From contig NZ_JAJQRG010000004.1 of the NCBI RefSeq assembly GCF_021228235.1, forward strand, positions 248,001 through 312,000: 64,000 bases of DNA, given 5' to 3'. This document shows positions 1-64,000 of this stretch, in pieces. The position numbers were made by a program, and so were the translations under genes. A model generated the notes under the pieces. It ran no database searches, had not been told where the DNA came from, and worked only from the letters and a program-made list of their open reading frames with translations. Numbering within the stretch: the stretch's first letter is position 1; the number at the start of each line of letters is the position of its first letter. The stretch is from Pseudophaeobacter flagellatus. GTDB taxonomy: Bacteria > Pseudomonadota > Alphaproteobacteria > Rhodobacterales > Rhodobacteraceae.

Positions 1-272
1 TCAGCGCCCAGACGCTTGCCCGCGATTTCAAAGCTTGCCTGGGTGCGGGTGGAGTTCTCGAAGAACATATTGATCTGGGTCAGGCCGACCAGCGCATTGG
101 CGTGTTTCTCCGGGCGGCGGTTCAGCTCGGCATAGCTGTCAGCCAGATCCAGGATTGCGGTGATCTCATGCGGTTTCAGCGGCTCTATGCCCAGCAGATG
201 CCGATGGCCAAAGACGGGCTGGACCGGCGGCTGGGGGGCTGTGGAGGAGGGCGATGACACAGGAGTAGACAT
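1..272 (-). CDS. pyrB: Aspartate carbamoyltransferase catalytic subunit, N-terminal part (gene runs off the window)
   Basis: Only the first 90 codons are in the window, read leftward from an ATG at 270-272. The protein begins [10 protein letters not shown] and carries the carbamoyl-phosphate binding signature [13 protein letters not shown] around residues 70-82, followed by IAGKRLGA, which is diagnostic for the transcarbamoylase family and matches PyrB better than ornithine carbamoyltransferase. The enzyme joins carbamoyl phosphate to aspartate in the second step of pyrimidine synthesis in the cytosol. The first 18 residues are Ser/Pro-rich and precede the conserved start of the family ([10 protein letters not shown]). 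It is divergent from the uracil-DNA glycosylase gene, with 200 bp between the two starts; no clear regulatory element was seen there. Confidence 0.93.
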
Positions 273-472
273 AGGGGGCAGGCTCCGCTCTGTTTGTCGC
301 ACCTTATAGGCAGGCTCTGGCCTATGGGCAAGGCGGCTGGCGGCTTTGTGCCCTGCGGGGCAGGGCGGTAAACCGGGGCGTGTCTTCCGCCTGGCTTTGG
401 TTGTGCGGGGCCAGGTGCATAAGGCCAAATTAGGGGTGTTCCGCTTGCCGCCGTGGCAGGGTAGCTTGTGCT

Positions 473-1273
473 ATGGAATCGGCATTGGATTATTGGAGCG
501 CAAAAGCGCTGTTGGAATGGCAGGTGGAGCTTGGTGCCACCGAGGCGCTGTGCGAGGCGCCCATCAACCGCTATGAGCTGGCCGCCGCTGCCGCCAAGGC
601 CCCAGTCGCCGGCCGCGCAGGTGAGACGCAAAAGCCCGGCAGCCCGCCGCCGCTGCCGCCCAAGCCCAAACCGGTGGACCCGGTTGTGGTGGCGCGCAGC
701 TGCGCCCAGGCCGCGCCGGACCTGGCGGCGTTGCGCGCGGCGCTGGCGGATTTCCCCCACTGTGATTTGAAGCGCGGCGCCCGCAATCTGGTCTTTGCCG
801 ATGGCCAGCCCGGCGCGCGGGTGATGATCATTGCCGAGGCGCCCGATCGAGAGGAAGACCGCGCCGGTCGGCCCTTTGCGGGTCCGGCGGGCGATTTGCT
901 GGATCGGATGCTGGCGGCCATTGATCTGGGACGCGACAAGACGGTCTATCTGGCCAATGTGCTGCCCTGGCGGCCACCGCAGGGGCGGGATCCCTCTGGT
1001 GATGAGATAGCGATGATGGTGCCGTTTCTGCAGCGTCATGTAGAATTGGCGCAGCCCGAGATTCTGCTGCTGATGGGCAATACCAGCTGCCAGGCGGTTC
1101 TGGGGAAACGCGGCATCTCTCGGCTGCGGGGGCAATGGGGACACGCCTGGGGCAGGATGGTGCTGCCGATGCAGCACCCAACCGCCCTGCTGGGCCAGTC
1201 GGCATTGAAATCCAGCGCCTGGGCAGATCTATTGGAGCTGAAGGCGCGTCTGGCCAGTGCAGAACAAGGCTAG
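473..1273 (+). CDS. Uracil-DNA glycosylase family protein (family 4-like)
   Basis: A 266-residue protein. The N-terminal 95 residues include a Pro/Lys-rich linker (about 55-70). The glycosylase core runs from about residue 96. Motif 1 is AEAPDREEDRAGRPFAGPAG (121-140), the family-4-like uracil pocket, followed by LANVLPWRPP (160-169) and the C-terminal HPTALL motif (235-240) that contacts DNA. Removal of uracil from DNA is the expected role. Classical family 4 enzymes bind a 4Fe-4S cluster through four cysteines. Here I find only C97 (in PHCDLKRG) and C206 at comparable positions, so the cluster may be missing or ligated differently. In motif 1 the usual GEAPG is AEAPD. The start ATG follows a weak GCAGGG ribosome site. 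moaB follows 47 bp downstream. Confidence 0.88.
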   Translation: MESALDYWSAKALLEWQVELGATEALCEAPINRYELAAAAAKAPVAGRAGETQKPGSPPPLPPKPKPVDPVVVARSCAQAAPDLAALRAALADFPHCDLKRGARNLVFADGQPGARVMIIAEAPDREEDRAGRPFAGPAGDLLDRMLAAIDLGRDKTVYLANVLPWRPPQGRDPSGDEIAMMVPFLQRHVELAQPEILLLMGNTSCQAVLGKRGISRLRGQWGHAWGRMVLPMQHPTALLGQSALKSSAWADLLELKARLASAEQG

Positions 1274-1320
1274 CCGCTGCGCATCGCATGACGCGTGTCG
1301 CAACACACAAGAGGGCCGAG

Positions 1321-1863
1321 ATGTCACGTATCGATGAAACCCTGGACTTTATTCCGGTCCGCATAGCCGTTCTGACCGTCTCGGACAGTCGCAGCCTGGC
1401 CGAGGATCGTTCTGGTCAGGTGCTGGTAGATCGGCTGCAGGCGGCGGGGCATCTGTTGGCGGACCGCAAGATCCTGGCCGATGAACGCAGCGAAATCGCC
1501 ACCCAGCTGCGCGCCTGGATCGCCGATCCCGATGTTGATGTGGTGATCTCTACCGGCGGCACTGGGCTGACCGGCCGCGATGTCACGGTAGAGGCGCACA
1601 GGGATGTCTATGAAAAAGAGATCGAGGCCTTCGGCACTGTCTTTACCATTGTGTCGATGAAAAAGATCGGCACCTCTGCGGTACAGTCGCGCGCCACGGG
1701 CGGTGTCGCGGGTGGGACCTACCTGTTTGCGCTGCCGGGCAGCCCCGGTGCCTGCAAGGATGGTTGGGATGAAATTTTGGCGTTTCAGTTGGATTATCGC
1801 CACCGGCCCTGCAATTTTGTGGAAATAATGCCCCGTTTGAGCGAAACCCAACGACGGAAATAG
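1321..1863 (+). CDS. moaB: Molybdenum cofactor biosynthesis protein B
   Basis: A 180-residue protein of the MoaB/MogA (MoCF) fold. It starts ...FIPVRIAVLTVSDSR, the typical first strand. It has the molybdopterin-binding STGGTGLTGRDVT loop (about 78-90) and the late LPGSPGACKDGWDE segment (about 136-149) characteristic of MoaB. Members adenylylate molybdopterin or a related pterin during molybdenum or tungsten cofactor assembly. The open frame extends further upstream into the preceding gene, but the ATG at 1321 gives the family's normal length. It lies 15 kb from the fdhD-mobA-mobB-moeA block, so cofactor genes are split in two places. The RND efflux genes follow 116 bp later and are probably a separate unit. 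Confidence 0.93.
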   Translation: MSRIDETLDFIPVRIAVLTVSDSRSLAEDRSGQVLVDRLQAAGHLLADRKILADERSEIATQLRAWIADPDVDVVISTGGTGLTGRDVTVEAHRDVYEKEIEAFGTVFTIVSMKKIGTSAVQSRATGGVAGGTYLFALPGSPGACKDGWDEILAFQLDYRHRPCNFVEIMPRLSETQRRK

Positions 1864-1979
1864 CGCGCTGCTGCGTTTGGTCATAGGCACCTCATGTGGC
1901 CAGCGATACGGCATGCGCCCGATCAGGTAGAATGAAAACGGTAGCCAGAGCGATCTGCCGCCACCAAGGGGAAATAGGC

Positions 1980-3452
1980 ATGCGCTTTTTGCGGCATAGT
2001 TTGATGGGTTTGTTTCTGACGGCGGTGACGGCGGCATTGGTGCTTTATGCCGGGCATATGGTGGTCTCTGCGGTGCAAGAGCGAATGGGTGCCGAGCCGC
2101 ATACCCCCCCGGCGCGTGAACGGATCTTTGCGGTGAACCTGGTTACGGCAGAGCTGCAAGAGGTCACCCCCGAGCTGACCGCTTTTGGCCGTATCGACAG
2201 CCGCCGCCGTCTAGAGCTGCGCAGCGCCCAGGGCGGGCGGGTCATCCAACTGTCAGAACGCTTTGTCGAAGGGGGCCGGGTGCGCGCTGGTGAGGTGCTG
2301 ATACAGATTGATCCCTCGGATGCGCAGGCGGCACTGGATCAGGCCAAGACCGATCTGCTGGATGCGCGCGCCGAGGAGCGTGATGCGGGGCGTGATCTGA
2401 TCCTCGCCAATGATGAGCTTGAAGCCACCCAGGACCAGGCGCAGTTGCGTGCCCGCGCCCACCAGCGGCAGCTAGATCTGCAGGACCGCGGCGTCGGCAC
2501 TACAGCCGCGGTAGAGGCCGCCGAACTGACCGCAGTTCAGGCCCGTCAGACGGTGATTTCGCGTCGCCAGGCCGTCAGCCAGGCTGAGGCGCGCGTTGAT
2601 CAGGCTGCCACCCGTGTGGCACGCGCCCAGATCGCCCTGGATACTGCCCAACGCGATCTGGCCGACACCACCCTGCGGGCGGGTTTCGATGGTATTTTGC
2701 AGGCGGTCACGCTGGTCGAGGGGCGGCTGGTCACGGTGAATGAAAAATTGGCAGAGCTGGTCGATGCGGATCTGCTGGAGGTCTCTTTTCGGGTTTCAAC
2801 CCTGCAATATGCCCGGCTACTGGACGCCGAGGGGGCGCTGTTGCCAGCCCCGGTGCGCGTCACGCTGGATGCGGCGGGGGCGGGGCTAGAGGCCATGGGC
2901 CAGTTGTCACGCGCCAGTGGCGCGGCGGGGGATGGGCAGACCGGGCGTTTGCTCTATGCCAGCCTGGCCAACGCGCCGGGGTTCAAGCCGGGGGATTTTG
3001 TAACTGTAAAGGTTAGCGAACCGCCCATCGCCGCGGTGGCGCGGGTGCCCTCTTCGGCGCTGGGGGCGGATGGCACCGTCCTGGTGCTGGGGCCCGAGGA
3101 TCGGCTGGAAGCGCTGCCGGTTGAATTGCTGCGCCGTCAGGGCGACGATGTGTTGATCCAGGGCGCGGGCCTTGCCGGGCGTCAGGTGGTGGTCGGGCGC
3201 ACGCCGCTTTTGGGGGCCGGCATTCGGGTGCGGCCCCTGCGCCAGGGGGCGGCGCTTGAAACCAGCCAGGCGCCTCGTCAGGCGCCCGACATGATTGAGC
3301 TTTCTGATGAACGCCGCGCCGCGCTGGTCCTGGCGATTGAAGGCAGCGCCCAGCTGCCCGCTGCCGATAAGCAACGGATGCTGGCGGCGCTGGCCAAGGA
3401 GCAGGTGCCAAGCGAGCTGGTCAACAGGATCGAATCGCGGATGGGGGGCTGA
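1980..3452 (+). CDS. RND efflux transporter periplasmic adaptor subunit (HlyD/AcrA family)
   Basis: A 490-residue membrane fusion protein. An N-terminal membrane anchor lies at about 7-30. A lipoyl/barrel-sandwich half-motif (GGRVIQLSERFVEGGRVRAG) is at about 80-105. A long Ala/Gln/Arg-rich coiled-coil hairpin spans about 110-220, and the second half-motif DTTLRAGFDGILQAV follows near 230. Beta-barrel and membrane-proximal domains come after that. It bridges the inner-membrane pump encoded next to it (3-bp gap) to an outer-membrane channel that is not encoded here. The ATG at 1980 is preceded by AAGGGG at good spacing, better than upstream in-frame starts. The last ~50 residues form a charged helical tail (DMIELSDERRAALV...), longer than in textbook AcrA. 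Substrate unknown. Confidence 0.88.
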   Translation: MRFLRHSLMGLFLTAVTAALVLYAGHMVVSAVQERMGAEPHTPPARERIFAVNLVTAELQEVTPELTAFGRIDSRRRLELRSAQGGRVIQLSERFVEGGRVRAGEVLIQIDPSDAQAALDQAKTDLLDARAEERDAGRDLILANDELEATQDQAQLRARAHQRQLDLQDRGVGTTAAVEAAELTAVQARQTVISRRQAVSQAEARVDQAATRVARAQIALDTAQRDLADTTLRAGFDGILQAVTLVEGRLVTVNEKLAELVDADLLEVSFRVSTLQYARLLDAEGALLPAPVRVTLDAAGAGLEAMGQLSRASGAAGDGQTGRLLYASLANAPGFKPGDFVTVKVSEPPIAAVARVPSSALGADGTVLVLGPEDRLEALPVELLRRQGDDVLIQGAGLAGRQVVVGRTPLLGAGIRVRPLRQGAALETSQAPRQAPDMIELSDERRAALVLAIEGSAQLPAADKQRMLAALAKEQVPSELVNRIESRMGG

Positions 3453-3455
3453 TCC

Positions 3456-6400
3456 ATGCGTGATCTGTCGCGCCCTGCTGGCGGCCTGCTTAGCTATTTC
3501 ACCCGCCACCGCACTGCGGCCAATCTGTTTCTGGTGGTGCTGTTGCTGCTGGGGGCGGCCGCCATCCCCAATATGCGGGCGCAGTTTTTTCCCGATGTAA
3601 TTGTTGAAAATGTCACCGTCGGTGTCATCTGGGAGGGGGCCGGTCCAGAGGATGTGGATGGTGCCATCGTGCAGGCGCTGGAACCGGCGCTTCTGGCGGT
3701 GGACGGTGTCGAGGAAAGCACCGCGACCTCGCGCGAGGGATCTGCCTCTATCCTCCTGGATTTTGAGCCAGGCTGGGATATGGCGCGGGCGGCGGATGAT
3801 GTGCAATCGGCAGTGGATGCCATCACCACCCTGCCAGAGGACGCCGAAGACCCCACCGTGCGGCGTGGCGCCTGGCGCGACCGGGTGACAGATGTGGTGA
3901 TCTCGGGGCCGCTAGCGGCGGGTCAGCTGGGGCTCTTCGCGGATGAACTGGTGGTGCGCCTGTTTGAGGTTGGCGTTACCCGGACAACCATTCGCGGCCT
4001 GGCCGCGCCCCGTACCCTGGTCGAGGTGCCCTCGGCCAACCTGATCACCCATGACATCACCATGAGAGAGATTGCCAATGCCATCGCCGCTGAGGTCGAC
4101 GCTGATCCGGCGGGCGATGTCACAGGCGCCAATACGCGGGTGCGCACTGGCCGCGAAAAACGCAGCCCCGAAGAAATAGAAGGCATCGTGCTGCGCAACA
4201 ATGCGGATGGATCGGTGCTGACCATCGGCGATTTGGCACAGATCACCCGCGAAGGGGTGGATCGCAAGCGATCCTATTTTGTTGGTGACAATCCCGCGAT
4301 GTCGATCCGGGTGGACCGCGCCGACATGGGCAATGCCATCGCTATTCAGGCCCAGGTGCAACAGGTGGTGGATGCGCTGCAACGCACTCTGCCGCAGGGG
4401 GTCACGGCAGAGCTGATCCGCACCCGCGCAGAACGGATTTCCGACCGGCTGGATATTCTGATCGATAATGGCTTGATGGGGTTGGGGCTGGTGGTGGCTC
4501 TGCTGTTCCTGTTCCTGAACAGCCGTATTGCCTTTTGGGTGGCCGCAGGCATCCCGGCGGCGATGTTTGCCGCCGTGGCCCTGATGTATGCCGCGGGCAT
4601 CACCATCAATATGATCAGCCTGTTTGGCCTGATCATCACCCTTGGGATTGTGGTGGATGATGCCATCGTGGTGGGCGAACACGCCGATTTTCGCGTGCGC
4701 CGTCTGGGCGAAAGCCCAATGCAGGCGGCAGAAAACGCCGCCCGACGCATGGCCATGCCGGTCTTTGCTGCGACGCTGACCACCATCATTGCGTTCTTTG
4801 GGCTGACCGCGATTGGCGGCCGTTTTGGCGATTTGATCCGCGATATTCCTTTTACGGTGATTGCGGTTCTGGCGGCGTCATTGGCGGAATGCTTTTTGAT
4901 TCTGCCGCATCATATGGCCCATGCGCTGACCCATGCGCAAAAGCAACATTGGTACGACTGGCCCAACCGGATCGTCAATCGCGGCTTTCGCTGGGCACGC
5001 GATCATCTGTTCCGTCGGCTGATGGCCCTGGTGGTCCGCGCGCGCTATGTGGTGCTGGCCGGAGCGGTGACCATTCTGGCCAGCCAGATGGCGCTGTTCA
5101 TCAGCAACGAGGTGCAGTGGCGGTTTTTTAACGCGCCAGAGCGTGGGTCTGTCACCGGCAACTTTGCCATGGTCGAGGGCGCAACCCGTGCCGACACCTT
5201 GGCGATGATGCAGGAAATGCAGCGCGCGGCGGCGGCCACCGGCGCTGCGTTTTCCAGCCGATATGGCGGCGTTGATCCGGTAAGTTTTGTCATTGCAGAG
5301 ATTGGCGGCAATGCTGGGCGCGGCCTTTCGGGGGTTGAGGCCAAGGATACAGATCTTCTGGGCGGCCTCTCGATCGAACTGATCGACGCGGATCTGCGCC
5401 CCGAGTATTCCAGCTTTGCCTATGTAGCGGCGTTGCAGGAAGAGGTGGTGCATCACCCGCTGGTGGAAACGGTCTCCTTCCGTAGCTGGCGGTCAGGGCC
5501 GGGGGGCGATGCGCTGGATGTGCAGTTCTACGGCGCCGATGTACAGGTGCTCAAGAGTGCCTCGCAGGATCTGAAGACCGCCCTGTTGCGCTATCCAGAG
5601 GTCTCGGCGGTTGAAGACAACCTTGCCTATGACAAGGAAGAGGTGGTGCTGGAGCTGACGCCGCAGGGGCAGGCGCTGAACTTTACCATCGACAGCCTGG
5701 GCCGGGCGCTGCGGGCGCGGTTGAACGGGATCGAGGCGGCGACCTATCCGGAAGGGCCGCGCAGCGCTGAAATCCGGGTCGAATTGCCCCGCGATGAGCT
5801 GTCGGCGGATTTTCTGGAACGCAGCCTGATGCGCACCCCTAGTGGCATCTATGTGCCGCTGGCCGATATCGTCTCGGTGACGCAGCGCACCGGGTTTTCC
5901 ACCGTGCGGCGGGAAAACGGCATTCGGGTGATCAGTGTAACCGGCGATATTTCCGAAGACGACCCGACCCGCGCCGCCGAGATCACCAAGGCGCTGGAGG
6001 AAGAAATCCTGCCAGATATCGCCAGCCGCCGACAGGTGGAATGGCGGCTCAGCGGGCTGAGCGAGCAGGAAAGCAATTTTCTCAGCGATGCCCGCACCGG
6101 GCTGGTTCTGTGCCTGGCGGGGATCTATCTGGTGCTGGCCTGGATCTTTGCCAGCTGGACCCGACCGCTGGTGGTGATGGCAATCATCCCGTTTGGTCTT
6201 GTGGGCACCATCTGGGGCCACTACGTCTGGGATGTGCCGCTAAGCATGTTCACCGTGATTGGCCTGCTGGGCATGACCGGGATTATCATCAATGATTCCA
6301 TCGTTCTGGTCACCACGATCGACGAATACGCCGAAACCCGCGGCTTGGTGCCGTCGATCGTTGACGGGGCGGCGGACCGCTTGCGGCCGGTGATGCTGAC

Positions 6401-6860
6401 GACCTTGACAACGGTGCTAGGGCTGGCGCCTTTGATGTATGAAAGCTCGCAGCAGGCACAGTTCCTGAAGCCAACGGTGATCACCCTGGTCTATGGCTTG
6501 GGCTTTGGCATGTTTCTGGTTCTGTTGGTGGTGCCGGCTCTGGTGGCAATCCAGCAGGATGCGGTGCGCCCCCTGACGGCGTTGCGCCGGGCGCTGCATG
6601 GCGGCAAGCAGGCGGGGTTGCACTGGTTGGTGCTTGCTGTTGGCTTTGTTCAGGTGGGCTGGCTGGCGGCGACGCTGGGCTGGACCATGGCCCGGGGAAC
6701 AATACTGCCGCTTCTGCGGGATCTGTTGCCGGGGCTGGCGGCCTTTGATCCGCTGCGGGCTGCGCTGTTGCTGGCCCTTGGCGGCATCGCAGTGCTGACA
6801 TTGCTGGCCTATCTGATTGCGGCGCTGGGCTATGGGCTGCGCCTGCGTCGCCAAGCCTAG
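3456..6860 (+). CDS. RND efflux transporter permease subunit (AcrB/MMPL superfamily)
   Basis: A 1134-residue inner-membrane proton-drug antiporter. TM1 is at about 20-38 (NLFLVVLLLLGAAAIP), then a large periplasmic porter domain, a TM2-6 bundle (about 345-480), TM7 near 530, a second periplasmic loop, and a TM8-12 bundle (about 885-1035). The TM4 proton-relay pair is D401-D402 in the stretch GIVVDDAIVVGE, as in AcrB. The matching repeat in the second half is GIIINDSIVLVTT. After the usual end (about 1040) there are two further hydrophobic segments, at about 1055-1075 and 1100-1128. The gene starts 3 bp after the adaptor stop, so the two are cotranscribed. The type resembles environmental heavy multidrug RND pumps; the substrate cannot be told from sequence. 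Confidence 0.9.
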   Translation: MRDLSRPAGGLLSYFTRHRTAANLFLVVLLLLGAAAIPNMRAQFFPDVIVENVTVGVIWEGAGPEDVDGAIVQALEPALLAVDGVEESTATSREGSASILLDFEPGWDMARAADDVQSAVDAITTLPEDAEDPTVRRGAWRDRVTDVVISGPLAAGQLGLFADELVVRLFEVGVTRTTIRGLAAPRTLVEVPSANLITHDITMREIANAIAAEVDADPAGDVTGANTRVRTGREKRSPEEIEGIVLRNNADGSVLTIGDLAQITREGVDRKRSYFVGDNPAMSIRVDRADMGNAIAIQAQVQQVVDALQRTLPQGVTAELIRTRAERISDRLDILIDNGLMGLGLVVALLFLFLNSRIAFWVAAGIPAAMFAAVALMYAAGITINMISLFGLIITLGIVVDDAIVVGEHADFRVRRLGESPMQAAENAARRMAMPVFAATLTTIIAFFGLTAIGGRFGDLIRDIPFTVIAVLAASLAECFLILPHHMAHALTHAQKQHWYDWPNRIVNRGFRWARDHLFRRLMALVVRARYVVLAGAVTILASQMALFISNEVQWRFFNAPERGSVTGNFAMVEGATRADTLAMMQEMQRAAAATGAAFSSRYGGVDPVSFVIAEIGGNAGRGLSGVEAKDTDLLGGLSIELIDADLRPEYSSFAYVAALQEEVVHHPLVETVSFRSWRSGPGGDALDVQFYGADVQVLKSASQDLKTALLRYPEVSAVEDNLAYDKEEVVLELTPQGQALNFTIDSLGRALRARLNGIEAATYPEGPRSAEIRVELPRDELSADFLERSLMRTPSGIYVPLADIVSVTQRTGFSTVRRENGIRVISVTGDISEDDPTRAAEITKALEEEILPDIASRRQVEWRLSGLSEQESNFLSDARTGLVLCLAGIYLVLAWIFASWTRPLVVMAIIPFGLVGTIWGHYVWDVPLSMFTVIGLLGMTGIIINDSIVLVTTIDEYAETRGLVPSIVDGAADRLRPVMLTTLTTVLGLAPLMYESSQQAQFLKPTVITLVYGLGFGMFLVLLVVPALVAIQQDAVRPLTALRRALHGGKQAGLHWLVLAVGFVQVGWLAATLGWTMARGTILPLLRDLLPGLAAFDPLRAALLLALGGIAVLTLLAYLIAALGYGLRLRRQA

Positions 6861-6903
6861 GCGCTGCGGGCCAGGCAAGACGCCCCCAAGGCCGGGGGTG
6901 GGG

Positions 6904-7368
6904 TCAAAGAGACCTGGCGCGGGCCAGACGGGCAACTGCGGCGACCTGTTCGATCAGCGCTAGGCCTTGTTGTTCGATACTGTCAACTGCGAGCCAGCGG
7001 GCGTCGAGCGCATCATCCGCGGCCTGCGCCGTGCCGCCTTCATAGGCGCAGAGCACCGCTGTCAGAAGATATTGCTTTTGCACCTGCCCCTGCGCATCGC
7101 GCAGCATGACATCAATATTGGTGAGATATTCCAGCGGACGGGCATGGATGCCGGTTTCCTCGGCGAGTTCGCGCCGGGCAGCCGCGAGCGCAGTTTCGCC
7201 CAGTTCTACATGGCCACCGGGAAAGCCCCAGGCACCTGCATTGGGCGGGTTCTTACGCTGGATTAGCAACACCTGACCCTGATGGTAGACCACCGCAATG
7301 GCACCCAGAATCGGTATTTGCGGCGCGACGGGCAGCGCAAGCGGAGGGGGAGCGCCTGCCTGGGTCAT
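6904..7368 (-). CDS. Nudix hydrolase
   Basis: A 154-residue protein with a complete Nudix box at residues 51-73: GGHVELGETALAAARRELAE followed by ETG, which fits GX5EX7REUXEEXGU. Family members cleave nucleoside diphosphates linked to another moiety, with Mg2+ bound by the box glutamates. The residues around the box (AWGFPGGHVELGE) resemble the ADP-ribose/NADH or 8-oxo-dGTP-type branches, but the substrate cannot be fixed. The proline-rich first 18 residues are atypical. It lies 10 bp downstream of the DsbD-like gene on the same strand, so the two are probably cotranscribed. It converges with the RND permease gene, 43 bp away. Confidence 0.9.
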   Translation of the reverse strand: MTQAGAPPPLALPVAPQIPILGAIAVVYHQGQVLLIQRKNPPNAGAWGFPGGHVELGETALAAARRELAEETGIHARPLEYLTNIDVMLRDAQGQVQKQYLLTAVLCAYEGGTAQAADDALDARWLAVDSIEQQGLALIEQVAAVARLARARSL

Positions 7369-7378
7369 CCTGTCTTGG

Positions 7379-8293
7379 TCATCCTGCGGTGCAGCCTGTA
7401 ATATCTACAGCATGTTTGGACCCTAAAACAGTGATGCGCAGGCGCGAGCGATCCACTGCAGGCAGGGTGCCGGTCTTTGCCGCCATCAGTTCTGCCGTGG
7501 CGATCAGGGTATTGCCGCTGCGCCGGGTCTGGGTGCCCCCGGAATAGAGATGCGCAGAGCCGGGTTCGATCACCGCAATTTCTGTCCCGCCAGCGCTGGG
7601 CATGGTAATTCGGGCCTCAACCTTGATCCCGTATTTGGAGGGCTTTAGCTGGCAGGTCGTTGCCACAACCCCGGCTTCGCTGGCGGAATAGGGGCGACTG
7701 GCAAGCGCGGCAACAATGGCGGTATTGCGCCCGGCCTTGGCATCCAGCTGGTGATCAAAGCTGAGTTCGGAGGGCACGCAGACATCCTTGCAGATCCCTA
7801 ATTCCATCCGCCCTTTCAGGCGTACGGGGCGGCCTGCGCGTTCTGGGGTGATTTCAATTGGTAGCACCAGCTGGTCGTGATAGCCGATGGTCTGGTAGCC
7901 AGAGGTTGAAAACACCTGCGGTGCGGGCCAGGTCATCGACATTTCGCCGACGTTGCGCGAACCACGCCAGGTAAAGCGCGGCGGGATACCGGCCTCGCCG
8001 GGGCTGCGCCAATAGGTTTTCCAGCCCTCGCGCAGGGTAAGCCGCAGGGCGCCGGTATAGCGGCCATCCGCTGTAAGCCCACCATCCAGCACCTCTATCT
8101 GTACCAGATCCGAGGTGTTGCTCGCCAGCGCGCTTTGGGCCGTCGCGGGTTGCAGGGGCAGACCCGCCCCAAGCAAAAGCGCCACCAAGGCAAGGGGGGC
8201 GGCCAGAGGCCACGCCCAAGAACGGCGGTATGGTTGATCAGGGTCGACTAGATCAGGCGGGGACGATGGCTTTGGGCGATGCGGTTTTGTCAT
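7379..8293 (-). CDS. DsbD N-terminal-domain-like periplasmic protein
   Basis: A 304-residue secreted protein. A basic N-terminus is followed by a hydrophobic stretch at about 28-50 and a likely signal-peptidase site near PATAQS. The mature part resembles the N-terminal (alpha) domain of ScsB/DsbD-type thiol reductases: EVLDGGLTADGRYTGALRLT, WKTYWRSPGEAGIPP, and a redox pair in MELGICKDVCVP (CxxxC). DsbD alpha domains take electrons from the membrane domain and reduce periplasmic partners. Here there is no transmembrane electron-relay domain or thioredoxin domain, so this is a stand-alone module. A copper-tolerance or cytochrome c maturation role is possible but not shown. It is divergent from yqgE (167 bp between starts) and upstream of the Nudix gene. 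Confidence 0.82.
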   Translation of the reverse strand: MTKPHRPKPSSPPDLVDPDQPYRRSWAWPLAAPLALVALLLGAGLPLQPATAQSALASNTSDLVQIEVLDGGLTADGRYTGALRLTLREGWKTYWRSPGEAGIPPRFTWRGSRNVGEMSMTWPAPQVFSTSGYQTIGYHDQLVLPIEITPERAGRPVRLKGRMELGICKDVCVPSELSFDHQLDAKAGRNTAIVAALASRPYSASEAGVVATTCQLKPSKYGIKVEARITMPSAGGTEIAVIEPGSAHLYSGGTQTRRSGNTLIATAELMAAKTGTLPAVDRSRLRITVLGSKHAVDITGCTAG

Positions 8294-8460
8294 GCGGTAT
8301 AGATGGGCCTTTGGCGATCAAAAGCCAAGTCACGATCCGGTCATTCATAGGTGACGGCAGGCGCAGGCGGGCGGGTAGAAATCGCGCTGCCCCTTGCACC
8401 CGGCGCGCCCGGGCGGCATGCTGGTGTGGCGCTATTTTGGAATATGAGAAAGGGCGGAGC

Positions 8461-9018
8461 ATGAATCTTACCGGGAAACTCTTGATTGCAATGCCGGGCA
8501 TTGGTGATCCACGGTTTGAACATTCGGTGATCTTCCTGTGTTCCCATAGTGATGAGGGTGCCATGGGGCTGATCATCAACAAGGTGGCCCCTGATGTTCA
8601 ACTGAAAAATCTGCTGGCCCAATTGGAAATCCCGGTTACCGATGCGGCACAGGGTGCCCAGGCGATCCGGTTTGGCGGCCCGGTAGAGACACAGCGTGGC
8701 TTTGTGCTGCACTCGCAGGAGTATGAGTCGCGGATAAAATCGCTGCGGGTGCCGCCCAGATACGGGATGACGGCGACGCTGGACGTGCTGGAAGATATTG
8801 CCCAGGGCAACGGGCCAGAACAACTGTTGATCATGCTGGGCTATGCCGGCTGGGGTCCGGGGCAGCTGGAGGCCGAGATCATCGCCAATGGCTGGCTGAC
8901 CACCGAGAGCACGGATGCGCTGATTTTTGACACCGAAGATGGAGAAAAATGGGGCGCGGCGCTGGGGTCTCTGGGGATAGATCCCCTGTCGCTCTCGGCC
9001 AGTGCGGGCACCGCCTGA
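8461..9018 (+). CDS. YqgE/AlgH family protein
   Basis: A 185-residue cytosolic protein of the UPF0301 family. It has the family start NLTGKLLIAMPGIGDPRF, then FEHSVIFLCSHSDEGAMGLIINK and the later GYAGWGPGQLEAEI segment, all highly typical. The ATG at 8461 is preceded by a purine-rich site (AAAGGGCGGAG) and gives the normal family length. An open frame continues upstream but overlaps the divergent gene and lacks a ribosome site. AlgH was named from alginate control in Pseudomonas, but a biochemical function has not been agreed. It converges with the Sua5/TsaC gene, 20 bp away. Confidence 0.92.
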   Translation: MNLTGKLLIAMPGIGDPRFEHSVIFLCSHSDEGAMGLIINKVAPDVQLKNLLAQLEIPVTDAAQGAQAIRFGGPVETQRGFVLHSQEYESRIKSLRVPPRYGMTATLDVLEDIAQGNGPEQLLIMLGYAGWGPGQLEAEIIANGWLTTESTDALIFDTEDGEKWGAALGSLGIDPLSLSASAGTA

Positions 9019-9038
9019 GAGGAGCCAGCGTCAGGCCA

Positions 9039-10013
9039 TCAGTCACGCGGCGCGGCGGCGCGGCGCAACCGGTCATTGATCGCCGCGCCCAGCCCGGTTT
9101 CCGGAATCGGGGCCACGGCGATGGGCTGCCCCAGGGTATCCAGCTGATGCAGGTGACCAAAGAGATTGGCGGCGGCCTCGACCAGATCACCCGTTGGCGA
9201 GAGCGACAGATCGCAGGCGCGGGCGCCGCTGTAGTGGCCAAATCCAAGGTAGCATTCGCCCGCGCGGGGGGCTGAGGCGTTCAGCCGCACCCGCTCTTGT
9301 GGCGCGTAGTGTGACAACAACTGCCCGGGCGCTGTCAGGGGATCGTGCAGGTCACGTGTGGCCAGGGGCTGGCCCAGAGCGGCCTCGATATCCTCGGCGG
9401 CCAGACCACCCGGGCGCAGCAGAACGGGCGTGTCACCGGCCAGGCCCAGGATGGTCGATTCCAGCCCAACGCCGCAGGCTCCGTCCGCGACCACGGCGGC
9501 GATCCGCCCGGAGAGACCGGCCATGACGTGATCGGCAGTGGTGGGGCTGATGCGTCCCGAAGGATTGGCCGAAGGTGCGGCCAGCGGACCGTCCAGTTCT
9601 GACAGTAGCCTCTGTGCGGTCGGGTGGGCCGGAACACGTACCGCCAGTGTATCAAGCCCTGCAGTAACCAGATCGGAGATCCCATGATCCGGCGCCAGCG
9701 GCAGCACCAGGGTCAGCGGTCCCGGCCAGAAGGCGCGGGCGAGGGTTTCCGCCCAGGCGTTCCAGATGACGTAACGTTTTGCGGCCTCGGCCGAGGCCAC
9801 ATGGGCAATCAGCGGATTGAAACTGGGGCGTCCCTTGGCGGCATAAATCGCCGCAACCGCGTTGCCCTGGCGGGCGTCTGCCCCTAGCCCATAGACTGTT
9901 TCTGTTGGGAAAGAGACCAGTTCACCAGCGCGCAACAGATCTGCAGCATGGGTTATGCCAACCGCTGTCGCAGGCAGGATTTCGGTTGCTTTTGGGGCAG
10001 TGTTTTCTGGCAT
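9039..10013 (-). CDS. tsaC: L-threonylcarbamoyladenylate synthase (Sua5/YrdC/YwlC family)
   Basis: A 324-residue protein with an N-terminal YrdC domain (about 20-215) and a C-terminal Sua5 domain. That is the long two-domain type found in Bacillus YwlC and yeast Sua5, rather than the short E. coli TsaC. Motifs are LVSFPTETVYGLGADA (substrate pocket), KGRPSFNPLIAHV, and PSANPSGRISPTTADHV. It makes threonylcarbamoyl-AMP from threonine, bicarbonate and ATP for the universal t6A modification of ANN-decoding tRNAs. The C-terminal domain contains LSHYAPQERVRL, the usual Sua5 linker segment. It is divergent from the acyl-CoA dehydrogenase gene, with 181 bp between starts. Confidence 0.93.
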   Translation of the reverse strand: MPENTAPKATEILPATAVGITHAADLLRAGELVSFPTETVYGLGADARQGNAVAAIYAAKGRPSFNPLIAHVASAEAAKRYVIWNAWAETLARAFWPGPLTLVLPLAPDHGISDLVTAGLDTLAVRVPAHPTAQRLLSELDGPLAAPSANPSGRISPTTADHVMAGLSGRIAAVVADGACGVGLESTILGLAGDTPVLLRPGGLAAEDIEAALGQPLATRDLHDPLTAPGQLLSHYAPQERVRLNASAPRAGECYLGFGHYSGARACDLSLSPTGDLVEAAANLFGHLHQLDTLGQPIAVAPIPETGLGAAINDRLRRAAAPRD

Positions 10014-10194
10014 TTTTGGTGACGCGGCGTTTTGGTTGATTGCAAAGGGGCTGCAGTTAGGTAATCGAGCAGCTAAACAGACATACCGGGCGGCTGTGGC
10101 AATGCCAAGCCTTGCGCCCGGTATTCCCCGTGAACGGCCATTTTGGTCGATAAATTCAGGCCGACGAGAGTTTCAGGCCGACAAGAGGACGCCC

Positions 10195-11898
10195 ATGACC
10201 TTCCGTGCCCCCGTATCCGAGTATGAATTCCTGCTGAACACCGTGATCGGTTTTGACCAGATCGCCCAGACTGAGCGGTTCAGCGAGGCCAGCGCAGATT
10301 TGGTTTCGGCCATCCTTGGCGAGGCGGGCAAGCTGTGCGACGAGGCGATGGCGCCGTTGCAACGCGGGGGCGACCTACAGCCAGCAGTGTTGAAAGATAA
10401 CGTGGTGCAGACATCTCCGGGGTTTGGCGTGGGGTTTCGCGCCATCGCCGAGGGCGGTTGGATCGGCATGAGCGCAGCCCCCGAACATGGCGGCATGGGG
10501 CTACCGATGACCCTGACTAGCGCGGTGAACGAGATGATGAGCGGCGCCTGCCTGTCGCTGCAACTGGCCCCCTTGATGAGCCAGGGCCAAATCGAAGCGC
10601 TGGAACATCACGCCAGCGATGATTTGAAGGCGCTTTACCTGCCAAAGCTGATTTCCGGCGAATGGACCGGCACCATGAACCTGACGGAACCGCAGGCGGG
10701 ATCCGATGTGGGGGCGCTCAGCTCCAAGGCGGAACCAAATGGCGATGGCTCTTATGCGGTGACGGGCCAGAAGATCTTTATCTCCTGGGGGGATAATGAC
10801 TTTGCAGAAAACGTCTGCCACCTGGTGTTGGCGCGGCTGCCCGATGGCGCGCCGGGGACCAAGGGGATTTCGCTGTTCCTGGTGCCAAAATTCCTGCCAG
10901 AAGCAGATGGCTCTTTGGGGGCGGCCAATACGCTGGGCGTGGTCAGCCTGGAACACAAGATGGGCCTGCACGGCAGCCCGACCTGCGTAATGCAGTTTGA
11001 CGGTGCCAGGGGCTGGCTGGTGGGGCCGGAACATGGCGGCATGGCGGCGATGTTCACCATGATGAACAATGCGCGCCTTGGCGTTGGGGGGCAGGGGGCT
11101 GGCATCGCCGAGGCCGCCACGCAGCAGGCGCTGGAATACGCGCTGGAACGTAAACAGGGCAAATCTGCCTCGGGGGTGATTGCGGATCACGCCGATGTGC
11201 GCCGGATGCTGATGGAGATGAAGGCCGATACCTATGCCGCCCGCGCCATCCTGCTGGCCTGCGCCCACGCCACCGACATGCACAGCGCCACCGGGGGCGC
11301 CGATTGGAAGGCGCGGGCCGCCTTCCTTACCCCGATTGCCAAGGCCTTTGGCACCGATACCGGCATTCGCGTTGCAGATATGGGTGTTCAGGTGCATGGC
11401 GGCATGGGCTTTATTGAAGAAACCGGTGCGGCGCAGTTCCTGCGGGATGTGCGGGTGACCTCGATCTATGAGGGCACCAATGGCATCCAGGCAATGGATC
11501 TGGTGGCGCGCAAGATGATGGATGGCGGCGATATGGCCTGCCGGATCATCGACGAGATCGAGGCCCAGGCCGAAGGGGCCCGCGCCACCCATCCCAATAT
11601 GGGCGAAGCGCTATGGCAGGCCTGCGAATCCCTGCGTGAAACCACCGAATGGCTGGTGGAACAAAGTGACCTGCAGGATCGCTTTGCCGGTGCGGTGCCC
11701 TATCTGCGGGCCTTTGCGCGGGTGCTGGGCGGGCATTACCACCTTGCAGCGGCGATTGCCGACAAGGGCGGCCCACGGGAAAAACTGGCCCGCTTCTACA
11801 TCAAGCGGATGCTGCCAGAGCATCTGGGCCTGCTGACCCATGTGCAGGAAGGCGCCGCTGGCACCATGGCGCTCTCTCTTGAAGAATTGGCAGGTTGA
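10195..11898 (+). CDS. Acyl-CoA dehydrogenase, large DmdC-like class
   Basis: A 567-residue flavoprotein, longer than ordinary ~380-residue acyl-CoA dehydrogenases because of a C-terminal extension. It begins MTFRAPVSEYEFLLNTVIGFD, the start seen in alphaproteobacterial 3-methylmercaptopropionyl-CoA dehydrogenase-like (DmdC) proteins. It has the FAD/substrate motif MNLTEPQAGSDVGAL and the late YEGTNGIQAMDLVARKM segment. DmdC acts in DMSP demethylation, but paralogues oxidise other short- or medium-chain acyl-CoAs, so the substrate is open. No dmdD-like crotonase is next to it. The ATG at 10195 gives the family start; the frame is open further upstream but overlaps the divergent gene. The next gene starts 2 bp after its stop, indicating cotranscription. 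Confidence 0.88.
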   Translation: MTFRAPVSEYEFLLNTVIGFDQIAQTERFSEASADLVSAILGEAGKLCDEAMAPLQRGGDLQPAVLKDNVVQTSPGFGVGFRAIAEGGWIGMSAAPEHGGMGLPMTLTSAVNEMMSGACLSLQLAPLMSQGQIEALEHHASDDLKALYLPKLISGEWTGTMNLTEPQAGSDVGALSSKAEPNGDGSYAVTGQKIFISWGDNDFAENVCHLVLARLPDGAPGTKGISLFLVPKFLPEADGSLGAANTLGVVSLEHKMGLHGSPTCVMQFDGARGWLVGPEHGGMAAMFTMMNNARLGVGGQGAGIAEAATQQALEYALERKQGKSASGVIADHADVRRMLMEMKADTYAARAILLACAHATDMHSATGGADWKARAAFLTPIAKAFGTDTGIRVADMGVQVHGGMGFIEETGAAQFLRDVRVTSIYEGTNGIQAMDLVARKMMDGGDMACRIIDEIEAQAEGARATHPNMGEALWQACESLRETTEWLVEQSDLQDRFAGAVPYLRAFARVLGGHYHLAAAIADKGGPREKLARFYIKRMLPEHLGLLTHVQEGAAGTMALSLEELAG

Positions 11899-11900
11899 TC

Positions 11901-12947
11901 ATGGCAAGTGTTCCCGAAGTTGGCCCGCGTACGCCCTGGACAGAACCACCCGCCTTAGGCGAGGTGATCGAAGTTGCTGAAGGCGTGCTGTGGCTGCGCC
12001 AACCGCTGCCGATGAAGCTGGACCATGTGAATATCTATGCCTTGGATGAGGGCGACAGCTGGACGGTAATAGACACCGGGTTCAACACCCGTAAAAGCCG
12101 CGAGATCTGGGAGACCTTGATGGCAGGCCCCTTGAAGGGCAAGCCGATCAGCCGGGTGGTGGGCACCCATCACCATCCCGATCACATCGGACTTGCAGGC
12201 TGGTTCCAGTCGGAACATGGGGCCGAGTTGGTCACCAGCCGCACCGCCTGGCTGTTTGCCCGGATGCTGACGCTGGATGTGCAGGAAACCTGGCCCGAAG
12301 AAACCCTGGCTTATTATCGCAGCGCTGGCATGGCGTCTGAAATCTACGACAAACGGGTGGCCGACCGGCCCTTTAACTTTGCCGATATGGTCTATCCACT
12401 GCCGCTGGGCTTTACCCGGGTGCAGCAGGGCGATGTCTTTCGCATGGGCGGGCGTGACTGGGATGTGCACATGGGCAATGGCCATGCACCGGAACATGTC
12501 ACCTTCTGGAGCCGTGATGACAATCTGGTGATCAGTGGCGATCAGATTCTGTCCTCTATCAGCCCCAATATCGGGGTCTATGCCACCGAACCGATGGCAG
12601 ATCCTTTGGGTGAATGGCTGGAGGCCTGCGAACGTCTGGCGCTGCTGGCACGCCCCGATCATCTGGCGCTGGGCGGGCACAAGCTGCCCTTTACCCGACT
12701 GCCGCTGCGGATGCGACAGTTGATCGACAACCATCACGGCGGGCTGGATCGTCTGGTCGATTACCTGGACAGCCCCAAGACAGCAGCCGATTGTTTTGCA
12801 CCGCTGTTCAAGCGCAAGATTGGCGAGGGCGAGTATGGGCTTGCACTGGTCGAGGCAGTGGCCCATGTCAATCACCTGTATCACACCGGGCGCGTCAGCC
12901 GTGTTAAACGGGCCGATGGTGCCTGGCTGTACCAGAGCAAGGAATAA
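11901..12947 (+). CDS. MBL-fold metallo-hydrolase
   Basis: A 348-residue protein with the metallo-beta-lactamase zinc motif THHHPDHIG (HxHxDH pattern) at about 90-98, a later GHAPEHVTF histidine, and a distal DNLVISGDQIL aspartate. The C-terminal part (GLDRLVDYLD... VAHVNHLYHTGRV) resembles the winged-helix tail of the LACTB2/hydroxyacylglutathione-hydrolase-like group. A thioesterase or hydrolase role on acyl-thioesters would suit its position 2 bp behind the acyl-CoA dehydrogenase, but this is inference. The ATG at 11901 is preferred over the TTG two codons earlier. Confidence 0.9.
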   Translation: MASVPEVGPRTPWTEPPALGEVIEVAEGVLWLRQPLPMKLDHVNIYALDEGDSWTVIDTGFNTRKSREIWETLMAGPLKGKPISRVVGTHHHPDHIGLAGWFQSEHGAELVTSRTAWLFARMLTLDVQETWPEETLAYYRSAGMASEIYDKRVADRPFNFADMVYPLPLGFTRVQQGDVFRMGGRDWDVHMGNGHAPEHVTFWSRDDNLVISGDQILSSISPNIGVYATEPMADPLGEWLEACERLALLARPDHLALGGHKLPFTRLPLRMRQLIDNHHGGLDRLVDYLDSPKTAADCFAPLFKRKIGEGEYGLALVEAVAHVNHLYHTGRVSRVKRADGAWLYQSKE

Positions 12948-12982
12948 ATCGGGGGCAACCCCGGAAAGGGGAGTAACGCGCC

Positions 12983-13483
12983 ATGGACAACAAGATTTCA
13001 ACCAGTGCTGAGGCGGTCGAGGCGGCGGTGCTGCCCTGCGTGCATGAGGTCCATACCGACCCAGAGGCCTGCCAGGGATTGGGCGCGGTGCCAGAAAAGC
13101 TGCAGCAAAAAGACGCCGCCAAAAGCGAGGCCCGCTGGGCCTATGAGCGGCTGATCCTTTATATCCAGAACTTTGAGAAACAGCTGGATGCTGAGCATGA
13201 GGTTGCCATGGGCTTTGTCGGTGGCGACGCCGGGGTGCTGCGGATTGAGGGCATGGGCTATTATGACCCTGATATCATCACCTTTTATGGCAGCGATGGT
13301 AGCGGTGCCAAGACCCAGCTGGTGCAGCATGTCAGCCAGATGAATGTGATGCTGCGGGCGTTGCCAAAACCGCGCAAGGAAGTGCCGGCCAACCGCATCG
13401 GCTTTCGTCTGGCCAGCGATCTGGGCGCAGAACCTGCCGCAGCAGAGCTGCCCGAGGCTATCGATCCGGCAGCACCTGTCTGA
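12983..13483 (+). CDS. DUF6173-type conserved protein
   Basis: A 166-residue protein with no signal peptide or membrane segment. The middle (about 55-140) is the conserved part: WAYERLILYIQNFEKQLD, then EVAMGFVGGDAGVLRIEGMGYYDPDIITFYG and QLVQHVSQMNVMLRALPK. I associate this pattern with the DUF6173 family that is frequent in Rhodobacteraceae, from memory and not checked. The C-terminus is Ala/Pro/Glu-rich and probably disordered. Function is unknown. It starts 35 bp after the MBL gene behind GGGGAG, so it may belong to the same transcript. A 233-bp spacer follows. Confidence 0.72.
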   Translation: MDNKISTSAEAVEAAVLPCVHEVHTDPEACQGLGAVPEKLQQKDAAKSEARWAYERLILYIQNFEKQLDAEHEVAMGFVGGDAGVLRIEGMGYYDPDIITFYGSDGSGAKTQLVQHVSQMNVMLRALPKPRKEVPANRIGFRLASDLGAEPAAAELPEAIDPAAPV

Positions 13484-13716
13484 TCGAAACACCGCCGTCC
13501 TTTGGTGTTGCCTGCGGTGTCGCCAAGGGGACGATTCGAAGGGCGGCGGCCTGAATGGGGCTGCCCCAAAAGGTGGCTGGCGGTCCTGGCGGTCAAAAGC
13601 CGCGCTCTGCAGGCCGCAGGCCAAGGTTTTCACGCCCCTGCGCGCCAATGACGTGGTGACAGGCGATTTGAAATCCAGTATCCAGCAGAAAACATAGACG
13701 AATAGGAAGATCTGTC

Positions 13717-13851
13717 ATGGCTGAACACAAACACGGCACCATGGACTGCAAAGTACAAGAGCAGACCTACCAAGGCTTCATCACATTCACCACGCGCTTT
13801 GGCATCTTTCTGGTGCTGCTGACGCTGTTCCTTGCTGTCTTTGCAACCTGA
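13717..13851 (+). CDS. aa3-type cytochrome c oxidase subunit IV
   Basis: A 44-residue protein: a short polar N-terminus (MAEHKHGTMDCKVQEQTYQG) and a single C-terminal transmembrane helix (FGIFLVLLTLFLAVFAT). This is the pattern of the tiny bacterial aa3 oxidase subunit IV family (PF07835) described in Paracoccus and Rhodobacter, where it packs against subunits I and III. A GAATAGGAAGA ribosome site lies upstream. The main oxidase subunits are not nearby, which is common for this gene. It ends 9 bp before the following lipoprotein gene, so the two are likely cotranscribed. Confidence 0.85.
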   Translation: MAEHKHGTMDCKVQEQTYQGFITFTTRFGIFLVLLTLFLAVFAT

Positions 13852-13860
13852 TTATTGCAG

Positions 13861-14517
13861 ATGACATCAGCTTCTGTGCTGTGGCACCAGGCACCACCGG
13901 GCCGTGTCGCGCTGCGGGCGGCTCTTTTGGCGGGCTGCGTTGCCCTTGCGGGCTGTGCGGCGCAAAAGAAACCCAATGCCGATGCGGCAACCCTGGCGGC
14001 GGCGACCCATGTGCATAACGGCCCGCCGGCGCTGACGCTGTTCACCATGGTGAACAACCGCACCGGGGCTGGGGGACATACATCATTGATGATCAATGCC
14101 TCCGAGCGGGTGATCTTTGATCCCGCCGGTTCCTTCTATGCGGATGTGGTGCCGGAACGAAACGATGTGCTTTATGGTATCACGCCATCTGTGGTGCTGG
14201 CCTATCGCGGTGCCCATGCGCGCAGTACCCACCATGTGGTGATGCAACGGCTGGAAGTCACACCTGCCCAGGCGCAGCGGGCCTATGAACTGGCGGTCAG
14301 CAATGGCCGGGTGCCGGGGGCCTATTGCGCCAATTCCACCGCCTCCATTCTGCGCCAGCTGCCCGGGTTTGAAGACATGAAGGTGACCTTCTATCCGGTG
14401 AAACTGTCTGAGCAGTTTGGTGCCAGGCCCGGTGTCGTCACGACAAAATACTACGAAGATGACGATCCAGACCTGCAAAAGGCCCTGGCCGAAGGTAACG
14501 TGACCCTGAGCCAGTGA
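13861..14517 (+). CDS. Predicted lipoprotein with a possible permuted papain-like fold
   Basis: A 218-residue protein. A hydrophobic signal (about 15-31) ends in the lipobox VALAGC, so the mature protein would start at a lipidated Cys and be membrane-anchored. The mature part has GGHTSLMINASERVIFDPAG and, about 80 residues later, GAYCANSTASILRQL. A His in a GHTSLMI strand followed by a Cys at the start of a helix is the order seen in circularly permuted NlpC/P60-LRAT and PPPDE-type folds. That match is my own pattern reading, not a confirmed family. It follows the oxidase subunit IV gene by 9 bp and is closed by a strong terminator. Confidence 0.8.
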   Translation: MTSASVLWHQAPPGRVALRAALLAGCVALAGCAAQKKPNADAATLAAATHVHNGPPALTLFTMVNNRTGAGGHTSLMINASERVIFDPAGSFYADVVPERNDVLYGITPSVVLAYRGAHARSTHHVVMQRLEVTPAQAQRAYELAVSNGRVPGAYCANSTASILRQLPGFEDMKVTFYPVKLSEQFGARPGVVTTKYYEDDDPDLQKALAEGNVTLSQ

Positions 14518-14557
14518 TCTGCATCACTGACCCCTAGACCATCGCGAAGATCGATAG

Positions 14558-14590
14558 CGGCTGAACGGTACTCCGTTCAGCCGTTTTTCT
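14558..14590 (+). terminator. Rho-independent terminator after the lipoprotein gene
   Basis: Perfect 11-bp stem CGGCTGAACGG / CCGTTCAGCCG (14558-14568 with 14573-14583), loop TACT, followed by TTTTT. It lies 41 bp after the lipoprotein stop and just before the convergent azlD stop. Confidence 0.92.
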
Positions 14591-14598
14591 TGGCCGTC

Positions 14599-14931
14599 CT
14601 AGGCAGCTAGGTAGAACAACAGCAAAAACCCACTGACTCCGCTAAGCAGGGCCCAGAGCACATTGCGGGTCAGATAACCGACCACAAAGGTCAGCGCTGC
14701 CACCGCCAGATGCGGCAGGCTGGGCGCGCCGCCGGTGGTTGAGGGCCAGACCACAAGTGGTGCTACAAGGGCAGGAATGATCGCCACCGCCGTATAGCGT
14801 AGATGCCGCATCAGCCAGTCCGGCATGGGCCGCCCGCCCATGAAGCCGATAAAGGCAAAGCGCAGGCCAAAGCTGCCAAGGGCCAGCCCGATGATGACAA
14901 ACCACAGCTCGCCCGGGGTGAATCCATTCAT
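14599..14931 (-). CDS. azlD: AzlD-type branched-chain amino acid exporter small subunit
   Basis: A 110-residue integral membrane protein with about four hydrophobic segments (LWFVIIGLALGSFGLRF, the VAIIPALVAPLVV region, HLAVAALTFVVGYL, WALLSGVSGFLLLFYLA). Length, topology and the R-ME/GRPMPDWLMRHLRYTAVAI segment match the AzlD family. With AzlC it forms a two-component exporter of branched-chain amino acids or analogues at the inner membrane. Its ATG overlaps the azlC stop by 4 bp, so translation is coupled. Confidence 0.9.
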   Translation of the reverse strand: MNGFTPGELWFVIIGLALGSFGLRFAFIGFMGGRPMPDWLMRHLRYTAVAIIPALVAPLVVWPSTTGGAPSLPHLAVAALTFVVGYLTRNVLWALLSGVSGFLLLFYLAA

Positions 14932-15683
14932 GACGGGGTCTCCTGTTTGTTGGCCTGTTGGGTGCCAGCCTGGACTGCCAGCCTGCGCTCAAACCACAGC
15001 TCGGCCTGGGCACCAGCCATCATGCCTGCCAGCCCGGCGACAATGAGCCCCAGATTATAAGGCATCAAGATGGCCGGCAGCGAGACCACGATGGCGGTAA
15101 AGCAGGCCACAAGATGCGCCGGGGTGCGCAGCATCGGTCCAATCATCGCCAGAAAGGCCAGTGGGAGGACAAAATCCAATCCCCAGCTTGCGGGGATCTG
15201 GGCACCCACCAGCGCCCCGGTCAGGGTGGCAATCATCCAGCCCGGTGCCACCAACCCATTGGTGCCAAAGAAATAGGCCATGCGCTGGGGCACGGTCATC
15301 TCAGGTTCGGTTTCGAATTTCACCACCGAGAGCGCATAGGACTGATCCACCACCAGATAGGCGGCGCAGGCCCGCTGCCACAGAGGCGCATCCCCCAGAT
15401 AAGGCGTGAGTGAGGCGGAATACATCGCCACCCGCAGGTTGACTGCTAGCGCCGAGATCAGCACGATCATTATCGGCGTATTCTCTTGCAGCAGTTGCAG
15501 CGCGGTGAACTGGGCAGATCCGGCAAAAACCGCCAGCGAAAAGGCCAGGGCGTCAGCGACATTTAGTCCCGCCTCACCTGCCAGAACCCCAAACAACAGG
15601 CCAAAAGGGCCCGAGACCAGAAGAAAGGGCGCGCTGTCCCGCATGCCTTTCCAAAAAGCCGATTTCGTGGTGGTGAAAGCCAT
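14928..15683 (-). CDS. azlC: AzlC family permease (branched-chain amino acid export, large subunit)
   Basis: A 251-residue protein with about seven to eight hydrophobic helices. It carries the AzlC landmarks SAPFLLVSGPFGLLFGVLA near the N-terminus, FAGSAQFTALQLL, and VDQSYALSV. AzlC/AzlD (LIV-E family) pairs export leucine, isoleucine and valine. The start is 55 bp from the oppositely oriented fdhD start. The reading runs MAFTTTKSAFWKGMRDSAP, a typical start. Confidence 0.92.
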   Translation of the reverse strand: MAFTTTKSAFWKGMRDSAPFLLVSGPFGLLFGVLAGEAGLNVADALAFSLAVFAGSAQFTALQLLQENTPIMIVLISALAVNLRVAMYSASLTPYLGDAPLWQRACAAYLVVDQSYALSVVKFETEPEMTVPQRMAYFFGTNGLVAPGWMIATLTGALVGAQIPASWGLDFVLPLAFLAMIGPMLRTPAHLVACFTAIVVSLPAILMPYNLGLIVAGLAGMMAGAQAELWFERRLAVQAGTQQANKQETPS

Positions 15684-15738
15684 GCGCCCGTCCTAAGTTC
15701 AATGTGAACTTGGTAGGCAGCTTTGCGAGGCTCTGCAA

Positions 15739-16632
15739 TTGGGAAATAATTCTGACCTGGCTAAGATTTTGGCAGACTATCTGATTGCGCCCAATCCCGG
15801 CGGAGCTGGCCTGACTCGCGCTGTCACTGGCCGCAATGAACACGGAGAACCTGTCGCGCTGTCGGTGGTCGAGGAACGACCGCTGACCATCTATCTGAAT
15901 CGGCAGGAAATTGTCACCGCCATGACCATTGGCGACTACCCGGAATATCTGGCGCTTGGGTTCCTGCGCAATCAGGGGATGCTGTCGCCGGACGAAGATA
16001 TCCTGCGCGTCGATTATGACGAAGAGCTGGAGACCGTGGTGGTGCGCACGGCGTCAGAGACCTCCTATGAGGAAAAGCTGCAGAAAAAGACCCGCACCTC
16101 GGGCTGCGCGGTGGGCACCGTCTTTGGCGATATGATGGAGGGGCTGGAGGGCGTGCAACTGCCCGCGACCCCAGTGAAATCCTCCTGGCTTTATACGCTG
16201 GCGCATAAGATCAACCGCACGCCTTCGCTGTACCTGGAGGCCGGCGCCATCCATGGCACGGTGCTGTGCCAAGAGGATCGCCCGCTGGTCTATATGGAGG
16301 ACGTGGGCCGCCATAACGCGGTGGATAAAATCGCGGGCTGGATGCTGTCAGAAGGCGTCGAGGCCTCCGACAAGATCATGTATACCACCGGGCGGATGAC
16401 ATCTGAAATGGTGATCAAGACCGCGATGATGGGTATTCCGGTGCTGGCCTCGCGCTCGGGCTTTACTGCCTGGGGGGTTGAGATCGCCCAGCAGGTCGGC
16501 CTGACGCTGATTGGCCGTATGCGGGGCCAGCGGTTTACCTGCCTTTCGGGGGATGAACGATTGGAACGCGACATGGATCCCAAAGACGCGCCGGTTGAGG
16601 CAAAGAAACACCGCCGGAAGAGCGCGGGATGA
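15739..16632 (+). CDS. fdhD: Formate dehydrogenase accessory sulfurtransferase FdhD
   Basis: A 297-residue protein if the TTG at 15739 is used; no ATG exists before residue 62 (AMTIGDYPEY), so a non-ATG start is required. FdhD takes sulfur from a cysteine desulfurase and delivers it to the molybdenum cofactor of formate dehydrogenase. The catalytic-cysteine region reads TSGCAVGTVFGD (C123): the first Cys of the E. coli CxxC is kept and the second is not, as in other alphaproteobacterial sequences I recall. Other landmarks are LALGFLRNQGML and VYMEDVGRHNAVDKIAGW. mobA follows after 142 bp, then mobB and moeA. No formate dehydrogenase is in the window. Confidence 0.9.
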   Translation: MGNNSDLAKILADYLIAPNPGGAGLTRAVTGRNEHGEPVALSVVEERPLTIYLNRQEIVTAMTIGDYPEYLALGFLRNQGMLSPDEDILRVDYDEELETVVVRTASETSYEEKLQKKTRTSGCAVGTVFGDMMEGLEGVQLPATPVKSSWLYTLAHKINRTPSLYLEAGAIHGTVLCQEDRPLVYMEDVGRHNAVDKIAGWMLSEGVEASDKIMYTTGRMTSEMVIKTAMMGIPVLASRSGFTAWGVEIAQQVGLTLIGRMRGQRFTCLSGDERLERDMDPKDAPVEAKKHRRKSAG

Positions 16633-16774
16633 GGCCAGAGGGGAGGGCCTGTTCGCGGGCGCAAGCAAAGCGCCCAGGCATCACGGCGGGCGAGCGGTAC
16701 GGCGTGGGTGGGGCCTTTGGGCGCCAGAGCCAAGAGTCGCTGATGGTAAAACCTTCTAACGGGGCGGAGAATTG

Positions 16775-17413
16775 ATGATGAGCAAACCTCTTGGTGTGAT
16801 CCTCGCAGGCGGGCTTGCCACCCGGATGGGCGGCGGCGACAAGGGGCTGTTGCAGATCGGCGGTCAAAGCCTGCTGAACCGCGTGCGGGACCGGCTGGCA
16901 CCGCAGGTCTCTGGCCTGGCGCTGAACGCTAATGGCGATGCTGCGCGCTTTGATGACATGGGTCTGCCCGTGGTGGCCGACAGCATTGAAGGCTTTGCGG
17001 GCCCCCTCGCGGGTGTGCTGGCCGGGCTCGACTGGGCGGCAACCCAGGGTGCAGAAGCAATTGTTACCGCCGCTGCGGATACGCCCTTTTTCCCAACCGA
17101 TCTGGTGGTGCGGTTGGTTGCGGCCTCTGAAGGGCAGGCGCATCCGCTGGTGCTGGCAACAACGCCGCGCACCGGGGACGAGCTGAAATCCGGTGGGCGC
17201 AGCAAGGTGAATCGCCACCCGACCTTTGGCCTCTGGCCGGTGGCATTGCGCGATGATCTGCGCGCGGCGCTGAAGGATGGGCTGCGCAAGGTGGTGATCT
17301 GGACGGACCAGCACCAGGGACGTGAAGCCCGGTTTGACGCGACCCCCTTTGATCCCTTTTTCAACGTCAACACGCCTGCGGATCTGGCCCGGGCCGAGGA
17401 GCTGCTGCAATGA
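16775..17413 (+). CDS. mobA: Molybdenum cofactor guanylyltransferase
   Basis: A 212-residue nucleotidyltransferase. The GTP-binding signature is ILAGGLATRMGGGDKGLLQI (about 8-27), with the catalytic Mg2+-binding TAAADTPFFP motif around residue 105. It converts molybdopterin-Mo into the guanine dinucleotide cofactor used by DMSO reductase-family enzymes, including formate dehydrogenase. Tandem ATGs (16775, 16778) lie behind GGGGCGGAG; either could start. It overlaps mobB by 4 bp (ATGA). Confidence 0.94.
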   Translation: MMSKPLGVILAGGLATRMGGGDKGLLQIGGQSLLNRVRDRLAPQVSGLALNANGDAARFDDMGLPVVADSIEGFAGPLAGVLAGLDWAATQGAEAIVTAAADTPFFPTDLVVRLVAASEGQAHPLVLATTPRTGDELKSGGRSKVNRHPTFGLWPVALRDDLRAALKDGLRKVVIWTDQHQGREARFDATPFDPFFNVNTPADLARAEELLQ

Positions 17414-17901
17414 AACTCTACGGTGTCACCGGTTGGAAGAACTGCGGCAAGACCGGGCTGATGGAACGGCTGGTGAGCGAGTTCACCGATCGCGGTCTCA
17501 AGGTCTCCACCATCAAACACGCGCATCACAGTACCGATGTCGACCAGCCCGGCACCGACAGCCACCGCCACCGCATGGCCGGCGCCTCTGAGGTGGTGCT
17601 GGCCTCGGCCCACCGGGTTGCCGTGATGCAGGAATTGCGCGGCGCAGAGGAGCCGACGTTGCAAGAGCTTTTGGCGCGTATGTCACCGGTTGATCTGGTG
17701 TTGGTCGAGGGCTACAAACATGCGCCCCATCCCAAGATCGAAGCCCACCGGGCGGCGGCCGGGCAGCCCTTGATTGCGCCGGGGGATGGTACTATCCGGG
17801 CTCTGGCCAGCGATGTGCCGCTGGAAAGCGACCGGGTGGTGTTCAACCTGGATGACACTAGCGGTATTGCGGATTTCATCGCCGCAGACCTGGCGCTCTG
17901 A
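17410..17901 (+). CDS. mobB: Molybdopterin-guanine dinucleotide biosynthesis adaptor protein B
   Basis: A 163-residue P-loop protein: GVTGWKNCGKTGLMERLV (4-21) contains the Walker A sequence GWKNCGKT. Next come KVSTIKHAHH and DLVLVEGYKHAPHPKIE, which are standard for MobB. It binds GTP and assists MobA but is not strictly required in E. coli. Translation is coupled to mobA through the ATGA overlap, and moeA starts 68 bp later. Confidence 0.94.
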   Translation: MKLYGVTGWKNCGKTGLMERLVSEFTDRGLKVSTIKHAHHSTDVDQPGTDSHRHRMAGASEVVLASAHRVAVMQELRGAEEPTLQELLARMSPVDLVLVEGYKHAPHPKIEAHRAAAGQPLIAPGDGTIRALASDVPLESDRVVFNLDDTSGIADFIAADLAL

Positions 17902-17968
17902 GTTTGCGCGCCGATAACCACGCTTATGGCCCGGCCCATAGAGACGCCGATAGACTGCGAGCTACCTG

Positions 17969-19225
17969 ATGACCCTGAAACCACCACCGCTGCGCAATGA
18001 TTGTTTTTCCCTGCCCGCCGGGGTCAACTGGACGCCGGTCGACGAGGCGCTGTCGCTCTTGCGGGCGCGGTTACGCCCGGTGGTCGGACAAGAGGTTTTG
18101 CCGCTCTCTGCTGCGGTCGGGCGGGTGCTGGCTGCGGATGTGATCGCGCAGCGTGCCAACCCACCGCAGCCCAATACGGCGGTTGATGGCTATGGTTTTG
18201 CCGGTGCGGTGCCTGAAGGTACCCATGTGATGCCGCTGGTGGCGGGGCGGGCGGCCGCCGGGCTGGCCTATACAGGTGTGGTGCCTGCGGGGCAGGCGAT
18301 CCGCATTCTGACCGGCGCGGCGCTGCCTGCGGGGGTAGAGACGGTCATTCTGGAGGAAGACGTTACCCTTGGGACGGGTGAAATCGCCTTTCGCGGCCCG
18401 CTGAAACTTGGGGCCAATACCCGTAAGGCGGGCGAAGATGTGGCAGCGGGCGATGTGATCCTACCGGCGGGCCGAGTGGTCACCCCGGCGGATCTGGCCC
18501 TGGCAGCTGCGGCCGGCATCTCGGATCTCTTGGTCTATCTGCCGCTGCGCGTGGGGGTGCTGTCGACCGGGGATGAACTGCGCGAGGCGGGTGAAGCGGC
18601 CGCACCGGGGCAGATCTATGATGCCAATCGCCCCATGTTGCTGGCACTGCTGGGCCAGATGGGGGTGAGGCCAGTGGATCTGGGGCGGGTGCAGGATGAC
18701 CGCGCCGCCCTGCGCGACCGGTTTGACAGCGCCAGTGCCGAGGTGGATGTCATCCTGACCAGCGGCGGTGCCTCGGCGGGGGATGAAGATCATGTTTCGG
18801 CCCTGCTGCGCGAAAGCGGCGCGCTGCAGGAATGGCGCATCGCGTTGAAACCGGGCCGCCCGCTGGCGCTGGCCATGTGGGATGGGGTTCCGGTCTTTGG
18901 CCTGCCGGGGAACCCGGTGGCGGCGCTGATCTGTACCCTGATCTTTGCCCGCCCGGCGATCGGCCTGATGGCGGGCAGCGGCTGGCACAGTCCGCAGGGT
19001 TTTGATCTGCCTGCCGGTTTTGCCAAGCGCAAAAAGCCAGGCCGACGCGAATACCTGCGCGCCCGCGTGCGCGACGGGCAGGTCGAGGTGTTCAAATCCG
19101 AAGGTTCGGGCCGGATTTCAGGGCTGAGCTGGGCCGAGGGGCTGGTCGAGCTGGGCGACGCGGCTGCCGATATTCAGCCGGGCGATCTGGTGCGCTTTAT
19201 TCCCTATGGCAGCTTCACGCTTTGA
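17969..19225 (+). CDS. moeA: Molybdopterin molybdotransferase
   Basis: A 418-residue protein of MoeA architecture: an N-terminal linker and domain 2 (NPPQPNTAVDGYGFA, RILTGAALPAGVETV), the MoCF catalytic domain with GVLSTGDEL and the TSGGASAGDEDHV loop, and the C-terminal domain IV. GLPGNPVAALI is also diagnostic. It inserts molybdate into adenylylated molybdopterin. It closes the fdhD-mobA-mobB-moeA cluster. The first residues (MTLKPPPLRNDCFSLPAG) are typical for the alphaproteobacterial form. Confidence 0.95.
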   Translation: MTLKPPPLRNDCFSLPAGVNWTPVDEALSLLRARLRPVVGQEVLPLSAAVGRVLAADVIAQRANPPQPNTAVDGYGFAGAVPEGTHVMPLVAGRAAAGLAYTGVVPAGQAIRILTGAALPAGVETVILEEDVTLGTGEIAFRGPLKLGANTRKAGEDVAAGDVILPAGRVVTPADLALAAAAGISDLLVYLPLRVGVLSTGDELREAGEAAAPGQIYDANRPMLLALLGQMGVRPVDLGRVQDDRAALRDRFDSASAEVDVILTSGGASAGDEDHVSALLRESGALQEWRIALKPGRPLALAMWDGVPVFGLPGNPVAALICTLIFARPAIGLMAGSGWHSPQGFDLPAGFAKRKKPGRREYLRARVRDGQVEVFKSEGSGRISGLSWAEGLVELGDAAADIQPGDLVRFIPYGSFTL

Positions 19226-19319
19226 ACCTGGCCCTGTTTGGGGCGCGGTGAAGTGCCCCATGTGCAGCGTTCCCGAGAACATGTTGCGCAAGACTGGGTG
19301 CGGTTTTGTGGATCTAAAC

Positions 19320-19371
19320 CATGCGATATCAGATAAGTAGAGCGTGTCGCGTGATGGTGATGAACGCGACA
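19320..19371 (-). repeat. Dispersed dyad repeat, copy A
   Basis: On the minus strand this reads TGTCGCGTTCAT, an 11-nt loop region, then ACGCGACA and GCTCTACTTATCTGAT..GCATG. A 9-bp perfect stem GTGTCGCGT/ACGCGACAC (19344-19352 with 19364-19372) sits inside. It matches copy B at 42140-42192 on the plus strand at roughly 42 of 53 positions with one 1-bp gap. Both copies lie between the 3' ends of convergent genes. It could also act as a terminator for the downstream minus-strand gene or moeA. Confidence 0.65.
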
Positions 19372-19375
19372 CTTT

Positions 19376-20455
19376 CTAGTCGAAGGTGCCTGCAACCCGG
19401 CCCACCAGCATAAAGGCGCGGGCGGTGCGGGTATCGCCAAGTGCGGTAATTTCGCTATCGCTTGCGCGGGCTTCGAACTCGGTGAACATGCGATCAAAAC
19501 GGCGCAGGAAGTGATGCGCGGCATCGCGAAAGATCGGATCCTGTTTCATCCGCGCCGAGGTCAGCGCCAAAGAGGTCCGATCGCGCACCCCGCCAAGCGC
19601 GGCGACGGCGCGGCCTCGGGTTCCCTGAGCAAACTGCCGCCAGATCTCGGGGCGGGCCATGTCGGGGCGCAGGTCATCCATATAGATGCCATCCTGACTG
19701 AGCAGGGTCAGCACATCCTGCGCCGCCTGCACCACCTGGGCGGCCTTGCGATCCTTGAGCGCGGCGCGCAGGGCGGTAAAGCCTTCTTCGTCCTCGGCGG
19801 TTTCGGGGAAATTCAGGGCCCGGACGAATTGCTCTGCCGCCAGCGGCGGGGCGATGTCTTCGGCAGAAGTGCCAAGTGCCAGGCTGCCCTGATCCTCGGT
19901 GGTGAGACGCGTGGCTTCTGGCGGGACAGCCGGGCGGCCGGTTGCGGTGCGGCTGCTTTGGAAGGTGGCCAGCGCGGTTTCGGTCTTGCGCGCGGTTTCC
20001 GCAATTTCTGTCAGCTTTTGGCTGACGGTTGAGCCGTCCGTGGCATCCGACTGCTGCGCATGGCTCAGATAGCTGTGGCGCAGGCCGTCAATGGCGGCCT
20101 GCAGGCGCTGGCATTCGCTGCGCATTTGCCTGGCCGAACGCAGGCCGCAGGCGGTGACCCAGATCAGCACCAGTGGCAGGGTCACTGCCAGTGCCGTCAA
20201 CAGGGTTGGGGTCCAGTGGGCCAGGCCCTGATCCGCCGGTGCCAGCAGGTAGAGTGTAAGTACCAGCAAGAGCCAGAACACCGACAGCAGAATTGCCACC
20301 ACTTCGGCGCCGCCCAGACTGTTGCTGTCCTGGTCGTTGCCGGAGAGCAGTGATCCCGGTAGCCCCTTGCCCGCAGAGTTTGGACCTGAAAGGCCAGTGT
20401 CAGCACCGTGCCCGGCAAAGGGAGAGGGGCGTTTTGAGGCATCCTGGGCAGTCAT
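19376..20455 (-). CDS. Conserved membrane protein of unknown function
   Basis: A 359-residue protein not assigned to a family. Residues 1-45 are polar and Ser/Gly-rich. Two adjacent transmembrane helices lie at about 50-72 (VVAILLSVFWLLLVLTLYLLA) and 84-105 (LLTALAVTLPLVLIWVTACGL). A heptad-like helical stretch (RQMRSECQRLQAAIDGLRHSYLS, then QKLTEIAETARKTETALATF) follows at about 108-170. A C-terminal helical domain of ~150 residues ends MLVGRVAGTFD. This looks like a two-TM anchored cytosolic coiled-coil protein. I recall similar hypothetical proteins in other roseobacters, unchecked. It lies 129 bp downstream of greA on the same strand and could be cotranscribed with it. Confidence 0.78.
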   Translation of the reverse strand: MTAQDASKRPSPFAGHGADTGLSGPNSAGKGLPGSLLSGNDQDSNSLGGAEVVAILLSVFWLLLVLTLYLLAPADQGLAHWTPTLLTALAVTLPLVLIWVTACGLRSARQMRSECQRLQAAIDGLRHSYLSHAQQSDATDGSTVSQKLTEIAETARKTETALATFQSSRTATGRPAVPPEATRLTTEDQGSLALGTSAEDIAPPLAAEQFVRALNFPETAEDEEGFTALRAALKDRKAAQVVQAAQDVLTLLSQDGIYMDDLRPDMARPEIWRQFAQGTRGRAVAALGGVRDRTSLALTSARMKQDPIFRDAAHHFLRRFDRMFTEFEARASDSEITALGDTRTARAFMLVGRVAGTFD

Positions 20456-20584
20456 GTGCGGGCTCGCAATGCGGAGGTTGGGTCAGTTGAAATCAGGGTT
20501 AGCACAGACAAGGCTAGTGGTTTTGTGGGCGCTGGCAAGACACACGGTGCGGGCCGCCAGCGCCTGTATCAGTCAGTTGGCGCG

Positions 20585-21055
20585 TCAGCCGTAGGCGATG
20601 GCCAAAATTTCGTACCCGCGCACGCCGCCCGGTGTGCGGACCTCGACGCTGTCGCCTTCGTCTTTGCCGATCAGGGCGCGGGCAATGGGGGATTTGATGT
20701 TCAGCAAACCTGCCTCCACGTTGGCCTCATGTTCGCCGACGATCTGCCAGGTTTTTTCTTCGTCGGTGTCTTCATCGACCAGGGTGACCTTGGCGCCAAA
20801 TTTGACAGAGCCGGATAGCTTGGCCGGATCAATGACATCGGCAAGACTCAGGATGCCCTCAAGCTCTTTGACGCGACCTTCGATGAAGGACTGCTTTTCG
20901 CGCGCCGAATGGTACTCGGCGTTTTCTGACAGATCGCCCAGCTCGCGTGCTTCTGCGATTGCCTTGATAATCGTGGGGCGCTCCACCGATTTCAGATTCT
21001 TGAGCTCAGCTTCGAGTGCGGTGTGACCCGCAGAGGTCATTGGGATCTTTTCCAT
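20585..21055 (-). CDS. greA: Transcription elongation factor GreA
   Basis: A 156-residue protein. The N-terminal coiled coil contains [17 protein letters not shown] and the catalytic tip with paired acidic residues in [18 protein letters not shown]. The C-terminal FKBP-like domain ends [16 protein letters not shown]. GreA enters the RNA polymerase secondary channel and stimulates cleavage of backtracked transcripts. The ATG at 21053-21055 gives the normal family start MEKIPMT; the open frame continues 45 codons upstream without homology to the family. An 8-bp hairpin (GCCCCGCT/AGCGGGGC, 21117-21141) lies in the leader. Confidence 0.95.
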
Positions 21056-21116
21056 ATCTTGGGTCCAGGTCATTTGGGCTAGGGCACTAGCTGTTGTTGC
21101 TTTTACCAAAGGCAGA

Positions 21117-21141
21117 GCCCCGCTACAGAGTGCAGCGGGGC
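21117..21141 (-). other. Hairpin in the greA leader
   Basis: Perfect 8-bp stem GCCCCGCT/AGCGGGGC with a 9-nt loop, 62 bp upstream of greA. It has no clear U-tract in either direction. It could be a weak terminator after the VOC gene or a leader structure. Confidence 0.45.
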
Positions 21142-21315
21142 CGATTTTGGTGTTAGCAATTACCTGACCCAATCCGGCCGCAAATTTCAAGAGGCGGCAG
21201 TAGGCTGTCCACAGGCAAATCCGCTCAATCGGTGGATTTCGCTGTTTTTATGCCCGGACTGCGCGGAAAAATGCCGTGATCGGGCAGGTGTGGTAGTTGG
21301 GCCTGCCACAAGAGA

Positions 21316-21699
21316 TCAATCATCGTATTGCACCACTTCGTATTCAATGTCGTCCTGATCGAGAAAGTAAAACCGCCGCCCCGGTTCGTAATCTGCATGG
21401 TTTTGCGGGGTGAAACCGGCGGCGATCACCGCCTTTTCGGTGGCGTCCAGGTCGTTGACAGTAACCGCGAGGTGATTCAGCCCGCCGCGCATACCATAGC
21501 TGCGCGGCCCCGCGCTGGGTGGTGTTGCCGGGGTATAGAGCGCGATGTAACTGTCATCGCCGCCTATATGGATGGTAAAGCCATCCTCTTTGGCCGCCCC
21601 AGACCAGCGGATGTGCCAGCCAAAGACCGCTTGCATCCACTGGGCCGTGGTCTTGGGGTCGGTGACGGTAATATTGGCATGTTCCAAAATGGCGCTCAT
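21316..21699 (-). CDS. VOC family (glyoxalase/dioxygenase fold) protein
   Basis: A 127-residue single VOC module: ILEHANITVTDPKTTAQWM at the start (His5 is a usual metal ligand position), a central GLNHLAVTVNDLDATEKAV with another His, and a C-terminal RRFYFLDQDDIEYEVVQY with the last acidic ligand. Such proteins act as glyoxalases, dioxygenases or antibiotic-binding proteins. It is divergent from a soxR-type regulator with 91 bp between starts, so it may be a target of that regulator, perhaps for detoxification of a redox-active or electrophilic compound; this is inference from arrangement. Confidence 0.87.
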   Translation of the reverse strand: MSAILEHANITVTDPKTTAQWMQAVFGWHIRWSGAAKEDGFTIHIGGDDSYIALYTPATPPSAGPRSYGMRGGLNHLAVTVNDLDATEKAVIAAGFTPQNHADYEPGRRFYFLDQDDIEYEVVQYDD

Positions 21700-21790
21700 C
21701 GGTTTTCTCCTTAAATTCAGTAGCGTTTTGACCTGAGTCGCCTTACGGTAATTTCTAAACCTAACTTTAGCTCAAGCATTTTTTCAGGAA

Positions 21791-22288
21791 ATGAGAGGTA
21801 TCCGAGAAATGGTAAGATCAGCAGGGGTGGCCATTGGCTATCTGTCCGAACGCACCGGCCTGGCGGTTTCGGCGATTCGTTACTACGAGGCGCAGGGCCT
21901 GTTGGAACCCTGGCGCAATGCCGGTGGCCAGCGGCGGTTTCATCGCGCCGATATTCGCCGTCTCAGTTTCATCATGATTGCCCAGAAGTTTGGATTTTCG
22001 CTGCCGGAAATCCGCGGGCTGTTGAAGGATCTGCCGGGCGGACGCACCCCGACGCCGCAGGATTGGGCGCGTATTTCAACCGGGTTTCGGGCCCATCTGG
22101 ATGCACGAATCGACACGCTGCAAAAGCTGCGCGACAATCTGGACGGCTGCATTGGCTGTGGCTGTCTGTCACTGCCCAACTGTGCATTGTACAACCCGCA
22201 GGATCTGGCGGCACAAAAGGGCAAGGGGCCGCGCTATCTCATGGGGGACAGCCCAGAACCGGCTGTGCCACCGGAAAATGGGACCTGA
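21791..22288 (+). CDS. soxR: Redox-sensitive MerR-family activator SoxR
   Basis: A 165-residue MerR-type regulator. The winged helix-turn-helix is GYLSERTGLAVSAIRYYEAQGLL (about 16-38), followed by the dimerisation helix. The [2Fe-2S] cysteine cluster is CIGCGCLSLPNC (CxxCxCx5C), which identifies SoxR. SoxR is oxidised by redox-cycling compounds and activates its targets by untwisting a long promoter spacer. No soxS is present, as expected outside enterics. The start may instead be the ATG at 21809. The intergenic region holds only an imperfect match to a SoxR box (ACCTAACTTTAGCTCAAGC), so the operator is not certain. Confidence 0.92.
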   Translation: MRGIREMVRSAGVAIGYLSERTGLAVSAIRYYEAQGLLEPWRNAGGQRRFHRADIRRLSFIMIAQKFGFSLPEIRGLLKDLPGGRTPTPQDWARISTGFRAHLDARIDTLQKLRDNLDGCIGCGCLSLPNCALYNPQDLAAQKGKGPRYLMGDSPEPAVPPENGT

Positions 22289-22461
22289 GCAAGAAAAACA
22301 GCTGTTGCCCCTGCGGCAAAGCGCGGATCTGATGCAACTAACGCAGAGTTTGGATTGACCTGGCATGTTGCCAAACGCTAAGCAACCGCGAAAGAAAATT
22401 ACGCCCAGCTCGCCCCCAGCGATGGGACCGGTAGCGAATACAATAGCCAAGGAGCACCTCT

Positions 22462-24111
22462 ATGGCCGAGATCGAACGCGAAACGATGGAATATGACGTG
22501 GTGATCGTAGGGGCTGGCCCCGCTGGTCTTTCAGCCGCGATCCGCCTGAAACAGTTGGACAGCGACCTAGAGGTCGTGGTGCTGGAAAAGGGCTCTGAAG
22601 TGGGGGCGCATATCCTGTCTGGCGCGGTGCTGGACCCCTGCGGTCTGGATGCGCTGATCCCGGACTGGAAAGAAAAAGGCGCACCTCTGAACGTGCCGGT
22701 AAAGGAAGACAATTTCTACATGCTGGGCGAGGCGGGCGGAATCCGCGTGCCCAACTTCCCGATGCCACCGCTGATGAACAACCACGGCAATTACATCGTC
22801 TCGATGGGCAATGTCTGCCGCTGGATGGCCGAGCAGGCCGAAGAGCTGGGCGTTGAAATCTTTCCCGGCATGTCCTGTTCCGAACTGGTTTACGGTGACA
22901 AGGGCGAAGTCAAAGGCGTGGTTGCCGGTGTCTTTGGCCTGGAAGAAGACGGGTCCTATGGACCCAACACCGAGCCAGGCATGGAACTGCATGGCAAATA
23001 TGTCTTCCTTGGCGAAGGTGTGCGCGGGTCGCTGTCGAAAGAGGTCATTGCCAAATATGATCTTGGCGCGGGCAAGGACGTGCAGAAATATGGCGTTGGC
23101 ATGAAAGAGATCTGGGAAATTGATCCTGCCAAGCACAAGGAAGGCACCGTCACCCACACCATGGGCTGGCCGCTGAACTCCAATGCTGGTGGTGGCTCTT
23201 TCATCTATCACCTGGACAACAACCAAGTTTACGTCGGTTTTGTGGTGCACCTGAACTACAAAAACCCGCATCTCTATCCCTACATGGAATTCCAGCGCTT
23301 CAAGCATCACCCGATGGTCGCGGATCTGCTGAAGGGGGGCAAGCGTGTCGCGTATGGGGCCCGTGCCATCACTGAAGGCGGCTATCAGTCGATGCCCAAG
23401 CTTGTCGCGCCTGGTGTGGCGCTGCTGGGCTGCTCGGCCGGTATGGTCAACGTGCCGCGCATCAAGGGCAACCACAACGCCATGCTGTCAGGGAAAGCCG
23501 CTGCCGAGGCCGCCTACGCGGCGATCAAGGCCGATCGCTCCGGCGATGAGCTACCCGACTACGAGGCCGTCGTGCGCGATGGCGCCATCGGCAAGGATCT
23601 CAAGATGGTGCGCAACGTCAAGCCGATGTGGTCCAAATGGGGGCTGATGGCCTCGTTGATGCTGGGCGGTCTGGACATGTGGACCAACAACATCCTGGGC
23701 CTGTCGCTCTTTGGTACGCTCAAGCATGGCAAAAACGATGCCGAGGCGACCGAGGAAGCCTCCAAGCACAAAAAAATCGACTACCCCAAACCTGACGGGG
23801 TGCTGTCCTTTGACCGCCTGACCAATGTGTCCTTTGCCGCCACCAACCACGAGGAAAGCCAGCCCTGTCACCTGCGTCTGGCTGATCCAAGCCTGCCGAT
23901 CGCAACCAACCTGCCTAAATTCGACGAACCGGCGCAGCGGTACTGCCCGGCTGGCGTTTACGAGGTGGTGGAAAAAGACGGCAAGCCGGAGTTCGTGATC
24001 AACTTCCAGAACTGCGTGCACTGCAAGACCTGCGACATCAAAGACCCAAGCCAGAACATCACCTGGACCACGCCCCAGGGCGGCGATGGCCCGAACTATC
24101 CCAATATGTAA
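22462..24111 (+). CDS. Electron transfer flavoprotein-ubiquinone oxidoreductase
   Basis: A 549-residue protein. The N-terminal FAD-binding motif is VIVGAGPAGLSAAIRLKQL (about 14-32). The middle contains the membrane-associating quinone-binding region (GWPLNSNAGGGSFIYHLDNN). The C-terminus has the 4Fe-4S ferredoxin cysteines CPAGVYEVV and CVHCKTCDIKDPSQNI, ending GGDGPNYPNM as in mitochondrial ETF-QO. It passes electrons from ETF, fed by acyl-CoA dehydrogenases such as the one at 10-12 kb, to ubiquinone at the inner membrane. It is single-standing here; the etfAB genes are not in the window. Confidence 0.95.
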   Translation: MAEIERETMEYDVVIVGAGPAGLSAAIRLKQLDSDLEVVVLEKGSEVGAHILSGAVLDPCGLDALIPDWKEKGAPLNVPVKEDNFYMLGEAGGIRVPNFPMPPLMNNHGNYIVSMGNVCRWMAEQAEELGVEIFPGMSCSELVYGDKGEVKGVVAGVFGLEEDGSYGPNTEPGMELHGKYVFLGEGVRGSLSKEVIAKYDLGAGKDVQKYGVGMKEIWEIDPAKHKEGTVTHTMGWPLNSNAGGGSFIYHLDNNQVYVGFVVHLNYKNPHLYPYMEFQRFKHHPMVADLLKGGKRVAYGARAITEGGYQSMPKLVAPGVALLGCSAGMVNVPRIKGNHNAMLSGKAAAEAAYAAIKADRSGDELPDYEAVVRDGAIGKDLKMVRNVKPMWSKWGLMASLMLGGLDMWTNNILGLSLFGTLKHGKNDAEATEEASKHKKIDYPKPDGVLSFDRLTNVSFAATNHEESQPCHLRLADPSLPIATNLPKFDEPAQRYCPAGVYEVVEKDGKPEFVINFQNCVHCKTCDIKDPSQNITWTTPQGGDGPNYPNM

Positions 24112-24200
24112 CGACACAGGCCCGCAGTGGGCGCCTCTGTGCGCCAAGTTAGCGACTAATAGCCTGTAGCGCGGCAAAACGGCGGAAATTACGCAAAATT

Positions 24201-24222
24201 GGGGCGGCCTTCGGGTCGCCCC
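24201..24222 (+). terminator. UUCG-capped hairpin between ETF-QO and the TPR gene
   Basis: GGGGCGGCC TTCG GGTCGCCCC forms a 9-bp stem with one G-U pair and a stable UUCG loop. No U-tract follows, so termination is probable but not certain. Confidence 0.55.
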
Positions 24223-24292
24223 ATTGCGTGTCGGGGCCTGCCGCACTACGCTTTCTCTCCAAGCGACGCGCACACGTACAGGAGGCCCCCAG

Positions 24293-26053
24293 GTGCCGGC
24301 ATCATTTCTTCGCAACCTGCCTATTTTGACCCCAACGTTCTGTTTCCGCCCCTTCGTTTCCCTGGCCGTCTTGGCCGCCACAGGGGCGCTGGCGGCGCAG
24401 TCCGCAGTGGCCGAAGGGCTGGCCGGGGCCTATCTGGCGGGCCGGGCAGCCACCTATGAAAGCGATTTTTCCGCCGCAGCAGATTATTATACCCGTGCAT
24501 TGGTGCGGGATCCGTCCAATCCGCTGCTGATGGAAAACGTGGTCTTTGCCCATTTGGCCCAGGGTCAGATGAAACAGGCAATCCCGGTGGCCGAACGGCT
24601 TTGGCAAAGTGGCGCGCGCAGCCAGGCGGCCAATATCGTCATGGTTGGTGGTTTTGCCCTGGCCGAGGATTTTCAAACCATTCTGGAGCGCGACGAAGAG
24701 AGCCGACAAATTCACCCGCTGGTGGATGGGCTGGTCGAAGCCTGGGCACATATGGGGACCGGCTCTGTTGATAAGGCGCTGGCGGTGTTTGATCGCATTG
24801 CCGAGGAAGAGGCCCTGCGCCCCTTTGCCCTTTACCACAAGGCGCTGGCACTGGCTTCTGCTGGCAATTATGGTGGCGCAGAGGCGCTGTTTGCAGCCGA
24901 TGAAGGCCAGCTGGCGCGGCTGTCGCGTCGCGCGGCCCTGGCGCGGATCGAAATCCTGTCGCAGCTGGGTGAAAACGAACAGGCGCTGGCAACGCTAGAG
25001 GCCAGCTTTGGCAGTGCCACGGACCCAGCTCTGGATGACATTCGCGCCCGGCTTGCCGCTGGCGAAGCGCTGGGCTTTTCGATTGCCAGCACCGCCCGTG
25101 ATGGCATCGCCGAGGTGTTCTTTACCCTCGCCGCCGTGATGAGCGGTGAAGCCGCCAGCGATTTTGTCTTGATGTATGCCCGCGTCGCCGCCGCGCTTAG
25201 CCCGCAGCATATTGATGCGGTTCTGCTCAGTGCCGATTTGCTGGATCAGCTGGGCCGCTATGAACTGTCGATTGCCACCTACAAGCAGGTGCCCAACACC
25301 CATCCCGAATACTACGCCGCTGAAATGGGCCGGGCCGAGGCAATGCGCCGGGCCGCCAAACCGGATGCCGCCGCCGAGGTGCTGGAACAGCTAGTGCAGG
25401 ATTTCCCCACCCTGCCGCAGATCTCGATCAGCCTGGGCGATTTGCTGCGCCAGCAAGAGGACTATGCCGGCGCCGTTGCGGCCTATGACACTGCTCTGTC
25501 TCTTCTGGCCGAGGATGCCGGCAGTCGCTGGTTCCTGTATTACGCCCGTGGCATTGCCCATGAACGGCTAAAGGAATGGCCCAAGGCCGAGGCTGATTTC
25601 CGCGCGTCCCTGGCGCTGCGCCCCGATAGCCCGCAGGTGCTGAACTACCTTGGCTATTCGTTGATCGAAAAAGATGACAAGCTGGATGAAGCCCTGGGCA
25701 TGATCGAACAGGCCGTCGCGGCGCGCCCGGATTCGGGCTATATCGTCGACAGCCTGGGCTGGGTGTTCTATCGGCTTGGCCGCTACGAAGAGGCCGTTGC
25801 CCATATGGAGCGCGCGGTCGAGCTGATGCCGGTGGATCCAGTGGTCAATGATCATCTGGGCGATGTTTACTGGGCGGTGGGCCGCCAGCGCGAAGCCGAA
25901 TTTCAGTGGAAGCGCGCCCTCTCCTTCATTCGCAGTGGCAAGGGCGATGGCGAGGCTGATCCCGACCGGATCCGCAGCAAGTTGGAAATTGGGCTGGATC
26001 AAGTGCTTGAGCAAGAAGGCGCAGCCCCTCTGCAGGTCGCCAATGAAGGCTGA
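24293..26053 (+). CDS. Secreted tetratricopeptide-repeat protein
   Basis: A 586-residue protein. The GTG at 24293 is chosen because AGGAGG (24280-24285) lies 7 bp upstream. The N-terminus then gives a signal sequence (FVSLAVLAATGALAAQSAVA, about 22-41), so the protein is probably periplasmic or outer-membrane attached. The rest is alpha-helical TPR repeats: for instance YESDFSAAADYYTRALVRDPSNP near the start, and KAEADFRASLALRPDSPQ, GYIVDSLGWVFYRLGRYEEAV and MERAVELMPVDPVVNDHLG near the end. The final repeats resemble the YfgC/BepA-like or TPR-16 groups common in alphaproteobacteria. Its stop overlaps the ispE start by 11 bp, so translation is coupled. Partner unknown. Confidence 0.87.
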   Translation: MPASFLRNLPILTPTFCFRPFVSLAVLAATGALAAQSAVAEGLAGAYLAGRAATYESDFSAAADYYTRALVRDPSNPLLMENVVFAHLAQGQMKQAIPVAERLWQSGARSQAANIVMVGGFALAEDFQTILERDEESRQIHPLVDGLVEAWAHMGTGSVDKALAVFDRIAEEEALRPFALYHKALALASAGNYGGAEALFAADEGQLARLSRRAALARIEILSQLGENEQALATLEASFGSATDPALDDIRARLAAGEALGFSIASTARDGIAEVFFTLAAVMSGEAASDFVLMYARVAAALSPQHIDAVLLSADLLDQLGRYELSIATYKQVPNTHPEYYAAEMGRAEAMRRAAKPDAAAEVLEQLVQDFPTLPQISISLGDLLRQQEDYAGAVAAYDTALSLLAEDAGSRWFLYYARGIAHERLKEWPKAEADFRASLALRPDSPQVLNYLGYSLIEKDDKLDEALGMIEQAVAARPDSGYIVDSLGWVFYRLGRYEEAVAHMERAVELMPVDPVVNDHLGDVYWAVGRQREAEFQWKRALSFIRSGKGDGEADPDRIRSKLEIGLDQVLEQEGAAPLQVANEG

Positions 26054-26864
26054 TATCTTTGCCCCGGCAAAGATCAACCTGACCCTGCATGTCACCGGCC
26101 AGCGCGCCGATGGCTATCATCTGCTGGATTCCCTGGTGGTCTTTGCCGATCTGGGCGATCAGCTGCAGCTGGAACCGGCACCGCAGATGGCACTTAGCCT
26201 GTCTGGCCCCTTTGCCGATGGCGTGCCGAATGATCAGCGCAATCTTGTCTGGCAGGCTGCGCGTGGTGTGGGCTGGCAGGGGCATATTCATCTGAGAAAA
26301 GAGCTGCCGCATGGTGCTGGTATCGGCGGTGGGTCCTGCGATGCAGCGGCCCTGCTGGCGGCGCTGGCGGCACAGGGGCGGGTAGTTCCGCCTGGCTTGG
26401 CGCTGTCACTGGGGGCGGATGTACCGGTCTGCGGTCTTGCGCGGGCCGCCCGTATGCGTGGCATTGGCGAGGACATCACCAAGGTTGATCTGCCAGAGCT
26501 GCAGGCGCTTTTGGTCAATCCCGGCTGCCATGTTCCGACAGGGGCGGTGTTTTCGGGACTGCAAAGCCGCGACAATCCGCCAATGCCAGAGGCGATCCCC
26601 GCCTTTTCCAGCCCATCGGACTGTGCCGCCTGGCTGGCAGAGCAGCGCAATGATCTGGAGCCAGCAGCCCGGCGCATTGCCCCTGAAATTGATCGGGTGC
26701 TGGGGGATCTGGGCACCAGCTCTGGCGCGCTGCTTGCCCGCATGTCCGGGTCCGGAGCCACCTGCTTTGCGCTTTATACCAGCAAAAAGGCGGCCCACAA
26801 GGCCGCCTATCAGATCGGCACCGAACATCCCGACTGGTGGCTTCGGGCTGTCAGCCTGACCTGA
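26043..26864 (+). CDS. ispE: 4-diphosphocytidyl-2-C-methyl-D-erythritol kinase
   Basis: A 273-residue GHMP kinase: FAPAKINLTLHVTGQRADGYH at the start, the ATP-binding loop PHGAGIGGGSCDAAALL (about 90-106), and the C-terminal MSGSGATCFALY. It phosphorylates CDP-methylerythritol in the non-mevalonate isoprenoid pathway. The start ATG lies inside the end of the TPR gene (11-bp overlap), consistent with translational coupling. The convergent polyprenyl synthase gene, also in isoprenoid metabolism, ends only 10 bp away, leaving no room for a terminator between them. Confidence 0.95.
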   Translation: MKADIFAPAKINLTLHVTGQRADGYHLLDSLVVFADLGDQLQLEPAPQMALSLSGPFADGVPNDQRNLVWQAARGVGWQGHIHLRKELPHGAGIGGGSCDAAALLAALAAQGRVVPPGLALSLGADVPVCGLARAARMRGIGEDITKVDLPELQALLVNPGCHVPTGAVFSGLQSRDNPPMPEAIPAFSSPSDCAAWLAEQRNDLEPAARRIAPEIDRVLGDLGTSSGALLARMSGSGATCFALYTSKKAAHKAAYQIGTEHPDWWLRAVSLT

Positions 26865-26874
26865 AGAAGCCGGG

Positions 26875-27873
26875 CTAGTTCAGGCGTGACACTACATAAT
26901 CGGCCAGATCATGCAGCATTTTGCGAATGGGATGATCCGGCAGCACGGTCAGGGCCTGGGTCGCAGCTTCCGCCCAACGCAGCGCGTCCTGACGGGTGGC
27001 CTCTAGGGTGTCGTATTTTGCCATCAAGGCAAGGGCCTGTTCCAGATCGCCCTCGGCTTGCTTACCCTTTTCGATGGTCCGCTGCCAGAACTGGCGCTCT
27101 TCCTCGGTGGCTTGGGCCACCGCCTTGATCACCGGCAGGGTCAGTTTGCGTTCGCGAAAATCATCACCGACATTCTTGCCGGTTGCATTGCTGTCTCCTT
27201 GATAATCCAGCAGGTCATCCGCAATTTGGAAGGCAATGCCCAGGGCGTCGCCATAGTCATAGAGCGCCTTGATCTGATCGGCAGGGGCCTCGGCGATCAC
27301 ACCGCCCACCTCGGTTGCGGCAGAAAATAGCGCGGCGGTCTTGCCCCGCACCACCTGCAGATAGATCGCTTCATCGGTAGAGAGATTCGAGGCGGCAGTC
27401 ATTTGCAAGACCTCGCCCTCGGCGATGGTGGCAGAGGCATTGGCAAGAATGTCCAAGACCTGCAGCGAGCCAGTTTCCACCATCAGCTGGAAGCTGCGCG
27501 AAAACAGGTAATCGCCAACCAGAACCGAGCTTTTGTTATCCCACAACAGATTTGCCGTGGGGCGGCCACGGCGCTGGCCGCTTTCGTCAACCACATCATC
27601 ATGCAGCAGGGTGGCGGTGTGGATGAATTCGACGGTGGCCGCCAGTTTGATATGATGCGCCCCCTCATAGCCACAGAGCTGAGCGGCGGCGAGGGTCAGC
27701 ATCGGCCGCAGACGCTTGCCGCCGGCCTCGACCAGATGGGCAGTCACCTCGGGGATCCGGGGGGCGTGTTTCGACGCCATTCTGGTCTGGATCAATGTGT
27801 TGACCGCGTCCATCTCTGAGCTCAGGGTCGCGGCGAGCAAGTCATGTGGTTTCTGCGTTGTGATTTGGTTCAT
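26875..27873 (-). CDS. Polyprenyl diphosphate synthase (quinone side-chain type)
   Basis: A 332-residue all-helical trans-prenyltransferase. The first aspartate-rich motif is LLHDDVVDESGQRRG and the second is FQIADDLLDYQGD. GGKRLRPMLTLAAAQ and GDYLFSRSFQLM are standard for octaprenyl/decaprenyl synthases. It elongates farnesyl diphosphate with isopentenyl units for the ubiquinone tail; the chain length (Q10 would be usual in this group) cannot be read from sequence. The ATG at 27871-27873 is chosen; an upstream TTG in frame lacks support. Confidence 0.93.
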   Translation of the reverse strand: MNQITTQKPHDLLAATLSSEMDAVNTLIQTRMASKHAPRIPEVTAHLVEAGGKRLRPMLTLAAAQLCGYEGAHHIKLAATVEFIHTATLLHDDVVDESGQRRGRPTANLLWDNKSSVLVGDYLFSRSFQLMVETGSLQVLDILANASATIAEGEVLQMTAASNLSTDEAIYLQVVRGKTAALFSAATEVGGVIAEAPADQIKALYDYGDALGIAFQIADDLLDYQGDSNATGKNVGDDFRERKLTLPVIKAVAQATEEERQFWQRTIEKGKQAEGDLEQALALMAKYDTLEATRQDALRWAEAATQALTVLPDHPIRKMLHDLADYVVSRLN

Positions 27874-27930
27874 TGCTTCCCCGGCTTTCAGGCTCGACAA
27901 GGTCAGTGCCTTGCCCTTAGATCCATCCCC

Positions 27931-28152
27931 ATGAAAGAACTTTTGCGCAGCACCGATCCGACTGTCCTGGCCTTTGCATCCGCCCTTCTTGAGGGAGAGG
28001 ATATAGACTGCTTTCAGATGGACGTAAATATGAGCATCCTTGAAGGTGGCATCGGAATTTTCCCGCGCCGCCTGATGGTGCGCGCAGCGGATTACGACCT
28101 GGCGCTGCGTGCGATGCGGGACAATGACATCCCGCTTGGCCAGGCGACATGA
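27931..28152 (+). CDS. DUF2007 domain-containing (putative signal-transducing) protein
   Basis: A 73-residue protein beginning MKELLRSTDPTVLAFASALLEGEDIDCF with a later GGIGIFPRRLMVRAADYDLAL. This is the small ferredoxin-like DUF2007 module, often annotated as putative prokaryotic signal-transducing protein. The function is not established. It overlaps the next methyltransferase gene by 4 bp (ATGA), a pairing that suggests a link with it. It is divergent from the polyprenyl synthase gene, 57 bp apart. Confidence 0.87.
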   Translation: MKELLRSTDPTVLAFASALLEGEDIDCFQMDVNMSILEGGIGIFPRRLMVRAADYDLALRAMRDNDIPLGQAT

Positions 28153-28955
28153 GTGGCACGGGCAAAGCCGAGCCTGTGGCAGGGCTTAGTTTTGCCGATG
28201 AGGCGCTGTCCCTGAATGATTTCCTTGGCGGTCGGGTCAAGCTGTGGCAGCCGCGAGAGGGCTATCGCGCCGGGGTGGACCCGGTGCTTTTGGCGGCAGC
28301 TCTGCCTGCGCACGCGGGCGAACAGGTGCTAGAGCTGGGCTGCGGTGGCGGGCAGGCCCTGTTGTGCCTCGGCGCGCGGGTCCCTGGCCTGGGGTTGACG
28401 GGGGTAGAGCTTCAGCCTGATTACGCCAATCTTGCGCGGCGCAACGGCCGCCAGAATGGTCAGGTGCTGGAAGTGGTCGAGGCCAACCTGGCGAATCTGC
28501 CGAAACAGCTGCGCCAACGCCAGTTTGATCACGTGCTGGCCAACCCGCCCTATTACCGCACAGGCGCCCATAGTCCGGCGCTGGATGCGGGGCGGCAGAT
28601 CGCCCTGGGTGGCGACACCCCGCTGTCGGTCTGGATTGAAACCGCGGCGCGGCGGCTGGTCTATAAGGGCTATCTGCATATGATCCAGCGGGCTGATCGT
28701 CTGCCGGAAATGCTCAGCGCCTGTCAGGCCTGTCTTGGCTCGCTTGAAATTTTGCCGCTGGCGCCGCGGCAGGGTCGCCCGGCCGAGCTGGTTTTGCTGC
28801 GCGCGCGCAAGGGCGGACGGGCTGATTTCCGGCTGCATGCGCCGCTGATCTTGCATGAAGGTCTGCGTCACACGGCTGACGCAGAGAGCTATCGCCCCGA
28901 AGTGCGGGCCATCCTGCGCGAGGGCGCGCCGCTGATCTGGCCCGCGCCAAAATAA
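28149..28955 (+). CDS. tRNA1(Val) (adenine-37-N6)-methyltransferase-like protein
   Basis: A 268-residue class I methyltransferase. SAM-binding motif I is VLELGCGGGQALLCLG (about 60-75), the acidic residue ending the second strand is GVELQPDYANLARRN, and the catalytic motif is VLANPPYYRTG (NPPY), which marks N6-adenine or glutamine methylation. The N-terminal DFLGGRVKLWQPREGYRAGVDPVLLAAA is typical of the TrmN6/YfiC group. Translation is coupled to the DUF2007 gene. The exact tRNA target is inferred from family only. Confidence 0.87.
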   Translation: MSGTGKAEPVAGLSFADEALSLNDFLGGRVKLWQPREGYRAGVDPVLLAAALPAHAGEQVLELGCGGGQALLCLGARVPGLGLTGVELQPDYANLARRNGRQNGQVLEVVEANLANLPKQLRQRQFDHVLANPPYYRTGAHSPALDAGRQIALGGDTPLSVWIETAARRLVYKGYLHMIQRADRLPEMLSACQACLGSLEILPLAPRQGRPAELVLLRARKGGRADFRLHAPLILHEGLRHTADAESYRPEVRAILREGAPLIWPAPK

Positions 28956-29124
28956 GTATCTAGCGCCCACTTTGCAATCAATGTCCGTAAAAACGGCAGC
29001 ATTTTTTGGTGATTTTGCCTATAGAAATATAGCTTTTGGCGGGCTTCAGCCGATATGACAATTTCATGACAAAAATATGCGTCTGCAGCGTGACAGATGG
29101 TAAAACTTGTGTTCCACTCACTTT

Positions 29125-29144
29125 GACCCCGTCGTTTCGGGGTC
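29125..29144 (+). other. Hairpin in the leader of the YdcH-family gene
   Basis: Perfect 7-bp stem GACCCCG/CGGGGTC with a 6-nt loop, 29 bp upstream of the start codon and just before the AAAGGAGGA ribosome site. No U-tract follows, so it is more likely a leader structure than a terminator. The 217-bp intergenic region is AT-richer than its surroundings. Confidence 0.4.
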
Positions 29145-29172
29145 GCATATCTCGCTTTAAAGGAGGAACGCC

Positions 29173-29352
29173 ATGAGCCTCAGCTCGCATCTGACCGAAC
29201 TGAAAAAGAAGCATGACCACCTTAGTATGGAAGTAGAGACGGCCCAACGATCCCCCAGTGTTGATGGCCTGGTGATTGCCGGGCTGAAGAAGAAGAAGCT
29301 GAAACTCAAAGAAGAAATTGAGCGGCTGAGCTACGAAACTGAAACCGCATAG
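29173..29352 (+). CDS. YdcH family (DUF465) small coiled-coil protein
   Basis: A 59-residue protein preceded by a strong AAAGGAGGA site. The sequence MSLSSHLTELKKKHDHLSME, then GLKKKKLKLKEEIERL, is a charged helical hairpin typical of DUF465/YdcH. These are abundant small cytosolic proteins of unknown function in proteobacteria. A stable hairpin lies in its leader and a terminator follows, so it is a single-gene transcript. Too short for most gene callers' default cut-off. Confidence 0.88.
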   Translation: MSLSSHLTELKKKHDHLSMEVETAQRSPSVDGLVIAGLKKKKLKLKEEIERLSYETETA

Positions 29353-29415
29353 GCCCAAGCGCCGCGCGTTGCCATCAGGGCAAACGGCGGTAAATTGGCC
29401 GATAGTTGAAATTTT

Positions 29416-29440
29416 GGGCTGCCAGTTGTGGCGGCCCTTT
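29416..29440 (+). terminator. Terminator after the YdcH-family gene
   Basis: GGGCTGCCA / TGGCGGCCC stem (9 bp, one G-U), loop GTTG, followed by TTT then ATGTTTT. It lies 63 bp after the stop. Confidence 0.8.
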
Positions 29441-29510
29441 ATGTTTTCATCATGTTTTCATCCGCGCCTGAGAGCGGCCTTGGCCTGCAATCACCACGCG
29501 CCTTGACGGT

Positions 29511-30365
29511 TCAGACAGTTTTGGCGGCAATCGCAGCGCCTGCGGTGATCAGGACTGCAGCCAGGGCCAGGCTCCAGCTGGCATCGGCTACCCCGGCGAG
29601 CACCAGTATCAGGGTCGACAGCAGTGGCGCCGCATAAGAACTGGTGCCCAAGAGCTGAATATCCCCCTGCTTGACCCCAATGTCCCAGACATAGAAGGCC
29701 AGCCCTACAGGCCCCAACCCCAAGAGCAGTACCGAGGTCCAGCCCATCACAGCCTGCGGCCAGACCGTTTCCTCAAGCGCAAAATGCAGCCCCCAGGAGG
29801 CCAGCGCGGTCAGCAGGCAAAACACCGCAACCGAGCTGGTCGGCGCTGCCCCAACCAGCCGCGACAGCACGGAATAGCCAGACCAGCACAGGGCACATAG
29901 TAAGGCGAGCAGATAGCCGGGCAGGAAGGCAGTCTGAAAGCCGCCCGCGCCGCCGGTGATCAGCACCGCCGCCCCGACAAAGCCGAGGCAGGCGCCAATC
30001 AGATGGCCCCGACGCAGGCGCTCCCCCGGGAGCAAGCCGGAAAAGATCACGATCAGCAGTGGCCAAAGATAGGCAATCAACCCGGATTCGGCGGCGGGTG
30101 CTAGGCGCAGGGCGGAAAAGTAGAGCGCGTGATAGCCAAATAGCCCAAGCGATCCAAAGGCATAGACCCGCCAAGAAACGGCGCGCAGCTGCACCAATCC
30201 GCCAGAACAAAAGGTCCAGATCAGCCCCAAGATGCCGCCAAGGGTGAAACAGATCGCATTCAGTAACAGCGGTGGCACCGGCGCAGATCCGACAGTCAGC
30301 AGCGCCAGAAAGGCCCAGAGAAGCACGGCGATGAACCCCGTTGCGGTCGCACTGGAACGGGTCAT
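29511..30365 (-). CDS. DMT superfamily (EamA) exporter, YddG-like
   Basis: A 284-residue protein with ten predicted transmembrane helices in two EamA repeats, starting ATATGFIAVLLWAFLALLTVG; the first helix closely resembles YddG aromatic amino acid exporters. FYVWDIGVKQGDIQLLGTSSY in the second repeat is also YddG-like. Likely an inner-membrane metabolite or amino acid exporter. Its ATG overlaps the stop of the upstream LysR gene (ATGA), so regulator and exporter form a coupled operon. The substrate is not known. Confidence 0.88.
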   Translation of the reverse strand: MTRSSATATGFIAVLLWAFLALLTVGSAPVPPLLLNAICFTLGGILGLIWTFCSGGLVQLRAVSWRVYAFGSLGLFGYHALYFSALRLAPAAESGLIAYLWPLLIVIFSGLLPGERLRRGHLIGACLGFVGAAVLITGGAGGFQTAFLPGYLLALLCALCWSGYSVLSRLVGAAPTSSVAVFCLLTALASWGLHFALEETVWPQAVMGWTSVLLLGLGPVGLAFYVWDIGVKQGDIQLLGTSSYAAPLLSTLILVLAGVADASWSLALAAVLITAGAAIAAKTV

Positions 30366-31309
30366 AAGGCAGGAATGTCCTCAACCGGAATCACGGTGAA
30401 GCGATCGGAAATATGTGCGGTTTTTTCGATCTCTGCCAAGAACCAATCACGAAAGGCCGCGATCTGAGGCCGGTTTTCCGCCCCCTGCAGGCAAAGAAAG
30501 CGGAACCGGGCCTTGGTTTCAATCGCAACCTTGAAGGGGGCGACCAGGCGACCTTCCTGCAGATCGGCGATGATCATCGGACGGCGTCCCAGCGTCACGC
30601 CCATGCCGGCAACCGCGGCATTGATGGCGTGATCTGCGTTGGAAAAATGGGTGCCATGCAGGGGCGTAAAGTCAATCCCGCAGGCGCGAAACCAGGTGGG
30701 CCAGTCACAGGGAGGCTGCAAAAAATCGATGGAATCATCAAAGATCAGCGGCGCCTGTAACAGGCTTTGGGGGGTTGGGAACTGGGCGGCCAGCTCTGGC
30801 GACATTACCGGCGTCAGCCATTCCTTGCGCGCAGGCACGGAATATAACCCATCATCCTGGCCATAGCCAAAGCGGATTGCCACATCAACATCGTCGCGCT
30901 CTAGATCCATATTGCGCAGGGTTGCGGAAAATCGCAGGTCAATTTCGGGGTGGGCGCGGGCAAAATCATAGAGCCGGGGCGCCAGCCATTTTGCGGTCAG
31001 CGCCGGACCAGCCGTCACGGTCAGGGAACTGTTGTCCTGTAAGCGCGTCGTGGCCATCCAGGCAGCGGACAGGGTTTTAAACCCCTCTGCGGCACCGGGG
31101 GCGAGAGTGCGACCCGCTTCGGTCAGCTCTACCGCGCGGTTGAGGCGGCGAAACAGTGGCGCGCCCAGGTGCTCTTCCAGTGATTTGATTTGAAAGGACA
31201 GGGCCGCTGGCGTCACGTTCAGTTCCGCAGCGGCCTGGGCAAAGGACATATGGCGCGCGGCCGCATCAAAGGCACGCAGGGCTGTCAGAGGGGGCAGGCG
31301 ATCTGTCAT
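30362..31309 (-). CDS. LysR-family regulator (GcvA-like)
   Basis: A 315-residue regulator. The N-terminal helix-turn-helix is PPLTALRAFDAAARHMSFAQAAAELNVTPAALS, which with the SLEEHLGAPLFRRLNRAVELT wing is of the GcvA/AmpR-type subgroup. The effector domain follows (TAGPALTAKWLAPRLYDFARAHPEIDLR). It is translated together with the downstream exporter, so the exporter is the likely target. A dyad TTAACCGAAGGGTTGAA at about 31326-31342 near its own start may be the binding site. It is divergent from a 51-residue small protein gene. Confidence 0.9.
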   Translation of the reverse strand: MTDRLPPLTALRAFDAAARHMSFAQAAAELNVTPAALSFQIKSLEEHLGAPLFRRLNRAVELTEAGRTLAPGAAEGFKTLSAAWMATTRLQDNSSLTVTAGPALTAKWLAPRLYDFARAHPEIDLRFSATLRNMDLERDDVDVAIRFGYGQDDGLYSVPARKEWLTPVMSPELAAQFPTPQSLLQAPLIFDDSIDFLQPPCDWPTWFRACGIDFTPLHGTHFSNADHAINAAVAGMGVTLGRRPMIIADLQEGRLVAPFKVAIETKARFRFLCLQGAENRPQIAAFRDWFLAEIEKTAHISDRFTVIPVEDIPAL

Positions 31310-31423
31310 GTTCACACAAGTAAACCTTAACCGAAGGGTTGAATAGTCTCGTTTGTCAGTTTTCCTGTAAAAGGCCATAGTGGTTTCAGATAGACAATTT
31401 TGATCCGAACGGAGGCCGAAACG

Positions 31424-31579
31424 ATGGGATATTCTGCAAATAGCGAGATCAAACAGGCGATGGAGCAGGCCCATGCGAGCCGTAGCCAGGCGTTGTTTTC
31501 CGGTGTGTCCTGGCTGTTTGGCCTACGCCGCGCTATGGCCGCTGGTAAACGGCTCGGCAAGGCCGCAGGTCTGGCTTAG
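31424..31579 (+). CDS. Small conserved-looking protein of unknown function
   Basis: A 51-residue frame behind a good GGAGG site (about 31410-31415, 8-9 bp from ATG): MGYSANSEIKQAMEQAHASR, a central hydrophobic segment LFSGVSWLFGL, and a basic end RRAMAAGKRLGKAAGLA. It is helical and amphipathic, with no signal peptide. It is not assigned to a family. It is divergent from the LysR gene (114 bp between starts) and followed by a strong terminator, which supports it being a real, independently transcribed gene. Confidence 0.65.
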   Translation: MGYSANSEIKQAMEQAHASRSQALFSGVSWLFGLRRAMAAGKRLGKAAGLA

Positions 31580-31636
31580 AGATTTTACACCGAGTTTTCC
31601 CGCTGGGCAAAACGCGTTTGTCCTTACGGGATGCAA

Positions 31637-31668
31637 AAGGGCCGGTCGATAAGACCGGCCCTTGTTTT
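31637..31668. terminator. Bidirectional terminator between the small gene and phaB
   Basis: Perfect 11-bp stem AAGGGCCGGTC / GACCGGCCCTT (31637-31647 with 31653-31663), loop GATAA, followed by GTTTT on the plus strand and TTGC on the minus strand. It lies between convergent genes and can serve both. Confidence 0.9.
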
Positions 31669-31719
31669 ATGTGCAGCCTTGGCGCGGGCCTTGCTCTGCG
31701 TTAATTGGCGCGCCGGGGA

Positions 31720-32442
31720 TCAGACGAAGAACTGACCGCCGTTGGCCGAGATGGTGGAGCCATTGATAAAGCCCGAATCGTCCGAGGCCAGGAAGGCAAC
31801 GCAGCGGGCGATTTCTTCTGGTTCGCCCAGGCGACCTGTCGGGATCTGGTTGATGATTGATTCGCGCACTTTTTCCGGCACTGCCATGACCATTTCGGTG
31901 GCGATATAGCCGGGGCAGATTGCATTGGCGGTGATGCCAGCCCGCGCACCTTCCTGGGCCAGGGATTTGACGATTCCCAGATCACCGGCCTTGGTCGCGG
32001 CATAGTTCGCCTGGGCAAACTGGCCCTTTTGACCATTGATCGAAGAAATCACAATCACCCGGCCAAATTTACGCTCGCGCATGCCCGGCCAGATCGGGTG
32101 TACGGTGTTGAACACACCGGTCAGGTTGGTGTCGATGACCTCTTGCCACTGCTGTGGGGTCATCTTGTGGAACGGCGCATCGCGGGTGATGCCGGCATTG
32201 GCAACCACAATATCAATGGGCCCGAGATCGGCCTCGACCTTGGCGATACCTGCCTGGCTTTCCTCATAGGAGCCAACATTCCATTTATAAGTCTTGATGC
32301 CGGTTTCTTCGGTGAACTTTGCGGCCGCTTCGTCATTGCCGGCATAGGTGGCAGCGACGGTGCATCCCTGGTCTTGCAGGGCCTTTGAAATTGCTGCGCC
32401 AATGCCGCGAGAGCCGCCAGTAACGAGTGCAGTACGTGCCAT
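31720..32442 (-). CDS. phaB: Acetoacetyl-CoA reductase
   Basis: A 240-residue short-chain dehydrogenase: NADPH-binding ALVTGGSRGIGAAISKAL at the start, VVANAGITRDAPFHKM, and the catalytic Ser-Tyr-Lys set in VISSINGQKGQFAQANYAATKAG. The PhaB-specific end is FINGSTISANGGQFFV. It reduces acetoacetyl-CoA to (R)-3-hydroxybutyryl-CoA for polyhydroxybutyrate. It lies downstream of phaA on the same strand, but a terminator and 253 bp separate them, so phaB probably has its own promoter. A TGCGCAA-N5-TTGCGCA dyad sits in that promoter region. Confidence 0.95.
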   Translation of the reverse strand: MARTALVTGGSRGIGAAISKALQDQGCTVAATYAGNDEAAAKFTEETGIKTYKWNVGSYEESQAGIAKVEADLGPIDIVVANAGITRDAPFHKMTPQQWQEVIDTNLTGVFNTVHPIWPGMRERKFGRVIVISSINGQKGQFAQANYAATKAGDLGIVKSLAQEGARAGITANAICPGYIATEMVMAVPEKVRESIINQIPTGRLGEPEEIARCVAFLASDDSGFINGSTISANGGQFFV

Positions 32443-32500
32443 TCTGTGTTCCTCCAGTTTAAAGTTCTCTTGGTAATGTTGTTATCTTCTGATTGATCGA

Positions 32501-32519
32501 TGCGCAACAATATTGCGCA
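32501..32519. promoter_or_regulatory. Inverted repeat in the phaB promoter region
   Basis: Perfect 7-bp arms TGCGCAA (32501-32507) and TTGCGCA (32513-32519) with a 5-bp spacer, 59-77 bp upstream of the phaB start. A candidate operator; the protein is unknown. It shares a GC-containing TTGC dyad style with the CTGC-N4-GCAG box in front of phaA but is not the same motif. Confidence 0.5.
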
Positions 32520-32646
32520 GTGAATTTATCTGCGTTGCCGCATAAATTGTCGCACCTGCAGCAAGTAACCATGAGTAAACAAAAAATTCCTTTCGAAAGC
32601 ATGGTCGGGCTATGATCGTGCAGAGCAATCTGAGGCAACCCATAAT

Positions 32647-32671
32647 AAAAAGGGCGCCAAATCGGCGCCCT
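32647..32671 (-). terminator. Terminator after phaA
   Basis: Read on the minus strand: stem AGGGCGCC / GGCGCCCT (8 bp), loop GATTT, then TTTTATTATG. It lies 25 bp past the phaA stop and separates phaA from phaB. Confidence 0.88.
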
Positions 32672-32695
32672 GTTCTATGTCAATATCTACGGCCC

Positions 32696-33871
32696 TTATG
32701 GGCGCTCCAGGCACATGGCAACGCCCATGCCGCCGCCGATGCACAGGGTGGCGAGCCCCTTTTTGGCACCGCGCCGTTTCATTTCAAACAGCAGCGTATT
32801 CAGCACCCGGCAACCCGAGGCACCGATGGGGTGACCGATGGCGATTGCGCCGCCGTTGACGTTGACGATCTCTGGATCCCAGCCCATTTCCTTGTTCACG
32901 GCACAGGCCTGGGCGGCAAAGGCTTCGTTCGCTTCGACCAGATCCAGATCAGCCACCGACCAGCCGGCCTTGTCCAGCGCTTTGCGCGCGGCATATATCG
33001 GTCCGACACCCATGATCGACGGGTCCAGACCGGCGGTCGCATAAGAGGCTATCCGCGCCAGCGGCTCGATGCCGCGCTTTTCGGCGTCATCGGCGCTCAT
33101 CAACAGGGTGGCAGCAGCGCCATCGTTCAGCCCCGAGGCATTGGCCGCAGTGACAGAGCCCTCTTTGGCGAAGGCGGGGCGCAGTTTTTGCATCGCTTCC
33201 ATGGTGGCGCCGTGGCGGATGTATTCATCCTGATCGACGACAGTTTCGCCCTTGCGGGTCTTGATGGTGAAGGCGGTGATTTCATCGGCGAATTTGCCGG
33301 CCTTTTGCGCCGCTTCGGCCTTGTTCTGGCTGGCGACGGCGAATTCATCCTGCATCTCGCGCGAGATTTGCCATTGATCAGCAACATTTTCGGCGGTTTG
33401 CCCCATGTGATAGCCATTGAAGGCATCCCAGAGACCGTCGCGGATCATGGTGTCGATATATTTCATATCGCCCATTTTATGGCCGGCCCGCAGATGGGCG
33501 GCATGGGGCGACAGTGTCATGCTTTCCTGGCCACCGGCACAGACAATCGCCGCATCGCCCAGCTGGATATGCTGTGCGCCAAGGGCAACAGCGCGCAGGC
33601 CAGAGCCACAGACCTGATTGATCCCCCAGGCAGAGCTTTCCTGTGGTAGGCCAGCGTTGATATGGGCCTGGCGGGCCGGGTTCTGGCCCTGGGCTGCAGT
33701 CAGCACCTGCCCCAGAATGGTTTCAGAAACCTCGGCCTTATCTACACCTGCGCGCGCCACTACCGCTTCGAGCACGGCTCGGCCCAGATCATGGGCCGGT
33801 GTATTGGCGAAGGCTCCGCCAAAACTGCCGACAGCGGTACGCGCGGCGGATGCAATTACAACATTGGTCAT
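32696..33871 (-). CDS. phaA: Acetyl-CoA C-acetyltransferase (beta-ketothiolase)
   Basis: A 391-residue biosynthetic thiolase. The nucleophilic Cys is in [15 protein letters not shown] (about 84-98), and the second catalytic region is [17 protein letters not shown] near residue 345, with the final active Cys in [15 protein letters not shown]. It condenses two acetyl-CoA to acetoacetyl-CoA, the first step of polyhydroxybutyrate formation. A CTGC-N4-GCAG element 114-131 bp upstream fits the PhaR operator pattern. Confidence 0.95.
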
Positions 33872-33984
33872 TTATTTATGGTCCTCTGCCATCAAAATAT
33901 CTGATAAAAACGCAGGCCCAGCGGCCCCAGCCTATGACTTGGCCGTTACGTTTTCACCTCCCTCTCCGGGAGAGATATAGCGTC

Positions 33985-34002
33985 TTGCTGCAGTTGCAGC
34001 AA
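33985..34002. promoter_or_regulatory. Candidate PhaR box upstream of phaA
   Basis: TTGCTGCAGTTGCAGCAA is a perfect 8-bp dyad with a 2-bp centre and contains CTGC-N4-GCAG. PhaR repressors of Rhodobacter and Paracoccus are reported to bind CTGC-N3/4-GCAG near phasin and PHB genes. It lies 114 bp upstream of phaA. Confidence 0.6.
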
Positions 34003-34058
34003 TTGACAGGGTGTCCCAGGGGCCGGGGCCGAGTCAACTCGCATATGTCGTAAATGAG

Positions 34059-34081
34059 AAAAACCGCCGAGTGTTCGGCGG
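34059..34081 (-). terminator. Terminator after the EAL-domain gene
   Basis: Minus strand: CCGCCGA / TCGGCGG stem (7 bp), loop ACAC, followed by TTTTT. It lies 133 bp past the stop of the EAL gene. Confidence 0.8.
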
Positions 34082-34213
34082 GGGCAGGCAGGTGACGGGA
34101 CGCAGTTTGCCGCAATGCAGCGTCAGCCTCGTAGCTTAGGTTATCTGGGCAGGAGAGCAAAAGGCGTGGCGCAGCCACCCAGAGCCGGGGCTGTGGCAGC
34201 GCGGTGCAATCCT

Positions 34214-35056
34214 TCAGGCGCGGTTGCGTTCTCTCAGCTCTTCCAGCCAGGGCGGCGAAACCGTCGGCGCGCCGTAGAGAAAGCCCTGAAGGCAATCGAC
34301 CCCAATAGAGATCAGGAACTCTGCCTCTTGCTGGGTTTCGACCGATTCCGCGACCACCAGCATGTCGAACTGCTTGGCTATGCCGACCAGCGCGCGAACC
34401 ACGGCCTGGTTGTCGTGGTTGTCACAGATGCCGCGAATGAATTGGCCGTCGATCTTGACCGCATCAAAGAAGAATTCGCGGAAGTGGGCAATGGCGGTGG
34501 TGCCAGCCCCAAAATTATCCAGCGCAAAGGCAATGCCGTGTTTTTGCATCCGGTCCATGAAATCGATCACCAGCTCTGGTGCGTTCATGGCCGAGGCCTC
34601 GGTGATTTCCAGCACCAACCGTTCGCCAATTGTCTTATCTTTCGTCAGGAAGGCGTCCAGCACCTTGGACCAGCGGCTATAGCCGATAGAGCGGGCAGAC
34701 ATATTGATTGAGAGCCTAATTTGCGGTGATTTTATCAAGGCGCGCAGCCCATGTTGCAGCGCCAGGCAGTCCAGCTCGCGGCCGATTTCCTTGTCATGAA
34801 CCACATGCATGAAATCACGGGCGGGAATCACCCGCCCTGTGGCATCCAACACTCGGATATAGCCTTCGTAAAAGGCGACGCCATGCGGTGGCATCGCCTG
34901 CATGACCGGTTGAAAGGCAAGCATGGATTGGTCGTGCTTGACCGCCTCTGCCACCATGTCCAGGGTGCTGTGATCGCGCGCGACCACGGCAGCCGAGAGC
35001 GGATCTTCAGAGCCTTCGGCCATGTTAGCCCGTCTCATTTTCCGTTTGCTGACCAC
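34214..35056 (-). CDS. EAL-domain protein with altered active-site motifs
   Basis: A 280-residue protein with a single EAL domain and no membrane segment or partner domain. The GTG at 35054-35056 is chosen because AGGAGG lies 7 bp upstream. Motifs in order: YEGYIRV replaces the name-giving EAL (Glu kept), NMSARSI (NxSxxx kept), LEITEAS (Glu kept), DNFGAG replaces DDFGTG (second Asp to Asn), VKIDGQF (Lys kept), AESVET for EGVET, and LQGFLYG. Active c-di-GMP phosphodiesterases use the Asp pair for metal binding, so this may be weak or inactive and could instead bind c-di-GMP or a protein partner. It is monocistronic with its own terminator. Confidence 0.87.
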   Translation of the reverse strand: MVSKRKMRRANMAEGSEDPLSAAVVARDHSTLDMVAEAVKHDQSMLAFQPVMQAMPPHGVAFYEGYIRVLDATGRVIPARDFMHVVHDKEIGRELDCLALQHGLRALIKSPQIRLSINMSARSIGYSRWSKVLDAFLTKDKTIGERLVLEITEASAMNAPELVIDFMDRMQKHGIAFALDNFGAGTTAIAHFREFFFDAVKIDGQFIRGICDNHDNQAVVRALVGIAKQFDMLVVAESVETQQEAEFLISIGVDCLQGFLYGAPTVSPPWLEELRERNRA

Positions 35057-35258
35057 CTATTTGCCTCCTGGAGCTGGTGCCTTCCGCTAAAACTATGCTT
35101 TATCTGGACTGTGGCGCAAAAGGATGAAGTGAGGCTTAAATATAAAATTTTAGCGACCTGTCTGGTGAAAGATCTGTCGAATGAAAGTTTTTGCCAGTGT
35201 CGCGACTGGCCCCCAAAAAGGGCCAGGCCAGTATTTTGATCGTGGTTTTCGCGGCTGT

Positions 35259-35831
35259 TCAGCTGTCGTCGGGATCGGCAATCATTGCCGCAATAATCGC
35301 TTTGGCGCTGTCAGAGTTCCATTCGGCATCGCCGATCAGGCGCGCTATCTCCTCGCCCTCACGGTTCAACAGCACGGTGATCGGTAGACCAACCACCGCC
35401 ATTTCGCGTGCCAGCGCCTGTTTTGGGTCTTGATGACGGGGCAGGTTGGTGATGCCGTTGTCATCAAAGAACTTTACGATACCCGTAGGAGAGTTGCGCC
35501 CGGCCGCGATGGTCAGAACCTCAAAGTCTGCGCCGCCAAACTCCTGTTGCAGCTCGGCTAACTGCGGCATTTCCTTGCGGCAGGGGGCACACCAGGTGGC
35601 CCAGAAATTCAGCAGCACCACCTTGCCCTTATAATCCTGCAGGCTGGCCATGCCGCCGTCATCCTCCAGGAAAAACTCTGCCTGCGAGACGTCGCGCGGT
35701 TCGGCATGCACCACTAGGCGTTTCAGGCTGTCGGCGCGCAGGGCCTCCAATTCGGCCACATCTGCGGCCAATGCCGCATTTGCACCCAGGCCCAGGGCGA
35801 TATAAAGGGAAAGATGACGTAACAGACGCAT
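35259..35831 (-). CDS. TlpA/ResA-type thiol-disulfide oxidoreductase
   Basis: A 190-residue exported thioredoxin-fold protein: signal peptide [22 protein letters not shown] (1-22), then a thioredoxin domain with redox motif [14 protein letters not shown] (WCAPC) at about 76-89 and the cis-Pro loop [11 protein letters not shown]. Such proteins reduce periplasmic disulfides, for example in cytochrome c or oxidase assembly. It is divergent from argH with only 20 bp between the start codons. Confidence 0.9.
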
Positions 35832-35851
35832 ATTATCTCCGGGATTCCACC

Positions 35852-37246
35852 ATGACAGATCAAGCCTCGAACCAGATGTGGGGCGGCCGTTTTGCCGCTG
35901 GTCCAGACGCGATAATGGAGGCGATCAACGCCTCGATCGGGTTTGACAAGCGAATGGCTGCCCAGGACATTGCTGGCTCCAGGGCCCACGCAGCGATGTT
36001 GGCTGCAACAGGCGTTATAAGCGATAACGACGCAGAGGCAATTCGGGAAGGCCTGCTCACGGTCTTGTCAGAGATCGAGACTGGCACATTCCAGTTTTCC
36101 ACCGCGCTGGAAGACATCCACATGAACGTCGAGGCCCGCCTGAAAGAGGTGATTGGTGAACCCGCAGGCCGTCTGCATACGGGGCGGTCGCGCAATGACC
36201 AGGTGGCCACCGACTTTAAACTCTGGGTGCGCGATCAACTGGATGCGGCGGAAACTGGCCTGCTGGCGCTGATCCGCGCGCTTTTGACACAGGCTGAGGC
36301 GGGCGCAGACTGGGCGATGCCCGGGTTCACCCACCTGCAGGTGGCGCAGCCGGTGACCTGGGGCCATCATATGATGGCCTATGTGGAGATGTTTGGCCGC
36401 GATCTGTCCCGCGTTCGTGATGCCCGCGTCCGGATGAACGAATCTCCTTTGGGGGCCGCTGCCCTGGCGGGGACCTCCTTTCCGATTGATCGCGAGATGA
36501 CCGCTGCGGCGCTGGGCTTTGACCGTCCGGCAGCAAATTCGCTGGATGCGGTGTCTGATCGTGATTTCGCGCTTGAGTTCCTGTCCTGTGCGTCGATCTG
36601 CGCCATTCACCTGTCGCGCTTTGCCGAAGAGCTGGTGATCTGGTCCTCGGCGCAGTTCCGCTTTGTTGCCCTGTCGGATCGCTTCTCGACCGGCTCATCC
36701 ATCATGCCGCAAAAGAAAAACCCGGACGCAGCAGAATTGATTCGCGCCAAGGTGGGGCGGATTTTTGGTGCCAATACCGCGCTGATGATGGTGATGAAAG
36801 GCCTGCCGCTTGCCTATTCCAAGGACATGCAGGAAGACAAGGAACAGGTTTTTGATGCAGCCGATCACTGGATGCTGGCGCTGGCGGCGATGGAAGGCAT
36901 GGTCAAAGACATGAGCGCCAACCGGGCCGCGCTGGCCGAGGCTGCAGGCTCTGGCTTTTCTACCGCCACCGACCTGGCCGACTGGCTGGTGCGGGTGCTG
37001 GGCCTGCCGTTCCGTGACGCCCATCATGTTACCGGATCCCTGGTGGCAATGGCCGAAGTGCGCGGTTGTGACCTGCCGGATCTGAGCCTCGCGGATATGC
37101 AGGGGGTCCATGCGCAGATTACCGCAGACGTCTTTACTGTCCTTGGCGTTGAAAACTCGGTAAACTCGCGCCTGTCTTACGGCGGCACCGCGCCCGCGCA
37201 GGTGCGCGCCCAGGTGGCCCGCTGGACGGCAATGCTCGACGCCTGA
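35852..37246 (+). CDS. argH: Argininosuccinate lyase
   Basis: A 464-residue fumarase/aspartase-superfamily enzyme. It starts [20 protein letters not shown], then [18 protein letters not shown], and carries the signature [16 protein letters not shown] with the flexible catalytic loop. It splits argininosuccinate into arginine and fumarate. The ATG at 35852 gives the family start. The frame extends upstream into the tlpA coding region of the other strand, which is unlikely to be translated. A small lipoprotein gene follows about 100 bp downstream. Confidence 0.95.
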
Positions 37247-37348
37247 TTGGGTGTTGGGGATGTGAATTTGATCATGCGCCACCTTGATTTGTGGCCCATG
37301 ATCGCCATTTTGTCTGGTGGTAAGCCGGGCCGTTTTGGAGGCGAGACA

Positions 37349-37537
37349 ATGCGCAGATGGATGCTCAACGTGATTGCAATCACCGGCCTGGGTGCCAGTG
37401 TGAGCGCCTGCGGCGTTGACGGAGAGCCGATGCGCCCCTCTTTAAATGCGGGCGTTGGGGTATCTAACAGCGGTGTGCATGCCGGCGGCTCTGTTGGGCT
37501 GCACAAGGGGCCGTTGAATGTCTACCTCGGGTTTTGA
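37349..37537 (+). CDS. Small predicted lipoprotein 1 downstream of argH
   Basis: A 62-residue protein behind TTGGAGG. A signal peptide MRRWMLNVIAITGLGASVSA ends in the lipobox SVSAC, so the mature lipoprotein is only ~43 residues: Gly/Val/Ser-rich with alternating polarity (NAGVGVSNSGVHAGGSVGLH), ending NVYLGF. The ending in aromatic Phe with alternating strands recalls outer-membrane beta motifs, but it is far too short for a barrel. I have no family assignment; a small lipoprotein after argH may be conserved in relatives but was not checked. Confidence 0.72.
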   Translation: MRRWMLNVIAITGLGASVSACGVDGEPMRPSLNAGVGVSNSGVHAGGSVGLHKGPLNVYLGF

Positions 37538-37639
37538 CGGACCTGAGACCAGTCTGAACAGATGGCCAATGAGCTGGCTTGACTGCCCCCGATGGGGAGC
37601 GCTGAACTGCAACCAAAAACCGGAAAAGGCCCGTTCCCT

Positions 37640-37813
37640 ATGACACCTTCTCGTTTGCTGATCGGGCTTTTGGCTGCCTCTGTGACCAGCCTTTCTGCCT
37701 GTGATCTACCGCAATCCTATGCCCAGTCCCCTGCTGCGGAGCAGGCCGCGCCGACGACATCCGGCATACGGGTGTCTGGCTATGGCAGGGTGGGCGTGTC
37801 GCATCGATTTTGA
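37640..37813 (+). CDS. Small predicted lipoprotein 2 downstream of argH
   Basis: A 57-residue frame starting MTPSRLLIGLLAASVTSLSA followed by the lipobox Cys (SLSAC-DLPQ). The mature part is about 36 residues: a Gln/Ala/Pro stretch followed by GIRVSGYGRVGVSHRF, again ending in Phe with alternating hydrophobics. It resembles the preceding lipoprotein in plan (signal, short linker, Gly/Val strand, terminal Phe) but not closely in sequence. The ribosome site is weak (AAAAGG). A terminator follows at 37892. Confidence 0.62.
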   Translation: MTPSRLLIGLLAASVTSLSACDLPQSYAQSPAAEQAAPTTSGIRVSGYGRVGVSHRF

Positions 37814-37891
37814 ACGGGGGCTCCGGGTTTGACCGGAGGCTCCCGCCGCTGACTTGATGCCCTGTCGGGCCCCGCGCAGAGTTGGGCCGAG

Positions 37892-37919
37892 CACCGCGCT
37901 GACGCGCGGTGTTTTCCTT
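37892..37919 (+). terminator. Terminator after the small lipoprotein genes
   Basis: Perfect 8-bp stem CACCGCGC / GCGCGGTG, loop TGAC, followed by TTTTCCTTT. It lies 78 bp after the second lipoprotein stop and ends the argH-side transcript before lysA. Confidence 0.85.
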
Positions 37920-38094
37920 TGCTGAGAGGCCTTTGAGGGGCAGGCTTGCCCTCAAAGAGCCAGTTCAATTGTGTTGCAGGAGGCGCCTCAAGGGTAAACG
38001 GCGCCCAGGCGCCGCCGCTGAGCGGCCCTTGACCCGCGAGGCTGGGGGCGGGAATCTGTTGCCACAGATCGTTGTTTTGGTCTAATCGCCTTTT

Positions 38095-39360
38095 ATGGAT
38101 CACTTTCTCTACCGCGACGGCGCGCTTTACGCCGAAGATGTGCCAGTTGCCGAGATTGCGGCTGCTGTGGGCACTCCGTTTTATGTCTATTCCTCGGCGA
38201 CGCTGTTGCGCCATTTCCGCCTGTTTGACGAGGCGCTGGCGGGCATGGATCATCTGGTGTGCTATGCCATGAAGGCGGCCAGCAATCAGGCGATCCTGAA
38301 GACCCTGGCGCAGGCGGGTGCAGGGATGGATGTGGTCAGCCAGGGGGAATATCTGCGCGCCAAGGCGGCTGGGGTGTCTGGCGACAAGATCGTGTTTTCC
38401 GGCGTTGGCAAAACGGCCGAGGAAATCCGCACGGCGCTGAGTGGCGGCATTCGCCAGTTCAATGTCGAGAGCGAACCGGAGATGGAGGTGATCAGCGCCG
38501 TAGCGCAGGAGCTGGGCCAGGTGGCACCAATCACCATTCGGGTTAACCCGGACGTGGATGCCAAGACCCATGCCAAGATTGCCACCGGAAAATCCGAGAA
38601 TAAATTTGGCATTCCCATTGCGCGGGCCCGAGCTGTTTATGCCCATGCGGCCAGTCTGCCGGGGCTGCAGGTGGTGGGGATCGACGTGCATATTGGGTCG
38701 CAGCTAACCGATCTGGAGCCCTTCCGCAAAGCCTATGAAAAGGTGGCAGAGTTGACCGAAAGCCTGCGCGCCGATGGCCATGACATCCGTCGTCTGGATC
38801 TGGGCGGGGGCTTGGGCATTCCCTATACTCGCTCGAATGAGGCACCGCCGCTGCCAGTCGAATATGGCCAGCTGATCAAGGAGACCCTCGGGCATCTGGG
38901 CTGTGAAATAGAGATTGAGCCGGGCCGCCTGATTGCGGGCAATGCTGGGCTGATGGTCAGCAGGGTGATCTATGTGAAATCGGGCGAAGACCGTGAGTTT
39001 CTGATCATTGATGGTGCGATGAATGATCTGATCCGCCCGGCCATGTATGAGGCCTACCACGATATTGTTGCGGTGACTGAACCGGCGCCGGGGATCGAAA
39101 GCCTGGCCTATGACATTGTTGGCCCGGTCTGCGAAAGTGGTGACACCTTTGCCAAGCAACGCACAATGCCGCCACTGGTGGCCGGGGATTTGATCGCCTT
39201 TCGCAGCGCTGGGGCATATGGTGCGGTGATGGCCAGCGAATATAATTCACGGCCTCTGATCCCAGAGGTTATGGTCAATGGGGATCAATTTGCGGTTATT
39301 CGTGCACGTCCGGACTTTGACGAAATGATAAACCGCGATACCATCCCAGAGTGGTTGTAG
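38095..39360 (+). CDS. lysA: Diaminopimelate decarboxylase
   Basis: A 421-residue fold-III PLP enzyme. The PLP-lysine region is LVCYAMKAASNQAILKTL, with GVDMVS-type GAGMDVVSQGEYLRA, the HIGSQLTDLEPF loop, LDLGGGLGIPY and the C-terminal GPVCESGDTF with the catalytic Cys, then SAGAYGAVMASEYNSRP. It makes lysine from meso-diaminopimelate. It lies just upstream of the TIGR02302-type gene on the same strand, with a 66-bp gap to the chosen start. The start MDHFLYRDGALYAEDVPV is standard. Confidence 0.96.
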   Translation: MDHFLYRDGALYAEDVPVAEIAAAVGTPFYVYSSATLLRHFRLFDEALAGMDHLVCYAMKAASNQAILKTLAQAGAGMDVVSQGEYLRAKAAGVSGDKIVFSGVGKTAEEIRTALSGGIRQFNVESEPEMEVISAVAQELGQVAPITIRVNPDVDAKTHAKIATGKSENKFGIPIARARAVYAHAASLPGLQVVGIDVHIGSQLTDLEPFRKAYEKVAELTESLRADGHDIRRLDLGGGLGIPYTRSNEAPPLPVEYGQLIKETLGHLGCEIEIEPGRLIAGNAGLMVSRVIYVKSGEDREFLIIDGAMNDLIRPAMYEAYHDIVAVTEPAPGIESLAYDIVGPVCESGDTFAKQRTMPPLVAGDLIAFRSAGAYGAVMASEYNSRPLIPEVMVNGDQFAVIRARPDFDEMINRDTIPEWL

Positions 39361-39426
39361 CTGCGCGGGCAGATGTCCCGGCGAGAGACGCCACCTAAGG
39401 CAAGGCCCAAGGGAGGCAGAGCTCTG

Positions 39427-42108
39427 ATGGCGCGACACGGCAAGGCTGATCCACGCTTGCATCGCCTGCGATGGCCGCTCTGGCTGACGCAGGCCGGGAT
39501 GTTTTGTGAACGCGCCCTGCGTGCCTTTTGGCCCCTGGCCTCTGTTGTGATGGTGGCAGTTGCGGTGCTGATGCTTGGCCTGCATGATCTTGTTGCTCCG
39601 GTTCTTTTCTGGATGGCGGTTGTGCTTGCCGGGGGGGGCGCGCTGGGGGCCCTGGCCTTTGGGCTGTGGCGCTTTCGCTGGCCGCACCGGAACGAGGCGC
39701 TGGAGCGGTTGGATGCCAACCTGCCAGGGCGCCCGGTTAGCGCGCTGCTGGACACCCAGGCGATTGGCCGGAAAGATGCCGGAGCTACCGCGCTGTGGCA
39801 GGCGCATCAGGCGCGTATGGCGCAGGCAGCGGCAGCGGCCAAACCCGCGGCACCAAACCTGCGGATTGCCGCCGCTGACCCCTTTGCGCTGCGCTATGTG
39901 GCGCTGATTGCGCTGGTGATGGCGCTGATCTTTGGCTCGCTCTGGCGGGTTGTTAGCCTGACGGCCATGGTGCCGGGCGGCGGCGATCTGGGCGCGGCGG
40001 GTCCCTCCTGGGAGGGTTGGATCGAGCCGCCGCGCTATACCGGCCTGCCTGTGCTCTATCTGAATGATCAGGCGGCAGAGCGGCTGGAACTGCCCGAGGG
40101 CAGCCGGATTACCCTGCGCTTTTATGGCAGCGAGGGGGCGCTGCATCTGAATCAGAACCTACAAACCCCCGATACAGAGACATTGCCCGATGAAACCGCT
40201 GCGGTAGAGACCGCCAGCGGGATGGACCATGCAGTGACGGTTCAGCGCTCTGGTCGGTTGGAAATCCAGGGGCGAGGCGGGCGCAGTTGGACCATTGCGA
40301 TGCTGCCGGATCAGCCGCCGCAGATTGCTATCATGGGCCTGCCCGAGCTGACAGAAGAAGGCACCTTGTCGCTGCCGTTTCTGGCGCAGGATGACTATGG
40401 TGTCACCAGTGGAAAGGTGCGGATCGCCTTGGATCTGCTGGCGGTATCCCGTCACCATGGCCTGGTGGCGGACCCCGAAAATACCGAAGATATCGTGCTC
40501 GACCTGCCCCTGCCGATCAGTGGCTCTCGGCAGACCTTTGAAGAGGTGTTGATCGAGGATTTTGCCGCCCATCCCTGGGCCAATCTGCCGGTGACCTTTC
40601 ATATGTCGCTGCAGGATGCGGCGGGCCAGAGCTCGCAGTCTGCGGTGCTGGGCGCGCCGCTGGTGGCGCCGCGTTTCTTTGATCCATTGGCGGCCGCCGT
40701 GGCGGAACAGCGGCGGGATCTCCTCTGGGCGCGCGTCAATACGCTGCGGGTGACGCAGCTGTTGCGGGCGCTGTCGCACCGCCCACAGACTCTGTTTCGC
40801 GCGGCGGGAACCTATTTGCAGATGCGGGCCATTCTGCGTCGCCTGGAGGCTGCACTGCAGCGGGCCTCGCTCACCGTCGCCATGCCCCGCCTGATCAGCA
40901 CAGATGAACGGGACGAGGCGACTGCCGCGCTCTGGGCTCTGGCGCAGAGCCTGGAGGAGGGCGATATCGGCGATGCGCTGGCGCGGATGCAGCAGGCAAA
41001 AGAACGCCTGAGCCAGGCAATGCGGGACGGCGCCAGCGACGAAGAGATTGCCCAGCTGATGCAAAAACTGCGTGAAGCAACCCAGGACTATATGCGCCAG
41101 TTGCAGCGCCAGGCCCAGCGGGACGGCGAGGCGGGCGGCGAGTCGCCGGAAAACGCGATCACGCTTAGCCAGCAGGACCTCCAGGCGATGATGGACCGGA
41201 TCCAGGATCTGATGGAACAGGGACGCATGGCCGAGGCTGAGCAGGCCCTTGAAGAGTTTCAACGGATGATGGAAAACATGCGGATGAGCCAGAACCAGCA
41301 GGGGCAGGGCGGCTCTGACGGGCAACAGGCGATGGAAGATCTTGGCGAGACGCTGCAGCAGCAGCAGGGGCTGTCGGATCAGGCCTTTCGCAATTTGCAG
41401 GAACAGTTCAACCCCAATGCCCAGGCCGGTGAAAGCCAGCAGAACGAAGGCCGCAGCGGCGGTCAGGGCCGGGGGCAACAGCACCAGGGCGGTCAGGGCG
41501 GTGAAAACGGCGCGGGCCAGCAAGGGCAAGACGGCCAGTCAGGCGACCGTGCGGGCCAGAATGGTAGCGGCCAGGGTGGGGGCGACAGCGGTGACCCCAA
41601 TGGCGGGCAGGCGGGCAGCCAGAGTGCCGATAGCCTAGCCGCGCAACAGCGCGCCCTGCGCGAGGCCCTGCGCCGCCAACAACAGGGGCTGCCCCTGGGC
41701 CAAGGCTCTGAGGGGGCTGCTACAGCCGAGGCGCTGGATCGGGCCGGGCGGGCGATGGATGGTGCCGAAGATGCGCTGCGCCAGGGGGATTTGGCCGAGG
41801 CGATAGACCAGCAGTCCGAAGCCATGGAAGCGCTGCGCGAAGGTTTGCGCGCCCTGGGCGAGGCTCTGGCGGAAAACCAGCAGCCCGGGCAGGGGCAGGG
41901 CTCAGCCTCCCCCTCGGCGCAGGCTGACCCGCTGGGTCGCGACCGCAACAGCTCGGGGTTGGGAGATGAGCGCAATTCAGAGTTTGGCGAGGGTGTCGGC
42001 CATCGTCGCGCCTGGGATCTGTTGAAAGAGTTGCGTCGCCGGGCGGGCGAGATGGAGCGTAGCGAAGAAGAACGCAGCTATTTTGAGCGCCTGCTGGAAC
42101 AGTTCTGA
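39427..42108 (+). CDS. TIGR02302 family large membrane protein
   Basis: An 893-residue protein from the ATG at 39427, which has GGGAGG 10 bp upstream; an ATG at 39373 without a ribosome site would add 18 residues. Two N-terminal transmembrane helices (LASVVMVAVAVLMLGL and LFWMAVVLAGGGALGALAFG), then a third (YVALIALVMALIFGSLWRVVSL) and a long, mostly periplasmic region. The second half is rich in helical Gln/Glu/Ala repeats and then a Gly/Gln/Asn low-complexity segment (about 635-740). This matches the DUF4175/TIGR02302 proteins common in alphaproteobacteria, whose function is unknown. It converges with the zinc-ribbon gene; repeat copy B lies between them. Confidence 0.88.
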   Translation: MARHGKADPRLHRLRWPLWLTQAGMFCERALRAFWPLASVVMVAVAVLMLGLHDLVAPVLFWMAVVLAGGGALGALAFGLWRFRWPHRNEALERLDANLPGRPVSALLDTQAIGRKDAGATALWQAHQARMAQAAAAAKPAAPNLRIAAADPFALRYVALIALVMALIFGSLWRVVSLTAMVPGGGDLGAAGPSWEGWIEPPRYTGLPVLYLNDQAAERLELPEGSRITLRFYGSEGALHLNQNLQTPDTETLPDETAAVETASGMDHAVTVQRSGRLEIQGRGGRSWTIAMLPDQPPQIAIMGLPELTEEGTLSLPFLAQDDYGVTSGKVRIALDLLAVSRHHGLVADPENTEDIVLDLPLPISGSRQTFEEVLIEDFAAHPWANLPVTFHMSLQDAAGQSSQSAVLGAPLVAPRFFDPLAAAVAEQRRDLLWARVNTLRVTQLLRALSHRPQTLFRAAGTYLQMRAILRRLEAALQRASLTVAMPRLISTDERDEATAALWALAQSLEEGDIGDALARMQQAKERLSQAMRDGASDEEIAQLMQKLREATQDYMRQLQRQAQRDGEAGGESPENAITLSQQDLQAMMDRIQDLMEQGRMAEAEQALEEFQRMMENMRMSQNQQGQGGSDGQQAMEDLGETLQQQQGLSDQAFRNLQEQFNPNAQAGESQQNEGRSGGQGRGQQHQGGQGGENGAGQQGQDGQSGDRAGQNGSGQGGGDSGDPNGGQAGSQSADSLAAQQRALREALRRQQQGLPLGQGSEGAATAEALDRAGRAMDGAEDALRQGDLAEAIDQQSEAMEALREGLRALGEALAENQQPGQGQGSASPSAQADPLGRDRNSSGLGDERNSEFGEGVGHRRAWDLLKELRRRAGEMERSEEERSYFERLLEQF

Positions 42109-42139
42109 ACGGACCAAGCCTCACCTCAGGCCTAGGGCT

Positions 42140-42192
42140 TGTCGCGTTCATTTGCAGTCACGCGACTGGCTCTGCTTATTTGATTTTGCATG
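42140..42192 (+). repeat. Dispersed dyad repeat, copy B
   Basis: TGTCGCGTTCAT, a variable loop, then CACGCGAC..GCTCTGCTTATTTGAT..GCATG. The stem GTCGCGT (42141-42147) pairs with ACGCGAC (42160-42166). It aligns with copy A (19320-19371, minus strand) at roughly 42 of 53 positions. It lies in the 180-bp gap between convergent genes. Confidence 0.65.
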
Positions 42193-42288
42193 TCGCTCGA
42201 AACTGGGCGCCATCTTCGAGCGACGCCCACTGCCTGATAGCCCCGGCTTGCCCTTTGCGCGTCAGCGATTTCGGCGCAGAGGGGGGGC

Positions 42289-43272
42289 TTAGATCTGTGG
42301 CTGTTGCAGCGCGCTGACCTGGGCATCCAGCCAGAGGCGGGCCTGATCCATCCAAGTGACATAGCTGCTCAAATAGGGGTCGGCCTGAGGTATGACCTCG
42401 GCGATTTGCGATGCATTGCTATAGGTCATGACCAGCACCACGACGAGCAGGATTACCAAGGCAAACCCGCGGGTGAATCCCGATTTGCGTCGTGGCGCGG
42501 GGTGTTCGTTCGGGCCTGGCGGCGGCATTGGCGTATCTGCAGTGCGCAGGGTTGAGTTGATCTCTTCGATGTCGGGCAGAACGCCGCGTTTTAACCCGCT
42601 GGCCTCGGCAGCGAGGCGGCGTGGATCTTCGCCGCGCAGACGTGCCATGCGGTCCTGCGCTTGCCGGGACCGCTGGGCTGCACCGTCTTCGGGCAGATCA
42701 TCCAGCCCCAGATTGGACTGGGTTTCTAGCGGTTGTGGCCGCGGCTTGCCCTGGTCGGCGGCGCGCAGGGTGGTCTCCCGCTCGGCCTCTTCGCGTAGGA
42801 TGTCGCTTAGTGCAGGGTCAAGGCCGCGCGGTTGCGGGGCAGGGTCTGCCGCGTCACTGGTCTTGTCATGGGCCTCATCACTGGCCGGATCTGCTGCATC
42901 CGTGGCAGCGGTGGTTGCCGCAGGCGGGGCTTCGGGCTCTGCTGGTTCCTCGGTCTCGGGGGCTGTGTATTTGGCGTCAGAAGCCCCGTGAGAGGCTGGG
43001 GGCTGATCGGGGGCTTCGGCCTTTGTTGCTGCCGGGGCTTTAGGCTCTGGGCCTGGCACGGGCTCTGGATCAGGCTGGGATTCTGGCTGGGGCGGCGTTT
43101 GTGCCGCAGCAGTGGGATCTACCTCGCCGGGATCCGTGTCAGCCACAAAACCGGCAGGACGCTGAAACCAGGTATCGGCGCAGTTGGAGCACTGCACATC
43201 ACGGCCTTCTGGTGGAATGACGTCATCCGGCACTTCGTACTGGGCACCGCAATTCGGGCAGGTCAGGCGCAT
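42289..43272 (-). CDS. MJ0042-type zinc-ribbon membrane protein
   Basis: A 327-residue protein starting MRLTCPNCGAQYEVPDDVIP and continuing with CSNCADTWFQ: two CxxC pairs that make a small zinc ribbon (about 4-33). Next comes a ~200-residue acidic, Ala/Pro/Glu-rich linker. One transmembrane helix is at about 269-285 (GFALVILLVVVLVMTYS), and the C-terminal tail (about 40 residues) would lie across the membrane. The ATG is preceded by AAGGAG. Zinc-ribbon proteins of this design are frequent in alphaproteobacteria, but their role is unknown. It is divergent from ftsE with 202 bp between. Confidence 0.83.
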   Translation of the reverse strand: MRLTCPNCGAQYEVPDDVIPPEGRDVQCSNCADTWFQRPAGFVADTDPGEVDPTAAAQTPPQPESQPDPEPVPGPEPKAPAATKAEAPDQPPASHGASDAKYTAPETEEPAEPEAPPAATTAATDAADPASDEAHDKTSDAADPAPQPRGLDPALSDILREEAERETTLRAADQGKPRPQPLETQSNLGLDDLPEDGAAQRSRQAQDRMARLRGEDPRRLAAEASGLKRGVLPDIEEINSTLRTADTPMPPPGPNEHPAPRRKSGFTRGFALVILLVVVLVMTYSNASQIAEVIPQADPYLSSYVTWMDQARLWLDAQVSALQQPQI

Positions 43273-43474
43273 AAAGATCTCCTTGGCCCCGGAGGCATCC
43301 GGGTAACTGTCGGCAGTATTTCCAAATAACAATAGGCAGTTCGGGGCTGTCGCGAAAGGGTGAATTGCGATTTGTCCCGGCGTTGCGGGGCTTGGTTTGG
43401 CGGCTTTGCCCCATGGCCCATTGAAACTGGCGGGCTGCTGAGGCAAAACTGGCTGGCGTAAACAGGGGACCGTC

Positions 43475-44152
43475 GTGATAGAGCTGGAAAACGTTGGCTA
43501 CAACTACGGTGGCGGGGAGCTGCTGAGCGATGTCTCGGTAAAGCTGGCACCTGGATCATTTCATTTCCTGACCGGGCCATCGGGTGCGGGCAAGACCACT
43601 CTTTTGAAACTCTGCTATGGGGCTCTGACGCCGACCTCGGGGCGGGTGCGGGCAATGAACATGGATGTGCGCGGGCTGGATCGTGACCAGATGGCGCATC
43701 TGCGCCGTCGCGTTGGCGTGGTGCATCAGGACTGCCGCTTTCTCGACCATCTGTCGGTGATCGAAAACATCGCGCTGCCGCTGACTGTCGCTGGTAAGGA
43801 TCTGAGCCAGGAAGACGCCAACCTGCGGGAACTGTTGACCTGGGTTGGCCTGTCGCAGCGGGCTGATGCGCTGCCACCAGAACTGTCCGGTGGGGAACGG
43901 CAGCGGGCGGCTCTGGCGCGCTCGGTGATTCTGTCGCCGGATGTGATCATCGCGGATGAACCCACGGGCAATGTCGATTGGGACATGTCGCAGCGCCTGC
44001 TGCAGCTGCTGGTCGAGCTGAACCGCATGGGCAAGACCATCCTGGTGGCGACCCATGATATGTCGCTGATCCGGGCCGCCAAGAAACAGGTGCAGGCCCG
44101 CGTGCTGCGGATTTCAGCCAAACAATTGCACCAAGCGGGGGCAGACCTATGA
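43475..44152 (+). CDS. ftsE: Cell division ATP-binding protein FtsE
   Basis: A 225-residue ABC ATPase starting from GTG behind AGGGGA. Walker A is GPSGAGKTT (about 35-43), the ABC signature LSGGERQRAAL, and Walker B VIIADEPTGNVD. The GNVD (rather than GNLD) after Walker B and the short length fit FtsE. With FtsX it forms the inner-membrane complex that activates periplasmic peptidoglycan hydrolases at the septum. It overlaps ftsX by 4 bp. Confidence 0.93.
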   Translation: MIELENVGYNYGGGELLSDVSVKLAPGSFHFLTGPSGAGKTTLLKLCYGALTPTSGRVRAMNMDVRGLDRDQMAHLRRRVGVVHQDCRFLDHLSVIENIALPLTVAGKDLSQEDANLRELLTWVGLSQRADALPPELSGGERQRAALARSVILSPDVIIADEPTGNVDWDMSQRLLQLLVELNRMGKTILVATHDMSLIRAAKKQVQARVLRISAKQLHQAGADL

Positions 44153-45048
44153 GCGAAGGACGCCTGCGCAAGTTGATTATGGGCGATGCCCAGGCCGATC
44201 GGGTGGTGCCACCAAGCGGTTTCACCGCGCAGTTGACGCTGTTTGTGGCCGGGGCGATGGCCTTTCTGGCGGTTTTTGCCCTGGCGCTGTCGCTTGCCTC
44301 GGGGCGGTTGGCCACCCGCTGGGCGGATGAGCTGGCCCGGGCGGCAACCCTTCGCATCAATGCACCTGCCGAACAACGTCTGGCGCAAACCGAGGCGGCG
44401 TTGACGATTTTGCAGCAAACCCCCGGTGTGGCCTCGGCCCGCGCCCTGAGTGACGCGGAACAGGCCGCGCTGTTGGCCCCCTGGTTCGGGTCTTCGCTGG
44501 TGCTTGACGGCCTGCCGGTGCCGCAACTGATTGAGGTGATCGAAGATGATCCGGGCTATGATGGCACCGGGCTGCGCCTGCGTCTGCAGGCCGAAGTCCC
44601 CGGCGCGGTGCTGGACGATCACACCCGCTGGCGCGCCCCTCTGGTGGACGCTGCGCGGGCGCTGCGGCGTCTGGGGACAGTTGCGATCCTGCTGATTGCG
44701 GGGGCGACGGCGGCGATGATCACCCTGGCAGCCAATGCGGCCCTGGCAGCCAATGCCCAGGTGATCGAGGTGCTGCGCCTGGTGGGCGCCCTGGACAGTT
44801 ATATCGCCCATGCCTTTATCCGCCGCTTTACCCTGCGTGCCCTGGGCGGTGCTGCGGCTGGCATGGCCCTGGGGATGATTGGTGTCTGGCTGATGCCGGC
44901 CGCCTCGAATGAAGGCGGTTTCCTGACGGGCCTTGGCTTTCAGGGCTGGACCTGGGGCCTGCCGCTGCTGATCCCGCCGCTGGGGGCTTTGGTGGCCTTT
45001 GTCGCGACCAGTCGCGCCGCCAAGAAACGTTTGGGAGATTTAGCGTGA
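44149..45048 (+). CDS. ftsX: Cell division protein FtsX-like permease
   Basis: A 299-residue protein with four transmembrane helices: one at about 25-48 (LTLFVAGAMAFLAVFALALSLA), a periplasmic loop of ~120 residues, then helices near 183-202 (TVAILLIAGATAAMITLAA), 235-252 and 268-288. This is FtsX/MacB-like permease topology. The FtsEX complex senses and signals to murein hydrolases. It shares ATGA with ftsE and overlaps the plsC-type gene (GTGA). Confidence 0.9.
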   Translation: MSEGRLRKLIMGDAQADRVVPPSGFTAQLTLFVAGAMAFLAVFALALSLASGRLATRWADELARAATLRINAPAEQRLAQTEAALTILQQTPGVASARALSDAEQAALLAPWFGSSLVLDGLPVPQLIEVIEDDPGYDGTGLRLRLQAEVPGAVLDDHTRWRAPLVDAARALRRLGTVAILLIAGATAAMITLAANAALAANAQVIEVLRLVGALDSYIAHAFIRRFTLRALGGAAAGMALGMIGVWLMPAASNEGGFLTGLGFQGWTWGLPLLIPPLGALVAFVATSRAAKKRLGDLA

Positions 45049-45785
45049 GATTTGCAATTCAGTGGCTTCGGTCATTTCTGTTTGTCTTTCAGATCTATCT
45101 GATGATGCCGATCTTTGGTTTGGTCTTTGCCCCCTGGGCGATTTTCAGCAAACGCGGCGCGCGGGCCTGCTGCAAAAGCTATTCGCACTGGGTGTTCTGG
45201 ACCGCGCGTGTCATGGTCGGCATCCGCTGCGAGGTCCGCGGCACGCCGCCACAAGGTGAAGTGCTGATCGCGGCCAAACACCAGTCCTTTCTTGATATCA
45301 TGATGATTTTCGCCGCCCTGCCGAGGGCCAAGTTCATCATGAAGAAGGAAATTCTGCGCACGCCGGTGATTGGCCAATATGCCAAGCTGCTTGACTGTGT
45401 GGCGGTGGATCGCGGCAAACGCGGCGCGGCCATCGACAAGATGGTGCAGGACGTCAAGACGGGCCATCAAGAGGCCGGCCAGTTGATCATCTATTCCCAG
45501 GGCACCCGCGTCGCACCGGGCGTCAAGGCCGACTACAAGGTGGGCACCGGGGTTCTGTACGAACAGCTGGGCCAGCCCTGCGTACCTGTTGCCACCAATG
45601 TCGGTGTGCTCTGGCCTCGTACGGGCATTCTGCGCAAGCCCGGTGTCGCCGTGGTTGAGTTCCTCGATCCGATCGCGGCGGGCATGGACCGCAAGGCCTT
45701 CATGGAGGTTCTTGAAACCCGGGTTGAGGCAAAATCTAATGCGCTAATGCGAGAGGTAGGATTTGATCCCGATGCAGTACATTGA
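45045..45785 (+). CDS. 1-acyl-sn-glycerol-3-phosphate acyltransferase family protein
   Basis: A 246-residue PlsC-type enzyme. The catalytic HX4D motif is AKHQSFLDIMM (about 77-87), the substrate-binding YSQGTRVAPG stands for the EGTR block, and an N-terminal hydrophobic anchor lies at about 8-30 (FLFVFQIYLMMPIFGLVF). It adds the second acyl chain to make phosphatidic acid at the inner membrane. GTG start overlapping the ftsX stop; the next gene overlaps its own 3' end by 14 bp. It could act in a septum-linked membrane synthesis step; only neighbourhood supports that. Confidence 0.92.
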   Translation: MRFAIQWLRSFLFVFQIYLMMPIFGLVFAPWAIFSKRGARACCKSYSHWVFWTARVMVGIRCEVRGTPPQGEVLIAAKHQSFLDIMMIFAALPRAKFIMKKEILRTPVIGQYAKLLDCVAVDRGKRGAAIDKMVQDVKTGHQEAGQLIIYSQGTRVAPGVKADYKVGTGVLYEQLGQPCVPVATNVGVLWPRTGILRKPGVAVVEFLDPIAAGMDRKAFMEVLETRVEAKSNALMREVGFDPDAVH

Positions 45786-46377
45786 CAGCATAGCAGATCT
45801 GGAAGCGCTTTACGGGAAACCAGGCGCGGCTTCGCTGCGCAAGGTCGCGCGGCGGATGACGCCGCTATATCGCAAATGGATCGCGGCCTCGCGGCTGTGC
45901 ATGCTGACAACGGTGGGGCCCGCAGGAACCGATGACAGCCCGCGCGGCGATGATGGCCCGGTGGTGCAGGAACTGGATCCAGGCACCCTGGCGCTGCCGG
46001 ATTGGCGCGGCAATAACCGGCTGGATTCGCTACGCAATATCGTCCAGGATGGCCGGGTTTCAGTGATGTTTCTGGTGCCGGGATCAAACAATGTGGTGCG
46101 TATCAATGGCACCGCGCAGGTCACTGCGGATGCCGGTCTGCGCGCCCGCTTTGATCGCGGCGGCAAACAGCCTGCCACGGTGATTGTGATCACGATTGAT
46201 GAGATTTACAGCCAATGCGCCCGCGCCCTGATGCGGGCGGGTACCTGGAGCGCGGGTGATGAAAGCGCAGGCCTGCCCAGCATGGGCGAAATCCTGGCCG
46301 AACAGACCGCAGGCGAAGAGGGTGGCCAAGACTACGACCAAGCCTGGGGCGCGCGCGCTGCCGCGACCATGTGGTAG
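45772..46377 (+). CDS. Pyridoxamine 5'-phosphate oxidase-family FMN-binding protein
   Basis: A 201-residue split-barrel flavoprotein. Key segments: WIAASRLCMLTTVGPAGTDDSPRGD, LALPDWRGNNRLDSLRNI, and GRVSVMFLVPGSNNVVRINGTAQV. These match the MSMEG_1061/DR2398-like subgroup of PPOX flavoproteins, which are not true pyridoxamine oxidases. The chemistry is unknown. The ATG overlaps the acyltransferase gene by 14 bp, so translation is coupled and the gene belongs to the ftsEX operon. The upstream TTG three codons earlier is less likely. Confidence 0.88.
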   Translation: MQYIDSIADLEALYGKPGAASLRKVARRMTPLYRKWIAASRLCMLTTVGPAGTDDSPRGDDGPVVQELDPGTLALPDWRGNNRLDSLRNIVQDGRVSVMFLVPGSNNVVRINGTAQVTADAGLRARFDRGGKQPATVIVITIDEIYSQCARALMRAGTWSAGDESAGLPSMGEILAEQTAGEEGGQDYDQAWGARAAATMW

Positions 46378-46380
46378 CCG

Positions 46381-46611
46381 GTGGAACCGGTGCCGACAGA
46401 GCCTGAGGCGACGGCGTTTTTGACCTGGCTGGCCGGATATCTGGCTGCTTTTCTGCTGCTTTTGTGGCTGTCGCGTCAGTTCCGCGAGAGCTTTCTTGAC
46501 TGGATCACCCTGAAAGATCCGCTTGGCCTGCGGTTCTGGCGCCAAAACATCCTGTTTGCGGCTTTCAGCCTGGCCTATTTCGCTGTGGCTGTCCTGTTCC
46601 TTGGCAGCTGA
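46381..46611 (+). CDS. Small two-TM membrane protein of unknown function
   Basis: A 76-residue protein from GTG 46381, three bases after the preceding stop. TM segments are at about 11-30 (AFLTWLAGYLAAFLLLLWLS) and 54-74 (ILFAAFSLAYFAVAVLFLGS), with a charged loop (RQFRESFLDWITLKDPLGL) between. It probably belongs to the ftsEX-plsC operon and is the last gene of it. No family recognised. Confidence 0.68.
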   Translation: MEPVPTEPEATAFLTWLAGYLAAFLLLLWLSRQFRESFLDWITLKDPLGLRFWRQNILFAAFSLAYFAVAVLFLGS

Positions 46612-46671
46612 TCGACGGCGGGACCGGTCGCGCTATTGATCCTTGAACGGCGATATGCGCGCGGCCAGAGG

Positions 46672-46980
46672 TCAACCAATCACATCACCGATCAAAATCT
46701 GGGGCTGAACATTGGTGAAATTTGGCAGGTCTGCCATCACCGGCCCAGAGACCTTGAGCGCAGCAGCCAGTGCCGTCTGGTCGGCAAAGATGATGGTGGC
46801 AATTGCATGGAAGGGTGGCGGAAGATCTGGCCCACCTGCAACCCCCTTGGTGACAAGCGTTTTATCGATATGCGGCCCCATGTGTTTTGCCACTAGTTTC
46901 ATATGGGTTTGGCTATAGTAGCCATAATCGAAGGTTGTGTCTTCGCTGATTGGGTAGATTACCTGCAGTGACACGGACAT
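46672..46980 (-). CDS. EthD family protein
   Basis: A 102-residue ferredoxin-like (dimeric alpha-beta barrel) protein starting MSVSLQVIYPISEDTTFDYGYYSQTHMKLVAKHMGPHI. It has the GPVMADLPNFTNVQPQILIGD ending of the EthD group. EthD proteins assist or catalyse in oxidative pathways, but this ~100-residue class is uncharacterised. The ATG at 46978-46980 is chosen; an upstream start in the same frame gives a non-family extension. Confidence 0.85.
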   Translation of the reverse strand: MSVSLQVIYPISEDTTFDYGYYSQTHMKLVAKHMGPHIDKTLVTKGVAGGPDLPPPFHAIATIIFADQTALAAALKVSGPVMADLPNFTNVQPQILIGDVIG

Positions 46981-47122
46981 CCGCTTTCCTTCCCTATGGT
47001 TCACAGGGAATAGAGCGCGAATGGTGGCCAAATTCCATCAAAAACGCAGTCACGATCAGGCGGAAAGGAAAAGGGCAGCCAGGATGGCTGCCCCTTGGGT
47101 CTGGCGGTGATGGTGGGCTGGA

Positions 47123-48517
47123 TCAGCTGTGGATCGCGCCATCGCCGCAGGCCAGAGCGGCCTCGCGTACCGCTTCGGAATAGGTCGGGTGGGCATGGCA
47201 GGTCAGAGCAATATCTTCGGCAGAGGCGCCAAATTCCATCGCTACGCAGATCTCGTGGATCAGATCGCCGGCACCGGGGCCGATGATGGCAGCCCCCAGT
47301 ACACGGTCGGTTTCCTTGTCGGTGATGATCTTGACAAAGCCACCTTCGGCCTGATGCACTGCCTTGGCGCGGGCATTGGCCATGAAGTTGAACTTGCCAA
47401 CCTTGATCTTGCGACCCTCGGCCTTGAGCGCATCCTCGGTGGCGCCAACAGTGGCAACCTCTGGGGTGGTGTAGACCACACCGGGGATGACGCCGTAGTT
47501 TACATGGCCATGTTTGCCGCCGATGACATCCGCCACGGCCATGCCTTCGTCCTCGGCCTTATGGGCCAGCATCGGGCCTTCGATCACATCGCCAATGGCA
47601 TAGATGCCGGGGACATTGGTGCGCCACTGGGAGTCGGTGGCGATCTGGCCGCGCTCGGTCAGCTTGACGCCTAAAGCCTCCAGACCCAGCCCATCTGCAT
47701 AGGCTTTGCGCCCGGTGGCAACCAGCACCACATCGGCGTCGATGACTTCCTCGGTGTCAGGTGTCTTCTTGAGGGCGTATTTCACCTTGGCCTTGGTCTT
47801 GGTGGCGTCAACGCCCTGCACTGCGGCGCCCATGATGAAGTTCAGGCCCTGCTTTTCCAGGATGCGTTTGAAGCCGCGCTGCACGTCCTTGTCCATTCCG
47901 GGGCAGACTGCATCCAAATATTCAACCACGGTGACCTCGGACCCGAGGCGGGCATAGACCGAGCCAAGTTCCAGCCCGATAACGCCCGCGCCGATGACGA
48001 CCATCTTTTTAGGTACCTTGGGCAGATCCAGCGCGCCGGTAGAGGTAACGACGATCTTCTCGTCGATCTCGACACCGGGCAGGGAGGAGGGCACCGAGCC
48101 AGAGGCGATCACGATGTTTTTGGCCTCATGGGTGTCATCGCCGACCTTCACCTGACCAGCAGCGGGGATTGAGGCCCAGCCCTTGATCCAGTCGATCTTG
48201 TTCTTTTTCATCAGGAACTCGATGCCGCCGGTATTCTGGCCCACGACGTCTTCCTTATAGGATTTCATCTGGTTCCAGTCGACCGAGGGGGATTTCCCCT
48301 TGAGGCCCATGCCGGCAAAGTTGTGTTCGGCTTCGTGCAGCATATGCGTTGCATGCAGCAGTGCCTTGGAGGGGATACAGCCAACATTGAGGCAGGTGCC
48401 ACCAAGGGTTTCGCGGCCTTCAATGATCGCGGTTTTCAGGCCCAGCTGGGCGCAGCGGATGGCGCTGACATAGCCGCCGGGGCCTGCACCGATGATAATG
48501 ACGTCATAGCTTGCCAT
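47123..48517 (-). CDS. lpdA: Dihydrolipoyl dehydrogenase (E3)
   Basis: A 464-residue flavoenzyme. FAD-binding [19 protein letters not shown], the redox disulfide [20 protein letters not shown] (about 40-60), NAD-binding [15 protein letters not shown], and the C-terminal [16 protein letters not shown] with the catalytic His-Glu pair. It reoxidises the lipoyl groups of the 2-oxoglutarate dehydrogenase complex whose E1 and E2 genes lie upstream on the same strand. It is separated from them by two or three other genes and a repeat, so it may have its own promoter. Confidence 0.96.
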
Positions 48518-48542
48518 GTTTTAGGGTCCTTTGTGGTTGGAC

Positions 48543-48605
48543 GGGGAGAGGGCGCTGCCCCCGGCCCATGCGGGCCTCCCCCGAGGTATTTGTGGAAAGA
48601 TGAAT
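48543..48605. repeat. GC-rich REP-like intergenic element
   Basis: The stretch GGGAGAGGGCGCTGCCCC, then CCGGCCCATGCGGGCCTCCC, then CCGAGGTATTTGTGGAAAGA, just upstream of lpdA. It forms nested hairpins around CGGCCC/GGGCC. I recall elements with the CTCCCCCGRGGTATTT..GAAAGATGA plan between genes in many Rhodobacterales genomes; that is from memory. Only one copy is in this window. Confidence 0.45.
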
Positions 48606-48620
48606 GAGAGGGGAGCGCAT

Positions 48621-49181
48621 TCAGAGCGTCTCCACGATGGTGATTGGGGTTCCGTTTGGAACAAGGGACCAGATTTCGCGCATCTCTGTGTTGGTAACTG
48701 CGATGCAGCCATCGGTCCAGTCCCGCATAAGGTGTAGCGCGCCCAGAGCGCCCCAGCCGTTGGGCAGGCCGTGGATCATGATATTGCCGCCGGGATCGCG
48801 CGCGGCGGTCTCAGCTGCGGCTTTATCTGAAGCATTGGGGTAGGAGATATGCAGGCTCAGATGTGCGACGGAGTTTGGATTGCGCCAGTCGATTTCATAG
48901 CGACCTTCGGGCGTGCGTTCATCGCTCTCAAACCGTTTGTGGCCTTCGGGCGCGGCGCCGAGCGAGATGTCATAGCTGCGGATGGTTTCGCCCTCACGGC
49001 GCAAGTGCAGAGCGCGGGTGGATTTGATGACGAGGATCTCATCCGCCTGTTCGTGGGCTGCAGCCATCGGCGGCGGTGTGCCCGAGCCTGCGCCCGCCAT
49101 CAGCGTGGTATAGCCGAAGGTGGCCACGCCAAGCCCAAGAACGAGCACGGTCGCGCGCAGGATATGCCGGGCAAGTCTCAC
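48621..49181 (-). CDS. L,D-transpeptidase family protein
   Basis: A 186-residue protein from a GTG that overlaps the MAPEG stop (GTGA). An N-terminal hydrophobic signal-anchor lies at about 8-28 (ATVLVLGLGVATFGYTTLMAG). The YkuD domain follows (about 45-186): KSTRALHLRREGETIRSYDISLG at the start and the catalytic HGLPNGWG...DGCIAVTNTEM with His and the DGC cysteine. It would form or remodel cross-links in peptidoglycan or attach proteins to it, in the periplasm. It is the last gene before the repeat and lpdA. Confidence 0.9.
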   Translation of the reverse strand: MRLARHILRATVLVLGLGVATFGYTTLMAGAGSGTPPPMAAAHEQADEILVIKSTRALHLRREGETIRSYDISLGAAPEGHKRFESDERTPEGRYEIDWRNPNSVAHLSLHISYPNASDKAAAETAARDPGGNIMIHGLPNGWGALGALHLMRDWTDGCIAVTNTEMREIWSLVPNGTPITIVETL

Positions 49182-49588
49182 AGCAGGGCTGCCACAAGCA
49201 TCGCCGCTGTCGCGATATACCCCACCGCCCAGATCAGGCTGCGCCAGGGCACCCAGCCAAAGGCATAGGCCGGTATGTACAGGACGCGCGCGCCGAGGTA
49301 GGCAAAGGCGCAACCGGTGGTGAAGGGAGAGGAGGCTTCGGCCAGAGTGACCACCACGCAGGCGATCGAGAACAGGATCAGCCCCTCGAAATGGTTGTTC
49401 ATCGCGCGATAGAGCCGCGCGGTGCGTTTGGAGACCTGATCCTGCAACTCACCGCCAAGACGGTCGCGGTCACGCGGCGACAGGGTCTTGCCCTGGCCGA
49501 GTTCCAGGTTGGCCGGTACTGCCATTAGGGCGATTTGGATCACTTGCAGGAGGGCGGCGAGGGTGAGGGCGGTGAGTGCGGGGGTCAA
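49178..49588 (-). CDS. MAPEG family protein
   Basis: A 136-residue integral membrane protein with four hydrophobic helices: LTALTLAALLQVIQIALMAV, the HFEGLILFSIACVVVTLAEA region, GCAFAYLGARVLYIPAY, and LIWAVGYIATAAMLVAALL. The LARAxxNxxE pattern appears as RLYRAMNNHFEGLILF. MAPEG proteins include microsomal glutathione transferases, but bacterial members are mostly uncharacterised. No ATG fits: the TTG at 49586-49588 overlaps the preceding gene's stop (TTGA), so this start may have been captured when the upstream gene was inserted. Confidence 0.83.
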   Translation of the reverse strand: MTPALTALTLAALLQVIQIALMAVPANLELGQGKTLSPRDRDRLGGELQDQVSKRTARLYRAMNNHFEGLILFSIACVVVTLAEASSPFTTGCAFAYLGARVLYIPAYAFGWVPWRSLIWAVGYIATAAMLVAALL

Positions 49589-49998
49589 GGTGCTGTTGCT
49601 CCGAGAGTAACGAACAGAACACCGGAAATGAATGCAGCCAGCGACGTCAAAGCAGCAATCGAATTCAGAAGCACTATCCAGTTGTTCCAAAAGCGGGAGT
49701 AGGGTGTTTCCGGGGCGCTTGCCGTAAAAGAGTAGGAAATTGCCAAGGTAAGTAACATCACACAAATTGCGAATGTGAAACTGCTTATTGCCCATTGGAG
49801 TGAGTCAAGCGGCACTACAATAGCAGTCTCAGCTTTCACATTGCCAAAATATGTTAGTAGGGCCAAGATGGCCCCACCGTTGAGAGTTAGCATTGTACGC
49901 AAGTAGGCTAGGCCCAGCGTATTCGCTTGCTCCAAGCGCGAAATTTCCGAGCTTTCTCCAACCAATTTCTGCTCCAGGATAGCAAAGGTGACCGTCAT
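49585..49998 (-). CDS. AT-richer membrane protein of unknown function in the suc gene cluster
   Basis: A 137-residue protein with about four transmembrane helices. The N-terminus is polar (TVTFAILEQKLVGESSEISRLEQ), then LRTMLTLNGGAILALLTYF, LQWAISSFTFAICVMLLTLAI and LNSIAALTSLAAFISGVLFV. Base composition is visibly AT-richer than the neighbours. No ribosome site is seen; the ATG lies 1 bp after an 11-bp perfect inverted repeat. The gene sits between odhB and a MAPEG gene on the same strand. I do not recognise a family beyond a generic small LRT..LNGGA membrane protein pattern. It looks like an acquired gene. Confidence 0.68.
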   Translation of the reverse strand: MTVTFAILEQKLVGESSEISRLEQANTLGLAYLRTMLTLNGGAILALLTYFGNVKAETAIVVPLDSLQWAISSFTFAICVMLLTLAISYSFTASAPETPYSRFWNNWIVLLNSIAALTSLAAFISGVLFVTLGATAP

Positions 49999-49999
49999 A

Positions 50000-50025
50000 T
50001 TGGTCGAGCAAATATGCTCGACCAA
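50000..50025. repeat. Perfect inverted repeat after odhB
   Basis: TTGGTCGAGCA / TGCTCGACCAA, 11-bp arms with a 4-bp loop (AATA on the plus strand). It begins 6 bp after the odhB stop and ends 1 bp before the ATG of the AT-richer gene. No U-tract follows on either strand. It could be an odhB terminator remnant, a processing hairpin or a boundary of an inserted segment. Confidence 0.75.
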
Positions 50026-50031
50026 GCCGTT

Positions 50032-51543
50032 TTACAGATCCATCAGCAGGCGGCGGGGATCTTCCAGGGCTTCTTTGACCCGCACCAGGAAGGTCACGGC
50101 GCCTTTGCCGTCGACGATGCGGTGGTCATAGCTCAGCGCCAGATACATCATCGGGCGGATCACCACTTCACCGTTGATCGCCATCGGGCGGTCCTGGATC
50201 TTGTGCATGCCCAGAATACCGGACTGTGGTGGGTTCAGGATCGGTGAGGACATCAGCGAGCCGTAGACGCCGCCGTTGGACAGGGTGAAGGTACCGCCCT
50301 GCATGTCAGCCATGGAGAGCTTGCCGTCCCGGGCCAGCTTGCCTTTGGCCGAGATGGCTTTCTCGATTTCGGCAAAGGACATTGCATCCGCATCGCGAAT
50401 CACGGGGACCACCAGGCCGGTTGGGGTGCCGGCGGCGACGCCCATGTGCACGAAGTTCTTGTAGACCACATCGGTGCCGTCGATCTCGGCGTTGACTTCG
50501 GGCACTTCTTTCAACGCGTGGCAGCAGGCCTTGGTGAAGAAGGACATGAAGCCCAGGCGCACGCCGTGCTTTTTCTCGAACTGGTCTTTGTACTGGCTGC
50601 GCAGGGCCATCACCTCGGTCATGTCCACCTCGTTATAGGTGGTCAGCATGGCAGCGGTGTTCTGGCTTTCCTTCAGGCGCTTGGCGATGGTCTGGCGCAG
50701 GCGGGTCATCTTCACCCGTTCTTCGCGGGAGGCATCATCTGCAGCGACAGGTGCGCGTGGGGTTGGTGCTGGGGTGATCGCAGGCGCTGGGGCTGCTGCT
50801 GCGGCCGCCATGGCGCGGGCGACATCGTCCTTCATGATACGTCCATCGCGGCCGGTACCTGCAACATTGGCGGCAGAGAGCCCGGCTTCGGCCATGGCTT
50901 TTTCCGCCGATGGCGCATTGGCGATGTCTTTTCCGGCAGCGGCGGGGGCCGCCTGGGCCGCAGGGGCGGCGGTTGGGGCCGCTGCTGCGGATGACCCTGC
51001 GATCACGCCGAGTTTTGCATTGGCTTCAACTGTTGCACCTTCTGCGGCGGTGATTTCCGACAGCACCCCAGCGGCGGGGGCGGGCACCTCGACAGAGACC
51101 TTGTCGGTTTCCAGCTCGCAGAGCATTTCGTCCTGCGCCACGGTGTCACCGACCTTTTTGAACCAGACAGAAACAGTTGCCTCGGTCACTGATTCGCCGA
51201 GGGTTGGCACCATGACATCGGTGCTGCCTCCGCCGGTGGCGGCGGGGGCGGCTTCTGCCTCTGCTGCGGGGGCAGGGGCGGCGGCTTTGGGAGCGGAGGC
51301 AGCGTCGGCGGCGCTGATATTGGCCAGCAGCGCGGCAACGCCGACGGTCTCACCTTCATTGGCGACGATATCGGCCAATACGCCGGCAGCCGGGGCGGGC
51401 ACTTCGACGGTGACCTTGTCGGTTTCCAGCTCACAGAGCATTTCGTCCTGCGCCACGGCATCGCCGGGTTTCTTGAACCAGGTGGCCACGGTAGCTTCGG
51501 TAACGGATTCGCCCAGGGTGGGCACGCGAACTTCGGTTGTCAT
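50032..51543 (-). CDS. odhB: Dihydrolipoyllysine-residue succinyltransferase (E2 of 2-oxoglutarate dehydrogenase)
   Basis: A 503-residue E2 with two lipoyl domains in tandem. The lipoyl lysines are K43 and K148, both in ELETDKV. The domains (about 1-78 and 108-185) are joined by Ala/Pro-rich linkers. Next is a peripheral-subunit-binding domain (about 205-245: [11 protein letters not shown]...[11 protein letters not shown]), and a catalytic domain to the C-terminus with SYDHRIVDG holding the active His. It transfers the succinyl group to CoA in the TCA cycle. E. coli SucB has only one lipoyl domain. The start follows sucA by 11 bp on the same strand. Confidence 0.95.
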
Positions 51544-51554
51544 GTCTGTCTTCC

Positions 51555-54506
51555 TCAGATGCTCAGCGCGTCGTTCACGAGCGCAGCTTGTTGTGCTTTA
51601 TGTTGGCTGGCGAGGCCGGTTGCAGGCGACGCCGAGGTGGCACGGCCGACGTAAGCGGGCCGGGTGTGCTTGGCCTTGATCCGGCTGAGCACCCATTCGA
51701 TATTGGGCTCGATAAATGTCCAGGCGCCCTGGTTCTTGGGCTCTTCCTGGCACCAGACCATTTCGGCACCTTTGAAGCGCTCCAGTTCCTTGACCAGCGA
51801 GATCGCCGGGAAGGGGTAAAACTGCTCGATGCGCATCAGGTAGACGTCATCAATGCCACGGGCATCGCGTTCTTCCAGCAGGTCATAGTAGACCTTGCCC
51901 GAGCACATGACCACGCGCTTGATCTTGTCATCCTTGACCAGCGTTGTTTCGGAATTGCCGTGCTGGGCATCATCCCACAGAACCCGGTGGAAGCTGGAGC
52001 CAGTGGTGAATTCCTCGGCCTTGCTGACGGCCAGCTTGTGGCGCAGTAGCGATTTTGGCGTCATCAGCATCAGCGGCTTGCGGAAGGAGCGGTGCAACTG
52101 GCGGCGCAGAATATGGAAGTAGTTTGCCGGGGTGGTACAGTTGGCGACAATCCAGTTGTCCTGACCGCACATCTGCAGAAACCGTTCCAGACGGGCCGAT
52201 GAGTGCTCAGGCCCCTGGCCCTCAAAGCCGTGGGGCATCAGGCAGACCAGGCCGGACATCCGCAGCCATTTGCTTTCGCCTGAGGAGATGAACTGGTCGA
52301 ACATGATCTGGGCGCCATTGGCAAAATCGCCAAACTGGGCTTCCCACAGGGTCAGCGCGTTGGGTTCGGCGAGGGAGTAGCCATATTCAAAGCCCAGAAC
52401 CGCATATTCCGACAGGGCGGAGTCGATCACATCGTATTGCGACTGGCCTTCGCGGATATTGTTGAGCGGGAAATAGCGCTCTTCGGTGTCTTGGTTGATG
52501 ATGCCTGAATGACGCTGCGAGAAGGTGCCGCGGGTGGCATCCTGGCCGGACAGGCGAACCGGGTAACCTTCGGTCAGCAAAGAGCCAAAGGCCAGTGCTT
52601 CGCCGGTGGCCCAGTCAATGCCGGCCCCGGTTTCAAACATCTTGCCACGGGCAGCAAGAAAGCGCCCGACGGTTTTATGCATCGGAAATCCTTCGGGGAC
52701 CGAGGCCAGGCTCTTGCCGATTTCGGCCATGGTTTCCGGTGGGATCGCGGTGCGACCGCGCTGATAGTCCTCGTCTTTTTTGTCCAGATGCGACCAGCGC
52801 CCATCCAGCCAGTCGGCCTTGTTGGGTTTGTAGTCCTTGCCGATCTCGAACTCTTCGTTCAGATGCGCCTGGAAAGAGGCCTTCATGTCCTCGATCTCGC
52901 CCTCGGGGATCAGCCCATCCTTGACCAGACGTTCAGTATAGAGGCTGAGCGTGGTCTTGTGGCCCTTGATCTTCTTGTACATCAGCGGGTTGGTGAACAT
53001 GGGCTCGTCGCCCTCGTTGTGACCAAAGCGGCGGTAGCAGAAGATATCCAGCACCACGTCCTTGCCAAATTTCTGGCGGAACTCGGTGGCCACCTTCGCG
53101 GCATGGACTACGGCCTCTGGATCGTCGCCATTGACGTGGAAGATCGGGGCCTCAACAACCAGCGCGTTGTCGGTGGGATAGGGTGAGGAGCGCGAGAAAT
53201 GCGGCGCGGTGGTGAAACCGATCTGGTTGTTCACCACGATATGCATGGTGCCGCCAGTCTTGTGACCCTTGAGGCCAGACAGCGCAAAACATTCCGCCAC
53301 AACACCCTGGCCGGCAAAGGCCGCATCGCCGTGCAGCAGGATCGGCAGCACTTTGGTGCGCGCATCGTCGTTTTTTTGATCCTGCTTGGCGCGGACCTTG
53401 CCCAGGACAACCGGGTTCACCGCCTCCAGGTGCGAAGGGTTTGCGGTCAGGCTGAGGTGGACAGTGTTGCCGTCGAATTCACGGTCGGAAGAGGCCCCAA
53501 GGTGATATTTCACATCGCCCGAGCCATCGACGTCTTCGGGTTTGAAGCTGCCGCCCTGAAATTCGTTGAAGATAGCGCGATAGGGTTTTTGCATCACATT
53601 CGCCAGAACCGACAGACGGCCCCGGTGCGGCATGCCGATGACGATTTCTTCGACTCCAAGGTTGCCACCGCGTTTGATGATCTGCTCCATCGCTGGGATC
53701 AGGCTCTCGCCACCATCCAGACCAAAGCGTTTGGTGCCCATGTATTTGACGTGCAGGAATTTTTCAAAACCCTCGGCTTCAACCATTTTGTTGAGGATCG
53801 CCTTACGGCCTTCGCGGGTGAAGGTGATTTCCTTGTCGTAGCCCTCGATGCGTTCTTTCAGCCAGGCGGATTGCGCCGGGTCAGAAATATGCATGTATTG
53901 CAGCGCAAAGGTGCCGCAATAGGTGCGTTTGACGATGTCGACGATCTGGCGCATGCTGGCGACCTGGAGCCCCAGCACATTGTCGATAAAGATCGGGCGA
54001 TCCATGTCCGCTTCCATAAAGCCATAGCTTTGCGGGTCCAGTTCGGGATGCGGCGCATCGGAACGCATGGCCAGAGGATCAAGGTCAGCGGCCAGGTGAC
54101 CACGGATCCGGTAGGCGCGGATCAGCATCAGGGCGCGGATCGAATCCAGCACGGCGCGCTGCACCTGCTCATCCGAAACCTCAACGCCAACCTTGGCGGC
54201 CTTTTCCACGATCTTTTTGCCAGCGGCCTTGGCTTCGACGGGCGCAGGCCATTCACCTGTCAGCGCCGCCGTAAGGTCATCAGTGGGGGCGGGCGGCCAG
54301 TCGGGGCGCGCCCAAGAGGGGCCAGCCGCCTCTGCCGTCACATCTGGTTCTGCATCGCCCATCTGGCGGAAGAACTCTGCCCAGGCGGCATCCACCGCAT
54401 TGGGGTCTTTGGCATATTGCGCATAGAGCTGCTCAAGATACTCGGCATTGTGCCCCTGCATGAAGGAGGAGGCGTGGAACAGGTCGTTGGGCGAATTATC
54501 TGTCAT
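51555..54506 (-). CDS. sucA: 2-oxoglutarate dehydrogenase E1 component
   Basis: A 983-residue thiamine diphosphate enzyme. N-terminal [22 protein letters not shown], the central RHIPLRYT-type region [37 protein letters not shown] (ThDP motif), [17 protein letters not shown], and C-terminal [21 protein letters not shown]. It decarboxylates 2-oxoglutarate and passes the succinyl group to E2. The ATG at 54504-54506 is preferred over the GTG four codons upstream because it matches the family start. The 255-bp gap to sucD is the longest in the operon and may hold a secondary promoter. Confidence 0.95.
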
Positions 54507-54733
54507 GGATGTGCTCACTGCAGAGGATCAGAGACTGAAAATCAAAAGGGACAAGCGGTGTCGTGCGAAAGGGGGTCGCGGACGGGTATATTGCGGATGT
54601 GTTTCGCAATACTTACGGCGCGCAAGGCGGAGCAAAGGCAATCAACGCAATCACGTGCGGTGCCTGTTGCGGCCTGGCTCGGGTATCGGAAATTCTGTGT
54701 CATGTGACCTGCCATATCCGGGTAGGGAGTTCG

Positions 54734-54753
54734 GGGCGACCAAGGCCGCCCCA
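54734..54753 (-). other. Hairpin between sucD and sucA
   Basis: Minus strand GGGGCG / CGCCCC stem (6 bp) with an 8-nt loop, 8 bp after the sucD stop. No U-tract. A candidate processing or attenuation structure that could set sucCD and sucA-odhB expression apart. Confidence 0.5.
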
Positions 54754-54761
54754 AAGGATCT

Positions 54762-55646
54762 TTAGCCTTTGATCGCCTTCAGCACGGCTTCGCCAAGGCC
54801 TGCGGGACTTTCGGCAACAACGATACCAGCAGAGCGCATGGCTTCGATCTTGTCCTCGGCACCACCTTTGCCACCGGCAACAATCGCGCCCGCGTGGCCC
54901 ATGCGACGACCGGGAGGGGCCGTACGGCCAGCGATGAAGCCAGCTACGGGCTTCCAGCGGCCTTTTTTCTTCTGCTCGGCGAGGAATTCAGCGGCTTCTT
55001 CTTCAGCGGAACCACCGATTTCACCAATCATGATGATCGACTGTGTTTCATCATCGTCGAGGAACAGGTCCAGCACGTCGATATGTTCGGTGCCTTTGAT
55101 GGGGTCGCCACCAATGCCCACGGCCGAAGACTGGCCCAAACCAATGTCAGAAGTCTGTTTCACGGCCTCATAGGTAAGGGTGCCGGAACGCGATACAACA
55201 CCCACAGAGCCACGTTTGTGGATATGGCCGGGCATGATGCCGATTTTGCAAGCGTCAGGCGTGATCACGCCGGGGCAGTTGGGGCCGATCAGGCGCGATT
55301 TAGAGCCTTCCAGCGCGCGCTGCACCCGCATCATGTCCAGCACCGGGATGCCTTCGGTGATGCAGACGATCAGTTCCATCTCGGCGTCGATCGCCTCGAG
55401 GATCGAATCGGCAGCAAAGGGGGGCGGCACGTAGATGACAGAGGCGTTTGCTTCAGTCACGTGCTTGGCTTCGTGCACGGAGTTAAAGACCGGCAGGTTC
55501 AGGTGGGTCTGACCACCCTTGCCTGGGGTGACGCCGCCAACCATTTTGGTGCCATAGGCAATGGCCTGTTCAGAGTGGAAGGTGCCCTGCGAGCCGGTAA
55601 AGCCCTGACAGATGACTTTGGTGTTTTCGTCGATGAGGACTGCCAT
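54762..55646 (-). CDS. sucD: Succinyl-CoA synthetase subunit alpha
   Basis: A 294-residue protein: [29 protein letters not shown] (CoA-binding Rossmann start), then the active-site phosphohistidine in [19 protein letters not shown] (about 246-264). [20 protein letters not shown] is standard. It forms a heterotetramer with SucC, making ATP or GTP from succinyl-CoA. It follows the inserted lipoprotein gene by 38 bp. Its ATG is preceded by AGGAGACT. Confidence 0.96.
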
Positions 55647-55684
55647 TTTAGGAGTCTCCTATTGATGGTTTTTCACCTGAGCGC

Positions 55685-56428
55685 TCAGTTTTGGCGCTCG
55701 AAGTACACAAATGTTGAATAAGAGCCGTAACCAGAGGACACTCTGCCGCCGATCCGAAGGACTGTATTGCCCCTCTGGTAGGCGGTTGCGGTCCCTTTGC
55801 TGGTTTGAAGCGCGACGGTACTATAACCGCGTGCCAGAGTGTTGCGTCTGGCTTCATCAATGAGGGAGTATCCGTCATTTCGACCGATGATCCCGAATTG
55901 AGCGGAGCACGAAGCCCCGGAACGCGTCTGGCGTGGCTCGACAGTTATGACGGGCTTGGTGCCGCCGATGATCGAAGCGTTGTAGGACTTCTTGTACTTA
56001 CTACCTTTTGCAGTAAAGCCCGCACCCAGCAACGAGCCGACTTTCTGATCCGTTTCTATATAGTTCAGGCAGAATGCAGAGATATTGTGCATATCACTTA
56101 CAATTCCTGATCCATACATAGGAGCAGAAGAGGCGGTCGCAGCTGGAGCGGGTTGCGGAGTTGAAGGCGCCAGCGCTGCAGCTGGCCGTGGCTCTGCAAC
56201 CGAAACAGGCACTACAGAAGAGTGAGTTTGAGCGGCAATGAAGGTGTCAGTTGCGGCATCGTATTGTCCTTCTGCAACCTGAGCTGTTCCGGTATTGTAT
56301 GCGACTTGCTCAGATTGGCCAACAGGCGTTGGAACCACTACTTGCTGAGTGTTCCCAGCAGAGTAGTCAGAGGAGCAAGCCGTCGTCACCAAACAACAGC
56401 AAATTGCGGAGAAAGGACCGAACCGCAT
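55685..56428 (-). CDS. Predicted lipoprotein encoded between sucC and sucD
   Basis: A 247-residue protein. The signal peptide (about 1-17) ends in the lipobox LVTTAC with SSDY following, so it is an inner- or outer-membrane lipoprotein. A Thr/Ala/Pro-rich linker (about 30-100) leads to a C-terminal domain (about 105-247) with two Cys ([16 protein letters not shown]) and strand-rich [12 protein letters not shown] and [11 protein letters not shown]. No family recognised. It starts 5 bp after the sucC stop, with its SD (AAGGGG) inside the sucC 3' end, so it is translationally coupled to sucC. Base composition is lower in GC than sucC and sucD. Confidence 0.82.
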
Positions 56429-56433
56429 CGACG

Positions 56434-57627
56434 TTACCCCTTAACCGCTTTTACGATCTTTTCGGCGCCGTCAGACAGGTTGTCGGCTGCGATCACGTCA
56501 AGACCGGAGGTGTTGATGATCTCTTTACCGGCTTCCACATTGGTGCCCTCAAGGCGCACAACGAGCGGAACCTTCAGGCCCACTTCTTTCACCGCAGCAA
56601 CAACGCCCTCGGCGATCACATCGCAGCGCATGATGCCGCCAAAGATGTTGACCAGGATGCCTTTGACCTGTGGGTCCGAGGTGATGATCTTAAAGGCCTC
56701 GGTGACTTTCTCTTTGGTAGCACCGCCACCCACGTCGAGGAAGTTTGCAGGCTCAGCGCCGTACAGCTTGATGATGTCCATGGTGGCCATCGCCAGACCC
56801 GCACCGTTGACCATGCAGCCGATCTCACCGTCGAGCGCGATGTAGTTCAGGTCATACTTGGATGCTTCCAGCTCTTTGGGGTCCTCTTCGGTGGTGTCGC
56901 GCAGTTCGGCCACATCGGCGTGGCGGTACATGGCGTTGCCATCAAAGCTGACCTTGGCGTCGAGCACTTTCAGATCACCGGTGTCGGACACGATCAGCGG
57001 GTTGATTTCCAACATCTCCATGTCTTTGTCGACAAAGGCTTGATACAGCTGCCCCATCAGTTTGACGCACTGCTTGATCTGCTGGCCTTCAAGGCCCAGC
57101 GAGAAGGCGATGCGACGGCCGTGGAACGCCTGATAGCCGGTGGCCGGATCAACGCTGAAAGACAGGATTTTCTCAGGAGTTGCCGCTGCAACCTCTTCGA
57201 TGTCCATGCCACCCTCGGTGGAGCAGACAAACGAGATGCGCGAGGTCTGGCGATCAACCAGAAGCGCTAGGTACAATTCGGTCTGAATGCCCGAGCCCGC
57301 TTCGATGTAGATGCGGTTGACCTGCTTGCCCGCGGGGCCGGTCTGATGCGTGACCAGGGTGCGGCCCAGCATTTTCTTGGCTTCCTCGGCGGCCTCTTCA
57401 ACCGATTTGGTCAGGCGGACACCGCCCTTTTCGCCGGCCCCGGCTTCTTTGAAGGTGCCTTTGCCGCGACCGCCGGCATGGATCTGTGCCTTGACCACCC
57501 ACAGCGGGCCGTCAAGCTCCCCTGCGGCGGATTTGGCTTCGTCGGCCTTCAAGACGATGCGCCCGTCGGAAACCGGCGCTCCGTAGCTGCGAAGAAGGGC
57601 CTTGGCCTGATATTCGTGGATGTTCAT
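56434..57627 (-). CDS. sucC: Succinyl-CoA synthetase subunit beta
   Basis: A 397-residue ATP-grasp protein: [42 protein letters not shown] (nucleotide-binding), the [20 protein letters not shown] hinge, and the C-terminal [20 protein letters not shown] that packs on SucD. The ATG at 57625-57627 is the first gene of the operon read leftward. A pair of palindromic operators lies 112-143 bp upstream. The next gene starts 5 bp after its stop. Confidence 0.96.
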
Positions 57628-57738
57628 GAGAAACTGTCCCGTCTGGCTTCAATTATCTTTGTCATAACGCCGTCATATGGCGAATCTTTAAAGGCTTTTT
57701 TGAAGGCTTACGGGGAAATGATGAAGATTTTCGAGTTT

Positions 57739-57769
57739 TGTGATCACAGCTTTCCAGCGTGTGATCACA
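57739..57769. promoter_or_regulatory. Tandem palindromic operator pair upstream of sucC
   Basis: Two perfect 10-bp palindromes TGTGATCACA at 57739-57748 and 57760-57769, with 21 bp between their centres (two helical turns). The pair is 112-143 bp upstream of the sucC start, between mdh and sucC. A matching pair precedes sdhC at 63733-63763. Confidence 0.72.
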
Positions 57770-57934
57770 AACATTCAGTAGCTCAATTTGTTTGATTCGT
57801 GATGATCGGAAAAAGGCGACAAAGTGACTTATCCGCAAATGCGGCGCGACACTGGCCGCTGGCGGGCCTACGGGCACTGAAATTCGCAGATTTGCTTGGA
57901 GCAGATCGCAGGTGATGGCAAACCAGGCGGCCGG

Positions 57935-57967
57935 AAAAAATGCACGCTCCGAGGTAGGAGCGTGCAT
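57935..57967 (-). terminator. Terminator after mdh
   Basis: Minus strand: perfect 11-bp stem ATGCACGCTCC / GGAGCGTGCAT, loop TACCTC, followed by TTTTT. It lies 56 bp past the mdh stop and separates mdh from sucC transcription. Confidence 0.93.
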
Positions 57968-58022
57968 TGGGATCTTGTTGCACTGGCCTGTTTGGTAGAA
58001 CAGATCAGCCCTGTTGTTCGAC

Positions 58023-59364
<1,342 letters not shown>

Positions 59365-59682
59365 TCAGGCGTCGTTATCAACCGTTGGGATAGCTTCTGC
59401 CAGGGCCTCAAAGGACTGGCCCGAAGCCATCAGGCAGGTCATGCCGGTGGGCATGGTGACGGTGATTGTCCAGCTGCCGCTTTCGGCCGAGGCAAAGGTT
59501 TCCATGACCATGCCCTGCTGACCAATACCGATGGCCTGACGGCTCTCGCCATATTTTTCTGCCAGGCGTTCAATAACAACCTTGCGGGGGGCACAGTTGC
59601 GGGTCTGGGCGGCAACGGGGGCGGCGGTCATCAGGCCGAAGGTAAAGCCCAGTACAGACAGGCCAAGTACAGTTTTAAACAT
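59365..59682 (-). CDS. Small secreted protein of unknown function
   Basis: A 105-residue protein with a signal peptide (MFKTVLGLSVLGFTFGLMTA...APVAAQ, cleavage near residue 26). The mature part of ~80 residues has two Cys (RNCAPRKVVIERLAEKYGESRQAIG and GMTCLMASGQSFEAL) that could form a disulfide. The middle WTITVTMPTGMTCL is strand-like. Similar short proteins in other roseobacters are recalled but not verified. Monocistronic; no partner visible. Confidence 0.75.
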   Translation of the reverse strand: MFKTVLGLSVLGFTFGLMTAAPVAAQTRNCAPRKVVIERLAEKYGESRQAIGIGQQGMVMETFASAESGSWTITVTMPTGMTCLMASGQSFEALAEAIPTVDNDA

Positions 59683-60134
59683 CGTCTTCTCCTTGGGTTT
59701 TACCCTATGCGGAATGCCCGAGCCGAGAGAGAGGGGTCACTTGACCTCTCTGCGTACCCATCAGATCTGGGGCCGTTTTCCATTGACGTAATCGTTATGC
59801 GGGCCTTTGGCCCAGTTTCTGCGAAAGCGGGCTTCTGCCCACGCGGGGGATGATCTTGGAATGGCTGTGGCCTTTGAAAATAAGGCTTTGAACCGGATGA
59901 GATCCCCGACCTGAAGGTCGTTGCGATAAGGAAAGTTTGCCAAGGACACTTTGAGAAATGGTTAATCTGCCGTGCCAGTCCTGTCGAAGAATAAAGGGTA
60001 GGATATTATTGTTATGCGCAGGCGTGTTACCCAGGGGCACCTGCGATTTTTCTGCAATGCGGCGTGATCGCACTTGAAAGTAATGATCCGAATCTATAGC
60101 CGTTTGCGCAACAAAATAACCTGGAGACTTTCTG
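59683..60134. other. Intergenic region upstream of the malyl-CoA thioesterase-like gene
   Basis: 452 bp, the longest gap in the window. It is AT-richer toward 60000. I find only weak short frames (one of ~62 codons at 59761-59949, minus strand, TTG start, no ribosome site), and small dyads such as TTGCGCAA at 60104-60111. I do not support a gene here. Confidence 0.6.
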
Positions 60135-60989
60135 ATGGACCCGCGTATTCGCCCTTATCGTTCGGTACTCTACATTCCCGGTTCCAAGCCGCGTGCGCTG
60201 GAAAAGGCCAAAACTCTGCCGGTGGATGCTGTGATCTTTGATCTTGAGGACGCGGTCTCGGTTGAGGAAAAGGACAATGCGCGCGACACGCTGAGCGCGG
60301 CACTGCAGGAAGGCGGCTATGGCGCCCGGATGAAGATCGTGCGGATCAACGGGTTTGACACGCCCTGGGGCGAGGCTGACGCCCGCGCCGCTGCCGCGAT
60401 GGACTGCGATGCGGTCCTGCTGCCCAAGGTCTCGAGCCCGGCGGATCTGGATGCGCTGGCGGCGCTGACCGGGGATAAACCGCTCTGGGCCATGATGGAG
60501 ACACCGCGCGGAATATTGAACGCCGCCGCGATCGCCGCCCACCCCAAATTGCAGGGCATGGTCATGGGCACCAATGATTTGGCCAAGGAGTTGCAGACCC
60601 GGTTCCGGGCGGATCGCCTGCCGATGATGGCGGGGCTTGGTCTGTGCCTGCTGGCGGCCAAGGCTGAGGGGCTGGTGATTGTCGATGGCGTCTATAATGC
60701 CTTTAAGGACAACGATGGCCTGTTGGCCGAATGTACCCAGGGGCGCGATATGGGCTTTGATGGCAAAACCCTGATCCACCCGGCCCAGGTTGACGTTGCC
60801 AATGATGCCTTTGCCCCCAGTGCGGATGAAATTGACCTGGCCCGCCGCCAGATCGAAGCCTTCGACGCGGTCGAAGCCTCGGGGCAGGGGGTCGCGGTGG
60901 TTGACGGCAAGATCGTCGAAAATCTGCATGTTGCGACAGCACGAGAAATTCTTGCAAAAGCGGATGCAATCGCTGCGTTTTCCGCCTAG
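60135..60989 (+). CDS. HpcH/HpaI-CitE family protein, probable (3S)-malyl-CoA thioesterase (Mcl2-like)
   Basis: A 284-residue TIM-barrel protein: RPYRSVLYIPGSKPRALEKA, VIFDLEDAVSVEEKDNAR (Mg2+ ligand), MMETPRGILNAAAIAAHP, VMGTNDLAKELQTRFR and the late GFDGKTLIHPAQV. In Rhodobacter, Mcl1 (about 318 residues) cleaves malyl-CoA and beta-methylmalyl-CoA, and the shorter Mcl2 (about 285) hydrolyses (3S)-malyl-CoA. Length and the mesaconyl-CoA hydratase three genes later favour Mcl2. The start ATG has GGAGA upstream. The ethylmalonyl-CoA pathway role is inferred from context. Confidence 0.85.
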   Translation: MDPRIRPYRSVLYIPGSKPRALEKAKTLPVDAVIFDLEDAVSVEEKDNARDTLSAALQEGGYGARMKIVRINGFDTPWGEADARAAAAMDCDAVLLPKVSSPADLDALAALTGDKPLWAMMETPRGILNAAAIAAHPKLQGMVMGTNDLAKELQTRFRADRLPMMAGLGLCLLAAKAEGLVIVDGVYNAFKDNDGLLAECTQGRDMGFDGKTLIHPAQVDVANDAFAPSADEIDLARRQIEAFDAVEASGQGVAVVDGKIVENLHVATAREILAKADAIAAFSA

Positions 60990-61024
60990 GTGTTAACTTA
61001 ATTAACATCTATTTGGAGACTGAC

Positions 61025-61576
61025 ATGACACTTCTGGTCCTAGGCATCCTGCTGTGGTGGGTGGCGCATCTGTTCAAGCGCCTGGCCCCCGGCATCCGTG
61101 AACCAATGGGCAACAAGGGCAAGGGTCTTGTCGCCGTTGCCCTGGTAGCCAGCATCGTGCTGATGGTTCTGGGCTATCGTTCCGCCGAGAGTTACGATCT
61201 GGCGCTGTTCCCGCCGTTCTTGCAGCACATCAACAATCTGTTGATGCTGATTGCGCTTTATTTCACCAGCCCCGGCCCCAGCAAGGGCGCGATCTTCTAC
61301 AAGATGCGCCACCCGATGCTGACCGGCTTTGCACTCTGGGCGGTTGCCCACCTGCTGGTCAACTGGGATCCGGCGTCCTTTGTGCTGTTTGGTGGCCTGC
61401 TGGCCTGGGCGCTGGCCGAAATGGCTGTGATCAACCGGGCAGAGCCCAACTGGACCCCCAACCCCAAAGGCAGCATTGCCAAGGACGCGATGTTCCTGGT
61501 GGCCTCTGTCGTGCTACTGGTGGTGATTGGCTATGTGCACGGGATGGTCGGCCCCTCCCCCTTTCCGGGGGGCTGA
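61025..61576 (+). CDS. NnrU family membrane protein
   Basis: A 183-residue protein with about five to six transmembrane helices: MTLLVLGILLWWVAHLFKRLAPGIR, LVAVALVASIVLMVLGY, HINNLLMLIALYF, MRHPMLTGFALWAVAHLLVNWD and VASVVLLVVIGYVHGMV. The HPMLTGFALWAVAHLL segment is the NnrU hallmark. NnrU was named for a denitrification link in Rhodobacter, but function is unknown and no nitrite or nitric oxide reductase is nearby. ATG 61025 follows TTGGAGA. It sits 35 bp after the Mcl2-like gene. Confidence 0.9.
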   Translation: MTLLVLGILLWWVAHLFKRLAPGIREPMGNKGKGLVAVALVASIVLMVLGYRSAESYDLALFPPFLQHINNLLMLIALYFTSPGPSKGAIFYKMRHPMLTGFALWAVAHLLVNWDPASFVLFGGLLAWALAEMAVINRAEPNWTPNPKGSIAKDAMFLVASVVLLVVIGYVHGMVGPSPFPGG

Positions 61577-61579
61577 GAT

Positions 61580-61783
61580 ATGAAACTCTACCGATTTTTG
61601 AGTGAAGACGACACCTCTGCCTTTTGTCACAAGGTGACCGATGCGCTGAACAAGGGCTGGGCGCTCTATGGCAGCCCCACCCAGACCTTTGATCCTGTCA
61701 AAGGCATCATGCGCTGCGGTCAGTCGGTGGTGAAAGAGGTGGATGGCACCTATACCCCCAAGACAAAACTGGGAGAACACTGA
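61580..61783 (+). CDS. DUF1737 domain-containing small protein
   Basis: A 67-residue protein: MKLYRFLSEDDTSAFCHKVTDALNKGWALYGSPTQTFD, then MRCGQSVVKEV. The LNKGWALYGSPTQTF segment is characteristic of DUF1737. It starts 3 bp after the NnrU stop and overlaps the hydratase start (TGATG), so it is translated as part of the same operon. Function unknown; its frequent appearance next to mesaconyl-CoA hydratase suggests a role with it, but this is only context. Confidence 0.85.
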   Translation: MKLYRFLSEDDTSAFCHKVTDALNKGWALYGSPTQTFDPVKGIMRCGQSVVKEVDGTYTPKTKLGEH

Positions 61784-62829
61784 TGACCAAGACCAGAGCG
61801 GCAAAAACAAATCCAGGCAGATTCTTTGAAGACTATGCCCTGGGCGATGTGATCGCCCATGCGGTGCCGCGCACCGTTTCCGGCGGAGAGCGGGCGCTGT
61901 ATCACGCGCTGTATCCGGCGCGCCATGCGCTATATTCTTCGGATGAATTTGCCCGCTGCTCTGGTCTGCCTCAGGCGCCGCTGGATGATCTGGCGGCCTT
62001 TCACATCGTCTTTGGCAAGACGGTACCTGATATTTCGCTGAACGCGGTGGCCAATCTGGGCTACGCCGAGGGGCGCTGGTTGTTGCCTGTCTATGAGGGC
62101 GACACCCTGCGGTCGACCAGCGAAGTGATTGGCGTCAAACAGAACTCCAACGGAAAATCCGGGGTGGTCTATGTGCGCACGCGTGGCCTGAACCAGCGCG
62201 ACGAGACCGTGATGGAATATGTCCGCTGGGTGATGGTACGCAAAGGTAACCTGGAGGCACCAGCCCCCGAAACCGTGCTGCCGGATCTGGCAAAGGTCAT
62301 TCCCGCCGATCAACTGGTGGTGCCTGCAGGGCTGGATTTCAGCACCTATGACTTTGATCTGGCTGGTGAGGCCCATCGCTGGGGCGACTACGCGGTTGGC
62401 GAGACCATCAACCACGTGGATGGTGTCACCGTTGAGGAGGCCGAGCATATGCTGGCCACCCGTCTGTGGCAGAACACTGCCAAGGTGCATTTTGACACCA
62501 CCGCCCGCCCCGATGGCACCCGGCTAATCTATGGCGGTCATGTGATTTCGATGGCGCGGGCCCTGTCGTTCAATGGTCTGGCCAATGCGCAGATGATCGT
62601 GGGCCTCAACGGTGGCGCCCATGCCAACCCCTGCCTGTCCGGCACCACCATCCGGGCCTGGTCCGAGGTGCTGGACAAGGCCGATACCGATGCCCCCGGC
62701 GTTGGTGCCATTCGGCTGCGGCTGGTCGCCACCTCGGGCAGTGATCCCTTTGTGCTGAAGGGCGAGGATGGTAAATACCTGCCAGAGGTGCTGCTGGATC
62801 TGGATTACTGGGCCTTGATGCCGCAATAG
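61783..62829 (+). CDS. mch: Mesaconyl-CoA hydratase (beta-methylmalyl-CoA dehydratase)
   Basis: A 348-residue double-hotdog protein with two MaoC-like domains: NPGRFFEDYALGDVIAHAVPRTV near the start, and a second domain beginning HRWGDYAVGETINHVDGVTV (about 205). The R-hydratase-like GGHVISMARALSFNGLAN is in the second domain. It interconverts mesaconyl-CoA and beta-methylmalyl-CoA in the ethylmalonyl-CoA pathway for acetate assimilation without isocitrate lyase. It follows the DUF1737 gene with a 1-bp overlap. The length of ~343-348 fits. Confidence 0.92.
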   Translation: MTKTRAAKTNPGRFFEDYALGDVIAHAVPRTVSGGERALYHALYPARHALYSSDEFARCSGLPQAPLDDLAAFHIVFGKTVPDISLNAVANLGYAEGRWLLPVYEGDTLRSTSEVIGVKQNSNGKSGVVYVRTRGLNQRDETVMEYVRWVMVRKGNLEAPAPETVLPDLAKVIPADQLVVPAGLDFSTYDFDLAGEAHRWGDYAVGETINHVDGVTVEEAEHMLATRLWQNTAKVHFDTTARPDGTRLIYGGHVISMARALSFNGLANAQMIVGLNGGAHANPCLSGTTIRAWSEVLDKADTDAPGVGAIRLRLVATSGSDPFVLKGEDGKYLPEVLLDLDYWALMPQ

Positions 62830-62904
62830 CGGCCATCTTCAAAACGCTGTGTCCTGTCCGGCGCGGGGATGACGCAGCGGGCAGGACATCCTAGGCTTGC
62901 TGGC

Positions 62905-63702
62905 ATGAGGATCACCACCCATCTGTTGCCAGCAGCCCGCCTGTTTCTGGCGGTGGCGGCGTTGCTGCCGTTGCCGGCGCGGGCCTGCGATCTCGCGCTG
63001 GTGCTGGCTGTGGATGTGTCCGGCTCGGTGGATGCCACTGAATACCGCATCCAGATGGATGGTCTTGCGGCGGGGCTGCGCGATGGTGTGGTGTCCGAGG
63101 CGCTGGTGACCGCCAAGGCGCAGGTGAGCCTGATCCAGTGGTCCGGGCGGGCGCGGCAGGAAGTGTCTATTCCCTGGACCACGATTGGCAGTTTTGACGA
63201 TGTCGAAGCCCTGGCCCAGGCGATCGAGGCAGCACCGCGCCCCTGGCGCAACTTTTCCACCGCGTTGGGCGAGGCTCTGTTGCTGGGGCTGAACCAGTTT
63301 ACCCAGGCACCGGATTGCAGCCGACGGGTGATAGACCTGTCTGGCGATGGACCGTCAAACGAGGGTTTGGAACCGGCAACCCTGAAACCGATGCTGCGCG
63401 CGGCAGGGGTCACCGTCAATGCTATCGCAATCGAGCAAAGCGCGCCGAATCTGACCGCATATTTCTACGAACATGTAATCCGGGGCGATGGTGCCTTTGT
63501 CGAAACTGCCCGCGGATTTGCCGACTATCCGGACAAAATTCGCCGCAAGCTGGTGCGCGAGGTCGCGCGCAAAACAGCCGGGCATCACCCCGATATACCG
63601 CCTGCGTCGGGGCCCGCGCCAAGCGGCGCGCAGGGATCGGCGCAGGGGGGTGAGAATTGGCCAACTGAGGTGGGTTTGCAAAAAACGCACAAAGGGGGCT
63701 GA
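62905..63702 (+). CDS. DUF1194 (VWA-like) secreted protein
   Basis: A 265-residue protein. A signal peptide (LPAARLFLAVAALLPLPARA, ending about 26) is followed by CDLALVLAVDVSGSVDATEYR. The DxSGS motif is a von Willebrand factor A-type metal site. Then RRVIDLSGDGPSNEGLEP. These match DUF1194, common in Rhodobacteraceae. The C-terminal ~45 residues are Pro/Gly/Gln-rich and disordered. A role is unknown. ATG 62905 is chosen; the frame is open 12 codons upstream without a ribosome site. It lies upstream of sdhC but ends before the operator pair. Confidence 0.86.
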   Translation: MRITTHLLPAARLFLAVAALLPLPARACDLALVLAVDVSGSVDATEYRIQMDGLAAGLRDGVVSEALVTAKAQVSLIQWSGRARQEVSIPWTTIGSFDDVEALAQAIEAAPRPWRNFSTALGEALLLGLNQFTQAPDCSRRVIDLSGDGPSNEGLEPATLKPMLRAAGVTVNAIAIEQSAPNLTAYFYEHVIRGDGAFVETARGFADYPDKIRRKLVREVARKTAGHHPDIPPASGPAPSGAQGSAQGGENWPTEVGLQKTHKGG

Positions 63703-63732
63703 TTCTGCAAAAGATTTTTAGTAAGACATTTT

Positions 63733-63763
63733 TGTGATCACTGGGCTGCAGCCTGTGATCACG
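63733..63763. promoter_or_regulatory. Tandem palindromic operator pair upstream of sdhC
   Basis: Sites TGTGATCACT (63733-63742) and TGTGATCACG (63754-63763) share the GTGATCAC core. Centres are 21 bp apart, as in the pair before sucC. The pair lies 114-144 bp upstream of the sdhC start. A T-rich tract (TTTTTTT) follows about 9 bp downstream. Confidence 0.7.
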
Positions 63764-63876
63764 AAATGCGTTTTTTTGCAAATCTGGTCAAATTACCGCA
63801 GAAATTTACCCGCTGTTCGGGTGACAGGACGTAAAAAACCGCTAAAACGGCTTCAGCTAACTGGAAAGGAGCCAAC

Positions 63877-64000
63877 ATGGCCGATGTAAATCGGGGCAAT
63901 CGCCCGCTTTCGCCACATTTGTCGATCTATCGCCCGCAGATGACCTCTATGTCCTCGATCCTGACACGGATCACGGGCAATGCGCTTATCGTCTCGGTGC
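63877..64000 (+). CDS. sdhC: Succinate dehydrogenase cytochrome b556 subunit, N-terminal part (gene runs off the window)
   Basis: The first 41 residues are in the window: MADVNRGNRPLSPHLSIYRP, then QMTSMSSILTRITGNALIVSV. RPLSPHLxIYRPQxTSxxSIxHRxTG is the SdhC start, with the conserved Ser and Arg near the quinone pocket. Here His in SIxHRITG reads Thr (SILTRITG). The usual heme-ligand His lies further on, outside the window. AAGGAG lies 8 bp upstream of the ATG. sdhD, A and B would be expected downstream. Confidence 0.93.
   Translation, partial: MADVNRGNRPLSPHLSIYRPQMTSMSSILTRITGNALIVSV

Follow-up and report, generated by a model that had tools for sequence, protein, structure and literature searches.

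The window, the whole stretch of 64,000 nucleotides of Pseudophaeobacter flagellatus that was analysed, contains sucC and, at its end, the beginning of the succinate dehydrogenase operon, and a pair of short palindromes precedes each of the two loci (Table 1). The copies before sucC are identical, those before sdhC read TGTGATCACT and TGTGATCACG, and in both pairs the sites are 21 bp apart, centre to centre. An earlier sequence-only reading had described two matched pairs of perfect, identical 10-bp palindromes; the pairs are present where it placed them and the description holds for the sucC copies (TGTGATCACA twice), whereas in the sdhC copies the palindrome is perfect only across an 8-bp core. 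Measured from the start codons (57627 on the minus strand for sucC, 63877 on the plus strand for sdhC), the proximal centres lie at 116.5 bp (sucC) and 118.5 bp (sdhC) and the distal centres at 137.5 and 139.5 bp, in agreement with the 117/119 and 138/140 bp given by that reading.

Table 1. Genes, putative operators and predicted promoter elements in the window
Feature	Positions	Strand	Remarks
sucC, succinyl-CoA synthetase beta chain	56434..57627	-	ATP-grasp_2 + Ligase_CoA
TATGAC, candidate -10 element of sucC	57661..57666	-	weak; 20 bp from TTTAAA
TTTAAA, candidate upstream promoter element of sucC	57687..57692	-	weak; 51 bp from proximal centre
putative sucC-proximal operator TGTGATCACA	57739..57748	.	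sequence and conserved twin sites
putative sucC-distal operator TGTGATCACA	57760..57769	.	21 bp from proximal, centre to centre
putative sdhC-distal operator TGTGATCACT	63733..63742	.	
putative sdhC-proximal operator TGTGATCACG	63754..63763	.	
GTGACA, predicted -35 box of sdhC	63821..63826	+	62.5 bp from proximal centre; most position-locked 5-mer in 69 relatives
TAAAAC, predicted -10 box of sdhC	63843..63848	+	16 bp past -35; motif GTGACA-N16-TAnnnA
sdhC, first gene of succinate dehydrogenase operon	63877..64000	+	runs past window end

The core GTGATCAC occurs seven times in the window against 0.74 copies expected from shuffles, three of these being the single copies noted earlier at 6477, 46186 and 55261, and two pairs are observed at a centre spacing of 16-26. 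Genome-wide (4,290,342 bases, 4.29 Mb), the only pairs at a spacing of 19-23 are those of sucC and sdhC, which bears out the earlier remark that the core is paired at these two places alone. The genome holds 166 copies of the core, a number that might invite an explanation by chance; such an explanation has a negligible probability, as no pair arose when the window was dinucleotide-shuffled 300 times and both place and spacing are conserved. A CRP site has the form TGTGA-N6-TCACA; here the half-sites abut with a spacer of 0, and a CRP site was rejected, as it had been in the sequence-only reading.

Conservation of the twin sites in the family

The family set comprised 295 genomes, one per genus and including that of the window, and at least one twin pair was detected in 267 of them when centre spacings of 16-26 were allowed. 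Ninety-one pairs were examined, namely the two of the window, two of a Rhodobacter sphaeroides-like genome and the rest among the matches listed; part of them came from a class-wide draw limited to spacings of 19-23, and four were from outside the family. Forty-four of these pairs lie before sucC, 39 before sdhC and eight before neither. Among the 83 sucC and sdhC pairs the spacing is 21 bp in 74 and 20 bp in nine, and the outer TTT and AAA flanks are conserved, while the 13 bases between the sites are little conserved. The conserved 21-bp-spaced pair that had been proposed as a check in the Rhodobacterales is thus found across the family. A second scan, of named genomes and at spacings of 20-21 only, gave at least 85 pairs at at least 80 loci; among the matches listed, 37 pairs were before sucC, 30 before sdhC and 18 before neither, the last being from outside the Rhodobacterales in 14 cases and from Rhodobacteraceae in four (three at the edge of a stretch). 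The class-wide draw gave a pair in nine of 337 genomes, five of the nine belonging to the family of the window. Two pairs were noted at positions 1501-1529 of their loci: L057 (genome G042) carries a third pair, spaced by 21 bp, with neither sucC nor sdhC alongside, and in L061 (G177) the pair stands directly past mdh, as expected, and an adjoining sucC was not found there.

The folding of RNA is strong for each pair (z -5.5 and -4.4), its sites being mutually complementary, and the pairs might accordingly act as RNA hairpins or terminators, an alternative raised in the earlier reading. It is disfavoured and we regard it as extremely improbable: the exact sequence and not just its complementarity is kept in the 267 genera, where a stem would permit compensatory changes, the sdhC pair is upstream of the predicted promoter, and the pair appears to be lost with the regulator considered below. 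On the sucC side, a scan of 57600-58030 for an intrinsic terminator (GC-rich stem with a T run behind it) returned no terminator-like site. A GC-rich hairpin of 12 pairs with a trailing T run does occur at 57934-57968 on the minus strand, between mdh and the sucC pair (fold z -4.97), and is likely the mdh terminator, although it is absent from the output of the terminator scan.

AkgR as the probable regulator

RSP_0981 (AkgR), a protein of the GntR family in R. sphaeroides, is a predicted regulator of sucCD, sdh and the 2-oxoglutarate dehydrogenase genes (PMC4344238, in excerpt), and GTGATCAC is reported second-hand among the sites of AkgR, which is termed an activator (PMC6365646, in excerpt). 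The statement of the sequence-only reading that no regulator with such an operator was known is therefore superseded, AkgR being tied in these excerpts to the same targets and to the same core. The genome of the window encodes 15 FCD proteins, among them P0001 (contig C23:134916-135578), which has GntR and FCD domains, is the probable AkgR ortholog of this genome and has a copy of TGTGATCACA immediately ahead of its start. The R. sphaeroides-like genome G051 (reaction-centre L 100% identical) carries two pairs and no more, one at sucC and the other at sdhC. Its single ortholog of P0001 (E <= 1e-20; 76-83% identical) is located 0.75 kb beyond sdhB, a location that fits RSP_0981 adjoining sdh RSP_0974-6. 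Position beside sdhB, family and targets agree between this ortholog and RSP_0981 (for the targets, the excerpt of PMC4344238).

At an ortholog cut-off of E <= 1e-60, which was picked after the list was seen, the 295 genera divide into 23 with neither pair nor ortholog, five with the ortholog only, seven with the pair only and 260 with both. The ortholog is missing in 23 of the 28 genomes lacking an exact pair versus 7/267 of those having it (Fisher p 1.7e-23, phylogeny uncorrected). The same four counts are 20, 8, 6 and 261 at 1e-40 and 14, 14, 3 and 264 at 1e-20, and a control with reaction-centre L gave 15/28 versus 105/267 (p 0.16).

Another GntR/FCD protein could be the main binder, for instance the paralogue L013 (G000, the genome of the window, contig C12, about 272 kb), which is 39% identical to P0001, has TTGATCAA upstream of its gene and TTTGATCATA after it, and whose presence is associated with the pair (p 4e-6), more weakly than that of the P0001 ortholog. 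The counts for L013 at E <= 1e-60 are 26, 2, 132 and 135; it was rejected since many of the genomes with the pair lack it (132/267 versus 7/267 for the P0001 ortholog), and a main binder other than AkgR is very unlikely. L013 may be a sister regulator whose motif has shifted.

Among the genomes with an ortholog and no exact pair, G040 and G291 have a one-mismatch pair in the right place, and G147, G155 and G166 are incomplete or without a usable sucC. G114 (rated 100% complete, 320 contigs) has the pairs and only a weak ortholog match (2.4e-29), which counts against the AkgR reading. A search of the 28 pair-less genomes with three mismatches was too noisy, and inspection of the sucC upstream regions worked better. 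The 24 regions examined, on the sucC side only, comprise two exact pairs (G114, G256), two one-mismatch pairs (G040, G291), one locus where the start was not found and 19 with neither ortholog (E <= 1e-60) nor exact pair, whose best candidates have 3-7 mismatches of 16. The best candidate of G017 has three mismatches, at 134 bp and a spacing of 20. These patterns suggest that the twin pair has been lost along with AkgR. Also among the 19, upstream of sucC in L163 (G157), a four-mismatch pair at 113 bp with a spacing of 21 accompanies a weak AkgR match and is perhaps a decaying relic. At L154, a locus from a different family (f15), the gene immediately downstream of a pair (991-1020) is 29% identical to AkgR.

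The features expected of the AkgR regulon, namely an ortholog in the genome, the motif GTGATCAC, sites before sucC and sdhC, and site and regulator present or absent together (23/5/7/260 of 295, phylogeny uncorrected), were all found here, and each pair is very probably a twin operator for AkgR, a transcription activator of the GntR/FCD family. The earlier proposal of a dimeric regulator common to sucC and sdhC, with both sites on one helix face, is supported by the conservation and the co-occurrence.

The core is also found at akgR itself. An ortholog match was obtained in 278 genomes; in the best 30 loci, which represent the nearest relatives, GTGATCAC lies within 260 bp upstream in 29, and 26 carry TTGAC-N12-15-GTGATCAC, with N13 in 23 of these; at the start of the R. 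sphaeroides-like akgR (G051) a site was looked for and none was found. As the site falls inside the core promoter of akgR, self-repression at this promoter is likely. Elsewhere in the genome of the window, a perfect TGTGATCACA (L189 1501-1510; C12:214924-214933) abuts the ATG of a SCO1/SenC-family gene, a possible further target of AkgR.

Helical phasing of the putative operators and the predicted sdhC promoter

A motif search at the sdhC loci returned GTGACA-N16-TAnnnA, GTGAC being the most position-locked among the 5-mers tested (46/69 loci inside a 4-base window). Counting only GTGAC[AT] boxes more than 40 bp from the operator and taking the first one, the box was found in 59/69 loci and was absent from the other ten; its distance to the proximal operator centre is 52 bp in one locus, 61-64 in 46, 72-73 in five and 82-84 in seven, the values clustering near 52, 62.6, 73 and 83 bp only. 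Extra boxes occur in L134 (another at 19) and L098 (another at 90). The box had been identified on an initial set of 39 loci, and 25 of the 30 loci of a second set proved to have it as well (17 modal, eight at 72-73 or 82-84). The 13 non-modal distances fall at whole turns, with none of 200,000 uniform draws as close; the best-fitting period is 10.5, broadly 10-11, and the distance from box to ATG is without such a period (R 0.21 vs 0.89). Mean identity of the DNA between operator and box is 32% among 36 modal loci, so the distance lock is not copied sequence. On a weakly supported SdhC tree (57 of the 59 loci, 28 of 54 inner branches open), the four spacing states need ten changes. Whole-turn spacing at sdhC is what helix-face-dependent activation predicts and agrees with an activator that must face the polymerase.

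At sucC, CGTTT(A) occurs at roughly the TTTAAA distance from the operator in a minority of relatives and TATA at about +76 in some; position-locked elements there are only weak, and hence a phased sucC promoter is not claimed.

It is conceivable that AkgR binds the pairs yet represses, or that the second site serves a different protein; repression by a tetramer that occupies two 10-bp palindromes is described for the related FCD protein Atu1419 (PMC7797058, in excerpt). This we consider unlikely, given that AkgR is termed an activator (PMC6365646, in excerpt), that the sites stand, as those of an activator would, a long way upstream of the promoter predicted for sdhC and keep helical phase with that promoter, and that the likely repressor position is found at akgR instead.

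Activation by AkgR from the pairs could proceed as follows. At sdhC, two AkgR dimers, or one tetramer, would occupy one face of the DNA, two helical turns apart, some 97 and 118 bp ahead of the start site as estimated from the promoter boxes, and would assist RNA polymerase from this side. The sucC pair would act likewise from about 88 and 109 bp, an estimate also made from promoter boxes and less certain. At akgR, the lone site just behind the TTGAC box would let AkgR repress itself. In this way sucCD/2-oxoglutarate dehydrogenase would come under common control with succinate dehydrogenase. With somewhat better than even confidence, the twin operator may be viewed as a fixed activation module in which two AkgR dimers, held two turns apart, would act on the polymerase from one face only, so that in evolution its position relative to the sdhC promoter could change only by whole turns (52, 62.6, 73, 83 bp); one site within a promoter would repress, and the number and place of the sites alone would decide whether the same protein activates or represses.

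Comparison with known systems

A conserved twin operator belonging to an already known regulator is of a known kind. The family-wide layout, the loss with AkgR, the site at its own promoter and the whole-turn spacing appear to be new; a literature search on AkgR/RSP_0981 and the motif, covering sources in excerpt, found no description of the twin layout or the helical phasing. The findings tie a conserved, overlooked DNA layout to a known regulator of central metabolism in the majority of the genera sampled from a large family of marine and soil bacteria, and provide a natural experiment on helical phasing in which the operator was moved in many genera, apparently by whole turns only. Genomes that have lost AkgR control should also be predictable from sequence alone.

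The AkgR regulon of R. sphaeroides is alike in regulator family and targets (PMC4344238, in excerpt), in the motif GTGATCAC (PMC6365646, in excerpt) and in the same two twin pairs of the R. sphaeroides-like genome, and differs in that TGTGATCACA at the start of akgR is present in the genome of the window and absent in the R. sphaeroides-like one. The nearest solved sequence relative of P0001 is McbR (PDB 4p9f; E 2e-21), the likeness being one of sequence match only. PS417_07240 of Pseudomonas simiae, a GntR-like protein 32% identical to AkgR, is also a proposed binder of GTGATCAC, but concerns deoxyribonate catabolism and has one palindrome near the start codon (PMC6365646, in excerpt). According to the excerpted account of Atu1419 of Agrobacterium fabrum (FCD family, VanR group), this protein resembles AkgR in binding a GT-type 10-bp palindrome, in a site between -10 and -35 of its own promoter and in that one tetramer can hold two sites, whereas it represses another pathway through the palindrome ATGTATACAT, with sites 190 bp (or 109 bp) apart as against 21 bp here (PMC7797058).
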